64,000 nucleotides of DNA. Source: Bolinopsis microptera. Taxonomy: Eukaryota > Ctenophora > Tentaculata > Lobata > Bolinopsidae. Location of the stretch: positions 7,585,001 through 7,649,000 of the forward strand of contig NC_087073.1 in NCBI RefSeq assembly GCF_026151205.1, read 5' to 3'. Position 1 is the stretch's first letter. Each line of letters starts with the position of its first letter. The notes beneath the pieces were generated by a model, which had not been told where the DNA came from, ran no database searches, and saw only the letters and a list, made by a program, of their open reading frames with translations. Shown piece by piece: positions 1 to 64,000 of this stretch. The translations under genes and the position numbers were made by a program.

Positions 1-1294
1 TACAGTGCACCGTTACAGTGCACCGTTACTACAGTGCACCCTCCTACAGTGCACCGTTACTACAGTGCACCCTCCTACAGTGCACCCTCCTACAGTGCAC
101 CGTTACTACAGTGCACCGTTACTACAGTGCACCCTCCTACAGTGCACCATCCTACAGTGCACCCTCCTACAGTGCACCGTTACTACAGTGCACCCTCCTA
201 CAGTGCACCCTCCTACAGTGCACCATCCTACAGTGCACCCTCCTACAGTGCACCGTTACTACAGTGCACTCTCCTACAATGCACCCTCCTACAGTGCACC
301 GTTACTACAGTGCACCCTCCTGCAGTGCACCGTTACTACAGTGCACCGTTACTACAGTGAACCGTTACTACAGTGCACCGTTACTACAGTCCACCCTCCT
401 ACAGTGCACCGTTACAGTGCACCCTCCTACAGTGCACTCTCCTACAGTGCACCCTCCTACAGTGTACCATTACTACAGTGCACCCTCCTACAGTGCACTC
501 TCCTACAGTGCACCGTTACTACAGTGCACCGTTACAGTGCACCCTCCTACAGTGCACTCTCCTACAGTGCACCCTCCTACAGTGTACCATTACTACAGTG
601 CACCCTCCTACAGTGCACCCTCCTACAGTGTACCATTACTACAGTGCACCCTCCTACAGTGCACTCTCCTACAGTGCACCGTTACTACAGTGCACCGTTA
701 CTACAGTGCACCGTTACTACAGTGCACCGTTACTACAGTGCACCGTTACTACAGTGCACCGTTACTACAGTGCACCGTTATTACAGTGCACCGTTACTAC
801 AGTCCACCCTCCTACAGTGCACCGTTACAGTGCACCCTCCTACAGTGCACCCTCCTACAGTGTACCATTACTACAGTGCACCCTCCTACAGTGCACTCTC
901 CTACAGTGCACCGTTACTACAGTGCACCGTTACTACAGTGCACCGTTACAGTGCACCCTCCTACAGTGCACTCTCCTACAGTGCACCCTCCTACAGTGTA
1001 CCATTACTACAGTGCACCCTCCTACAGTGCACCCTCCTACAGTGTACCATTACTACAGTGCACCCTCCTACAGTGCACTCTCCTACAGTGCACCGTTACT
1101 ACAGTGCACCGTTACTACAGTGCACCGTTACTACAGTGCACCATCCTACAGTGCACCGTTACTACAGTCCACCCTCCTACAGTGCACCCTCCTACAGTGC
1201 ACCCTCCTACAGTGCACTCTCCTACAGTGCACCCTCCTACAGTGCACCCTCCTACAGTACACCGTTACAGTGCACCCTCATACAGTGCGCCGTT
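1..1294. repeat. 15/16-bp minisatellite array
   Basis: Tandem units of TACAGTGCACCCTCC (15 bp), TACAGTGCACCGTTAC (16 bp) and a 12-13 bp short form run from the window edge to about 1294. Each holds the palindrome GTGCAC. A higher-order block of about 85 bp (short unit, CTCCT unit, CTCTCCT unit, TGTACCATTAC unit) recurs near 411, 531 and 944, so the array grew in steps. All three plus-strand frames stay open for over 900 bases because the unit lacks stops. With mixed 15 and 16 bp units the frame slips constantly, so I reject a protein product. The array continues off the left edge. Confidence 0.97.
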
Positions 1295-3529
1295 ACGGGT
1301 TATTATTGAAAAGAAAATCAGAAATACAGAACTGTGGCGCATCATTTTTCTGAAGCATAACGTTTCCCTTGACTCTCAATAACTACGAAATTTATTTGGG
1401 CTTTATTTGGAATTCATCACTGAACTCGTCCGCCAAATAAGTGGGGTTAATTGTACTTATCGCAACGCATAACTATCTTTAGTTTTCCTTACTATTTATT
1501 GCAGTCATTAATCCATTAATTATGCAGAATATTTGCTGAACTATTGGCGCAGTCTAACCTATAAAATCAGCCAGTGTAGTATGTACTTGAAAATATACCA
1601 GGAACTCAATGTTTATACAAACACTGCACCACGCTGAAAACACAACTTTAGGTTCTGAGTAAAGTTGCTATTTTGTGGCTTTTAATTACCGTAGAGCCAA
1701 AGCAGTTAGAAGTAGACTACAGGTCATGCGGTATGTGGATCTGGATGGTTTGGTTGATGATCGTGTTTGCCAAATGTTCGGTTGTCGGGGTGGTGTATAA
1801 TAGTTCTGGTTGTTTAGTTGTTATTCTGTAAAAGCTCATTATATACCGTGCTGCTATCTATATCCTGCATGGTTCGGTTCTGATGTTGGGAAATTGATGA
1901 TACCTGGTTATTTAGTTGTCTTTATAATTTTGTAAGTACCCAGCACTGTAATTGTATATATATTGTATATATTGACTATATTGGCTTGTGTATAACGGTT
2001 GATTACAAAAAATGGAGTGTTTTGCATTGACTATCAGTATTTCTGTTCAAAATTGTCCAAATTTTAACACTGTTTCATTGATTTTGACCACAAATGAATT
2101 GATCGACCCGATAAAGGGATCTGAACAAAATTCCATTTTTTTTGTAATCACCCATGTATATATTGGCGATAAGCGTTTGGAAGTTATTGACAATTACTTA
2201 GCTTAAAACTAAACTAGCAATTGTATATTATGTTGAATATAATACATCTACATATTATCGCCTCTTTATTTGAGCGTAATAAGTTATACCTTAATTTAAT
2301 TATGTTTTGATTTCAAGAAAAAGTTAACAATCTTCACTTCAGGTGGCTCTCAATACGAGTTTCAGTTTGTTTTCCAAGTAAGTTTCTAACGAGTCAATCC
2401 TTTCGATTTTACTTGATCACAGTGCCTTCAGCTATTGGCTAGCTAGGGTGTTTTGATATATAATCAATAATTTTAATACTTTGATAAGTTATAGATTGAT
2501 TACTAACCGTCTGCTAGACGGCTTTTAACTTTCAGTACAAAATTACTACTAACTAGACTGACTATAGATCAAACAAATACTAACGCTTCAAGAACAGTCA
2601 CAGTCTAGATTTAGTTTAGCTTTAACTCGGATTTGAACTGACGGCAGTACTGTCTGAAGCTAGAGGATATTCTGAAGTACCTGTTAGTATTTCTGTGTCT
2701 TATTATAACCACTTCCCTACCTCAGTTTTTCTCGAAGATGTAAATTACTGGCCACGGATGAGGTTGAAGGTGTTCGTTACAGATGGGATAGCCGAGTTCC
2801 CGCAACGCAACTTTAACAATGTGTGGACATATTAGGATACAGAATATGAGATGTAATCATAATGTTACCATCTTTCAAACACCGCTTCATTGGCTCTACC
2901 CTTTACTTAGTCTTCTTTGCGACCCTGTTTCTGACTTGATTTTGCGACTAGATATATGGATTTTTATCTGTCGAGACGTTTTGAGCGATGTGATTCAAAG
3001 GATTCGATTCACAGTCGTGGTATTAATTTGAATTAAGTAGGAGCGATTTGAATTACATGTTTATTTTTCAACTTGAGGGGTTATTTGTTTGAATAATTGT
3101 TGTCGTGGAATCAAGTAATAGGGACTTCGGCATTTATAAGTTTAGTCAGTTTACAACCTTCAACTTGGAGTTATCTTTAGATTTAAAATAAAGTTTAATA
3201 ACACTAACAGTTCAAAATGAAGATTTTTTCCATCTAGATATAGTTCTACCTTTTTTTCTTTCTTTTTTTTAATTAGAAGGGGATTTAGGCTTCTCTTTTG
3301 TCATACACGCACATTTTGACGAAACATTTTGTTTTCTTCTGTGATATTGTTGATTTCTAACTGTTAAGCTGTATTCAACTTTTTCATTTTGTCTTGATTT
3401 CAAGTTTCAACCTTCCCCGTATATACTGGTCCACCAATACTGTTTCACGACTCACGTGGGGAACTGTATTGTCTTTGGAATATACTGCGCTCCTTTTTTA
3501 TTTTATGCCTGTACCCAATGGTAATACAA
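1295..3529. other. AT-rich intergenic DNA, no gene seen
   Basis: About 2.2 kb with only short frames (70 codons or fewer), no recognisable protein family, no convincing exon with good splice sites, and no copy of the repeat families found elsewhere in the window. Confidence 0.6.
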
Positions 3530-3632
3530 ATTGTAGGTTTATAACCTACCACTACCAGGACGTGCGCCGAGTTGGACTCGTCGACGGTCCTAATATTTGA
3601 AACAAACATTTTACGAGTATCACCCGTTAAAT
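3530..3632 (+). repeat. Short hairpin repeat, family C
   Basis: A unit of about 100 bp: palindrome GTAGGTTTATAACCTAC, then a GC-rich stem (GGAC ... CGAG-loop-CTCG ... GTCC), then a tail TTTACGAGTATCACCCG. It recurs at 13131-13228. Its stem part recurs inverted at 10648-10697 and 10995-11062, and its tail alone recurs inverted near 35748. No protein is encoded. I see no clear target-site duplication here. Confidence 0.6.
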
Positions 3633-3964
3633 GAAATATGTCTATAACTTCCTTGATTATGCACTAAGTTGGCATTCTCCGACCAAAATTGAACGGGAAA
3701 TCGTTTTAGATCACTTTCGAGGCACCTCGACAAAAGCTACTCACGCTATTGTGCTCTTTATGGAGAAATACGTCAGTAACGTTTTTGAGCAATGAGCTTG
3801 TTATTCTCTTTCAAAAGTATTCCTAGTCATTTGTATAAGTGCATATATTAACTCTGAATATATTGCAAAATAATTTATCTCGATTCATGAAGTTTGAAAG
3901 AAGTTACAGCAATGCGCGCAATTTGGGGAGTGTGCTTTTGGCGGAGATTTACTGTTTACTGGAG

Positions 3965-4036
3965 CTGGGCCGCGCTCAGCCTGTCATTCCACCGAATCTC
4001 TATTCGTTCATGAACATGATAATAGCCTGAGGTCCC
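3965..4036 (+). repeat. Short hairpin repeat, family A (old copy)
   Basis: Matches the family A element (GGGCCGCGCTCAGCCTGTC ... GCCTGAGGTCCC) best seen at 12152-12229. This copy has lost the clean TTAC/GTAA ends and looks old. Confidence 0.55.
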
Positions 4037-4164
4037 TATTATGTTGTAAATAGGGAAACACGTACTTGTGATTGAATTCAATTGCCGTAGAACTAGCCAT
4101 GTGTTAATTTTCTGGATTCGTTTATTCATTATTATTGATGCGTGGCGCTACATTGGTCAAACAA

Positions 4165-4770
4165 ATTTTTTCCTGATCCATGACTCGTGCCGAAGCACGA
4201 CGGCACAAAAGAGTCAAAGACAAGGGTTAGCGATCGAGTTTTTTTTGTATATGGTAGCTTTGCGACCGTGCCTGCGAGCGTGCGTGCGTACGTGCCTGCG
4301 AGCACTGTTATCGCCCACGTGACTACCTGCGCAAAGTTATTTTGCGTGATAATCTGAATTATATAATTGTTGGCGCGCGGCGCTGATCCAACCAAGTACA
4401 TTATTAATTCCATCATGTACGTATCCAACTAGGCACTAATTGATAGCATATTATTATTATTTTGAGTTAGTATTACTATTTTGCACAGATCCGTGTCAGG
4501 TTGCATAAACAATAAACATATGGTTACATAGAAGTGTACACGATTTTCAAATTCAATATAAAATTATATTAGCTGGGCGGCGCTCGGCAGTCGGCATGTC
4601 ACTTCGCCATATAATATTTGCATGTTTATATGAGAGTTGGGTTACATCTTGGTGACAGGGCCGTCCCCAGGTTGTATGGAATATGATAAATACGCCATCA
4701 CGGATCGGGAAATTGAGCGGCCATCCACAAAAGAAAAGCGGCCGCATTTCTTGTTATCATGCGCGAATCC
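4165..4770 (+). repeat. 0.6-kb dispersed repeat, copy 1
   Basis: Runs from a small hairpin (GACTC ... GAGTC with a TGCCG stem) through a CpG-rich tract (GCGTGCGTGCGTACG) to AGCGGCCATCCACAAAAG. A similar copy lies at 6333-6885. The frames across it are short and differ between the copies, so I see no gene. It contains a degenerate family A-like core (CTGGGCGGCGCTCGGC). Confidence 0.7.
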
Positions 4771-5387
4771 CACTCATTTATTAAAAACATAGTATGTAAA
4801 TACGTTTTATTTTTTCCAGTCACACTTTTCACTCGAAAGAATTAATGGTACTTAAATTAATGGTTAGTACATCGTAGGGAAAATTAATCGTGCGTGGTTT
4901 ATATTATATTTTGTTTTTATTTGTAATTTAAGAAATTGTTTGTAGCGCGATGCGTTACTGTGCCGCGCCCGCACACTCAATGAGGCTTCTCACGCTAGAT
5001 CGGCGAGATGCGCTTCTGTGCCGCACCGAGCTGCAATGAATTGACATCGTCAATTAAAGAAATTTTAAGCAAAAAGTGAACTATACTCATGTTTTATAAT
5101 TCATAATTGTACACATCAGTGCACTATATAATAATAATACTAGATACTACGCATGTCACATACAAATCGGGCTTATTGCCTAATTGCTAATACATTTAAA
5201 TACACTCGCGCCGCGCATACACTAGGCCATGCGCCATCGACCGTTAGACGCGTGCACTAACCATTGAATGGTTTTTAGCTCGTATGTCGTATTTCGGCCA
5301 GCACATTATTTCGGAAACAATAAAAAAAGTTACAATACGTGAAGTTGATCCCATATAACAATTTTGTTGAAATTTGGTCAGCTTATG
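4771..5387. other. Intergenic DNA, nothing recognised
   Basis: About 620 bp of AT-rich sequence with CpG-rich patches. No open frame of note and no repeat match that I can support. Confidence 0.5.
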
Positions 5388-5490
5388 TTGTATCACGTTG
5401 CAACCCCCACAGTCGTTTCACTTTATCGTCCTGACGATACAGGGGGAGCCGCGCACTTCGTGCGCGGCGGGTCATATAACAACGTATGAC
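5388..5490 (-). mobile_element. Ultra-short MITE, family B (inverted copy)
   Basis: Begins TTGTATCACG and ends CGTATGACAA, the inverse of the copy at 7014-7117. It contains the perfect hairpin CCGCGCAC-TTC-GTGCGCGG (inverted) and the GTATGAC palindrome. The flanks AGCTTATG and AGTTTACG agree at 6 of 8 positions, consistent with a decayed 8-bp target duplication. Confidence 0.65.
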
Positions 5491-6332
5491 AAAGTTTACG
5501 TAAACACTAATGTTTTACTGAACCTAAATTAGTTTGAGCAATTTCGATGCATGGTCAGAATTTGAGCTATCTATCAACGAATTTATGCCTATTTTGTCAT
5601 TTTTAGACCTCTTAATCAAGACCAATCTCTCCCAACTAATTTAGTTTCGGCGTAGTTAACTGTTAAATATGATTAGAAGGTTTTGACAAATTTTCAGCAT
5701 GATTCATGTTCAGGAACCGAAGATATAACAAAATAATACAACAAAAATCAAAAAATTTTGTCAAATTACGTGACTTTTACACCTAATTTTGCTCCAAAAG
5801 CCGCGCAACATCAAATATGCATATGGCACATTGGCACCTAGGCGAAACTCACTGATCATTCCAAAAAGGTATAACAAATTTGGTACTGCGAAAATTCTCA
5901 TATAAGTGTTTAGGCGACCTCGTCTTGCGACTGGACAGCAATGTGCTTGTACCAGCCCTAATTGGATATTTCGTCATCAGTCATACGATTTGATACCCAG
6001 CAAAATTTACTGGCTGACGGTGTTACTAGAGGTGGTTTAATTTAAACAAACGGCTTGACCTCGCGCGCGACATTAAGTGATTTGCACGCGTGCCAGAATT
6101 CCAATCTTCAAGCAGCCAGCACGTGACACAATTCAGCCAATCAGAGGACAGGAATCCGCAAAGTTAAAGTTGCAAACTTTTGATCGGCCCAAAATTAGAC
6201 TTTTCTGGAGATTTTGAGATAACTCAACATGAACAACTACGTTGTCTTAAATTTTCCTCCTGGAGAGGTAACCTTAGTTTTACGAAACGAATATTTTGTT
6301 GAAAACCATGAGACGTTTGTATCTCTTATATT
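5491..6332. repeat. Intergenic DNA with dispersed repeat
   Basis: No gene. The stretch about 6010-6250 (CACGTGACACAATTCAGCC ... TTTTGATCGGCCCAAAA ... GAGATAACTCA) recurs at about 35870-36185. The rest shows no recognisable feature. Confidence 0.55.
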
Positions 6333-6885
6333 TTTTCCCGATCCATGACTCAAGTGCCGAAGGCACAAAAGAGTCAAGGACAAGGGTTAGCGATCGAGGT
6401 TTTTTTTGGGATATGGTAGCTTTGCGACCGTACCTGCGTGCGAGCGTGCGTGTCTGCGTACGTTTCGCCCACGTGTCTGCCTGCGCAAAGTTATTTTGCG
6501 CGAAAATCTGAATTAAACAATTGTTGGCGCGCGGTGCTGAAATGTTCAAGTACATTGTTAATTTCATCATGTACGCATCCCGCTAGGGACTAATTGATAG
6601 CATATTATTATTATTTTGAGTTAGTATTACTATTTTGCACAGATCCGTGTCAGGTTGCATAAACAATAAACATATGGTTACATAGAAATATACACGATTT
6701 TCAAATTAAATATGGAATCATATCAACTGGGCGGCGCTCGGCCTGTCACTCCGCCATATCTGCATGCTTATAAACAGTAAAGACTGGGGTCCACAGGTGG
6801 TATGGAATATGATCAAATACTCCATCACGGATCGGGAAATTGAGCGGCCATCCACAAAAGAAAAGCGGCCGCATTTCTTGTTGAA
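6333..6885 (+). repeat. 0.6-kb dispersed repeat, copy 2
   Basis: Second copy of the 4165-4770 unit. The head hairpin is GTGCC-GAA-GGCAC inside GACTC/GAGTC, followed by the CpG-rich tract and the same AGCGGCCATCCACAAAAG tail. The copies differ in hairpin sequence while keeping pairing. Confidence 0.7.
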
Positions 6886-7013
6886 GTTAGGCCCCTACCA
6901 GTAAGGTATTCTGGGAAGTCCTCCAAAATGACAACGTATTCATTTTCAGATCACCCACCTACCGCTATCTTCAAAATCCACGTTTTTCTGCATAAACGAC
7001 CATTCGTAACCTT

Positions 7014-7117
7014 TTTGTCATACGTTGTATGACCCGCCGCGCACTCGTGCGCGGCTTCCCCTGTATCGTAGAAACTCACTAAAGTGAAGCGACAGTGGGG
7101 GTCACCACGTGATACAA
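7014..7117 (+). mobile_element. Ultra-short MITE, family B (complete)
   Basis: A 104-bp element starting TTGTCATACG and ending CGTGATACAA, flanked by the 8-bp direct repeat TAACCTTT. A paralogous segment near 10440-10475 (ACGACCATTCGTAACC then TTTCACTATT) is the uninserted site, which fixes the ends. Internal structure: GTCATACGTTGTATGAC palindrome and CCGCGCAC/GTGCGCGG hairpin. An 8-bp duplication suggests hAT-type mobilisation; the transposase is not in this window. Confidence 0.85.
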
Positions 7118-7294
7118 TAACCTTTCACTATTAGTATTGTCTCTTTGCAAAAGAGTGTGAATGGAAAAAAAATCATATATAATCATCATAGTTTATTAAC
7201 TCAAACGTAAAAAGTGTAACAAAGGCAAAATTTAATCATTTAAAATTTGTAGCATGTAATTAATTATGGATGGGGTACAACTCACGCGTTGCTA

Positions 7295-7308
7295 GTTGTC
7301 ATGGTAAC
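7295..7308. promoter_or_regulatory. RFX X-box-like palindrome
   Basis: GTTGTCATGGTAAC fits the RFX X-box (GTNRCC-N2-GGYAAC) except at one base. It lies about 190 bp upstream of a possible ATG at 7493. Part of the surrounding sequence resembles a repeat near 10260, so it may be coincidental. Confidence 0.25.
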
Positions 7309-7492
7309 CGGCGCTACTAATTCACTCGCCATCAATTTCACGAAAAGAGCGATATTTGAATTTCGCATTGGATAAGCGTCTAAATAAACCGCGTGGCGCG
7401 TGTCTGCGATAAATCTTTTCTTGTCAAATCGATATCTTCTCTTATTCGATACAAATTTTAACTAGTGATTTTCTGATACTCCACGAACATCT

Positions 7493-8647
7493 ATGAGTGT
7501 TGCTTCTGTTCCCGAAAGGTTGAGTTAAGCTTTCAATCCTTTGTTAATTTTTTGTTCAATTTGTAAGGTTAAAACTCTTTCAGGTCCGATTTCCGAATAG
7601 TCTGGTGTCCAAAAGAACTCTAATTGTTCAAGGAGTTAAATTTATTCGGTGTGGGAAAACAGGTCAGTGCTAATTGCTGATCACCAGTCATTTGATTTGT
7701 CATGTCATAAAGTCATACGCTTCTTTTCCTTTTTGCATGGTTTTAATGCCAGCTTGATTACAATTGTCATCTGTCATCTGTCATTTGATTTTTCATTAAG
7801 TCATACGCTTCTTTCACTTTATCTATAGTTTTAATGCCAGCTGTAATACATATATCCAAGCAAGCAAAATTAATGATTTATAAACTTTTCTTTGTGGCAC
7901 TTTTCGATGCATGGTACTGTTCATCTCGTTTGCAAGTATTATATGTGTATGTTTGTAGTGGTTTTAATGTCAGAAGAACACATATATTAACCTTGAAAGC
8001 TTGAAGCAAGCAAGATTATTCAGGAGGCTACTATTTAATTAATTGGCCCCTTAAATGGGGACAATTAGATTTAGGTATCATTAAGTAATCAGTACATCTA
8101 GTATTCTAGTTCCTTTTATTTAACAATTCAATAATTTCCAGTAGATAGGGACAATTAGATTAAAAGATCATTAAGTAATCAGTACATCTAGTTCCTTCTT
8201 TTTAATAATTTCCAGTAGATGGGGACAATTAGATTTAAAGATCATTAAGTAATCACTTTTTAATAGTTTAATGATTTCCTGTAGATGGGGACAATTATAT
8301 TTAGAGATCATTAAGTAATCAGTACATCTAGTTCCTTTTATTTAACAATTCAATAATTTCCAGTAGATGGGGACAATTAGATTTAAATATCACTACCCTC
8401 GCACAAGATTATTCTCAATTTTCTTGTTGTGTTCCACAACTATACTTCTGTATACTTCAGTGATTGGGCTGATGACTCCAGTGAAAGGGCTGGTGACTCT
8501 AGTGAAAGTGCTGGTGACGATGAGAAAGACCATAAACCAGGGATTCCTTCGGGAGCATGTAAGATTATATCCAAAGTTTGTTCGCCAATGGGGTGTGTCT
8601 GGGTGTCAAAGATCTTCAAGGTGGGTGCTACTTGTGATGAACTCTAG
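7493..8647 (+). CDS. Possible small acidic protein gene (uncertain exons)
   Basis: I do not recognise a family. The ATG at 7493 opens a short exon (codes MSVASVPE) with a donor at 7518/7519. An acidic exon with acceptor at 8460/8461 joins it in frame to give a Ser-Asp-rich stretch with a repeated A-G-D-S-S-E motif. Donors follow at 8558 and 8620, or the frame reads on to a stop at 8647. A further exon-like piece, 7584-7662, has good splice sites but does not fit this frame. The acidic segment is bounded by 48-bp direct repeats (8393-8440, 8784-8831), so it may be a local duplication or insertion. Without transcript support this is a weak call. Confidence 0.25.
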
Positions 8648-8940
8648 AAGGATGGGGTGGTAATACTCGGTCTGGCCGTCTGGAAGCCCATAGAATTCCA
8701 GTTCAGAAACCGAGTAAGGAGGTGCGGCTACTGATGAGAAGCCTCCTTAAAGTTTATTTGGGTTAGAAACGACATCTGGGTCCCTACCCTCGCACAAGAT
8801 TATTCTCAATTTTCTTGTTGTGTTCCACAACAGTAATCAGTACATCTAGTATTCTAGTTCCTTTTATTTAACAATTCAATAATTTCCAGTAGATAGGGAC
8901 AATTAGATTAAAAGATCATTAAGTAATCAGTACATCTAAA
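8057..8940. repeat. Tandem repeat, 66-90 bp units, interrupted
   Basis: Units beginning GGGGACAATTAGATTTA start at about 8057, 8147, 8221, 8287 and 8369. The array breaks at 8393 and resumes at 8832-8940. Unit length varies by internal deletions. The intruding segment 8441-8783 is bounded by two identical 48-bp copies of a CTACCCTCGCACAAGATT... sequence. Confidence 0.85.
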
Positions 8941-8958
8941 TATATCAATTTCTTTCAG

Positions 8959-9091
8959 GGTTCGGAAGCTAGGAGAAAATGCCCAAATCCGCCGAGACGA
9001 TTTTGCAGCCACTTTACCAAAGCCAACGAAGAAAAAGCGGAAACTATTTCCGAAATACACTGGTCAACACAGCGATAGTGATTTCGAGTAA
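8959..9091 (+). CDS. Candidate terminal exon with basic nuclear-signal-like tail
   Basis: A tttctttcag acceptor precedes an open stretch of 133 bases ending in TAA. In one frame it codes a peptide with the cluster PKPTKKKRKLFPK and an acidic end (HSDSDFE), like the end of a nuclear protein. The frame needs an upstream exon ending two bases into a codon, and the exons proposed at 7493-8620 do not supply that. A second frame is also open. It may belong to the same gene through an exon I missed. Confidence 0.35.
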
Positions 9092-10320
9092 AAATGTATG
9101 ACCATTCTGCCTTTATAATTAATATTATATCCATGATGCACTGTTATATTGAGCACAAAAAATATCTTTAATTTTGAAACTTTAGGATTTGCGATTCCGC
9201 TTTTTCCTCGTTTGATTCGGTAAAGAGAACAGAGAAGACAGAGAATTAACATTTTGTTGTTTACTATCGGATACGTGTTTGGCGCTCAGAATTAAATTGA
9301 CTATATAATTCGGCCGGTTTTGATGAGCGAGTTCATGCTTCTGCCACGTGTTTTATTTTGCAATCCAACTGCAATAGAGAAATCCTCACTGAATTAGGCA
9401 CTTATAGTTGCACTAATATAATAATAATATGATGCGATGGATAATTTCATTTAGAGAAATTTAGAGATTTTTAGATATTTAGTGATATTAAAGTTGTCAC
9501 ATAGGAGTTCACCCACACTTGCCATGCACAGATTAAAAGTTTTAATAAAGCTATCTTATACTTAAATATCGATCATGGTCGGTATTATATAGGTTTGAGG
9601 AAAATCGTATAATTACAGAATCTGAAGTATCAAAATATAATGATTGATTAGTGGTTTTGGTCAGTTACTGTTAATTGCTCCCGATATTGTTAATTTCATT
9701 CAGACTCTTTGAGTTCTATTTAACAACTGCAGTTATTTTATCACTTTTATAAGGCGATCAGCGATATATTTTGTTAATGATTTTTTTTGCCTTCATTTAT
9801 TTTATCAACTGTAGCGTTTATATTAAAGATTACCGATCTTTACATCTTTACATCTTTACATGTTGTTATTATAATTCTAACAGCTCAATGACGAGTCGTC
9901 ATAAAATTTTGTTTTAATTCTTCAAACATGCAGCTAGCTGGTACAAGAACCAGATAACATTCTTGCGACGTAATTAATATAATTAATTGACATAATAAAA
10001 TAATAAAATATGTTACACTGTATTTAAGTATATGTAATATGCAACCTGGTCCTTGTGCCGAAAATTCAATTAGCTAATTACCGGCCATGCGTTGCATAAA
10101 TTCCATATTAGGGCCCATTTCGGTCACAAAGCGGAGCTTAAATTGAGTTTATTGCACGCGCGGTTGACAAATTATGTGAAAAAACTGTCCTGTCACAAAC
10201 AATGCGCGTTATAGAGGTGACCAATGAAATCACGGCATTAAAAACACGTGATAGCGCGCTGGCGAGTGAATTAGTAAAATCCCATGGTAACGGACGTAAG
10301 GAATACGACATATTTAAACT
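9092..10320. other. AT-rich intergenic DNA, no gene seen
   Basis: About 1.2 kb, partly very AT-rich with homopolymer runs. The short minus-strand frame near 9064-9252 shows no family resemblance. The 3' end (10040-10310) is more GC-rich and shares GCGAGTGAATTAGTA with sequence near 7315-7330 (inverted). Confidence 0.5.
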
Positions 10321-10404
10321 TTGTCATACGTTGTATGACCCGCCTGTATCGTAGAAACTCTACTATAGTGAAGCGACAGTGGGGGTCACCACGTGATACA
10401 ATTT
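10321..10404 (+). mobile_element. Ultra-short MITE, family B (hairpin-less)
   Basis: Starts TTGTCATACG and ends GTGATACAA, flanked by the 8-bp direct repeat TTTAAACT. It keeps the GTCATACGTTGTATGAC palindrome but lacks the CCGCGCAC hairpin, so the hairpin is dispensable. The element is about 85 bp. Confidence 0.8.
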
Positions 10405-10647
10405 AAACTCACCTCGTTCTCCAAAACTTCTCTTTTTCTGCAAAAACGACCATTCGTAACCTTTCACTATTGCTTTTTTACAAAAGGGTGTGAATGGAAA
10501 AATTGTAACAAAGGCCAAGGCTAAATTTAATCAGTTATAATTTGTAGCATGTCAGTAATTATGGATGGGGTATACAACTCCACTTGGAAAATTATAGTAT
10601 AGAATGAAACAAACTAAACACTTTTGTAAAGCTGATAAGCAGTGACT

Positions 10648-11062
10648 AGCACGAGTCCAACTCGGCGTGCGTCCTGGTAGGTTATAAACCTACAAGGATA
10701 GATAGAGATTTTATGGAAGGAACTTGGAGCCACCCCCTCTCCTTTGTCATACGTTGTATGACCCGCCGCGCACGAAGTGCGCGGCTCCCCCTGTATTAGA
10801 CGATACACTATAGTGAAGCGACCGTGGGGGTCATTTGTTACTGGGCCGCGCTCAGCCTGTCATTCCGCCGAATCTCTATTCTCTATGTTTATGAACATAA
10901 TAGCCTGAGGTCCCCAGGTAACAGAAACCGCGATGATGTGTATGTCCCTTGGACCCATGGACAGGAAATACTCGAGGAATTCCACTTCACACTTATGGCT
11001 CAATTCTCAGGACCTTCGACGAGTCCAACTCGGCGCGCGTCCTGGTAGGTTATAAACCTACA
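10648..11062. repeat. Cluster of four short hairpin elements
   Basis: In about 415 bp lie: family C inverted (10648-10697); family B (about 10744-10830, 3' truncated, with hairpin CCGCGCAC-GAA-GTGCGCGG); family A (10838-10921, TTACTGGG to CCAGGTAA); and family C inverted again (10995-11062). The spacers are 45-75 bp. Frames on both strands are short and run across element boundaries, so they are not genes. Confidence 0.75.
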
Positions 11063-11206
11063 ACGATAAAGTAGTGACAATAACACTAAAACATAAAAGC
11101 ATAATACTATCTTTTCTACATACCAGCTTTATATGTAAACACGACAAAATTTATCAAATGATCCAGGTTGTAAGTATAAATTACAAAATTGTCAAAATGT
11201 GCATGT
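11063..11206. other. Short AT-rich spacer
   Basis: Nothing recognised between the hairpin cluster and the foldback element that follows. Confidence 0.5.
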
Positions 11207-12884
11207 GTATGGTGGCCGAGGAGGGTCATTTTTAAAAATAAAATAAAAAACCATACTCACGTGGCCGAGGAGGGTCATTCGGCCGAGGAGGGTCATTTTT
11301 AAAAATGGCCCTGCTCGGCCATGGCCGAGCAGGGCCAAACAATATGACGAAGAAATAGCCCTCCTCGGCCATGGCCGAGCAGGGCCAAACAATATGACGC
11401 AAAAATGGCCCTCCTCAGTCCTCGGCCATGGCCGAGCAGGGCCAAACAATATGACGCAAAAATGGCCCTCCTCGGCCATGGCCGAGCAGAGCCAAAACAA
11501 TATGACAGAAATGGCCGTCTGTGCCGCTAGCCACGGGGTAAGCGTCGTACGCGTTGACGCTCTGTTCCGTTGGACCTATGTAGCCCCCGGTCTACTCAAC
11601 TGAATACTCTAGAAATCGTGTGTGAGGGTTAAATGAGGAGCTGTACATGATCAATACAGCAAAGCTTCGGACGAAGAAAATGTGGTATAACACCTCAACC
11701 GTCGCCGGCGTTAGATTTGATCCTTCGGTTTCCTGTACATGCTGGTTACATGCCGTAACTATATAGCCATGGTTGTTCGAAGTAAAACGTAAGGGTGGTC
11801 ATTTCACTTGATGGCCCTGCTGCAGCGCAGCAGGGTGGAATTATTTGCATTGCGTATAATTGTTATCTTACAATTACATGTCACATTTCTTAATTACTAG
11901 AGCCTAAATTTAGATAATTTAAAGTATATTTCTGTCTTTGGTGCAGTACAGGCCGTGAACACTGCGATCCGATTAAATAATGGAGAGATTCCAAAAACCG
12001 CGCGCTCGTTATTTGTGATTGATTGCGTGCGTGAGCCTCCGTGAACATTATGCATTAGTACCGCTCAAGCATAAATAGAAGTACTAAGCAGTACGCAGTT
12101 CTGCGTACAAATTTGTAGCACAAGTTTCATTCAACTTAACTACCCAATTATTTACTGGGCCGCGCTCAGCCTGTCATTCCGCCAAATCTTTATAAACATA
12201 ATTGATAATAGCCTGGGGTCCCCAGGTAACCCAATTATGTGACATGTAATTGTATTATATTTTATTACATTTTAAAATCGAGGTCCAAGATTTTCAAAAT
12301 CGAATTAAAAATATTTGAAGGCCTATATCAAAATTTTTGCTCTAGAGTTCTTTTTTTACTGATCCTAATATGAGAACATATCCTGAAAATTTGAGGGTGA
12401 TTGCTCAAAAAAATGTAGGAGAAGATAAATTTTTAAACTCGATTTGTAGAACGCGCTATTGAAAATCGCTCTTGAAATAAAATTACACATAATACCATGG
12501 CTAGCGGCATAGACGGCCATTTCTGTCATATTGTTTTGGCTCTGCTCGGCCATGGCCGAGGAGGGCCATTTTTGCGTCATATTGTTTGGCCCTGCTCGGC
12601 CATGGCCGAGCAGGGCCATTTTTTTTAAATGACCCTCCTCGGCCGAATGACCCTCCTCGGCCACGTGAGTATGGTTTTTTTATTTTATTTTTTAAAATGA
12701 CCTTCCTCGGCCATGGCCGAGGAGGGCCATTTTTGCGTCATATTGTTTGGCCCTGCTCGGCCATGGCAGAGCAGGGCTATTTTTTAAAAATGACCCTCCT
12801 CGGCCGAATGACCCTCCTTGGCCACGTGAGTATGGTTTTTTATTTTATTTTTAAAAATTACCCTCCTCGGCCACCATACATGTG
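11207..12884. mobile_element. Foldback element with GGCCATGGCC subrepeats
   Basis: Two inverted arms, about 11207-11545 and 12487-12884, begin/end with GTATGGTGGCCGAGG. Each is built from subrepeats holding the palindrome GGCCATGGCC, CTCCTCGGCC or CTGCTCGGCC variants, and CAAACAATATGACGC spacers. The roughly 940-bp centre has no coding capacity. Arms with internal subrepeats around a non-coding loop fit a foldback or MITE-type DNA element. A target duplication is not clear. A family A element is inserted in the centre at 12152. Confidence 0.75.
12152..12229 (+). mobile_element. Ultra-short MITE, family A (complete)
   Basis: A 78-bp element starting TTACTGGGCCGCGC and ending CCCCAGGTAA, flanked by the perfect 9-bp direct repeat CCCAATTAT (12143-12151, 12230-12238). 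The ends pair with each other and CTCAG near the start can pair with CCTGGGG near the end, so the transcript would fold into a long stem. It encodes no protein. Confidence 0.85.
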
Positions 12885-13264
12885 AGACGAAACGAAACGA
12901 AACGAAACACAATATTTACTACCCCGCTCGTATGCGACAAAGATATTGCATAAAAAATACCTAAATAATTTACACAATACGGTGCCCATGTCTGAGCGGC
13001 TCTCCACAAAAACTTTCTCTCCTCCTCAGAGCAGAAGATTTTTTTTTAAAAATATATAAACTGGGATTTCATAAAAATTTAAGAACCAATGTACTTTATT
13101 TGACAATAAAATATAAAAAATTGTGGCTCACCTAAGGTTTATAAACTACCAAGACGTGCGCCGAGTTAGACTTTTCGACGGTCTTATATAATTAGAACAA
13201 AATATTTACGAGTATCACCCGTTAAGTCACACACAAGAAAAACTTCATGATTATGCATCGTTCA
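12885..13264. repeat. Spacer with family C copy
   Basis: Includes the array ACGAAACGAAACGAAACG at about 12894-12908 and a family C unit at 13131-13228 (GTTTATAAACTACCAAGACG ... TTTACGAGTATCACCCG). No gene. Confidence 0.6.
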
Positions 13265-14036
13265 CTATGATATCTTGTCCTCACAACAAATAATACCACT
13301 TTTGATATAATATCGTCTCTTCAAATCCTTCTTTGCCTTCTCTTTCATCTCCAAAACGAGCAGATGATGTCTGGCTCGCTCCTCAGGTGACCGATCTGGT
13401 GAAATGAACACAGTTTTGTGGTGCTCACTCAGTTTCAGGTTTTTCGATTTTGATAAAATCTGATGTACAGTATTCGAATTTGATAACAAAATTTTGACTG
13501 GTCTAGTGGTCTGGTCTTGTCAGCTGATTTCCTTCCAATCCTTACAGCTTCGAAGTGTGGTTTCACTTCAATCTGTTCAAACAGTTCGTCTACTTTGTCT
13601 GATAGTTTCTCTTCATCTGTCTCCTTTAAACCAAAAATGAGAACATTCCTGCTGCGATCCTCTTCTAACACAGCCTTCTGCACAACTTTTTTCAGGCTCT
13701 CCTCCGTTATTGTACTGTTCGGCGAGGCTTTTAACACAGCTTGACTGTATGACTTGATCTCAGCTTGAACAGTGTCCTGTTCAATTCCTCAACATCTTTC
13801 ATTGCATTCAGAGTTTCTCCGACGACAGAATTCAACTGATAGTACATATTATACATCAAATTTGATAAAACCTTCTTGACTGGCTTTTCAAACTTTTCAA
13901 CTGAAAACCTTGTTCTATTTTCACAGTTCGTGGCTTCTGCAATATTCGAAATTAAAGCGTCGAAATCCTCATTCGCTTCGTTGAAAAATGTAGAGTGTCC
14001 TGATAAACGCTGCAGTAAATCTGTGTCCTTCATCAT
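13265..14036 (-). pseudogene. LINE ORF1-type protein remnant
   Basis: Reads leftwards from an ATG at 14036. The N-terminal third is predicted helical. The middle holds an RRM-like segment (RSRNVLIFGLKE, then EAVRIGRKSADKTRP), and the end is a basic region (VFISPDRSPEERARHH, then a KEKAKKDLKRR helix). This order matches the ORF1 nucleic-acid-binding proteins of CR1/Jockey-type LINEs. Two frameshifts interrupt it, near 13735 and near 13495; the second lies at a duplicated AGACCA. No ORF2 reverse transcriptase follows, so it is a truncated or solo ORF1 of about 250 codons. Confidence 0.65.
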
Positions 14037-14267
14037 GTACTTAACTTGTATTACAAGGCTACACGGTGGTCGCAGTGCAATTAAACGATTTTACTGATAA
14101 GAGAGCAACTGTTATCAACACACAAGCTAAAAGGTTTTGCAAATATATAGATAAATAAACAAATCTAAAAATTTACAAATTACCGTTTTATTTACATTCT
14201 ATTAAGTCCCCAAACGTTATAGTTTTAAATTTTGAACAAAATCTTGACTCTTTTCTGTTTAATAAAA
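14037..14267. other. Spacer 5' of the LINE remnant
   Basis: AT-rich sequence with no gene; probably part of the LINE 5' untranslated region, but I cannot prove it. Confidence 0.4.
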
Positions 14268-14787
14268 TTTGACCAAAACCCATAATCATGGGTAGAGTGG
14301 ACCGCTGCCAGTGTCTCTCTTTCCCAAACAAAAGGAAATGATATTAATTTGATTGACCGTTCTCAAATGCAAAATGATACCGAGAATGAAATCGGTCGCT
14401 CGCTTTTCCCATTCATTCACGGCTTACGAATTGTATAAATAAGTTTCGATTGATTACATCAATCAGATGCTGTAAAAATCTCTTTGGGTTGCGTTCGGGT
14501 CGATACCTAGTATTTCGGGGTAAGGGACAAGGGTGGTAGTTATTACTTATTGAATAAGCTGAAGTTTATTGAATCTTTATTGCCGAGTACAGCTGCCTTT
14601 GGGTAGTTCTTCTTAATCTATTACAATTGTAAATAAATGGGAAAAGCGAGCGACCGATTTCATTCTCGGTATCATTTTGCATTTGAGAACGGTCAATCAA
14701 ATTAATATCATTTCCTTTTGTTTGGGAAAGAGAGACACTGGCAGCGGTCCACTCTACCCATGATTATGGGTTTTGGTCAAATATCAT
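14268..14787. mobile_element. Palindromic MITE, copy 1
   Basis: A near-perfect inverted repeat: about 150 bp starting TTTGACCAAAACCCATAATC is repeated in reverse at 14637-14785, around a core holding TCGGGTCGATACCTAG. A close copy is at 57402-57905. Partial or divergent arms occur at 18838-18960, 24925-25050, 26905-27015, 30715-30840 and 36296-36335, and two split halves lie at about 19430-19545 and 21475-21533. There is no coding capacity. Confidence 0.85.
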
Positions 14788-16009
14788 CTCTTTTTGATTA
14801 TTATGTCAGGGTACTTTATAAAGTCGAAATATAAACTGATATCTTCATTAATAAGGAGGAAGTTTCAACGATTTCGAAATTTTTCCTTTAAAAACATTTC
14901 CTTGTGTTTAGGGAAGCATATCGGTCGATCACTGACTGAATATGCCACTTAATATTCATTCAAGTTGGCATTAAATTCATATATAATGACATTAAACTGT
15001 CGTGGCATTAAGCAGAATTTGTTGGAAATCACGAATGAGCAAAATTCTCACCTTTCGCACGTGCAAACTTTGAGCGGACATTGCGTGCGCATCCAATATT
15101 GAATTGCCGTACATTTTTGCATGTAATTGTTTTATATATAGCTTGATAAGCATGAAAAGTTTCAAAGTATTTCAAGAAGAACTGTAATCACAACGGCAAT
15201 CTAAAGTTGACAGAAAATGACGAAAACAGCAATTTCAGTGATTTTAGCAATTTTCTATCAATTTGGGCGTGTCCCCACGTGTGCAACTTTTCGAATTTTA
15301 ACTTTAAAACTAACCTAATGCACAATTTATACCTATAGGAAGCAGAACTGAGCTCCACAACCCAAGGCATGGCCCAACACCAGAGAATACTAAATCGCAA
15401 AATTGACGTTTATATAAAATAATTCTTCAAAAAAGCACAAACTTCAATGACGAATATCTTTATGAAGGAGCAAGCTAAAAAAACTTTCCGGTAGATTTTC
15501 AGAATGCTTGAACAATTATCTAAGATGAAAATTTCCTCAGATTTTGAATACAATTACTCCTTAATGGTTTAAAATTAATTTTAAAAGTTATTACTTTGTC
15601 AAAAATCAAGTTTTAAAAACGGTTAACTTGATGACGTCATCAAGGGGTGTTTATGACGTCAAATAATTTTTGTATACAATGTAAACTAAAGTGTAAACAA
15701 TTATTTGCAAGACCTGTGGTCGGAAATGGCTGTATCTTTTATACTTTTGAATCTATGGACACTTAAATACAGGCTACAATTGACTGGCAAAGCGTCTATC
15801 CCTGAATATGTATCACGACAATCTATCGTAAAACAGGGGTTCTAGAAAACCCATTTCCCGATGCTCCTGAAACCTGAAACTTTTTTTGCAGTCGATTTGG
15901 TCAACGTCTAGACGCCCTGAAAAATTTCAGATCTCTAACTCGATTTTAACATGGTTTTTAAGGCACCTGAATATGGCGATTTTGGGTTTTTTACCGAATT
16001 TCGTATAAC
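14788..16009. repeat. Composite repeat body, copy 1
   Basis: About 1.2 kb without a gene. It is paralogous to 57906-58249 plus 61258-62150. The second copy is split by a 3-kb DNA transposon, and this copy supplies its empty site (GCATGTAATTGTTTTATATA near 15118-15137). Confidence 0.85.
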
Positions 16010-16358
16010 AGTGCTGGCGAGTATTTTATGCAAATTTCTTAAAAATCTCAACATAACTATTTTTTATTCCTGTCATCTTTGACATCAAATTATAATGTTT
16101 TGAACTAAAAATAAATCTGCTGAACGACTTCCGATGAGTCTTAATGCCTGGAAAACTCCTGCCGGAGGCGGCGGCCTTCGGCCGCCGCCTCCGGCCGGAG
16201 TGCACGCTTCGCGTGCACAAAAGAGGCTTGTAACGTGTACCAAAGGGGGTATAATAGTAAAGGGGGTATAATAGTAAAGGGGGTATAATAGTAAATGGGG
16301 AACATAGTATACCCACAATAAATGCAACGGTCGTGCTTGCCAGCACTGTGATTGGTTT
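16010..16358. mobile_element. MITE with CAGTGCTGGC ends
   Basis: Starts near CAGTGCTGGCGAG and ends CTTGCCAGCACTG. It contains three tandem copies of AAAGGGGGTATAATAGT. Related copies lie at 62157-62424 and, inverted, at 41452-41690. This copy alone carries two strong hairpins: a GCCGGAGGCGGCGGCC stem with a TTC loop, and GTGCACGC-TTC-GCGTGCAC. Confidence 0.7.
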
Positions 16359-17177
16359 TGTTCTCTTTACGATCCCAAAACTGAAAGTTTCAAAATTAAA
16401 GACATTTTTGTGCTCAATATAACAGTGCATGGATAAGGCAGAATGTTCATAAATTTTTCGGCCATCTAAAATAAATTTACTACGGTGGCCATTAAGACGG
16501 ATGTGGAATGGGGTGAGAGTCTGTCCGAAATAAGTATCTTCACGCCCGTTTTGCATTTTGTGTGCAACATAGCTGGCACTGGGCAACATAGATAACATGC
16601 TTGTCCTTGCATGTTAGAGTTCCGTCTAGCACCAGTTTTATGTTGTTGACCATGATCTTTGAGTCCTTGTCAAACCGCTCCTACTGAATCTCTCGCCCAA
16701 ATTTTAAGAAAATTCTTGTGAAAAGGCCCTTTGGGTATGAAATTGATCTGAATCGGTGTATTTGTGGACGATGATTCCGAATCACCCCCCATGACGTAGG
16801 GTAAAAATACTTCCCTGGAGAGTAATGGGCAAAAAACCGTTTTGGACACGTGACAGGCTAGTAAAACATGAATTCGATTGTTTAGGGCTCGGGTTAGGGT
16901 TAGGGTTGTGGTAAGGGTTATGGATAGCTAATAGCTTCTGGGTTATGGTTAGGGTTAGGGTTGGGATTAGGGTTTATGTAAAACCGTTTTGTACGGCTGC
17001 AAAACCATAAAAACCAAAGTCACGTGAAATTTTTCCTACATCAAGGGTTTCCAGTTGTCCCAGTTTTCGATTCTTCACTAGTATATTAAAACCGATTAAA
17101 GGGTGTTTCCTAGTGGCGAATACTATCCGTACATCCCCACATAACCTCTTTATGTCCGAATTAAGTTCTTTAACCAA
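16345..17177 (-). pseudogene. Penelope-like retroelement remnant with GIY-YIG-type domain
   Basis: Minus-strand pieces resemble the C-terminal part of Penelope-like elements. One has CKDKHVIYVAQCQLCC, and the next holds YFGQTLTPFHIRLNGHRS, which fits the GIY-YIG nuclease pattern (Y-x-G-Q-T ... R ... G-H-R). An upstream piece at about 16974-17177 reads VRIVFATRKHPLIGFN. The copy is broken, partial and old, and lacks a recognisable reverse transcriptase here. A degenerate telomere-like tract (16875-16975) lies between the pieces. Confidence 0.55.
16875..16975 (+). repeat. Degenerate TTAGGG-like tract
   Basis: Interrupted runs of GGTTAGGGTTAGGGTT with variant units. Similar tracts lie inside the CD225 gene introns (18000-18115, 23287-23395, 30190-30290) and, as CCCTAA, at 41155-41350. 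Confidence 0.8.
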
Positions 17178-17274
17178 CTTTTTAGGACCAATGCTATCAA
17201 GAGAGTGTTGTACGGAGAATACGAGGCTCTGTTGTGTCTTATCCTCGGTGACTCTGGTTGGATAACTTGTTTGC

Positions 17275-19398
17275 CTAATAGACTATAATAACAAATAAGA
17301 TTCCCACGACTACTTCTGTGATGATCGATGCTATAGCCCATTTCTTAGCCGCCTGGGAAAGTGATTTATGAGACAGAGAAGGTTTGCGCACCAATCGTTC
17401 TACAGTAAAATACGTTTGTGTACATGGAAAGCAATAATTCATCTTAGCAGAAGGAACTGAATTAAGATTCAAATGTCAAATAGGTAAGTGAGCACCTGTC
17501 CATTTCTTTTCCCCCCTTCCAAATCATTTCGTCCATAACACGCGTTTGCCTCGTTAGCTTTCATCACAGCAGCAATTCCACACGGGAATCCACAGAAGCA
17601 CAGAATACACGATATCCAGGCTAAGCCGGAGTTTGATTGTGGTTTGTTTCCTTGTTGTACCTAGGTTATTTTACGGTTAAGTTAGAAAATAAGATATTAT
17701 TTAGTTCATTGTAGTTTCTGCAGCAGCAGAAACTAAACATATAAAACACACTCAAACAGTTATTATATCACGTGATCACAACGAACAAGAAGCTCATATT
17801 ACACGGTTACACGAAGGTCGCACTTTCTTGAGGGATTAGCAACAGTAGGTATAGGGTATAGACTCGTATAGAATTAGAGTTACTTTGGGATACTGGCCAA
17901 GTAATATCTTTAGCGAGTGATTCCTCGCTTTTACTCTTTTAAGGCACCAAGAGGTAGGAAATAACAAGTAAAAATAATGTGTGAATTTTCTCGTTACTGT
18001 TAGGGTTAGGGTTAGAGCATAATATGCTTCAGTTAGGGATCGGGTTAGGGTTCGGGTTCAGGTCAGTGTAGACTGTACACTGTAGATGCCAGGGTTAGGG
18101 TTTCGAATAGTCCTTCAGGGCCACCTAGAGAACGTATTAAAAAGTCACGTGACAGTCGAGTGTAGAGTGGTTAATAATCATCCAACTTTTACAGTTCAGT
18201 TACAGACCATAAATAGTTCGGTAATCATTATGAATCTATCAAGAAATCATCAACGTATGTACATTGTACACCGCCTATAGTTGTACTGTGTACAACGTAT
18301 GACAACAGTTATGTACAAATGGAGTGCCTTTGTGCTACTGCAATTGTAACATTATTATGCATGTAATTTTCACTATCTAACTTATTGATATTCAGCGTTT
18401 AAAACATGTTAATGTTAAAACAGGGAAAATAAAAAGAAAACTTTCCAAAAATATATATTTACCACAACAACTTGTGGTTGAGCTTGAGCCTGAGGATATT
18501 GTTGAAGAGATAACCGGGCTGACCTGGAGCTCGGGGGAACGCCTGAGGAAATTGAACTTTAATATTTTAATACTTTAAAAAAAACTATTCAAATATTTAA
18601 TATTTAAAATTTAAAGACTATTTTAATATTATGAAACAATTAGTTCAAATTCAATCGAATTTTTAACAAATTGGTATCTTGATATCATATTATGATTAGC
18701 GTAGCGGTGTAAGACACTTTTAATTTCATGACCATTGTGAAGATAAACCAACATTGGTAGGAATTGATATAATTTAATCTAAAAGCTTAAAATCTAAGCT
18801 TAACATTTTATAAGGATTGAAATAAGTAATAACTTATTCGACCAAAACCCAGAATTGGGTAAAGAGGACCGCTGCCAGTGTTTTTTTTTTCCAAACAAAA
18901 GCAAATGATATTAATTTGAATGACCGTCCGTAAATGCAAAATGATACCGAGAATAAACTAATAAGTAACAACAGAGGGGCGGTCATCGCCATAATCACCA
19001 TTTTCATGCCATCAATTTTTTGTCATTTTTGATATCAGATATCGAAGGTAAAAATCAAAAGTTTTGAATTTCTGGGATGAGTGGTAAAAATGGCGATGAT
19101 TATTCCAAAACTTGGAAATATAATAAAGCTAGGATCACATAAAATACCTGTTGCGGCGGATATTGCGGAGGATACGCCTGATGAAATGTTATTAGATAAT
19201 TGATTACTAAGCTAATACTAAATAAATCGGATGAAAACGAATGAATGGTTGAAAACGAATGTGGCAATGAAAAAGGTAATTAAATTAGTTTATAACCTGT
19301 TGAGGAGGAGGGTAAGCAGGTTGTTCTTGAGGAGGATAATCACCCGGGGGAGGGGGTAGTCCCATTACCTCGGCGTATGGTGGTGGTGGTGCAGCCAT
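17275..19398 (-). CDS. CD225 (IFITM/dispanin-like) membrane protein, gene 1
   Basis: Five phase-0 exons on the minus strand. Exon 1 is 19297-19398 (starts MAAPPPPYAEV, Pro-rich). Exon 2 is 19148-19177 (AYPPQYPPQQ). Exon 3 is 18463-18542 (Pro/Gln-rich). Exon 4 is 17496-17660, with the first hydrophobic segment (LAWISCILCFCGFPCGIAAV) and an acidic loop. Exon 5 is 17275-17352 (AAKKWAIASIITEVVVG, second membrane segment). A Pro-rich cytosolic head, two hydrophobic segments and a conserved K-K-W match the CD225 family of small membrane and vesicle proteins. Exon 3 is one base shorter than the equivalent 81-base exon of gene 2. That shifts the frame unless the exon is skipped, which the phase-0 design allows. 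Function is inferred from family only. Confidence 0.72.
18838..18960 (+). repeat. MITE arm in CD225 gene 1 intron
   Basis: A divergent single arm of the palindromic MITE (GACCAAAACCCAGAATTGGG ... AAATGCAAAATGATACCG) within intron 2. The same arm sits at equivalent places in genes 2 and 3, so it predates the gene duplications. Confidence 0.7.
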
Positions 19399-19429
19399 TA
19401 TTTCCTAGGCAGCTGTTATACTTATACTC

Positions 19430-21533
19430 GGCATGAATAAAGATTCAATAAACATCAGCTAATTGGACACTAATTACCACCTGCACCCTTATCCCGAAAT
19501 ACTAGGTATCGACCCGAAAGTAACCCAAAGAGATTTTTACGGATGTTGATAGCGTATGCAGGGAAGCACTCCTGTTCAAGCTGGGCAACATGGGCATAAC
19601 AGGCAAATTCTTCGATTGCATCAGCCACATGTACAATAACTCTTCAACCCGAGTCAAGCTGATTCAAAAGCTATCCGCAGCCATTGACGTCACCATCGGC
19701 ACAGAACAAGGACATCCAATGTCCCCCGAGCTCTTCAAACTATATATCCACGAGCTCTCTATCAGACTTGAACAAATCGAGGAATTGGATGTACCTTTAT
19801 TAAACGGTGTAAAAGTAAGTCACCTCCTATGGGCAGATGACCTGGTACTCTTAGTGCTGGATGCGGGCAGCTTACAGAAACTGCTCAATTGCTTGCATGA
19901 CTATGCCGAAAAGTGGGAGCTGTCTGTGAATATCAACAAAACCAGCGTGATGGTATTTAACACAAGCTCACGAATACTGAAATGTGCTTACGGCTTCAAA
20001 CTAGGCAACAATTGGACATCGCACCAGTCAGAAAATACTGCTATCTAGGAATCCAATTCTCCCTGAACGGTTCCTTCAAGCAAGCAATCGATGAACTTAG
20101 GAAGAAAGCTCTTCGCTCATTCTTCTCTCTGAGACGAACTATTGACACGAGAGCCCTCACCACTAGCACGATGCTAAAACTCATTGATAGCTTAGTCAAG
20201 CCAGTGCAGTGGCCACATCTGGATGCCCTATTTGGCTGCCATCAACCAACATCGTGAAAGCCATCCTCTCGAAAAATCAAGAAGCGAGTCTTCCCAAAGC
20301 AGCAGCAAAAGATGCTCTTGAAACTACTCCCTTGAAAATTCTTAAATGGATATTGGGTGTCGACAAAAAGGCAAATAACAACTTCTGCTACGGAGATACA
20401 GGTAGAACCCCCTGGACAGTAACCGTCCTCCCTCAATGTATTGCCTACTTCTGTAGAGCATCACAAGCGGTAGTAGGTAACGTGAACACCCTCTTGCACC
20501 ATACATTTCAGGAACAGAAACAATTGAACCTTACCTGGTATGATGCATGGTCTACTATCATCAAGACGAGCACTGTCGCTAAGCCACACCTACCCTACAC
20601 CCTTGCGGCTCGTGAACACATACACGAAACATTTGTTAACCACTGGAAGAAGGATCTTCACAACCAGCCTAAAATGTCATTCTACACTGCGGTCAAAGCT
20701 GAGTTTGGTGAAGAACTGTACTTACAGCTCCCATGCAGGGTCAAAAGAGCTAACATCGCGAAACTTCGATCTAGCAGTCACGATCTGAGGATTGAGAAAG
20801 GTCGATACACTGGAGATCGCTACAACACAGCACTGAAAACATGTCGCTTTTGCTGCTCCTCAGACACCGACGTCATGCGGTTCTTCGAAGAACTACCATT
20901 CTTTGAAACACCAATCTTTGAAACCGAGGACCACGTCATAAATGAATGCCCCAGCTACAACTCCCTCCGCGTCCGGTCCAACCTCTCAGACAACCTTAAA
21001 AGCCTCATAATGCTCAAAGAATATGGGGCCATCATGAACTCATTCCATGCAACTGAATTTGGAAAGTACCTCACAGAATCCTTTCACCTTCGACATCCTC
21101 CTGAAAAGAAGTCCTAGTAATCACCTCCCGTCTCCTACTCATAGTCATTAACTCATCTCCATGACTTTTTTACTCGTATTTAAATTATTATATTCGATTT
21201 TTCTTTCGTGAAATTGTAAAGCGGTTAATTTTTAAGAATTTATTTTTATAGCATTCTCTCAATTTTTAGAGTTCTGGTCGTCTTTATGAATTGCTGTATT
21301 ACCAAGACGAGTTCGTTAGGGTTCTCCTTGGTCATTTCATGTTTAATTCCTGTTTAATTCCTGTTTAATTCCATCATCATTGCAAAAATAAAACCCAGTC
21401 CATGGGACTGAAAAAATTAGTTGACTTTCGATTCGAAAGAGTTAAATTCTAAATCATAAACAGGAATCATAATTCGTAAGTTTTGTTTGAGGTATTCCAC
21501 TCTACCCATGATTATGGGTTTTGGTCAAATATA
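19430..21533 (+). mobile_element. LINE, 5'-truncated, inside a palindromic MITE
   Basis: Reverse transcriptase coding starts abruptly near 19546 (codes DSVCREALLFKL) and runs to a stop at 21117. Motifs: the GTEQGHPMSPELFKLYI block, the catalytic WADDLVLL box, VNINKTSVMVF, then a thumb/connection region and a C-terminal CRFCC ... H-x4-C knuckle. Two frameshifts (near 20000 and 20230) break it. The 3' untranslated region shares AGAGTTCTGGTCGTCTTTATG with the LINE ending at 33957. MITE sequence flanks both sides (about 19430-19545 and 21475-21533), marking the insertion site. Clade not assigned. Confidence 0.85.
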
Positions 21534-21589
21534 TGATATAGAATTGTAATTATAGGACTTAAAAAGACAGTTGATGGAAATTTAGCGTC

Positions 21590-22060
21590 CGCTTATGGCC
21601 TTAACGCCAACGGGCGCAATTCTTGTTAGGTGTCATAATTGACTCAAAACTTAGTTGGAGCCAGCACATTAAACAGTTAAAGACTAACATATTTAGAAAT
21701 GCTGGCGTAATGATGAAACTTAAAAGTTCCATTCCGAATAAAGCTCAAAAAATGCTATACATATAATTACAATAGCTTGATTCAATCTCACCTGTATTAT
21801 TGCGCTACTGTTTGGGGTATTAAATCTTTAAATTCCATTCAGTCTTTATTCTCTGCTCAAAAGAAAGCTATTCGCGCTACTAATTCAGAATATCATAACT
21901 ATTTTCACGACAAAGAAAAACGTAAACTGCCATCTCACACAAAATCTATCTTTAAAAAATAGGACCTCATTGCTAAAAGCTTTCTACTAACTTTGATGCA
22001 CAAGGTTTATATAGGAGTAGCACCATCAAGTATCTGTAGTATATTTTTCAAGTATCTGTA
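21590..22060 (+). pseudogene. CR1/Jockey-type LINE fragment
   Basis: Frames encode a reverse-transcriptase C-terminal segment: a VIIDSKLSWSQHIKQLK motif, then SLIQSHLYYCATVWG, then QKKAIRAT. These are the usual thumb-region motifs of CR1/Jockey LINEs. It is truncated at both ends with frame breaks. Confidence 0.7.
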
Positions 22061-22100
22061 GTATATTTTTCAAGTATCTGTAGTTTATTTTTCAACTTTC
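22027..22100 (+). repeat. Three 22-bp tandem units
   Basis: CAAGTATCTGTAGTATATTT-type units follow one another three times at the end of the LINE fragment. The unit arises from the LINE coding sequence. Confidence 0.8.
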
Positions 22101-22476
22101 ACTGCCACACTTAGGCTTATCTTACCTACACATTTTTTAAACGAAATTCCTTGCGCACCGCGTAATAAAAATACTTGGATTTCTACCACTTTGATAGTAT
22201 GAGAATATTTTTATTATGATTTTTTATTAAATAAACATGACAAGAGTTTAGTGGGGAGATAATATACATGATATAGTTGATTTATATAATTATAATATAG
22301 ATTATTTATTCTTTAGTGTAGATTAATTTTATTTTTATATTTACTAAGTGTTAAGGATCAACCATAAGTTATTGATATTGTTGAATTATTTAATGATAAA
22401 TTGATATTATAAATGTTTGTAATATCCTATTGAGGCACATACCACCCCATCGCGGGTTTACTACTACTTACTACTA
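22101..22476. other. AT-rich spacer 3' of CD225 gene 2
   Basis: Very AT-rich sequence, including a run of TACTACT/TTACTAC triplets just before the gene 2 stop codon. No gene. Confidence 0.5.
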
Positions 22477-25400
22477 CTAATTACTACCATTAGTCCCAAT
22501 CACTACCCTTAGTACCAATACTAGAAAAAAGATGACGATTCCCACGACTACTTCTGTGATGATCGTTCCTATAGCCCATTTCTTAGCCGCCTGGGAAATT
22601 GATTTATGAGACAGAGAAAGTTTGCGCACCAATCGTTCTACAGTAAAATACGTTTGTTTACATGGAAAGCAATAATTCATCGTAGCAGAAGGAACTAAAT
22701 TAAGGTTCAAATGTCAAATAGGTATAGGTAAGTGAGCACCTCTCCAGCTATTTTTCCTCCTTCGAAATCTCCTCGTTCATTACACTCTTCTGCCTTTGTA
22801 GCTTTCACCACAGCAACAATTCCAATGCACCAACAGGGTAATATAAGCCAAAACGATATCCAGGCTAAAACTAGGTTTGTTTGTGGTGGTTGGTTTCTTT
22901 TTTGTCCCTTTTTTGTCCCTCTTTTTGTCCCTCTTTTTGTCCCTCTTTTTTGTCCCTAGGTTATGTTACGGTTAAGTTAGAAAATAGGATATTATTTAGT
23001 TTATTGTAGTTTCTGCAGCAGCAGAAACTAAACATATGAAACACACTCAAACAGTTATTATATCACGTGATCACAACGAACAAGAAGCTCATATTACACG
23101 GTTACACGAAGGTCGTACTTTCTTGAGGGATTAGCAACAGTAGGTATAGACTCGTATAGAATTAGAGTTACTTTGGGATACTGGCCAGGTAATATCTTTA
23201 GCGAGTGATTCCTCGCTTTTACTCTTTTAAGGCACCAAGAGGTAGGAAATAACAAGTAAAAATAATGTGTAGATTTTCTCGTTACTGTTAGGGTTAGGGT
23301 TTTAGCATATGCTTCAGTTAGGGATTGGGTTAGGGTTAGGGTTCGGGTCAGTGTAGACTGTACACTGTAGAGGCCAGGGTTAGGGTTTCGAATAGTCCTT
23401 CAGGGCCACCTAGAGAACGTATTAAAAAGTCACGTGACAGTCGAGTGTAGAGTGGTTAATAATCATCCAACTTTTACAGTTCAGTTACAGACCATAAATA
23501 GTTCGGTAATTATTAGGAATCTATCAGGATATAAGTAACGTATGTACATTGTACATTGTACACCGCCTATAGTTGTACTGTGTACAATGTATGACAACAG
23601 TTATGTACAAATGGAGTGCCTTTGTGCTACTGCAATTGTAACAATATTATGCATGTAATTTTCACTATCTAACTTATATATATATTATTGATATTCAGCG
23701 TTTAAAACATGTTAAAACAGGGTAAATAAAAAGAAAACTTTCCAAAAATATATATTTACCACAGCAACTTGTGGTTGAGCTTGAGCCTGAGGATATTGTT
23801 GAAGAGGATAACCGGGCTGACCTGTAGCTGGAGGGAACGCCTGAGGAAATTGAACTTTAATATTTTAATACTTTTAAAAAACTATTCAAATATTCAATAT
23901 TTAAAATTTTAAGACTATTTTAATATTATGAATAGAAACAATAAGTTTAAATTCAATCGAATTTTTAACAAATTGGTATCTTGATACCATATTATGATTA
24001 GCGTAGCGGTATAAGACACTTCTAATTTCATGACCATTGTAAAGATAAACCAACATTGGTAGGAATTGATATAAGAGAGCGAAATGATAGGAAACGTTTT
24101 AGAGAATAGTTTGGTATCCGTGCAGAGTTACATTAGCCATTTTCAAAGTCCGTCGCAGAAAAACCTGTTCTTAACACCTTTTAGGTTAAAAATATCTAAT
24201 ATTCGCTAATTGGTGAATATTAGATCTGATCTTTTTAATCTAAAAGCTTAAAATCTGCAATTGTAACAATATTATGTAATTTTCACTATCTAACTTATTG
24301 CTTTATTGATATTAAGCGTTTAAAACATGTTAAACTTAAAACAGGGGAAATAAAAAGAAAACTTTCCAAAAATATATATTTACCACAACTGCAGCATGTG
24401 GTTGAACTTGAGCCTGAGGATATTGTTGAAGAGGATAACCGGGCTGACCTGGAGCTGGAGGGAACGCCTGAGGAAATTGAACTTTAATAATTTAATACTT
24501 TTAAAAAACTATTCAAATATTTAATATTTTAAATTTTAAGACTATTTCAATATTATGAAACAATTAGTTCAAATTCAAGCGAATTTTTAACAAATTAGTA
24601 TCTTGATACCATAATATAAATATAATTAGCGTAGCGGTATAATACACTTCTAATTTCATGACCATTGTGAAGATAAACCAACATTGGTAGGAATTGATAT
24701 AAGAGAGCGAAATGATAGGAAACGTTTTAGAGAATAGTTTGGTATCCGTACAGACTTACATTTGCCATTTTCAAAGTCCGTCGCAGAAAAACCTGTTCTT
24801 AACACCTTTTAGATTGAAAGGATCTAATATTCGCTAATTGGTGAATATTAGATCTAATCTTTTTAATCTAAAAGCTTAAAATCTAAGCTTAACATTTTAT
24901 AAGGATTGAAATAAGTAATAACTTATTCGACCAAAACCCAGAATTGGGTATGTAGAGAGGACCGCTCCCAGTGTTTTTTTCCCAAACAAAAGTAAATGAT
25001 ATTAATTTGGATGACCGTCCGTAAATGCAAAATGATACCGAGAATAAACTAATAAGTAACAACAGAGGGGCGATCATCGCCATAATCACCATTTTCATGC
25101 CATCCATTTTTTGACATTTTTGATATCGATGGTAAAAATCAAAAGTTTTGAATTTCTGGGATGAGTGGTAAAAATGGCGATGATTATTCCAAAACTTGGA
25201 AATATAATAAAGCTAGGATCACATAAAATACCTGTTGCAGCGGATATTGCGGTATTATTAAGCTAATACTAAATAAATCGGATGAAAACGAATGAATGTT
25301 TGAAAACGAATGTGGCAATGAAAAAAGTAATTAAATTAGTTTATAACCTGTTGAGGAGGAGGGTAAGCAGATTGTTCTTGAGGAGGATAATCACCCTGGG

Positions 25401-25506
25401 GAGGGGGTGGTCCCTGGGGAGGGTAAGCAGTTTGTTCTTGAGGAGGATAATCACCCTGGGGAGGGGTTGGTCCCATTATCTCAGCGTATGGTGGTGGTGC
25501 ATCCAT
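22477..25506 (-). CDS. CD225 (IFITM/dispanin-like) membrane protein, gene 2
   Basis: Same plan as gene 1. Exon 1 is 25348-25506 (53 codons, MDAPPPPYAEIMG, with an internal duplication of its Pro/Gln block). Exon 2 near 25232-25252 has lost its acceptor. Exon 3 is present twice, at 24384-24467 and 23760-23840 (both in frame), because about 0.6 kb of intron plus exon is tandemly duplicated. Exon 4 is 22740-22955 (VLAWISFWLILPCWCIGIVA, then ATKAEECNERGDFEGG). Exon 5 is 22477-22590 (AAKKWAIGTIITEVVVG and a longer hydrophobic tail). Exon 4 begins with a basic stretch made by a 12-bp repeat. Every exon is phase 0 and open, so this copy looks functional. Role inferred from family: membrane-inserted two-segment protein. 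Confidence 0.78.
22896..22955 (-). repeat. 12-bp repeat expanded in coding sequence
   Basis: About five units of GAGGGACAAAAA sit at the 5' end of CD225 gene 2 exon 4. They encode a repeated G-T-K-R motif just before the first membrane segment. Genes 1 and 3 have only one GTACAA unit there. Confidence 0.75.
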
Positions 25507-25617
25507 TATTTCCTAGATTTGCAAATATACGGTCATTATATTAACTAGCAGGAACCCGTCTTACTCTAAAGTGGTGTCAAGACTCAAAAGACTATTAAAT
25601 CAAATAAATAAATATCA

Positions 25618-26645
25618 AAAACTTCATTGTAATTTCTCCCAATATCTCTTGTCATAAGCTAAATTACGGAGATAATGCAGATCAAATATATTATTCATAT
25701 AAAGATTTCTTTTACATAAATCATGCACAATGAGCAAGAATAGATTGCTTTGGGGTCTTCCTCTTCTCCCTGTGCCCTGGTAAGTCCAGTGTATTGACGG
25801 CAAAAATGAGGGAAGAAAACGCTGGTCCGTCAACAGGACCCCGCAAAACATGTCCTAACATTCTCCACCGACTACGGGCCACTTTTTCTGACAATGTTTC
25901 AGCATTGCAGCGTTTATACAAGTTTTTGTTGAAGATGACTTCTGGGTACTTTATATTCAAAATAGTGTGAAGATGTCTGCGGTGAACAACATCTAGTTTT
26001 TCAAGGAATATTTTGGGGACGGCCCAACAGGATGAGTTGTACATAAGAACCGATACGACTAAAGCATTGTACAGTTTTAAACGTTTGTTTAGAGGCAGTT
26101 TATCACTCCAGGCCTTCTTGTAATTGTTGAAAGCAGCATATCCCAGGTTTATGCGACGCTGAATATCAGCTTTGCTACAGAAGACGGACCCTAGACTTAG
26201 AGTGATACTTTCCCTCCATGCTTCATTCCCCGACAATAATTTTCCATCACTGTCGACTTCACCCGTACTAGCTAAATAAACATCCGTTTTGTGTTCATTG
26301 ACAAAGAGGTTCCATTTCTCGAGTATAGCTGTTGCCTGGGGCAAAATAGCTCTCAAGTTGTCTTCCTCTTCATCATTGAAGTCGACATCATCAGCATATT
26401 CAGTGTCAAGTGGAAGGGCAGCAATAGTAATCGGGGGAATCAGCCTATCTAAACTGATTGTTATAGTCCATCTAAGTTCATTCAAAGCACCAGCTAAGAC
26501 AAGGGTGAACAGACAGCCGGATAAACAGTCTCCTCGGAAAGCTCCGAGGAGACTTAAAAACTCAGCTGAAAGAACTCCATTTACCTTCACCCGTAGCTTT
26601 ATGTTGGACAAGTAGACAATAGAACTCGCTGACACCAAACAATAT
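25618..26645 (-). pseudogene. RTE-type LINE, 5'-truncated
   Basis: From about 26640 leftwards: reverse transcriptase with SLLGAFRGDCLSGCLFTLVL, the YADDVDF catalytic box, LGSVFCSKADIQRRINLG and the C-terminal VHRRHLHTILNIKYPE and WRMLGHVLRG motifs typical of RTE-like LINEs. A frameshift near 25790 moves the last 50 or so codons (GRPQSNL ... YWEKLQ) to another frame. The 5' half, including the endonuclease, is missing. It lies just 5' of CD225 gene 2. Confidence 0.82.
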
Positions 26646-27015
26646 CAGCACAAGAACGAGCGCGTTTATATGCGACTAATTTATAATTATTACCTATTTA
26701 ATTCGTGTTTTTTACACCACTTGGGGGTCCAAATTTTGGGCACTAAAATTCTTATTCCTTGGCCTATTTTTATTTTTTCATGCTGATTTGAAAAGCATAA
26801 AAGCATTTGACTTCAGTTGTATATCTTTTACGGTTTTTGCGGAAAGTCGCGTTAAAGTTGATGCCATGGTGTCAGTTAAATGGCACGGATAATTGATAAA
26901 CACATATGCATGATGTAATTAATCGAAACTTATTAAAATTCGTAAGCCGTGAATGAATGGGAAATACGAGCGACCAATTTCATTTTCGGTATCATTTTTC
27001 ATTTGTGGACGGTAA
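26646..27015. repeat. Dispersed repeat plus MITE arm
   Basis: 26690-26900 is the inverse of part of 49640-49890 (TTTTACGGTTTTTGCGGAAAG ... GGTGTCAGTTAAATGGCACG). 26905-27015 is a half copy of the palindromic MITE. No gene. Confidence 0.65.
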
Positions 27016-27400
27016 TTGGCGGCAAGAGATTATTTGTAATCTCAGGGAATAGTGATCGTGAATCTATAACCTCTCCTATTCCAATGACCATAGTGCGTGA
27101 TGAAGAATCACATCCTTTTCGAGTTGCTGCTATTAAGTGTGTTAATCTGTCCTGGGTGACTCCAGTATAACTATAAACAGATGAAGACGTGCAACAAAAC
27201 ACTACGGATCTAGACAGGCAAAGGTCGATAAAAAACCGGGTGCGAGATGCTGGCAACTTCTTCTCTCTAAAAGTTTGCTACTGAAACATTACACACAAAT
27301 CAAAGACGGTGTGCTTCTACCTCTGCGAGGTCGGGTGAGACCAGGATGACGGCAACTGGGCAAAGCCTCAGGGACCCCAAAAAATGACTGAGTTATGAGC
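27016..27400 (+). repeat. LINE 5'-region fragment
   Basis: Resembles the 5' region of the LINE at 31260: both code V-R-x-E-E-x-H-P and continue to ACGGATCTAGA/GCGGATCTAGA, then an A-rich stretch and CCGGGT. It has no complete gene. Confidence 0.45.
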
Positions 27401-28121
27401 TAAAAACTATATGCCCATATTTGGGCATAAGCACCAAATTTGATCGATTTTGGCCCATAAAATTTGGTCAAATATCAATATTTTTGCATGAAACCAACTT
27501 TATATAAATGGTTAGCCTAAACTACACATTCTCTACGATTATCAGCTCAATATCTATCTAATTGAGGATTCTGTGTTCAAATATTAATAATCGTACAAAA
27601 ATTAACAAAATCGCCCGTATCCAGTATCTCAGTTCGCGATATTTGCGAAACTGATTTCGCTCAAAACAATAGAACTCATTAGGGTTTCAATATTTGTTCA
27701 TGAAATTTTCAGAATCAACGGAGACCGTTTTGTCAAAGAACTTGTCCCCTCGAAGCAGATCTCAGCGGCCTGTTCCGTCCCTTTGCTCATATTCACATTC
27801 CTTTGTGCTGTTTGTTTCTTCTCCTCCATCTTCCCCCGTTGGTTCTTCTCCATTTTCTTCTGTTAGTTCCGGGGTGCAACCTACGTCAATCTCACTAACG
27901 TTACCTGATTTCTCCTCGAGTAACAAGTCCTCACATTTCAGGTACCTAATTCGTCCGTACTTTTCCTCAACATCAGAACATTTTCCAGCGTCTGTCATTT
28001 CCTTAACTTCAGCTGGTTCGAGTTGTCAAATACATTCACCTTAAAAGAGCTCTCCACCAAAAGCGTATCTTTTGATATCCGTCATCTTCTGAATAGATCT
28101 CCTGGACATAACTAGAGGTTC
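27401..28121 (-). CDS. Unrecognised acidic frame (27762-27998)
   Basis: A 78-codon minus-strand frame starting MTDAGKCSDVEEKYGRIR becomes very acidic (runs of E, D and G). A CAG|GTAACG donor occurs after 30 codons, so it could be an exon with read-through. The opposite strand is also open, and the acidic half is low complexity. I do not recognise a family and consider it doubtful. The rest of the interval shows no feature. Confidence 0.2.
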
Positions 28122-31100
28122 CTACTTCCTGTTTGCCTGATCTACACTGTAGTGAATATAACCAATTAAGCTTCCCAGGACTACTTGTGTGATGATCGAT
28201 CCTATAGCCCATTTCAAAGCCTCCTGGGAAAGTGATTTATGAGACAGAGAAGGTTTGCGCACCAATCGTTCTACAGTAAAATACGTTTGTGTACATGGAA
28301 AGCAATAATTCATCGTAGCAGAAGGAACTAAATTAAGATTAAAATGTCAAATAGGTAAGTGAGCACCTCTCCAGCTCTTTTTCCCTCTTCGAAATCTCCT
28401 CGTTCATAACACTCTTTTGCCTCGTAAGCTTTCGACACAGCAGCAGCTCCAATCAGACAGCAGCACAGACACGATATCCAGGCTATGACGAGGTTTGTTC
28501 GTGGTTCTTGTACCTAGGTTATGTTACGGTTAAGTTAGAAAATAAGATATTATTTAGTTTATTGTAGTTTCTGCAGCAGTAGAAACTAAACATATGAAAC
28601 ACGCTCAAACAAATATTATATCACGTGATCACAACGAACAAGAAGCTCATACTACACGGTTAGTGTTACACGAAGGTCGCACTTTCTTGAGAGATTAGCA
28701 AGGCTGTAGGACTATTGAGCGGAGTACTGTTGAGTGTAGGACTGTATTTCGGTGAAGGTCGGAAGTAGGACTGTAGAGCGGTGTCAAATCGCCAGGGTAG
28801 GACTCTAGAGTGGCCGCCCTTATAGATCTCACAACATGAGGACTTTAGAGCGGTACGATCCTAAAATGAGGACTGTAGAGCGGTGGACTGTTGAAGTAGG
28901 ACTGTAGAGCGGCCCTCCCTTATTATAGATCCCATAAAACGAGGACTCTAGAGCGGTACCCTCCTATAACAGTTATACATTGTTACTCGTGATTGATTAT
29001 GGTCATGACATTCTAGGATGATAACTTTATTAAAGATTCATGGAGTTAGTGAACATTTTCATTTACTTATTATAAATATTTCATTACTAATATTATAGTG
29101 TAACTTAATTTAAGATTATTGGTCGGTCTCAACGTCTTCCAAATGATTGAAATATTCCCCTGCTGCTCAAAAATGTAATACGTGTCTTCGGTATTTTAGT
29201 GAACTGTTCGTATCAATGTGATTTCGCTAAGCAGAGTACCGATCAAGTTCGTGCAGATCATAATTTAGGAATGAGGATCGCATCGCGTGACGCTTTAGCG
29301 CCTACTAAGGATATCTCATGTTCATCAATCTGGTGACGGGACTGATTCAGATCAGATCCCATCGCAGTGCGATATCTTGTTAGGATTTCGAAGGTATGGT
29401 ATAAATATCACGGAGTATCCAGTTTTCGTATATCAAATTCGATTCCTACTCCTCTTCTACAACTACCTACAATATGCAGAGTGTTAACAGTTTTATCATC
29501 CTAATATCACATGTGTTATTGATTACGAGTTTAAAAAACATAATTTTATTCAATATTCAAATTTTTTGGAAAACGTTGAGACCGACCAATAATCTTAAAT
29601 AAAGATACACTATAATATTAGTAATGAAATATTTATAATGAAAATGTTCATTAACTCCATGACTCTTTAATAAAGTTATTATCCTAGAATGTCATGACCA
29701 TAATCAATCACAAGTTACAATGTATAACTTAGCTTCGTTGAGTGTTCAATCTTCAAATTTTCAACCGCTATAGAGTCCTCATGTTATAGGAGGGTACCGC
29801 TCTAGACTCTAGAGCGGTATGGGATCTATAAGGGGGGGGGGGGGGGGGGGCGCTCTACAGTCCTACTCCCGACCTTCACAGGCCTACAGTCAACCGCTCA
29901 ACAGTCCACCGCTCAACAGTCCACCGCTCTACAGTCCTCATTTTAGGATCGTACCGCTCTAAAGTCCTCATGTTGTGAGATCTATTATAAGGGGCAAGGT
30001 CGGCCGCTCTAGAGTCCTACCCTGGCGATTTGACACCGCTCTACAGTCCTACTTCCGACCTTCACCGACCTCAGTCCTACGCTCAACAGTCCACCGCTCA
30101 ATACTCAATAGTCCTGCTCCCGATTCCTCGCTTTAAGGCACAAAGAGGTAGGAAATAACCAGTAAAAATAATGTGTAGATTTTCTCGTTACTGTTAGGGT
30201 TAGGGTTTTAGCATATGCTCCAGTTAGGGATTGGGTTAGAGTTAGGGTTCGGGTCAGTGTAGACTGTACACTGTAGGGTTAGGGTTTCGAATAGTCCTTC
30301 AGGGCCAACTAGAGAACGTATTAAAAAGTCACGTGACAGTCGAGTGTAAAGTGGTTAATTATCATCCAACTTTTACAGTTCAGTTACAGACCATAAATAG
30401 CTCGGTAATTATTATGAATATATCAGTAGATCAGTAACGTATGTACACTGTACACCGCCTATAGTTGTACTGTGTACAACGTATGACAACAGTATGTACA
30501 AATCGAGTGCCTTTGTGCTACTGCAATTGTAACAATATTATGCATGTAATTTTCACTATCTAACTTATTGATATTCAGCGTTTAAAACATGTTAAAAATA
30601 AAACAGGGGAAATAAAAAGAAAACTTTTCAAAAATATATATTTACCACAACATTATGTTGTTGAGCTTGAGCCTGAGGATATTGTTGAAGGATTGAAATA
30701 AGTAATAACTTATTCGACCAAAACCCAGAATTGGGTAAAGAGGACCGCTGCCAGTGTTTTTTCCCAAACAAAAGTAAATGATATTAATTTGAATGACCGT
30801 CTGTAAATGCAAAATGATACCGAGAATAAACTAATAAGTAACAACAAAGGGGCGGTCATCGCCATAATCGCCATTTTCATGCCATCCATTTTTTGTCATT
30901 TTTGATATCGATGGTAAAAATCAAAAGTTTTGAATTTCTGGGATGAGTGGTAAAGATGGCGATGATTATTCCAAAACTTGGAAATATAATAAAGCTAGGA
31001 TCACACAAATTACCTGTTGCAGCAGAAATTGCGGAGGATACGCCTGATTGTGTGAAATGTTATTAGATAATTGATTACTAAGCTAATACTAAATAAATCG

Positions 31101-31248
31101 GATGAAAACGAATGAATGGTTGAAAACGAATGTGGCAATGAAAAAAATAATTAAATAAGTTTATAACCTGTTGAGGGGGAGGATAATCACCCTGGGGAGG
31201 GGGTGGTCCCATTATCTCAGCGTATAGTGGTGGTGGTGGTGCATCCAT
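28122..31248 (-). CDS. CD225 (IFITM/dispanin-like) membrane protein, gene 3
   Basis: Exon 1 is 31168-31248 (MDAPPPPLYAEIMG, 27 codons). Exon 2 is 31014-31043 (AYPPQFLLQQ). Exon 3 is only a 3' stub (about 30646-30690) without an acceptor. Exon 4 is 28367-28513 (LVIAWISCLCCCLIGAAAVS, then EAKECYERGDFEEG). Exon 5 is 28122-28223 (EALKWAIGSIITQVVLG and a short tail). All remaining exons are phase 0, so exons 1-2-4-5 give an open protein of about 119 residues with the two-segment CD225 plan. A 1.4-kb foldback element sits in the intron before exon 4. The Pro/Gln-rich head is shorter than in gene 2. Confidence 0.72.
28690..30118. mobile_element. Foldback element with AGGACTGTAGAGCGGT subrepeats
   Basis: Left arm about 28690-29130 and right arm about 29573-30118 are inverted copies. 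Their outer parts are many variants of CCGCTCTACAGTCCTAC interspersed with ACAACATGAGG-type spacers. The inner parts are unique inverted sequence (ATTATTGGTCGGTCTCAACG). The loop of about 440 bp is non-coding. The right arm has a 21-base G run near 29833. The element interrupts sequence that is continuous in CD225 genes 1 and 2 (GATTAGCAACAGTAGG to GATTCCTCGC), so it arrived after the genes duplicated. Confidence 0.85.
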
Positions 31249-31259
31249 TATTTCCTGGG

Positions 31260-33957
31260 GAAGGTCGTGTTCAGTTTCAGTTTGAACTGACCCGTTTCAA
31301 GGTCCTTTAATATGGGCCAGGGCTCGGTTTAGATTGTGCTTAGACCGTCCGTGCGTGGTGAAGAGCCACATCCTGCACGAGGTGACCCTGCTAGACCGGC
31401 ATGTCATTGAAGAATCCGACTGTCTGAGTCAACCAAACACGGCGGATCTAGAGGAGCAAATACCTCGAAAAAAAAAGCCGGGTTTTGAAGACCTGCACCC
31501 ATGATTGTACAGGTACTGATAAGGGTATTGGATTATAGTGTCACATCCAGGTTGCAGTGGCGCCGTGCCTGGAACATCGTCTAGCCATTATAGACAAAAT
31601 CCCCCTCACTTTTATGATGACACACGATAACAGCACTAGGGTTCAAGCCCCTAACTAGTACTACTCAGTGGCAGCTAGCTCTCTTTATGACGGGCCCTCC
31701 CTAAAACCCCCGGGAGGGGTGGGTCCTGATAGTCGAAGCAAACCCTGTTACTACCCTTTTAGTTCGTAGGAAAACCCCTTTTCAGGTTAGCACCTTCAAC
31801 TGTTGGACTCTCAACCCTGTATCACGTAAACAGGAGTTAGCTCACTCAGCCTTCATGCATCATAATGATGTTATCTCCTTGCAAGAGCATCGCCAACACC
31901 ACAAAGAATCTCTAAGAATTGAAAACATCTTATCATATCAGCTCATCACTGCTTCTGCTACGAAGAATTCAGTTAATGCATCGGTTGGTGGTGTTGGGTT
32001 TCTTTTATCTCATAGAATCCAGAAATCTCTCCTATCTGTAGAGAAAGTTAATAGCAGAATCATCTTGCTCCATGTAAACGAAAATCCTCGCCTCACAGTC
32101 CTCTCATGTTATGCTCCTACAAACTGCAGTGATATTGAAGAAAAAACTGCATTCTACAACGCTCTAACCAGGATCATCTCTGAGGTACCTCCTTTCAACA
32201 TGCTAGCAGTGTGCGGTGATTTCAACGCGAAGCTCAGTAATATCTACGGTTTCACATACCATCAGTCAACCAACGACAACGGTGAACGACTACTGGATCT
32301 GGTAGATCAACACCAGTTGATAGTTGCTAACCGCCGTTTCCAGAAACCGGCTAATAAAATTTGGACCTATGAAGACCTAAAAAGAACAAAGCATCAAATT
32401 GACTTTGTACTCTGGCGTAAGAAGTGGGCAAATAGTGTGAAGAACTGTCAAGCGTACAACATCATGCAAACTGTCGGTTCAGATCACCGGATTGTAACAT
32501 GTTTTGTTCGAGCCAGCTACAGAGTCAACAAAACTCCAGCACGGGACCTCTTAGGAGCATTGACTGGACTCCACTGATCCACGATTCCAACTTGAAACAC
32601 CAGTACGCAGTGGAAGTGAAAAACTGGTACAGTGCACTCCTAGAGGAAGCGGGAGCTCGAGTCCGACTACGACCTGCTTGTTAAAAGCGTTACAAGCACA
32701 GCACTTATGGTGTTGCCTAAAAAGAGTAAGAGGAAACGGGAAAATCCTAACAACGATCCTAATATTGCACACCATCGCAATATCCTAAAGGATGCGTCCC
32801 TGAGTCACAGGATTTCCCCCTCTTTTTCGTCCAAGGAAAAGCTTGAAGACGCAAAGAAGCAACTGGACGAAGCTTATAATGCTGCTACTTCACAGCACAT
32901 CCAACAACAGACTGACCGGCTGGAGAAAACTAACCCTGAGCACAGGCATTGCAGTTCCTGGCACATCATCAGACAACTAACATCCTCCGACACCGTGCCA
33001 TACTGCAAAGTGCCAGGAGGCACTACCGAAGAACGGCTCAACATCTGGTTCGAGCACTTCAAGTCCCTTCTAGGCACAGAACACCCTCCACCTGACCTCA
33101 CCCTCCCCTTCTTCAACCAGCGAGTCTCTGACACCATGCCCATCAGCTGCTCATCCTTCAGCATGTCAGAACTCAGAACTCGACACGGTTCTGTAGTCCG
33201 CCAAGTCCTCCAAGTCACCCGGTCTAGATAGCATCCCTCCCTCAGTCTGGAAGCTTCCCCAGCTACGTGAAAACCTCCTCGGATTCTGTAACAAAGCACT
33301 CATGGATGGTGTGATCCCTCAAGCCTGGCAAACGGCCTCTATCATTCCTATCTTCAAAAAGGATGATCTTACTAATCCAGGAAACTACAGTGGCATTTCA
33401 CTGGCACCGGTTGCAGCGAAAGTTTTTAACAAGCTCATCCTCAACCGGATCTACCCATTCATTGATCCCCTCTTGCGACCAAACCAAAATGGTTTCCGTA
33501 CGGTATCTCTGCTCCACTAGTAGATGCTATCAGGCTACTTTATGACTCATCATTCTCTCGTGTCCAGACCATCGACGGCCTTACTGACTTTTTAGGACAC
33601 TTATTGGAGTTCTTCAAGGGGACACTCTAGCACCCTTTCTCTTCATCATTGTCCTTGATTATGTCCTCAGAAGCTGCATGGCCGAAGAATTCGGTCTTAC
33701 CATCGTACCTAGGAAAAGTCGAAGAGTGCCTGCGGTCAAAATCACAGACCTTGACTTTGCTGATGATTTGGCCTTACTTTTAGACACCATAGAGCAAGTC
33801 CAACTTCTGCTGACAGACCTTGAAAATGCGGCTGCACAAGTTGGTCTTGCTATGAATGCTTCTAAGACCGAGTTCATGACCATCAACATCCCTGACACTG
33901 TCGACCTACATTCTTTTCCGTTTTAGAGTTCTGATCGTGTTTATGAATTGCTGTATA
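31260..33957 (+). mobile_element. LINE with APE endonuclease and reverse transcriptase (broken)
   Basis: Starts after the first exon of CD225 gene 3. The 5' untranslated part is 31260-31780. APE-type endonuclease coding runs about 31785-32577 (VISLQEHR, LTVLSCYAPT, CGDFNAKL, HQIDFVL, VGSDHRIVTC: the standard catalytic blocks). Reverse transcriptase pieces follow: a linker at 32707-33231, the WQTASIIPIFKKDD block at 33302-33520, and DLDFADDLALL at about 33678-33926. Several frameshifts break it, and the coding region jumps directly to a short 3' tail (AGAGTTCTGATCGTG) shared with the LINE at 19546. It is an inactive, internally deleted copy. Confidence 0.85.
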
Positions 33958-34423
<466 letters not shown>

Positions 34424-34429
34424 TCCTGC

Positions 34430-35200
34430 CTACCTGCCTAGGTCGATCCAGATGAAATCTGGAACGAGTTTCGTGACAGCGCTTCTCTCCATTTATCTCT
34501 ATCACTCATGAGCCAACGTAACTTATCAGGATCCAATCCAGTATCTTCTTGTAGGACGTCCGGAAAGGTTTTATGTTGTCGTCCTCTATACCGATGACCA
34601 TAGGAGGGTTGCCAGAAAAGGAGTTGCTGAGCAGGTTGGTCTTGTAGACGGTACACATGTCCTGCAAAACGAAGTCGTCGTGTCTTTATGGTATCTGTCA
34701 CCGGTGGAATATTTCCGTATAGAACGGAGTTTGGTGTGTGAGATTTCCACGAGACACCAAAGACTCTTCGTAGCATTCTTGTATAGACCCCATCTAATGC
34801 TCTGCCTCTAGTGTCAGCTTTCTTCAGAGTCCACGTTTCTGCGCCATACAGAAGAACAGGTTCCACTGCGGTTCCAAAAATCTTGGTCTTGATCTTCCTA
34901 GACATGTCAGATTTCCAGAAAGCATCTAGACTCTGCAGGGCTTTCCAAGCAAGGCCTTTCCTAACATTGATGTCTCTGCTAGTTGAAGCTATATAAGATC
35001 CTAAGTATTTGAAGTCATCTACGTCTTCTAGAGGAGTACCGTTGACAAAGACCCTCTCATCTGAGTTTACAGGCCTGGCCTCGGAATGTTGTAGGACATG
35101 TATTTGGTCTTGTCGATGTTGATAAGTAAACCATACCGAGCTGCAATGTCAGAGATACTTTGGCAAAATTTAAAGGCCAAGGTGGCGTTAGTTTGTGGGC
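34430..35200 (-). pseudogene. RTE-like LINE 3' fragment
   Basis: Reads leftwards from about 35195: LLINIDKTKYMSYN, then FKYLGSYI, VRKGLAWKALQSLDAFWKS, EPVLLYGAETWTL, YTRMLRRVFG, RRLRFAGHVYR and a conserved C-terminus ending at 34438. This is the thumb/C-terminal part of a reverse transcriptase. One frameshift lies near 35070. The 5' part is missing. Confidence 0.8.
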
Positions 35201-36188
35201 TATTTGTAATTCAATCTGATAACGTCAAACGTATTGTTCGCCGAAAAAGCAAAAATTGTGCACATGAACGAAGTACAAATTGTTAAACGGTCATACGCGT
35301 AACAATCTAAATTAGTCCTAACACTAAGTCTAACAAATAAAGTATAAGTGCGGATTATGAGCTGAACGTACCGTATTGAATTTGAATTATTGAAAGAAAT
35401 GTGGCGCGATATTTTCTTCCGCAAAGTTATTTAATTAGCGCACGATACGATGTAGGTACAGGATAGAAAATTTATAATTAGCCTATATAATACGCGCGCG
35501 CGCAATGCATCAAATGTTAACATAATTGTGTGTAGCTTTAGCAAATTATAAATATAAATAAAAGTATTCATGACATGATGTTGACTAACAGTAAAGTAAG
35601 GTTTTATGTTGACAGGATATTTTTTAAGCTTAACGGGTTCACATAGCCATTACACATTAGCCATGTGTCTATACTACGCGTACTGTGGTCGCGCGCTACT
35701 GCAGACTTGATACTGCAAGCGAGAGGGCTTTTATTTGGTTAGAGCAACTTAACGGGTGATACTCGTAAAATATTTGTTTAAAATATTTATATTACTTGGG
35801 GACATCAGGTTTTCTTTGGGAAAGGGAGACACTGGCAACGGTTAGGCTACTTGGATGCTGGCCCCAATTCCTCCCAGCAATCCTTACCGGCTGGGCGTAT
35901 TACTACAGGTGATAACGTCTTTACATGCAGGCGCAGCGTGTTCAAGCTCGCGCGCGCTTGTAGTACCTACCTATAGTTATACTAGTAAGTTGTAGTAAGT
36001 TTATTGCACGCTTCAATTATTGCCAGAATGCGATTGAATCACGTGACACAATTCAGCCAATCAGAGTACAGGAATCCGCAAAGATAAAGCTAAGTTGTAA
36101 ACTTTTGATCGGCCCAAAATGAGACTTTTCTGTGTTTCTGGAGATTTTGAGATAACTCATAATCTACGTTGTCTTAAATATTCCCCCT
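35201..36188. repeat. Repeat-rich intergenic DNA
   Basis: No gene. It contains a (CG)n run near 35492, the inverted family C tail near 35748, a MITE-arm scrap near 35810-35850 and, at about 35870-36185, a second copy of the repeat at 6010-6250. Confidence 0.6.
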
Positions 36189-36240
36189 GGGGGGGGGGGG
36201 GGGGGGGGGGGGGGGGGGCGGGGGCGGGGGAACGTTATTT
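36189..36240 (+). repeat. Poly(G) tract
   Basis: Forty consecutive G residues (36189-36228), then GGGGG blocks split by single C. It can form G-quadruplexes and its length is likely unreliable in assembly. Confidence 0.97.
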
Positions 36241-36329
36241 TAACAAGGCGAACATTTCTTTTACTTTAGAAGTTAGGCCCGGCCAGCCGGTTTCCTGGGA
36301 CCGCTGCCAGTGTATATCTTTCCTAAACA

Positions 36330-36535
36330 AAAGGAAATGTGGATTGTGGATTGTGTATCGTGGATCGTGATTTGTGAATCGTGAATTGTTTATCGTGGAT
36401 TGTAGATTATAGATCGTTGATTGTGGATTGTGGATTGTGGATTGTGGATTGTGGATTGTGGATCTTGGATTCATGTGGATCGAGGATAGTGGATCGTGGA
36501 TTGTCGATCGTGAATTTTCTATTGTGGATCGTGGA
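36330..36535 (+). repeat. Degenerate GTGGATT short tandem repeat
   Basis: About 200 bases built from GTGGATTGTGGATC-like 7-bp words. The minus-strand frame across it (Asn/Pro/Ser/Thr-rich) is a repeat artefact. Confidence 0.9.
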
Positions 36536-37029
36536 TTGTATACGATGATATTTTGAAATTGTTCTAAAGTCAGATAATCAGTATTTAGTGACAGAAATGA
36601 TTGAATGAACGTGAATGAACACATGGCAAATGAACTAAAAAGGTTCTTAGTATTATTTTCGAATCAATAAATCAGCTGAAGACGATAAACAAATGTTATT
36701 TGAAAGCTTCTTAAAGTTAAACAACAATCTGTATTATATCTTGAAATGTTTACAAAATCCCAATCCAGTATTAAATCATGCCTTTCGAAAAGATATCATA
36801 ATTTTTCAATTCCCAAACTTACTGTGTTCAAACTTACTTTTCTACTTATATTTTAGATTTAATATTAAATACCAGCACATGAACATAAGATTCGTCAATT
36901 CCGATCTAAAGCTCATAATATGTGGAAAGTCATGGTTATTGGGGTAGAACTAGAAAGTTCGGTCACCTACGATGACTTTGCACTTGAAGTGCTGAGGAGT
37001 GCTGAGGAGTAATAACAAGATTTGCAGCT
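36536..37029. other. 3' flank of the receptor gene
   Basis: About 490 bases with no recognised gene; it probably includes the 3' untranslated region of the minus-strand receptor gene ending at 37030. Confidence 0.5.
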
Positions 37030-39772
37030 TCAGACTACTGCATTCCAACACGTACATTTTCTTGCAGCAATTATTACGAGGACTCCTGTGGTTAGGAAAG
37101 AAACGACGGCAACACTCAACGCAACCGACAGAACAATTGTAAAACCTGAAAGTTTGTTTTTATTTTGCACCACATTTTTTGTTCCAAAATTTCATCTCAC
37201 GTAATTTTACCCCCAATATTAACCCCGGATTACTTCCTTATCCTCACCAAGCAATCACCTAAATCCCAGCCAAAAAATATGATTACAGTTACATCAACAC
37301 GTGGTAAACAAGAATTTCGCCGCGGTAAAACCACGCACGATCAAATTTCCCCTTCTGCCTACAATGTAATTGTTCTACTTTATTGTATCCCAGAGTGGTG
37401 TTTGGCGCACATGTAACATGATAATCGTTTTCGATATATTTGGCGTGCCACGTGCAGAACTTGAAAATTCTGCGCGCATTTTTGTAGTGTCGCGTTGATC
37501 TGTGTACGTGTGGTTTGGTTGTAGATCATTTCATATTTTGCGCGGTTTGTTTCGTGTTAACGATGTGTATTATGTCACGTCATATTATTGCATCGTCGTA
37601 TGCCAACTTTTTTGACTGGAATAGAATATTCTGTCTCATCTTAGTTATTAGAAGTATCTAACATAAACTAATACATTTTGATGCTTACTCGACACATCTA
37701 CAGCACCATCGACTATATAGGAATTTTTAAAAGCATACCGCAATCTTGATCTTAGTTGCTTCTTGAATGTAAATGTAAAGTAACATCTGTTCTTAAATAT
37801 GTAAATGTAATCGCTTTTTACCATTCAGTGTCAATCAACTGTTAAATAATCGGCCACGAGTTTATCAGCTGATGTAATAATTTAGTTTGTTCTGAATTTT
37901 ATCACTCGGTAATTTATTAAAAAACTAGCGGCAATAGCGGATGAATAGTGGAACCTAGCGGATGCCTAGCGGAGAGCTAGCGGAAATTTAACAGTCGTCA
38001 AGCACCTAAAACTGGTTGCTATGCCTGCAATTAATTAACACATAACTGGCGTCGCGCGCGCAAAATAGGTTCCTTTTATACACATAATTATATGGGAGTG
38101 GTCGATATTGCGAAGGAGCAGACTTTTGTCATCATCGTAGGACCGTCGAGCCACCTCATATATCCAAACCCGATTACTTATTCCCTACGATCTTTTTGCC
38201 TTCGGCAAGAGCAGGGAAAAAAAATTACGTGGTTAATGTCCGGTCTACAAAGTGGAAGGAAAGATTATCGGATTCGGCTAGGACATGTTTGACAAGAAAA
38301 GATTAGGAAGTTTTGCTAATTCGAACAAATACCACATTGACTATTGAGATGATCGGGAGCAGTGCCAGGAGGACAAACAAAACAGGATTCAGCACCCCCT
38401 GCACTGATGCTGTTTTCATCGCACTTTGTACATCTTGTCATGTGGGACTTTTTGTAGGTTCCTGTTTCGCACCTCACTGCAATACAAAGGTATGTTTAGT
38501 AACTCTTTGCTGCAATACAAAGGTATGTTTAGTTACTTTGAGTTTGACTATAATATAATGATTATTATTGAAAATTAGCGACTATAGTGATTAGTGAATA
38601 TAACTATCACTGTTTTGTGTTTGACTGTTTAACTATTAAAAGCTTGACAATTCGAGATACCAAAATAAAAAGTTATCAAGCTAAACTTACCACATCCATC
38701 AAGATATTTATTGAGATTCTGAGTATGGCCTGGAGGACATTCACAATTTGTTAATTCTTTTTCGCTGTTCGTATCTTTTGCACAAGGCGCTGTAAATGTT
38801 TCATACTTAAATTTGAACACTAGCTTGTATTTAGTTTAAAGTAAAACTATAACCAAAAATTTCCAAGCTGGACAATCAAATTAAGCGTTTATTTCGTTCA
38901 ATTTTGGTCATCTCACACAAAAAAACTGAACTCACAAAGTTTGCATGTAATCTTGCCAACTGAATTGGGCTGATCATCTTTGCATTTTGTACATTGCATT
39001 GTACTAGACTTTCGATATTTTCCAGCTTCGCATCCTGTGAGGAACTATATACCACTTCCTATCATAAAATCAGAAACTCCTGTGTTTTTTAAACTGGTGG
39101 CATTACAGGATTTTCTATAAAAATTAAGACTTTGCTGTCGCGTCGTACAGTTCATAAACTGACAAACTTACCTATGAAGTAGGATTCCGATCTAGTGTTC
39201 AAGCGATTAGAATGTAAGAATTTTATACTGCTCGCTTGTCGTTCCCAGTATTTATTCCAGTTTGAGCTAACGTCTGTACCATTGTAGTCAACATGGTCAC
39301 ACATTTTGGGGGATGCTTCGAATTTACCCACATGCTTTCTGTTACAATAAATTATGATTTTAAGACCACTTTTCTTAATTATCCATTCTTTATCTTGTTC
39401 TGCTGGTAGACTAGTCGAGAAGTTAATGTAATTCTGCTGACAGTTCAGCAGTTTATACTTTACTGTGGACGAAAACAAGATACTAATACCGCCTGCCAGG
39501 TTTCTTTCTTCATCTAAGTACCATATTGATGTATTGTCACCACTTTTCACAGCACTTCCAGTTTTCAAATATAAGTAATCAGCCTCAAGATCAGCTGAGA
39601 TTGGCTCATCAAATCGCACAGAGCTCCACTTATCTGAAATGTAAGTTCCGTCAGAATACCTGCGACAAGCTATTATTTCAATGTGGTATACAGACCAGAA
39701 ATTCAAATATAACATCTCCTGTGTATGGCACATGTAAAATCTCGTCGGTAGCTCCTTTTCATGGCAAAGTCC
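37030..39772 (-). CDS. Type I membrane receptor with GCC2/GCC3-like cysteine modules (3' part)
   Basis: Five exons on the minus strand. E1, 39172-39772, is an extracellular domain of about 200 residues that I cannot name (WSVYHIEIIACRRYSDGTY ... IIIYCNRKHVG). E2, 38936-39034, has GCEAGKYRKS ... CTKC. E3, 38691-38789, has CECPPGHTQNL. E4, 38333-38476, has CETGTYKKSHMTRCTKC and CPPGTAP. E5, 37030-37144, is a membrane span (FTIVLSVALSVAVVSFLTTG) and a nine-residue tail. Every junction after E1 is phase 1, as usual for shuffled extracellular modules, and every splice site is canonical. The C-x2-G-x-Y ... C-x2-C pattern matches GCC2/GCC3 (ephrin-receptor-like) modules. Signal peptide and earlier exons were not found. 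The tail has no kinase domain, so signalling would need partners. Confidence 0.75.
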
Positions 39773-41154
39773 CTACGTTTAAAGAGTTCCTCTACATTTC
39801 TTGGTATTAGATCTCTAGAATTAAGGTTCAAATACTTAATGAAATATTAAAACATGCTAGTTTAAATGCTTTCTCTGCGGGCTATATTCCAGTATTAGTG
39901 GGGTGGGACTTGAGGGCCTGATAATAAGAATATTTATCCTTTAATATTAAATGTTTCTGTCTAAGTCTTTATCATAAGTCAAATAATAAGGCCTGACCTT
40001 TTTTCTAGGTCATTAGAAAAATTTAAAGTGGGTCGCAAACAAATGTAGTTTCACTTTCACCACTGCCTTCATCACTGGTCCAAGAATAGGTGAACAGCTA
40101 CAGCGGCTGGAAGAAACCACCCTCTCATCTGCTAAACTTGGCGAAGAACGGTATCTTGAATAACGAATAACGATAAGACGATAGTACCGTGAAACGAAAG
40201 TGTTGATTTATTGATTCAGGGCAAATTCCAATAAAATATTAGAAATAGAAGACAAACAAATTATCGAAGTATTTTTACTACGAAAAAAACTTTGTTTATT
40301 CGAAATAGTTAGTGCCAAAATGATATTCAGAGCTTTTTTATATACGAACCTTTTTTTGAGGCTGTGTTGAGTATCAAAACTGTAAGTTCGAGTATCGAGA
40401 GGAATTTCATTCGTGGTCCTTACTCATCAACTTATTTCTGGGTTTAGCCTTAGCATTAGGTGATGTGTTAATTTTCAATATAACCCAAATACTCTCACGA
40501 AATGATAACCGGTTAATAACCGGGTTATAAACTAGTACTACTTCCCCTACTCATAAGTACTAGCTCGCTTACTATTTGTGTCAGCCGGACTACACGCTCC
40601 CACAACAACCCTAGCGCACCGACCTTTTGTTTAACCTATTTTGGTGCCTGTGGTTGTATGTTGTAGAATTAAGTTTAACTTGTTCATTTTTATGGGCTGA
40701 TAAGGTTATGAGTAAGAAGTAAATAGACAAAATATGATAAATACAATTCTGTGTCTGGTCTAATAAATGTATCGTATAACTATAAGCTTATAACCTCAAC
40801 AGTCAACAGTCAACAGTCAACATGAGAATTTGGTAGAATTATACCACTCTTAAATCTCACATGGCCAAATAACAAACACAAACTTGGAGAAAATAACCAA
40901 CGAATAACTCATGACAATCGAACGAGTGACACATGCGGGATAATGACATGAAAACAATAGTACAGGCAACAGGCATGGCTCAGGGCGAAACCTTTGTTAT
41001 ATAATGGCATAAAACAATGACGTGCGATATATTAACTTAAAGAATTTCTAAACTCCAAGGCTTTTACTAATTCACTCGCCAGTGCTCTGTCACGTGACTT
41101 GGCTTTTTAGTTTTACCGTTTTGTAACCGAAAGAATTAACGGTCACACCGAAAC
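39773..41154. other. Intergenic DNA, no gene seen
   Basis: About 1.4 kb upstream of the receptor exons. It should hold the missing 5' exon, but I found no convincing signal-peptide exon. It includes a TCAACAGTCAACAGTCAACA triplet repeat near 40798-40820. Confidence 0.45.
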
Positions 41155-41400
41155 CCTGGCATGGCTCCAACCCTAACCCTAATCATGATCCCAAAGCTAA
41201 CCATAGCCCTTGATTGACAATGGTCGATGTCAACCCTTCCAGATCTTTCATGCGAAGCAATAATGATACATGATAGTTCGCGCCGCGCGTCGAAGTCCTC
41301 CAACCATAGCTTTAGCTTAGCCCTAACACTAATCCGAGCTCTAAGTCTAAACAACCGAATTCGTGTTTTACTACTACTTAACTACTAGCCTGTCGTCGGT
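41155..41400 (-). repeat. Degenerate CCCTAA-like tract
   Basis: CCAACCCTAACCCTAATC and variants interspersed with unrelated words. It is the inverse counterpart of the tract at 16875-17000; the flanking GTCACGTGAC and AAAACGGTAAAAC words are also shared. Confidence 0.65.
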
Positions 41401-41451
41401 AATCATCGAAAACGAAAGGTCGAGAGAAGGCATGCATCCTCAATTAAATAT

Positions 41452-42430
41452 ACAATCACAATGCTGGCAAGCATTACCGTTACCGTTATATTCACAATAC
41501 TATTTACCCCCTATACTATTATATCCCCTTTTTTGTTTTCCAGGCATTAAGACTCATCGAAAGTAGTTCAGCAGGTATATTTAAGTAAAAACATTTTAAT
41601 TCAATGTTAAACTTAAAGATGACAGGAATAAGAAATAGTTATGTGGAGGTTTTTAACAATTTTGCGCAAAATACGCGCCAGCATGTTAAACGACTTACTT
41701 ACTACTTACTTACTTAAGTCGGCTTCTTGGTCCGAGCAACTACAATTCCTCGCCACACGTCGCGGTCAAGCATAACAGATCTTATCTCTTCAACACAGGA
41801 AAGGCTGGTGTCCTTCTTTAGCATGTCCAGAAACGTAAGGTGGGGCCTCCCCGGTCTCCTGTATCCATGCTGAGGTTCCCAGAACAGAAGTTGGTTTGCC
41901 AGAAGGTCGTCATGCCTGGCTACATGTCCAGCCAGTCTCATTCTTCTGGAGGCTATCATCGCTGATGGCTTGGGGATGTTGCCGTATAAATCACTGTTGT
42001 TGATGATTTGTGGCCAACGTATGTTCAAGGCCATCCGGAGCATTCTAGTGTAGCATCCATTGATCCGCTTAGTCATGGATTGGCTTATCGTCCAAGCTTC
42101 AGAGCCGTACAGGAGTACGGGCTCAACCGTTGCTCGAAAGACACGGATCTTTAAGTCCCTGCGCATTCCAGACTTCCAGGTTGTCTTTAACTGATGACAG
42201 GCCCCCCATGCCTTTGCTTTCCTAACATCAAAGTCCTTCTCCGCACTCATTATTCTGCTTCCAAGGTAGACAAAGTCATCTACTTGCTCTATCTCCTGCC
42301 CACTTGCTGCTTTAATGACGGTAGAGTCAGACTCAGAGAGAAATTAGGTTACAAAACGAAATTAGGTTAAAAAACCCAAAATCGCCATATTCTTAACGAG
42401 GGGTCACCTTATCACGTGATGAATAAACTC
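41452..42430 (-). mobile_element. CAGTGCTGGC MITE/composite repeat split by a LINE
   Basis: 41452-41690 is an inverted copy of the MITE at 16010-16358. Repeat sequence resumes at about 42345 (GGTTAAAAAACCCAAAATCG), matching the body at 15960-16009. A LINE fragment of about 650 bp lies between them and is therefore younger. Confidence 0.75.
41700..42340 (-). pseudogene. RTE-like LINE 3' fragment inside a MITE
   Basis: Reads leftwards: EIEQVDDFVYLGSRI, VRKAKAWGACHQLKTTWKS, EPVLLYGSEAWTI, YTRMLRMALNI, RRMRLAGHVAR, GRPHLTFLDMLKKDTSL, ending at 41714. Open for about 200 codons, 5' truncated. It is closely related in plan to the fragment at 34430-35200. Confidence 0.82.
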
Positions 42431-42838
42431 GGCCATCTGAGAAGCTATAACTCTATTTTTTCAGGACAAACGTAATTCGAATGGCCAAACAAAATTCAAT
42501 AAAATTTGGCTCGATCCGTCTATCCAAACTATCAAATAAATGTGAAAAAAAACCTTCACTTTTAAAAAATTAACTCGAATATTTTTCGATTTGACAAATT
42601 CCCCGAACCAGTGGAGGGTAGTAAGTCATACCAGAAAGAATTGGTTCAATTGGGCACTCAGTGACTGAGCTATCAAGGCCAACGTATACCCGATGACTTT
42701 TGGCCCGCCCCGTATTAAAAAGTAAAATTTCCTATTCAATCAATCATAGAAATATAAAATCAATACTCGAGTTAATTCGTTCTCTAGAAAGAAAAATAAT
42801 TTAAAATATTGAAGTGGAGTCAGAAAAAAATTAGAAAA
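42431..42838. other. 3' flank of GPCR gene 1
   Basis: AT-rich, no gene. Unlike copies 2 and 3, this copy lacks the shared 3' flank found at 50000-50540, so its 3' end has been rearranged. Confidence 0.5.
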
Positions 42839-45800
42839 TTACGGATCAGATGTAGAGGGATCAAAAGTAGAGAGATTGGAAGGAGAGGGATAAGAAGGAG
42901 AGGGATCAGAAGGAGAGGGATCAGAAGGAGAGGGATCAGAAGGAGAGGGATCGAATGGAAAAGGATCGGAAGGAGAGGGATCAGAAGGAGAGGAATCGGA
43001 AGGAGAGGAATCAGAAGGAGAGGGATCGGAAGGAAAGGAATCAGAAGGAGAGGGATCAGATGGAGAGGGGTCAGAAAGAGAGGGATCAGGCGGAGAGGGA
43101 TCAGAAGGAGAGGGATCAGAAGGAGAGAGATTATATGGAGAGGGATCAGAAAGAGAGGGAACAGAGGGAGAGAGATCAGAAGGAGAGGAGTCAGAAAGAG
43201 AGGGATCAGAAGGAGAGGGATCGGAAGGAGAGGGATCAGAAGGAGAGGGGTCAGAAAGAGATAGATCAGAAGGACAGGGATCGGAAGGAGAAAGATCGGA
43301 TGGAGAAAGATTGAAAGGAGAGGGATCGGTAGGATAAAGATCAGAAGGAGAGAGATCAGAAGGAGAGAGATCAGAAAGAGAGGGATCGGAATAAGAAGGA
43401 TCTGAGGGAGAAGGATCAGAAGGAGAGGGATCAGATGGAGAGACATCAGAAGGAGAGGGATCAGAAGGCGAGGGATCGGAAGGAGAGGGATCGGAGGGAG
43501 AAGGATCAGAAGGAGAGGGATCGGAAGGAGAGACATCAGAAGGAGAGAGATCAGAAGGAGAGGGATCGGAAGGAGAGAGATCAGATGTAGTGGGCTCGGA
43601 AAGAGACAGATCGGAAGAAGAGGGATCGGAAGAAGAGGGATCAGAGGAGGTAAACCAATCAATGGTTATGGTAGAAAGTTTCGCAACTTTATAAAATATT
43701 TTAGCTGGGTAAAATTTAACCATATATTTTTTCAATCGGGCGCTGTATATGAAAGGATTGATAACTGAGTTTATTGGAAGTATGACAATAGAAAAGAGGC
43801 TGTACTGCGCTGAAGCGTCAATAACACCGAAGTAGTGAAGACCACTCACAATCACGAATGGTATCCAGCAAACAAAGTTTGTACCGATGATAGCAGCTAT
43901 CTTTCGTTGTAGTTTTTGGTTCCTCCTTCGGACCATTTTGGACGTTGGGGTCTTTCCCTTTGTCAGAATGCCGGAATCTTTAATTGTTTTGGCGTTTATA
44001 AAGATATACGAAATAGCAACTATGGCAAAACAAAGAATGTTAATTGATAAAATTGTCAAACTGAACTGTCTCTGAGGATCATTCTGGCGAACAAAATATT
44101 TGAAGAGACACACTCCATCGTTACCATAAAAGTCAACCCTTCCTACTTTTCCATCCAAATTGCCATAATCATTTGAAAACATAGTCCTCATAAGACTCAA
44201 GATAAGTGACCACTTCAATGGCTGCCTCTTTGCCCTGCCAAAGTACCGCTGGATCACATCAAAATGCCTATCCTTTCCAGCTTGTTCGATAAATAGCTTC
44301 ATGTCAGTATCGTAGGTCAATCCATTTACAAATAAGTCTTCGAAATATGGAAGCAAGGGTGCAAGAGCAATTAATGAGGTCACAATAATCACAGGAAATA
44401 TCATCACCACAAACTGAACGAGAATTTTTGTAAAGCTCAATCTCAATCCAGAATTTGATCCCACCATACTGTTTTGAATACCAAAAACTCGACAGATACT
44501 GAGAATAGCTAACGAAACGACAGAGATCTGACTTCCAATCGTGCTGATTACCCCCAAAGCTGAACAATATTTACTACTCAGCCATTTCAACTGCCTTTTG
44601 CAGAAGTTTGCACCATATGTATAGTCAACAATTGCTAATGAAAATAGATACTGTCCGGTTAGGAAGTCTCCGATACTAATAACCATAATCATTATCTTGT
44701 TTGCCAGCATTGTGCGAGATTTGCATTTCTTCAAATCCGCCCCATTTTCAACCATAACAACGATATTAAAAATTGTCGCAAGGAAACCAATTCCAAAAGC
44801 GGCAATTTTTTGAGCTAATCCATTTATCACCTGCTTACCACACTCTTCATTACACTCATCCGACCAATCTTCACAATTTGCGGTGCCGTCACATTTTTGG
44901 GTGATTGGAATAAACGCACCACCACATTCGAAATGGTTTCCACAGTTCAGTTCATCTGAACTATCCCCGCAATTGTCAACCAGGTCACAGACTTTAGAAT
45001 ACTCCACACACAGATTGTTGGTGCAAGGGAAGTAATCATTGGTGTATTTTCCTGATTTTTTACTGACGAAAGTGAGGTGATTGTTATTGACCAATGTGTA
45101 GACTCTGTCCTTAAACTGGTCTTTGCAATCATTGTACTTAATTGAACTTGTGATAGGGCATTTTGTTGAATGCAGACACTTCCCAAGACAGCTCAAATAG
45201 ATGTAAACTTCTCCATACAGATGGTTACAATTATACAGCATATTTGGATATATTACTTGCATCCTGCTGTAGACTCCATAGATAGTTTCATTAAAAACAT
45301 TAAACTCATCAGATATGCAAGAACTCTGCTGGTGCTCAACGTCATGCAGGCCTTTGACGCAATAAGAAATAATTTTAAAAGTCTCAGCCGTATTAACCGT
45401 TGTAGAGACTCTTGTTTTGCCTCTACTCATTTCACATATGTTATTTTCATTTCCGCATGTCTCGAGGCCATCACATAGATCAGGCAGCTCAATGAATCCA
45501 ACACGTTCGTATGAGCGGCATAAAAACACGTCTTGACAGTCTGGATTCTTTTTTGTGGCAAAACGTGTTGTTGCATGGAAACCACATGTAGGCCAATAAG
45601 TAGAATTTTCATCGAGACCGCCAAGACAGTCTTCGAGACCGTCGCCAAGCCATGATGTAGGAATACTTAAAGCTCCTTCGTGTCTGTAGTTCCTATAGCA
45701 TCTCTCCTCAGTCATCGAGAGACACTCTGTCATGTCTTCGTCACTTCCATCCCCGCAGTCCTCCACTCCATCACATAACTGGTGTTTGTGGCAGGTGCAG

Positions 45801-48800
45801 TCAGCTGACGCCTCGATACACTGCAGGTCCATCTTGTTCTCGCAGAGTCCTCTCCTCACTTCGCCACACACCATCATTTTAGAGACAGTGCTAAAACCAT
45901 ACTCTTGGATATGGCACCTCACAGCTACTTTATTGAGGTCACTACAGTTAGTTTGGTCCATGTAATTTGAGCAATACGGCTTTACATAGAGCCCAGAACT
46001 AGAATTAGTTCTCTTGAAACCGGACATACCGGTGATGAAGTTGAAACCTTTACTGGTGGTGGCTGTGTGGTGGAACAATAGTGCAGCGCACCGGGTAAAA
46101 TTGAATATGGGTCGGATAAATCTTTCGGTTCTTTTATATTTGGTGCTGGTACAGGAGGGAAAGTTGCTATCAATTGCAGGCTCACAAAACGATTCTTCAC
46201 CTTTGGATAGTCCTGCAATCACACAGCCATGGACTCCATCACAAATTCCTGTGGGTTCCATGTATATGCGATTGTGACACCAAATTCCGTATCTGTAGCC
46301 ATTACATTCACTTTCATCTTCACAGCTTTCCATTTCACATATATTGTTACAGATTGTCGATATGGAATTTTCTTCTTGTTCCACCTTTGGACATCCTATC
46401 TTTCCCAGGTTGGGAATGTTAGAGCAATTTATCTGTCGAGAGCATATCTCTCTAACAGGAAGTGCTTCAAGAAGTCGACCGGCCAGCTTACAAAGGAAGG
46501 ATCCGCAGACAGAAATTTCATCATGGTCAGAAAAAACATTCCAATCAGCATTTGAACCACAAACCTGCAAATACGAAATTGAATTGTAGTCGAGAATGCA
46601 TTCTTGCATTGTAAATACAGTGAAGTAAAGTGAAGTAAAGAGGAATTCTTTAATACGGAGGTGCTTTGTTAAATTCTCATAATGAAATAAAATTATTAGC
46701 TGCACATAAATATATTGACGACACATCTTACAACACTTACCATCATCCTACAACACACATTCTAATTCCCTTGGCATCCTACCATAGGACTGTCATACCC
46801 CAGAGGTAGGCAAAGCATCCACATGCTATCCTTTCGTGGACCACCCAGGCCCAGCCTCTCTTTTAAAAAAAGGAAAAAAAAGTATATTGACCTGAATGGA
46901 AAGCAAAAAATAAAATTCATTACCTGGTAGCCGAATGGGTCATTGCTACAAGTTGCATTAAACAGATTGGACCCCATGAACTGTAATTTATCCACAATCC
47001 AGTACGTCTCATCCGAGTAGGGACACTTGTACACATCAAATCCGTCAAAAATATTAGAGCAGGCAGTTTGTAGAAAACCGTTTGTTTCCTTAATCTTGCA
47101 AGACTGACCTCTCCCTGAAAATGGAGAAGAGGCTAGAGCTGTAGCGAGCTTGAAAAAATTAGCTGCAAAGTGAATTGTCACGATCAAAATATCGTATATA
47201 CAGGGTGGGCCACAAAAGACTACCCATCCTTATCTCTTAAAATTGTAACAGCTCGCTGAGATCTCACTAATTATTTTATTTCAGAATGGAAAAGCGCCAT
47301 AACTTACGTTCTGATTAATATTTTTGCTTCAAATTTTAAGAGAATGTCAATCATAATTAGACACAACTTCGTGCCAAGTTTTGTGTGAGTCTGAGCTTGT
47401 CTGACAAAGTTACCTCCTGAGCGTGCTAGCTTTAATTTCTCACCCAGAACTGTTTACATTGGTTAATAGGAACCACCAAAAAAATCCTGGGTAAAAAAAT
47501 CAAAAAACCACCGGTTTATTTATGTTTTACCAATTCTATTCAGCATGATCCATTGCACATTCCATGCGAGAAGAACGATATAAACAAGCAGGAAGGATCA
47601 TCTGTGATAGTCCTTATCAGTTAAAATATAGAGAGAATGGAATGTGCGATGTATCATGGTGAATAGAATTGGTAAAACGTGAATAAATCGCTGGTTTTTT
47701 TATTTTTTACCCAAATTTTTTTGTGATTTCTTTTAATCAATGTAAACAGTTCTGGGTGAGAAATTCAAGCTAACTCGCTCAGGGGCTAAATTGGTCAAAT
47801 AAGCTCAGTGAAGCTCGCAATCACACAAAACTTGCCACAAAGGTTTAGCTACTTGTTATTAACATTCTGTGAAATTTAGAAGCAAAAATATTTATCAGAA
47901 CATAAGTTATGCCACTTTTTGTTTTTAAAATAATTATCAAGATCTCAGCGAGCTGTTACAATTTTAAGAAATAAGGATGGGTAGTCTTTTGTGGCCCACC
48001 CTGTATATATATGTATATTATGTATATATAATACATATATTGTTAGTCAGCCACAACTGTCAGTAAAACAACGCCTTGACTTCAAATGTCGGTAAAATAT
48101 GCCTTTACAGTCATCCTGATATAAAGACATGTCAAAACATTAATTATGCAATCAATCAAATAAATAGAAATTAAAAATTTAGAAATTAACGTAGCTCAGC
48201 AATTCAAATTACTGGTGGGTGAAAATCCCAAATGAGTGGTAGAGGTGAGAACTAAGATGAGAAGTACGGACTCGTTTAGGGGGAAAAGTACGTACTTGTA
48301 CGCAACTTTGAAAAGTCCGACTCATACAACGTACGATTCAGATAGAAATTTTGGTTTTTGAATTATCATCATCGGGGCCGTTGTAAAATGTAATTGTTAA
48401 TGGCCGATGTTAGAGAAAATATACCGTTCGCGAACAAATTGAACACAGAATTCTTAGGCCAGGCAAGCATTTAAAAGTAAAACAAAAATTCTAAAAAATT
48501 ACTCGACAATTTACTTATTTAAACAGCTTGTTTCTCTTAAAGTTAAAATTTAAGTTAATCGACGATTGGAATATAGAAACACAAGTTTTTGAAAACGCTC
48601 AATATTAGTCCGTAACATGCGATTTAGAACTCTTCCATCGATTTCTAGAAGGAGAACTTTTCAGTAGAATTGAAAAGTACGTACGATACGAGTAAATTGA
48701 GAAGTCCGACTCATTCGTACTTCTCATCTTAGGGTGAGAAAATACAATATGCAGGGAAAAAATATATATATCGTATATATATATATCAGTAGTCAATGAC

Positions 48801-48909
48801 TAGACAGTCATTGTCTATATATCAGTTCTGATTTTATACCTGAAGCAACGATAAATGCAGGAGTGAGAATGATGAATTGCGTCAACGAGATCGTATAACC
48901 TCTGAACAT
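42839..48909 (-). CDS. LDLa-repeat class A GPCR with S-P-S-D-P tail, gene 1
   Basis: Three exons. E1, 48840-48909, is a signal peptide (MFRGYTISLTQFIILTPAFI). E2 is 46924-47114. E3, 42839-46564, is one long exon. The junctions are phase 1 and phase 0 and agree exactly. The protein is about 1,330 residues. Extracellular part: several LDL-receptor class A modules, clearest near 352 (LCDGVEDCGDGSDED), 615 (VCDLVDNCGDSSDELNC) and 645 (KCDGTANCEDWSDEC). Seven membrane segments follow from about 665 to 1025, with CRVF in place of DRY after TM3 and SVINPFIY in TM7. From about 1055 to the end the tail is nearly all S-P-S-D-P. The plan matches LDLa-GPCRs such as mollusc GRL101 and, loosely, relaxin receptors. 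The ligand is unknown. No breaks seen. Confidence 0.88.
42850..43665 (-). repeat. 15-bp coding minisatellite (GPCR tail)
   Basis: About 54 units of GATCAGAAGGAGAGG (plus strand), reading S-P-S-D-P on the minus strand. Units are multiples of 15 bp, so the frame is kept. Other frames are also open, which creates false I/R-rich and L/P-rich proteins. Confidence 0.95.
47201..48003. mobile_element. Fully palindromic mariner-type MITE in GPCR intron 1
   Basis: 803 bp, essentially one long inverted repeat with ends CAGGGTGGGCCACAAAAGAC and a flanking TA on each side. Arms of about 380 bp meet near 47575-47625. There is no coding capacity. The same intron of copy 2 (54626-54753) lacks it, so it inserted after the gene duplicated. 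The ends fit Tc1/mariner elements. Confidence 0.88.
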
Positions 48910-49234
48910 GGCTACTTTGTTGCTGACATAAATCTGTTAATAAGGAATTAATTCGAAGGACGATTGCCTTTTTATTTTTGTTACAAACTAGATAACCAGG
49001 CAACCAACCAAAAGTGGAACTAAATCGTGTTTTTTTTATTATGATTCATAAATACAACATCAATTTTATAATTATAGATGTATTGTGTCTTCAAAATTTA
49101 GTATAGAAGTATCCCAAAATTAAATATCAGACTGTTCACATTCACACATTTTCTCGCATAACTCACATTGGCCATTGCCTTGACATGGTTAACTGCCTTC
49201 CTTGTGTTGTTGGTTAATCTGAATAATATTAGCA
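48910..49234. other. 5' flank of GPCR gene 1
   Basis: Presumed promoter and 5' untranslated region. Nearly the same sequence stands before copy 2 (54824-55150). No TATA box or other motif stands out. Confidence 0.4.
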
Positions 49235-49945
49235 TGAACCCGTGTTCCTCTAAAGTGGTGTCAAAAGACATTAAGACATTAGAATATGTTATTTATTTAA
49301 TTTGTGATTTCCATTTTTCGGAACCTAAATTATTTATTCCTTAGACAATTTTTTCTTTCTTTATACTGGTCAAAAGCCAATAAAAGCATTCGACCCAGCC
49401 AAAAAAGTTTCAAAATTATGTCTCTTACGCTTACAGCTGAAGACGATTTACACAAGTATTTTGAAAGCTCCTGCTAATAAAATCCGTTCGTATCAATTAT
49501 ATGTTTTAAATATCCCCCTCAGATGTCTCTTACGGTTTTCGAGGAAAGTCTTGTTAAAGTTGAAGTCGTGAAAATCATCTCATTTCAGATACGAAATGTA
49601 TGTACTTAATATATATATATATAATCTTGCTACATAAAAAGCGAGACGATATATATATATGGATCCGTGCCATTTTACTGACACCACGGTATCAACTTTA
49701 ACGCAACTTTCCGCAAAAACCGTAAAAGATTTACAACTGAAACTTTTTTGACTGGGTCAAATGCTTTAATGGCCTTCAAATCAGCATGAAAAAATAAAAA
49801 ATTGGCCAAGGAATAATAATTTTAGTGCCCAAAATTTGGACTCCCAAGTGGTGTCAAAAACGCGAATTAAAAACTATTTAGGTAATAAATATTTCAGTCT
49901 CTCGAGTCTTGACACCACTTTCGGGTTAGACGGGTTCCTGCTAGT
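49235..49945. mobile_element. Inverted-repeat element with CTAGCAGGAACCCGTCT ends
   Basis: Left arm 49235-49590 and right arm about 49640-49945 are related inverted copies ending in CTAGCAGGAACCCGTCT and AAAGTGGTGTCAAGAC-type sequence. A left arm alone occurs at 55150-55530, an inverted piece of the arm sequence at 26690-26900, and the outermost end at 25545-25590 and 34380-34423. Non-coding. Confidence 0.65.
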
Positions 49946-50548
49946 ATATAATACGGCATTCGGATTACATAAAGATTCACACTATAGTGCATCGATAACT
50001 AAAATTAAAAACTGGCGATTCTTTACAAATTCTCACTTTTCAGTAACTGACTATATAAGGTCAACCAATCAAATATACAGGGGGCCATAGATCAATCAAA
50101 TATTAAATAAGATGTTCTGCACGCGCGATTGAAATATGGATCATTCAAACAAAAAACAAACAAAGTTGAGTCCCCAACGGTCATTTTATTTTTATGCAAC
50201 CATTTAAAAAGTTAAAAAGTTGTCCTTTCTTTGTATGATATATAAAGTTAAAATATATCATTTAAAAGGATCAGCGATGCTGAATGCTCTGCCATACACA
50301 TTCATTTTTTTTGTCTGATATTCTATCCTGTCCCCTATGACTATAACTGATGCTTCTCCGGCCACACAGAATACAAATATTCTCTTTTAAGTAGGCAAAG
50401 GATTTAAGTAAAGTATATTAAAATATATCATTAAAGGTAGTTGAAATCATATTCCCACCAATGCAAATTTCTGATGAATCCGTGTATGCAACAAAGGGAA
50501 AATGCTCTTTTCAAATTATTACATGAAAAATAATTTAAAGAATTGCAA
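49946..50548. repeat. Shared 3' flank of GPCR copies
   Basis: About 0.55 kb (AGATTCACACTATAGTGCATC ... ) repeated at 56120-56770 and, partially, at 63790-64000. It lies 3' of GPCR copies 2 and 3 and so belongs to the duplicated unit. No gene. Confidence 0.85.
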
Positions 50549-53500
50549 CTACGGATCAGATTTAGAGTGATCAGATTTAGAGTGATCAGAAGGATAGGGA
50601 TCAGAAAAAGAGGGATCAGAAGGAAAGAGATCGGAAAGAGAGGGATCAGAAGAAGAAAGATCGGATGGAGAAGGATCGGAAGGATAGGGATCAGAAAGAG
50701 AGGGATCAAAAGGAGAGAGATTGGAAAGAGAGAGATCGGAAAGAGAGGGATCGGAAGAAGAAAGATCGGATGGAGAAAGATCGAAAGGAGAGGGATCGGT
50801 AGGAGAAAGATCAGAAGATGAAAGATCAGAAGGAGAGATATCGGAAAGAGAGGGATCGGAAGAAGAAGGATCGGAGGGAATAGGATCAGAAGGAGAGGGA
50901 TTGGAAGGAGAGATATAATAATGAGAGAGATCAGAAGGAGAGAGATCAGAAGGAGAGGGATCAGAGGAAGAGGGATCAGAGGGAGAAGGATCAGAGGGAG
51001 AGGGATCGGAAGGAGAAAGATCGGAAGGAGAGGGATCGGAAGGAGAAGGATCCGAGGGAGAGGGATCGGAAAGAGAGGGATCAGAACAAGAGGGATCGGA
51101 AGGAGAAGGAACCGAGGGAGAGGACTCGGAAGGAGAGGGATCAGAAGAAGAGGGATCAGAAGGAGAAGGATCAGAAGGAGAGGGATTGGGAGGAGAGGGA
51201 TCAGAAGGAGAGGGATCGGAATAAAAGGGATTGGAAGGAGAGGGATCGGAATAAGACGGATCGGAAGGAGAAGGATCAGAAGGAGAGGGATCGGAAGGAG
51301 ACGGATCAGAAAGAGGGGTAGAAGGATCCAATGGATCAAGGGGAATGCAATCGATGGGATTGGGAAGAATTTCGGCAACTTTATAAAATATTCTAGCTGG
51401 GTTAAATATAACCATACATTTGTTTAAAAAGGTGCTGTATATAAAAGGATTGATAACTGAGTTTATTGGAAGTATGACAATAGAAAAGAGGCTGTACTGC
51501 GCTGAAGCGTCAATAACACCGAAGTAGTGAAGACCACTCACAATAACGAATGGTATCCAGCAAACAAAGTTTGTACTGATGATAGCAGCTATCTTTCGTT
51601 GTAGTTTTTGGTTCCTCCTTCGGACCATTTTGGACGTTGGGGTCTTTCCCTTTGTCAGAATGCCGGAATCTTAATTGTTTTGGCGTTTATAAAGATATAC
51701 GAAATAGCAACCATGGCAAAACAAAGAATGTTAATTGATAAAATTGTCAAACTGAACCGTCTCTGAGGATCATTCTGGTGAACAAAATATTTGAAGAGAC
51801 ACACTCCATCGTTACCATAAAAATCAACCCTTCCTACTTTTCCATCCAAATTGCCATAATCATTTGAAAACATAGTCCTCATAAGACTCAAGATAAGTGA
51901 CCACTTCAATGGCTGCCTCTTTGCCCTGCCAAAGTATCGCTGGATCACATCAAAATGCCTATCCTTTCCAGCTTGTTCGATAAATAGCTTCATGTCAGTA
52001 TCGTAGGTCAATCCATTTACAAATAAGTCTTCGAAATATGGAAGCAAGGGTGCAAGGGCAATTAATGAGGTCACAATAATCACAGGAAATATCATCACCA
52101 CAAACTGAACGAGAATTTTTGTAAAGCTCAATCTCAATCCAGAATTTGATCTCACCATACTGTTTTGAATTCCAAAAACTCGACAGATACTGAGAATGGC
52201 TAACGAAACAACAGAGATCTGACTTCCAATCGTGCTAATTACCCCCAAAGCTGAACAATATTTACTACTCAGCCATTTCAACTGCCTTTCGCAGAAGTTT
52301 GCACCATATGTATAGTCAACAATTGCTAATGAAAATAGATACTGTCCGGTTAGGAAGTCTCCAATACTAATAACCATAATCATTATCTTGTTTGCCAGCA
52401 TTGTGCGAGATTTGCATTTCTTCAAATCCGCCCCATTTTCAATCATAATAACGATATTATTGTCGCAAGGAAACCAATTCCAAAAGCGGCAATTTTTTGA
52501 GCTAATCCATTTATCACCTGCTTACCACACTCTTCATTACACTCATCCGACCAATCTTCGCAGTTTGCGGTGCCGTCACATTTTTGGGTGATGGGAATAA
52601 ACGCACCACCACATTCGAAATGGTTTCCACAGTTCAGTTCATCTGAACTATCCCCGCAATTGTCAACCAGGTCACAGACTTTAGAATACTCCACACACAG
52701 ATTGTTGGTGCAAGGGAAGTAATCATTGGTGTATTTTCCTGATTTTTACTGACAAAAGTGAGGTGATTGTTATTGACCAATGTGTAGACTCTGTCCTTAA
52801 ACTGGTCTTTGCAATCATTGTACTTAATTGAACTTGTGATAGGGCATTTTGTTGAATGCAGACACTTCCCAAGACAGCTCAAATAGAGGTAAACTTCTCC
52901 ATACAGATGGTTACAATTATACAGCATATCTGGATATATTACTTGCATCCTGCTGTAGACTCCATAGATAGTTTCATTAAAAACGTTAAACTCATCAGAT
53001 ATGCAAGAACTTTGCTGGTGCTCAACGTCATGCAGGCCTTTGACGCAATAAGAAATAATTTTAAAAGTCTCAGCCGTATTAACCGTTGTAGAGACTCTTG
53101 CTTTGCCTCTACTCATTTCACATACGTTATTTTCATTTCCGCATGTCTCGAGGCCATCACATAGATCAGGCAGCTCAATGAATCCAACACTTTCGTATGA
53201 GCGGCATAAAAACACGTCTTGACAGTCTGGATTCTTTTTTGTGGCAAAACGTGTTGTTGCATGGAAACCACATGTAGGCCAATAAGTAGAATTTTCATCG
53301 AGACCGCCAAGACAGTCTTCAAGACCGTCGCCAAGCCATGATTTAGGAATACTTAAAGCTCCTTCATGTCTGTAGTTCCTATAGCATCTCTCCTCAGTCA
53401 TTGAGAGACACTCTGCCATGTCTTCGTCACTTCCATCCCCGCAGTCCTCCACTCCATCACATAGCTGGTGTTTGTGGCAGGTGCAGTCAGCTGACGCCTC

Positions 53501-54823
53501 GGTACATTGCAGGTCCATCTTGTTTTCGCAGAGTCCTCTCCTCACTTCGCCACACACCATCATCTTAGAGACAGTGCTAAAACCATACTCTTGGATATGG
53601 CACCTCACAGCTACTTTATTGAGGTCACTGCAGTTAGTTTGGTCAATGTAATTTGAGCAATACGGCTTTACATAGAGCCCAGAACTAGAATTAGTTCTCT
53701 TGAAACCGAACATACCAGTGATGAACTTGAAACCCATACCGGTAGTGGCTGTGTGGTGGAACAATAGTGCAGCGCACCGGGTAAAATTGAATATGGGTCG
53801 GATAAATCTTTCGGTTGTCATATATTTGGTGCTGGTACAGGAGGGAAATTTGCTATCAATTGCAGGCTCACAAATCGATTCTTCACCTTTGGATAGTCCT
53901 GCAATCACACAGTCATGGACTCCATCACAAATTCCTGTGGGTTCCATGTATATGCGATTGTGACAATAAAGTCCGTATCTGTAGCCATTACATTCACTTT
54001 CATCTTCACAGCTTTCCATTTCACATATATTGTTACAGATTGTCGATATGGAATTTTCTTCTTGTTCCACCTCTGGACATCCTATCTTTCCCAGGTCGGG
54101 AATATTAGAGCAATTTATCTGTCGAGAGCATATCTCTCTAACAGGAAGTGCTTCATGAAGTTGACCCCGCTTACAAAGGAAGGATCCGCAGACAGAAATT
54201 TCATCATGGTCAGAAAAAACATTCCAATCAGCATTTGAACCACAAACCTGCAAATACGAAATTGAATTGTAGTCGAGAATGCATTCTTACATTGTAAATA
54301 CAGTGAAGTAAAGTGAAGTAAAGAGGAATTCTTTAATACAGAGGTGCTTTGTTAAATTCTCATAATGAAATAAAATTATTAGGTGCACATAAGTATATTG
54401 ACCTGAATGGAAAGCAAAAAATAAAATTCATTACCTGGTAGCCAAATGGGTCATTGCTACAAGTTGCATTGAACAGATTGGACGCCATGAAATGTAGTTT
54501 TTCCGCAATCCAGTACGTCTCATCCGAGTAGGGACACTTGTACACATCAAATCCATCAAGAATATTAGAGCAGGCAGTTTGTAGAAATCCGTTTGTTTCC
54601 TTAATCTTGCAAGACTGACCTCTCCCTGAAAATGGAGAAGAGGCTAGAGCTGTAGCGAGCTTGGAAAAATTAGCTGGCTTAATGCTGCAAAGTGAATTGT
54701 CACGATCAAAATATCGTATATATATATATTATATATCAGTTCTGATTTTGTACCTGAATCAACGATAAATGCAGGAGTGAGAATGATGAATTGCATCAAC
54801 GAGATCGTATAGCCTTTGAACAT
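50549..54823 (-). pseudogene. LDLa-GPCR copy 2, three frameshifts
   Basis: E1 54754-54823 (signal peptide MFKGYTISLMQF), E2 54435-54625 and E3 50549-54247 keep all splice sites and nearly the same sequence as gene 1. Within E3 the frame breaks three times relative to gene 1: one T lost near 52745, four bases lost near 52456, and one T lost near 51671. The breaks fall in the last LDLa region, in TM1 and between TM5 and TM6. The tail of S-P-S-D-P repeats (50580-51320) is still open. Either this is a young pseudogene, or the two homopolymer losses are assembly errors; the four-base loss is harder to excuse. Confidence 0.85.
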
Positions 54824-55149
54824 GGCTACTTTGTTGTTGACATACATCTGTTAATAAGGAATTAATTCGAAGGACGATTGCCTTTTTATTTTTGTTACAA
54901 ACTATATAACCAGGCAACCAACCAAACGTAGAACTAAATCGTGTTTTTTTTACTATGATTTATAAATACAACATCAATTATATAATTAATTATATAATTA
55001 TAGATGTATTGTGTCTTCTAAATTTACTATAGAAGTATCCCAAAATGAAATGTCAGACTGTTCACATTCACACTTTTTCATGCATAACTCACATTGGCCA
55101 TTGCTTTGACATGGTTAACTGCCTTCCTTGTGTTGTTGGTTAATCTGAA

Positions 55150-55716
55150 TAATACTAGCATGAACCCGTTTTCCTCTTAAGACATTAGATCATGTTATTT
55201 ATTTAATTTGTGTTTTTGAGACCAACTTGAAGTCCATTTTTCGGAACCTAAATTATTAATTTGTTTGTTTGTTTGTTTTTAGAACCCGTCCCCAATCTCG
55301 TATCGGAAAATTACTAAACTCAGGTCTGAGTGTAAATACGGGTGGTACCTGCAAGAGTGTTCATTAAGCATTAAATTATTTATTCCTTGGCTAATTTTTT
55401 CTTTCTTTATACTGGCCAAAAGCCAACAAAAGCATTCGACCCAGCCAAAAAAGTTTCAAAATTATGTCTCTTACGGTTTTCGAGGAAAGTCTTGTTAAAG
55501 TTGAAGTCGTGGTGTCAGTAAAATGGTAACAGATATATAATCTTAAATTTGATCCTTCGAACAGCTGTTGAGCAATGAAACGCAAACATAATCTTATCAA
55601 AATGAATATATTTCTTTTATCTTCAGCATTTAATCAGTCACATAATCTCAAATTATTTGTTATATAGTAGTGTTGAAAGTATTAAAACTCAATATAAACA
55701 GATATATACAGATATA
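55150..55716. repeat. Repeat arm and spacer 5' of GPCR copy 2
   Basis: 55150-55530 is a left arm of the element at 49235-49945, interrupted near 55255-55370 by GTTTGTTTGTTTGTTT and an unrelated insertion. The rest is AT-rich with a GATATATACA repeat before the next element. No gene. Confidence 0.6.
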
Positions 55717-56639
55717 TACAGGGTGGCCCAAAAGTGACTACCCACACGCAACCTCTTAATAACTCACGTAATTCGTCTCCAAATTGCACCAAAATTTCAG
55801 AGATTATAGATATGGGTCAAACTTAGATTTACTGAAAGTTTCGTAAACCACGCCCAATTACAGTGGGCGTGGCGTGACACTCCCTCTTTTTCACTATTAT
55901 CTTCATAAAATGAGAACGCTTTAAGCTAAGAACTCAAAATTGTTTGCACACATTTGGCTTGCTGATTTAAACCTTTTCGAAAGTTTCAAGTTCATTGCTC
56001 AAAATTTGGCTGAGTAATGACCATTTCAAAATCCATCGGATACGAGATCCGAGCACTAAGTCAGTGATAAATAACGTCTCGCTTTGTATATAGTAGATGA
56101 GCGGGATAAAATAATCATCTCATTTCAGATACGAAATGTATGTACTTAATACGGCATACGTGATACGGATTACATAAACTTAAAGATTCACACTATAGTC
56201 AATAGTGCATCGATAACTAAAATTAAAAACTGGTGAATCTTTACAGATTCTCACTTTTCAGTAACTGACTATATAAGGTCAACCAATCAAATATACAGGC
56301 CACAGGGGGCCATAAATCAATCAAATATTAAATAAAATGTTCTGCTCGCGATTGAAATATGGATCATTCAAACAAAAACAAACAAAGTTGAGTCTCCAAC
56401 GGTCATTTTATTTTTATGCAACCATTTAAAAAGTTAAAAAGTTTTCCTTTCTTTGTATGATATATAAAGTTAAATATATCATTTAAAAGGTTCAGCAATG
56501 CTGAATGCTCTGCCATACACATTAATTTTATATTTTTTTGTCTGATAATATATCCTGTCCCCTATGACTAACAGATGCTTCTCCGGCCACACAGAATACA
56601 AATATTCTCTTTTAAGTAGGCAAAGGATTTAAGTAAAGT

Positions 56640-56940
56640 ATATTAAAATATATCATTAAAGGAAGTTGAAATCATATTCCCACCGATGCAAATTTCTGAT
56701 GAATCCGTGTATGCAACAAAAGGAAAATGCTCTCTTCAAGTTATTACATGAAAAATAATTTAAAGAATTGCAACTACGGATCAGATTTAGAGTTATCAGA
56801 TTTAAAGTGATCAGAAGGATAGGGATCAGAAAGAAAGGGATCAGAAGGAAAGAGATCGGAAAGAAAAAGATCGGAAGAAGAAGGATCGGAGGGAGAAGGA
56901 TCGGAAGGATAAGGATTAGAAAGAGAGGGATCAAAATTCA
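56640..56940 (-). pseudogene. LDLa-GPCR copy 3, tail fragment
   Basis: Only the final part of the S-P-S-D-P tail (56775-56935, 15-bp units) and the following 3' sequence are present, truncated at the inner edge of a transposon arm. No receptor domain remains. Confidence 0.85.
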
Positions 56941-57243
56941 CATTAACCAAGTGACGAGATCACTGACTGAGTGCTCGGATCACGTATCCGATGGATTTTG
57001 AAATGGTCATAACTCAACCAAATTTTGAGCAACGAACTTGAAACTTTCGGAAAGGTTTAAAATTAGCAAGCCAAATGAGTGCAAACAATTTTGAGTTCGT
57101 AGATTAAAGCGTTCTCATTTTATGAAGACAATAGTGAAAAAGAGGGAGTGTTACGCCACGCCCACTGTAATTGGGCGCGGCGTGGCTTACGAAACTTTCA
57201 GGAAATCTAAGTTTGACCCATATCTATAGTCTCTGAAATTTTG

Positions 57244-57352
57244 TTACCAGTACCTAGTGGGGCCGACCTCAGGCTATTATGTTCATAAACATAACATTAA
57301 CAGAATAGAGATTCGGCGGAATTCAAATGACAGGCTGAGCACGGCCCAGTAA
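57244..57352 (-). mobile_element. Ultra-short MITE, family A (inverted, complete)
   Basis: A 109-bp element with TTAC/GTAA ends inside the right mariner-like arm, flanked by the 8-bp direct repeat AAATTTTG. The left arm (near 55785-55800) provides the exact empty site. Confidence 0.88.
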
Positions 57353-57401
57353 AAATTTTGGTGCAATTTGGAAACGAATTACGTAAGTTATTATAGAGGT
57401 T

Positions 57402-57905
57402 ATTTGACCAAAACCCATAATCATGGGTAGAGTGGACCGCTACCAGTGTCTCTCTTTCCCCAACAAAAGGAAATGATATTAATTTGATTGGCCGTTCTCA
57501 AATGCAAAATGATACCGAGAGTGAAATCGGTCGCTCGCTTTTCCCATTCATTCACGGCTTACGAATTGTAATAAGTTTCGATTGATTACATCAATCAAAT
57601 GCTGTAAAAATCTCTTTGGGTTGCGTTCGGGTCGATACCTAGTATTTCGGGGTAAGGGTGGTAGTTATTACTTATTGAATTAGCTGAAGTTTATTGAATC
57701 TTTATTGCCGAGTACATCTGCCTTTGGGTAGTTCTTCTTTATCTATTACAATTGTAAATGAATGGGAAAAGCGAGCGACCGATTTCATTCTCGGTATCAT
57801 TTTGCATTTGAGAACGGTCAATCAAATTAATATCATTTCCTTTTGTTGGGGAAAGAGAGACACTGGTAGCGGTCCACTCTACCCATGATTATGGGTTTTG
57901 GTCAA
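57402..57905. mobile_element. Palindromic MITE, copy 2
   Basis: Near-identical to 14268-14787: inverted arms of about 150 bp starting TTTGACCAAAACCCATAATC around the same core. It lies at the start of the second composite repeat. Confidence 0.88.
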
Positions 57906-58251
57906 ATATCATCTCTTTTTGATTATAATCTCAGGGTACTTTATAAAGTCAAAATATAAACCATAAACTGATATCTTCATTAATAAGGAGGAAGTTTCAA
58001 CGATTTCGAAATTTTTCCTTTAAAAACATTTCCTTGTGTTTAGATAAGCATATCAGTCGATCACTGACTGAATATACCACTTAATACTCATTCAAGTTGG
58101 CATTAAATTCATATATAATGACATTAAACTGTCGTGGCAAAGCAGAATTTGTTGGAAATCACGAATGAGCAAAATTTTCACCTTTCGTACGTGCAAACTT
58201 TGAGTGGACGTTGTGTGCGCATCCAATACTGAATACTGAAATTTTTGCATA
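57906..58251. repeat. Composite repeat body, copy 2 (left part)
   Basis: Matches 14788-15120. Interrupted at 58250 by the 3-kb transposon and resumed at 61256. Confidence 0.85.
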
Positions 58252-58563
58252 CCTTAGGTGCAAAAAATTTAATGCCGAAAAATTTCAGCTAAACTCAAAA
58301 CGCGGACGAAATTTTCCGGCATTAAATTTTTCGTCGACGAAATTTTTTAACGACGAAATATTTGGGACGCCTATTTTTTTGGTATTTTTTGCATCATTAA
58401 ATTTTGAAAGTTAAAATTGAGTACATACGAATTAATTCAACTTCAGTTAATAATCTAATTTTGAATGATTCATATTTCATACAGTATAAGAATTGAAACA
58501 TTTCATACCAAAATGATCATAATATCGTAATACTAATATCATAACATTTCTCGCCATCTAATT

Positions 58564-60009
58564 CTACATTAAATCCGCGAATGGATCCAGTTCACTGACA
58601 AAGTTTTCAGAGGCGGCATCGGTTATTCCTGCTTTGGAAAACCCTTTAATCATGTCGTCTTTTCTAGTTGATAGAAAGTTGTAGGTGTCTATGATCCATT
58701 CTGCGTGGAGCTTCTTTATCTTGGAAATCCTTGTATCGACGTCAATGTTGTCCTGATTAATACCAGCAGCTAGCTGTGTAGTAATACAGGTCGCGTAATA
58801 CTTCTCATACTGGTCTCTCATGTGGCTCTTTACTAAACCATTAATCGAAACGTCCAATGGTTGAAAAATATGCGTCAAATTTGGAGGCACCTTTTAGACG
58901 ATCATATTGAGAGATTCATACAGTGTTAACACTTCCTGAGTCTGCTGCCCCCTGAATACGTCCGATATTATTAGGCTCTTCTGTTCAGGAGGCAATCCGA
59001 GCTCTTGTTTCGTCTTCTCGATATAAGGAGCCAGTATCTTCAATACGTAATCTTTTGAAGTGTTCTCGTTAGACCAGTGGTTTGGAGTCATAGTCAGATG
59101 AAAGCCAGTGGGAAACTGAACCCCTTTCGGCAGACAGCGGTTCGTCTTTCCCTCATAAATAAGTTGAAATGGCAACAACTTCCCCGAAAGTGTGACCGCA
59201 AGATTTCCCGTGATTTGACGCTTGTCTGAACTTCCTGCTATCGGGACTATTGATGATCCCCGCGGAGCCATGGTTCTGCTGCTGACGCTTACGTACTTAA
59301 GCGGTGTTTGATCGTGATTAATGATCAAATCTTCGGGGATTTTATGCTCTTTAACGATTTTATTGATATCACACTGGAAGCAAAGTTTTACTTCGGATAA
59401 GACACCCTCTGGCACAGGAAGTCGGGCTGTTGTGGCTACTCTTTTTACGAGCTTGACTTTCTTCCTCCTCTCATAATGATAGAGAATTTGCCTAGAGGAC
59501 TCGTATGCCACTTCGTAATTAGAGTTGTGCTGTAGTTGTTTGAGAACCCCTTTCAAAACACCTCTGATGACACAACCTTTAACGATGGCCCCTCGCAACC
59601 GCAGGACATCCAAGATCTCTAGCACTTTATCAATTACAGTATCTGGAATGAGCGTTGGACGGCCTCTTTTCTTGGTTTCTAATTCATTTACAATCAGGTC
59701 TCTCTCAATACTGCTCAGTTTGTCGATCATCAACTTCTTGAAGGTCTGAGCAGTCTGACGGGTTAAGCTGGGATGTTGCTTCTTAAAGTGCTTCGCTGCG
59801 GCAACAGCACCATGTACCCTCGCGTAGTTTCCTATATCTGCTCTATCTTTAGCCGTCCACTTGTTATACTTTCCTTTCTGCTCAGCTTTCGCTATTTCCT
59901 TGTTTACAGCGGCTACGAACTGGGGTGTATTTGCAGGTAAATCATTCGAATCCAGGTTTACAGGGACACCGAAGAAGTGACGAATATCGGTTCGTGGCAT
60001 CGAAGACAT
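58564..60009 (-). CDS. Pogo/CENP-B-like DDE transposase (one in-frame stop)
   Basis: Likely start at 60009 (MSSMPRTDIRHFFGV); an in-frame upstream ATG at 60090 is also possible. The N-terminal half has helix-turn-helix-type regions (AKAEQKGKYNKWTAKDRADI; TRQTAQTFKKLM) and a basic ELETKKRGRP segment. The catalytic core follows: DLIINHDQTPLKYV (first Asp), SSDKRQITGNLAVTLSGKLL, KSLIISDVFRGQ (second Asp), then VPPNLTHIFQPLDVSINGLV (third Asp). Together these are a DDE-1 endonuclease. A TAA codon at about 58891-58893 separates the last 108 codons, including the third catalytic Asp, without changing the frame. As sequenced, the product would be inactive unless the stop is polymorphic or an error. 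About 480 residues in all. Confidence 0.85.
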
Positions 60010-60407
60010 ACTGCAGCGGTTACAAACTGTGATATTTCCTGCAACTGCACACCAACGTATACAACAGAACAAGGGTAGAACTACACTCAAAGAGAAGGGA
60101 GCCCGATTCGATACTTTCTTTTACAATCCAAGATATTTGTGAACGTGATTGAGATACCCGTCTTGATGTTTGAGATCAGGGATCATTGCTGAGACTTTTG
60201 TCTGCATAAAAAACGCTAAAATTCCAGAGAAAGTGTGAAGCTGCATGATCAAGCTTGATGGCCAGGTTCCAAATCAAAATTTACGTACAAATGAGACTAA
60301 TATAAGATTTCTGTAATCTGATTTCTATGCGAGTACTGGCTTCTTCCTAATTAACCGGAGCTCACAATTCCGCCTTTTCACACTAGCAATTGTTTACGTT
60401 CAAGTTC
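60010..60407. promoter_or_regulatory. Divergent upstream region of the transposon genes
   Basis: About 400 bp between the two start codons, AT-rich, without a recognisable TATA box. It must drive both genes if the element is transcribed from within. Confidence 0.4.
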
Positions 60408-61091
60408 ATGTCAGTAGAAGCTGTTTTTAAAACTGTTATAGCCAGTCGTGGCTTTCATGTTTACATGAAATCGACATGGCCGAAGCCAGATCTTAGCGAC
60501 AAGCTCAAAGTTCAACTGGATAAAGATAACAATGACGACCCTTTTGCGGTAGCTGTTATTAAGATCAATAACACGAAAGATAAATCAGCAGCTGGAGAAG
60601 TGGTGGGACACCTTCCGAGAGAAATAAGCAGGCATGTTCATTTCTTCATAAAGTTAGGCGGGAAAGTCGATGTCTCTGTTTATGATGTTAAATTACATAA
60701 AAGTTTGACAGCCTTGAAAGGTCTTGAAATACTACTGAATGCGTCGTTCAGAATCTCTGGGGCGAAAAAATTCGCAGTACTCGAGAGGCTTAAAGATCAC
60801 ATAGAGAGCAACTATAAAACACCTGTTAGAATTGTTGGAGTAGAAGAGGACGCAGCAAACAACTCTTCGGATAAAGCTGATGAAATGGAGGCAGGAGCGA
60901 AGGTAGACAGCAATTCTTCCAACAACGCTACAGTATCAGGAGCAGAAGCAGTGAGCAGTTCTTTGGACAAAGCTATTAATGAAGGAGTAGTCAGAAATTC
61001 CCCGGACAAAGTTGATAAGGTTGTCTACTACCAAATTTCTGACGATATAAGTAGCTCCGACTGTTCTGATTTAGAAGTAATTTTTGATTAA
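60408..61091 (+). CDS. Transposon-borne HIRAN-domain protein
   Basis: 227 codons from the ATG at 60408 to TAA. Residues about 1-105 fit the HIRAN domain: ASRGFHVYMKSTWPKP near the start, NNDDPFAVAVIKI, VVGHLPREISRHVHFFIKLG, GKVDVSVYD and LKGLEILLNASF. In HLTF this fold binds 3' single-stranded DNA ends. The C-terminal half is acidic, Ser/Asn-rich and probably disordered. There are no introns. Its start faces the transposase start, and it lies wholly between the element ends, so it travels with the element. A role in handling excision or integration ends, or in escaping host repair, is inference only. No breaks. Confidence 0.8.
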   Translation: MSVEAVFKTVIASRGFHVYMKSTWPKPDLSDKLKVQLDKDNNDDPFAVAVIKINNTKDKSAAGEVVGHLPREISRHVHFFIKLGGKVDVSVYDVKLHKSLTALKGLEILLNASFRISGAKKFAVLERLKDHIESNYKTPVRIVGVEEDAANNSSDKADEMEAGAKVDSNSSNNATVSGAEAVSSSLDKAINEGVVRNSPDKVDKVVYYQISDDISSSDCSDLEVIFD

Positions 61092-61255
61092 TTTATTTTG
61101 AAATATATGTTTTATTGGTTTCCTAAATGTCTAAATTTGACAAAAATAGGACGAAATATTTCGCAGACGAAAAGTTTTGTGAGCAATTGACGAAATTTTT
61201 CGGACGAAATATTTCGGAATAGTTTTTTTCGCGACGAAATTTTTTACACCTAAGG

Positions 61256-62430
61256 TATATTTGTTTTATATATAGTTTGATAAGCATGCAAAGTTTCAAA
61301 GTATTTTAAGAAGAACTGTTATCACAACGGCACTCTAAAGTTGACAGAAAATAACGAAAACAGCAATTTTCAGTGATTTTAGCAATTTTCTATCAATTTG
61401 GGCGTGTCCCCACGTGTGCAAATTTTCGATTTTAAACTTTAAAACTAGCCTAATGCATAATTTATACCTATAGAAAGCAGAACTGAGCTCCACAACCCAA
61501 GGCATGGCCCAACACCAGAGAATACTAAATCGCAAAATTGACGTTTTTATAAAATAATTCTTCAAAAAAGCACAAACTTCAATGACAAATATCTTTATGA
61601 AGGAGCAAGGTATAAAAACTTTCCGGTAGATTTTCAGAATGCTTAAACAATTATCTAACTTCAATATTCCTCAAATTTTGAATAAAATCAATTCCTAATG
61701 GTGTAACATCGATTTTAAAAGTGATTACTTTGTCAAAAATCGAGTTTTTAAAACGGTCAACTTGATGACGTCATCAAGTGGTAATGATGACGTTAAATTA
61801 CTTTTTAATATAATGTTAACTAAAGTCTAAACAATTATCTTCAAGACCTGTGGTCCGAGATGGCTGTATTTTTAAAGCTTCTGAATCTACGGACACTTGA
61901 ATATAGCCTATAATTGACTGGCAAAGCGTCTATCCCTGAATATGTATATATTATGTATATATCACGACAATCTGTCGTAAAACAGAGGTTCTAGAAAACC
62001 CATTTCCCGATGCTCCTGAAACTTGAAACTTTTTTTACAGTCGATTTGGTCAACGTCTAGACGCCTTGCAAAGTTTCAAAATTCTAACTTAATTTTAACA
62101 TGGTTTTTAAGGCACCTGAATATGGCGATTTTGGGTTTTTTACATAATTTCGTATAACATGCTGGCGCGTATTTTGCGCAAATTTCTTAAAAACCTCCAC
62201 ATAACTATTTCTTATTCCTGTCATCTTTAACATTGAATTAGAATGTTTGAACTTAAATATACATGCTGAACTATTTTCGATGAGTCTTAATGCCTGGAAA
62301 ACAATAAAGGGGTATAAAAGTAAAGGGGGTAAATTGTAAAGGGGGTAAATAATAAAAGGGGTAAATAGTAAAGGGGGTAAATAGTATTGTGAATATAAAA
62401 GGCACGGTCATGCTTGCCAGCATTGTGATA
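61256..62430. repeat. Composite repeat body, copy 2 (right part) and MITE
   Basis: Matches 15125-16358, including a CAGTGCTGGC-type MITE at about 62157-62424 with AAAGGGGGTAAATAGT units. This MITE lacks the GC-rich hairpins seen at 16159-16222. No gene. Confidence 0.85.
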
Positions 62431-62477
62431 TATTATAAAAGGTTGCGTGTGGGTAGTCACTTTTGGGCCACCCTGTA

Positions 62478-63197
62478 TGTATATATATTAAAATATACAT
62501 ATTGGTATTCCCATTTTTCCATCGGTTTAGAAAATAATTGTGTTTGTGTATAAATAGCGTCTTGCTTTTTATATACTATATAATATACTATATAATATAC
62601 TATATAATCTATACTATAATTTAAACTTGACGAAATTTCCCCGGCAACGGGGACATAGAAGAAAAACACCGAAAATCGACCTCAAAATGACCCTCTGGTG
62701 AAATCAAACCCAGCTCGCAAATGGAGTTGAAACCTCGCCATTTTTAGCAGGGTTGTACTTGTAGAAAAAGGATAGGAATAGGCTATAGCATTCTTAGAAT
62801 TTTGATTTAGGCTTTAGATTTTTTATAATTAACGTCGGAAGTGAGGTAAAATAACCGTTAGAATAATGTCGTTATTTTAGCAAAGGTTTACTGCGCTGTT
62901 GCGTAGCAACGTTAAAATGCACGTGCGCGAGCAAGAACATCTTAACTACGCGCGTTGTTATGCTGTATGCTACGTCATAACTTCAAAACTAGCTTACATT
63001 TACACTCACGCTATGACTTATATTCATAATCCGAATACTAACAACGCTGTCGCCATTGTTAAATAAATTCCATTATGTCTACTGTATAACAGAGCTGTAT
63101 GATGAAGAGAAATTAAAACATAACTGATTTTTAAAATTTCCTCGAACAAAGGTTTCGACTAGCGGGTTTCTAGTATACTATATAATATATTAGAATG
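62478..63197. repeat. AT-rich repeat stretch
   Basis: Tandem ACTATATAATAT units at 62572-62612, then about 560 bp of unrecognised sequence ending CTAGCGGGTTTCTAGTATACTA, followed by a second short TATAATATA run. It may be a non-autonomous element bounded by AT-rich targets. No gene. Confidence 0.45.
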
Positions 63198-63768
63198 TTG
63201 TCATACGTTGTATGACCTGCCGCGAACGAGTTTTTTATTTCAAAATTCAAATAAACTTTACATCAATGTATTACAGTTATATTCAATAAAAAGACCACAA
63301 TATCTCCTGTGAAGCAAAAACATGGAAAAAGAGAGCCAGAAAAATATTCATGATACTCAACACTACCAGACTCAGCTGGAGTGAGAAACAATATGTAAAA
63401 ACATCAAGGTAAAATTTATTTCGGCTGAACCAAAACACGGTGGTAAGACCATAATTACATTGGTGCCGACCCTACATAAAATCATTAATAAATAATCAAG
63501 AGAATAGAACAAATTTAAATGTATACGATACCTTCTTGCTACTACTCCACAAACTTACACGACATAACAACAAAATAACATAATTAAATAATATTTTAAT
63601 AAAACAATCTATAATCTAGCCACTCACGTACTGCGTGACGCGCTTGTTTCGGGTTGTTTCATAAAAGAAAAAACGGCGCGTTCTACTGCAGGTGCGAGGG
63701 GCAAATTATTCCCCTGTGCGCGACTTTACGATAGTAAAACGACGATGGGGGTCACGACGTGATACAAG
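63198..63768 (+). repeat. Split family B element
   Basis: 63198-63230 matches the family B start (TTGTCATACGTTGTATGACC) and 63690-63768 matches its end (GGGGGTCACGACGTGATACAA). The 460 bases between are unrecognised and could be a later insertion. Confidence 0.55.
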
Positions 63769-63789
63769 TAAAATGAGCGGAATTTTTAA

Positions 63790-64000
63790 AATCATCTCAT
63801 TTCAGATACGCGTACGAAATGTATGTATTTGATACAGCATACGGATTACATTTACATAAAGATTCACACTATGTCTATAGTACAGTACATCGATAACTAA
63901 TATTAAAAACTGGTGATTCTTTACAGATTCTCACTTTTCAGTAACTGACTATGAAAGGTCAACCAATCAAATATACAGGGGGCCATAAATCAATCAAATA
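63790..64000. repeat. Start of another copy of the GPCR 3' flank
   Basis: Matches 56105-56335 and 49990-50110 and runs off the right edge, so a further GPCR copy may begin in the next window. Confidence 0.8.

Follow-up and report, generated by a model that had tools for sequence, protein, structure and literature searches.

Harbinger is a two-gene DNA transposon that encodes a transposase and a Myb-like protein, and the Myb-like protein acts in the loading or targeting of the transposase. The transfer of the broken ends of cut-and-paste transposons to host repair is poorly understood. In the passages that describe it, Passer, a pogo family, has a DDE_1 domain, a DD35D triad, a TA duplication and a transposase of 400-500 aa (PMC7386202, PMC9976928). 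It is presented there as a single-gene element (PMC9976928) whose transposase N-terminus has a BrkDBD and/or HTH_Tnp_Tc5 motif (PMC7386202). According to the relevant passage on HLTF, its HIRAN domain binds fork-like DNA, and both UV tolerance and postreplication repair depend on its Asn90-Asn91 (PMC4666394). The HIRAN domain of human HLTF is described as grasping the released 3' end, by which Cas9 is stripped from cleaved DNA; the free HIRAN domain without the motor inhibits Cas9 removal by HLTF and resection (PMC11237066). In Rad5, the HIRAN domain is reported to bind PCNA (PMC7804152). Free-standing HIRAN genes beside HipA and dinucleases are described in bacterial genomic islands (PMC11706625).

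In this study, we analysed a stretch of 64,000 nucleotides from Bolinopsis microptera (the window). The original prediction described an element in it with clean ends, a TA duplication, subterminal repeats and two divergent internal genes, and this observation was confirmed (Table 1). The inverted repeat of this element, a member of the family designated A, is 34 nt long and imperfect, with 85% identity. Neither terminal 11-mer, taken together with its TA, is repeated in the 64-kb window. GACGAAA is found 14 times on the + strand of the window, and 8 of these copies sit close to the two element ends, at a distance of about 150 bp or less. The joined flanks without the element were aligned with a paralogous empty site, and 372 of 402 columns were identical. 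The alignment was gap-free at the junction; the nearest gap, of 2 bases, was about 16 bases leftward. Since this paralog has TG at the dinucleotide, cleaner proof of the TA duplication comes from a family-G element nested inside a family-C copy, for which only one TA is present in L088, a C copy without the interruption. The region between the two genes may act as a promoter common to both.

Table 1. Positions of the element and its parts in the window
Feature	Position	Strand	Remarks
Whole element	58252-61255		3,004 bp; TA on either flank
Target site duplication TA, left	58250-58251	.	From sequence and paralogous empty site
Target site duplication TA, right	61256-61257	.	From sequence and empty-site comparison
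Left terminal inverted repeat	58252-58282	+	Begins CCTTAGGTG directly after TA; imperfect further in
Right terminal inverted repeat	61225-61255	-	Closes with CACCTAAGG directly before TA
Left subterminal GACGAAA repeats	58305-58358	+	At 58305, 58336, 58352
Right subterminal GACGAAA repeats	61150-61239	+	At 61150, 61166, 61189, 61203, 61233
DDE_1 transposase gene	58564-60009	-	Met at 60009; split by one stop
Region between the two divergent genes	60010-60407	.
HIRAN protein ORF	60408-61091	+	ATG at 60408; 227 aa
Paralogous empty site	14920-15320	+	TG instead of TA; 93% to joined flanks

Other features were seen elsewhere in the window. An uninterrupted frame of 1,295 aa (42839-46726, - strand) has LDLa and rhodopsin-type (7tm_1) receptor matches and ends in a long Ser-Asp-Pro repeat tail. 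A neighbouring gene (50549-54253, - strand) is similar to it by eye and is split over three or more frames; two of these frames were scanned and gave no Pfam match at E<=0.001. The stretch 5-1382 is long and repetitive, open in each of the three + frames, with Tyr/Ser/Ala-Pro-Leu-type repeats. A tRNA search found no tRNA genes in the 64-kb window.

The second protein of the element had been called a HIRAN-domain protein, and a profile search and a structure prediction had been proposed as checks. We found that the Pfam profile PF08797 matched the proteins of all five families described below at E<=1, the best at 4.1e-6. With a cut-off of 24.7 bits, the scores were 28.0 for family E, 27.3 for C and 26.8-27.1 for B, and family A, to which the window protein belongs, was slightly under the cut-off by itself at 23.1-23.6 bits (23.1 bits for the window protein alone). 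The structure prediction gave the expected HIRAN fold, a beta barrel plus helix, over about residues 1-135 of the window protein; the acidic tail from about residue 147 was of low confidence. HIRAN profile searches of PDB sequences reached HLTF only at E 0.07-0.13, and the family E protein alone retrieved nothing relevant from them. Because these matches were marginal, the fold search decided the HIRAN identity. Judged by profile and predicted fold, the identity of this protein as a HIRAN-domain protein is secure. Pfam found no SNF2 motor or RING in the 227 residues, and a Suv3 helicase-domain match was weak (14 bits vs a cut-off of 27). One scan of viral contigs with the HIRAN alignment found no relatives.

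The Asn pair of HLTF (N90 N91) was then followed through the families, the equation of the aligned pair with residues 90-91 being our own reading. Families B and E have NNxYD with the spacing of HLTF. In family A, NN is one residue nearer to the Asp than in HLTF; C has a single N (DNPED), and in D and F the pair is absent or shifted. Since the pair varies in this way, DNA binding may differ between families, and the variation between B/E and A, C, D and F argues against a uniform mechanism. By eye, the C-terminal ends of the HIRAN proteins are acidic in all five families. The ends in A and C contain short hydrophobic-acidic stretches (LEVIFD, DDVIELPE), which we take to resemble SUMO-interaction motifs. 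These stretches and the PIP-box-like motifs described below were judged by eye or by simple pattern, with the split into core and tail working in two of five proteins, and both are treated as leads only.

The transposase of the window copy has a stop at about 58894-58896, between an N part (58897-60009) and a C part (58564-58893). The C4 copy of family A has an uninterrupted frame (518 aa, with 481 aa from the first Met), and transposases in the clade are 481, 486 and 499 aa long. The DDE_1 profile PF03184 exceeded the 22-bit Pfam cut-off in all five families, with E-values of 1e-9 for A, 3.8e-9 for C, 3.4e-8 for B, 2.9e-8 for the C part of E and 1.7e-12 for the C part of D; the N part of the D transposase had no match to this profile. 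Thirty-five residues separate the second and third D of the D-D-D triad in all five families (DD35D). The pogo superfamily is characterised by a TA (or TAA/TAAA) target duplication and by TIRs; TA and TIRs are both present here. Pfam searches of the transposase N-terminal regions of A-D detected neither BrkDBD nor HTH_Tnp_Tc5 at E<=0.1, and a search of PDB sequences with the transposase gave no match at E<=1. These comparisons support the assignment of the transposase to the pogo superfamily (IS630-Tc1-mariner group) by DDE_1, TA and DD35D. The label "pogo-like" in the original prediction agrees with these three features, but the DNA-binding motifs described for Passer, the pogo family closest to the clade, were undetected.

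Across the genome, 85 HIRAN protein matches were obtained at E<=0.01. Family A has three full-length copies (window, C4 and C3), whose HIRAN proteins show no difference in the 226 residues that were compared; in C4, GTG replaces the start ATG of the window frame. The C4 copy has about 290 extra bases and the C3 copy about 630, the latter within the transposase. These inserts (C4:10990702-10990990 and C3:19425639-19426266) are bordered by match overlaps of 8 and 12 bases, and these overlaps may represent target duplications made by other mobile elements. Four shorter family A copies, of which C10 holds two and C1 and C6 one each, share an internal deletion near 450/2109, by which most of the transposase is gone and whose boundary lies just before HIRAN. 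Further two-gene families are B (4.14 kb), C (4.10 kb), D (3.48 kb) and E, in which a HIRAN frame and a DDE_1 transposase are enclosed by TA/CCTTA...TAAGG/TA. By eye, family E is interrupted by a stretch with reverse-transcriptase-like ORFs, and the family D transposase is spread over two frames. A, B, D and E have divergent genes and C has tandem ones, and the ends and subterminal sequences vary from family to family. Families F, G and H are represented by deletion copies or fragments only. Short elements of family G (for example L091:3000-3870, 871 bp) retain transposase remnants; a first look gave 1,710 candidate places, of which 40 were scored, and the elements are apparently numerous. A short derivative of family D (1-259 fused to 3151-3482) was frequent among 40 scored of 401 candidates.

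The strictness of the pairing was examined with a probe drawn from the N-terminal and middle regions of the D transposase, which had 13 matches in the genome. Ten of these lie in HIRAN-bearing elements (three of A, four of B and one each of C, D and E), the family E transposase C part being 5.1 kb away owing to inserted sequence. The other three are family C deletion copies without HIRAN. Several of the ten paired transposases are defective: the window copy and one B copy contain a stop, the C3 copy an insertion, and those of D and E are interrupted. One could suppose that an element had merely inserted by chance beside a host HIRAN gene. However, HIRAN lies within the TIRs in families A-E and recurs with them at unrelated places, and all ten pairs fall within 6 kb, so that random proximity is negligible, although the loci are not independent. 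The position inside the TIRs and the repeated pairing across loci rule this explanation out, and we give it practically no weight. A cargo gene on a single element was likewise ruled out, as the genes are paired in five divergent families. The earlier description of HIRAN as transposon cargo was therefore right in that it belongs to the transposon but too narrow, since it is the second gene of five families. These results leave us with very little doubt that the one genome examined contains a clade of two-gene DDE_1/DD35D/TA transposons with HIRAN as the second gene.

We also examined copies in which the pairing is broken. Sixty-four transposase hits (77 minus 13) had no listed HIRAN within 20 kb. 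Nine of them (L084-L092) were inspected; seven have both ends, of C-, E- or G-type, and are internally deleted elements of 0.9-2.1 kb, and two show one G-type end. HIRAN was found in none of the nine at E<=0.1. Many of the remaining 55 coincide with family C deletion copies. A DNA search with the B element returned 120 rows, and the 45 rows under E 1e-40 gave 25 copies: 4 whole elements, 19 two-piece internal deletions and 2 one-piece fragments. Both genes are present in all four whole elements, one of which has a 529-bp insert and one a transposase stop. The original prediction had proposed asking whether HIRAN is always present in other copies. This held for the whole elements but not for 18 of the 25 B copies, which lack the whole frame; these 18 are internal deletions or fragments, and none spans the whole transposase. 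Special retention of HIRAN in deletion copies was suggested by the 450/2109 copies of A and by three B copies, in which the transposase is lost and HIRAN kept. It was ruled out, as just these 3 of the 19 B deletions keep the whole frame and the family C deletion copies have lost HIRAN. None of the 19 keeps a whole transposase. HIRAN is thus lost from deletion copies as any internal sequence is and retained in complete elements.

The deletion junctions of family B differ in all 19 copies, and the pieces are 95-100% identical, mostly 99-100%. Distinct junctions at such identity suggest that this young family makes new deletions very often. The pieces overlap by 0-2 bases at 11 junctions and by 6-31 bases at 3, and 5 junctions have 1-14 extra bases. 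From their sequence, they resemble junctions left when gap repair is aborted once the element has been excised.

The original prediction had also proposed a test of purifying selection on the HIRAN frame. We compared 15 HIRAN pairs from the five families and the D-like L054. The pS values were 0.69-0.90 and the pN values 0.17-0.53; for D vs L054, pN was 0.17 and pS 0.86 over 103 codons. Transposase pairs were similar (A/C pN 0.37, pS 0.83). Because synonymous sites are saturated, the exact ratio is withheld. The HIRAN protein is nevertheless clearly constrained between families. Seven HIRAN frames of family B were compared: six are equal in length, with two amino-acid changes in total, and the seventh (C8) is shorter by two codons. 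Between families, the C-terminal transposase part shows 26-51% pairwise identity and HIRAN 27-55%, and for both genes the closest pairs are A with C and B with E. The two identity matrices correlated (r 0.72); since 7 of 120 relabellings were as good, the true one included, congruence of the two gene sets is no more than suggestive. A host HIRAN gene might have been captured once by an ancestor and carried along with no role in transposition, perhaps with another benefit to host or element. A single capture in one lineage would account for the distribution, and short C, D and G copies without intact HIRAN have spread in numbers, though the protein could be supplied in trans. However, a frame without use would be expected to decay in a transposon, whereas HIRAN is conserved in five families across saturated synonymous sites, and the D-probe transposase matches without HIRAN are deletion copies only. 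We therefore consider a mere passenger very unlikely.

We propose that the HIRAN protein is a cofactor of transposition. The transposase would cut at the CCTTA ends, exposing 3'-OH DNA ends, and the HIRAN protein would bind such ends at the excised transposon, at the donor gap or at both. By analogy with HLTF, we lean towards a role in transposition through this 3'-end binding. The DNA-end-handling role suggested in the original prediction would likewise derive from the comparison with HLTF. A motor-less, transposon-encoded HIRAN protein best fits the inhibitor form of the domain, which leads to a shielding model: as a natural inhibitor, it would prevent early remodelling or resection of the ends bound by the transposase or of the gap being repaired. 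Protection against HLTF/Rad5-type remodelers is thus the likeliest specific role, and we suggest it only tentatively. With similar reserve, the protein can be pictured as an HLTF/Rad5 antagonist that might cap 3'-OH ends, guard the cleaved complex and the donor gap, and time host repair. An end-binding protein could also matter at gap repair after excision.

The HIRAN protein might instead act in assembly or targeting, loading the transposase on the ends or carrying it to the nucleus or to sites via protein contacts. Several two-gene DNA transposons, such as Harbinger, work through a conserved second gene, the acidic C-termini seen by eye in five families would suit protein contacts, and Pfam found no DNA-binding motif in the transposase N-terminal regions of A-D. 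However, the families differ in their ends and subterminal sequences, and HIRAN is reported, in the passages on its binding, to recognise forks or damaged DNA and not sequence (PMC4666394, PMC11706625). We regard this explanation as rather unlikely.

Coupling to replication was also considered. The transposase N-terminus would bind PCNA, and HIRAN would bind either PCNA or fork ends, so that the element moves from a replicated to an unreplicated site and copies are gained. Four of five transposase N-termini open with [IL]xx[FY]F (TDIRHFFG, MDIRSFFQ, MSLHRYFQ and MSLHRFFQ), which we take to be a PIP-box-like motif and, from sequence, a lead for such coupling. However, a PIP-box usually starts with Gln, and this leading Gln is missing here. 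The family B N-terminus (MSVRNLLGYY) is without the motif, although this family has intact near-identical copies. The reported binding of PCNA by the Rad5 HIRAN domain (PMC7804152) and of fork-like DNA by that of HLTF (PMC4666394) would favour coupling, whereas for the HLTF domain no detectable PCNA binding is described in the corresponding passage (PMC7804152). Our literature search found no paper joining pogo transposase and PCNA. Replication coupling therefore seems doubtful to us.

If end binding by the HIRAN protein holds true, these elements would be unusual in supplying their own repair-interface factor. For genome-engineering transposons, a genetically encoded helper that protects the ends might follow, and some stand-alone HIRAN genes of animal genomes may be transposon genes.

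We found no paper naming both HIRAN and pogo as whole words, and a Repbase entry may exist. Papers joining the HIRAN domain with a transposable element or transposase concern other subjects, by their titles and passages. Compared by description, the nearest pogo family by triad and size is Passer. Both have the DDE_1 catalytic domain, the DD35D triad, the TA duplication and a transposase of similar size. Passer elements are 1.6-4.0 kb long, compared with 3.0-4.14 kb here, B and C being slightly longer. TIRs are below 30 bp in most Passer elements, whereas the imperfect TIR of family A has 34 nt. Passer has a single gene, whereas the five families here have a transposase and a HIRAN gene, and its BrkDBD/HTH_Tnp_Tc5 motifs were undetected in the N-terminal regions of A-D. 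Because of the second gene and the undetected motifs, we do not file the clade as Passer. In HLTF/Rad5, HIRAN is part of an enzyme with SNF2 and RING, whereas here it stands alone with an acidic, low-confidence tail and is encoded by a transposon. The HIRAN proteins of bacterial islands are similar in that they are stand-alone and near mobile DNA; as described in the passages on them, they differ in being prokaryotic, outside any DDE transposon and beside other partner genes. Harbinger resembles the present elements in joining a transposase with a small conserved accessory protein, but its transposase belongs to another superfamily and its accessory is a Myb/SANT protein, whereas the accessory here has a fold of DNA-damage tolerance.
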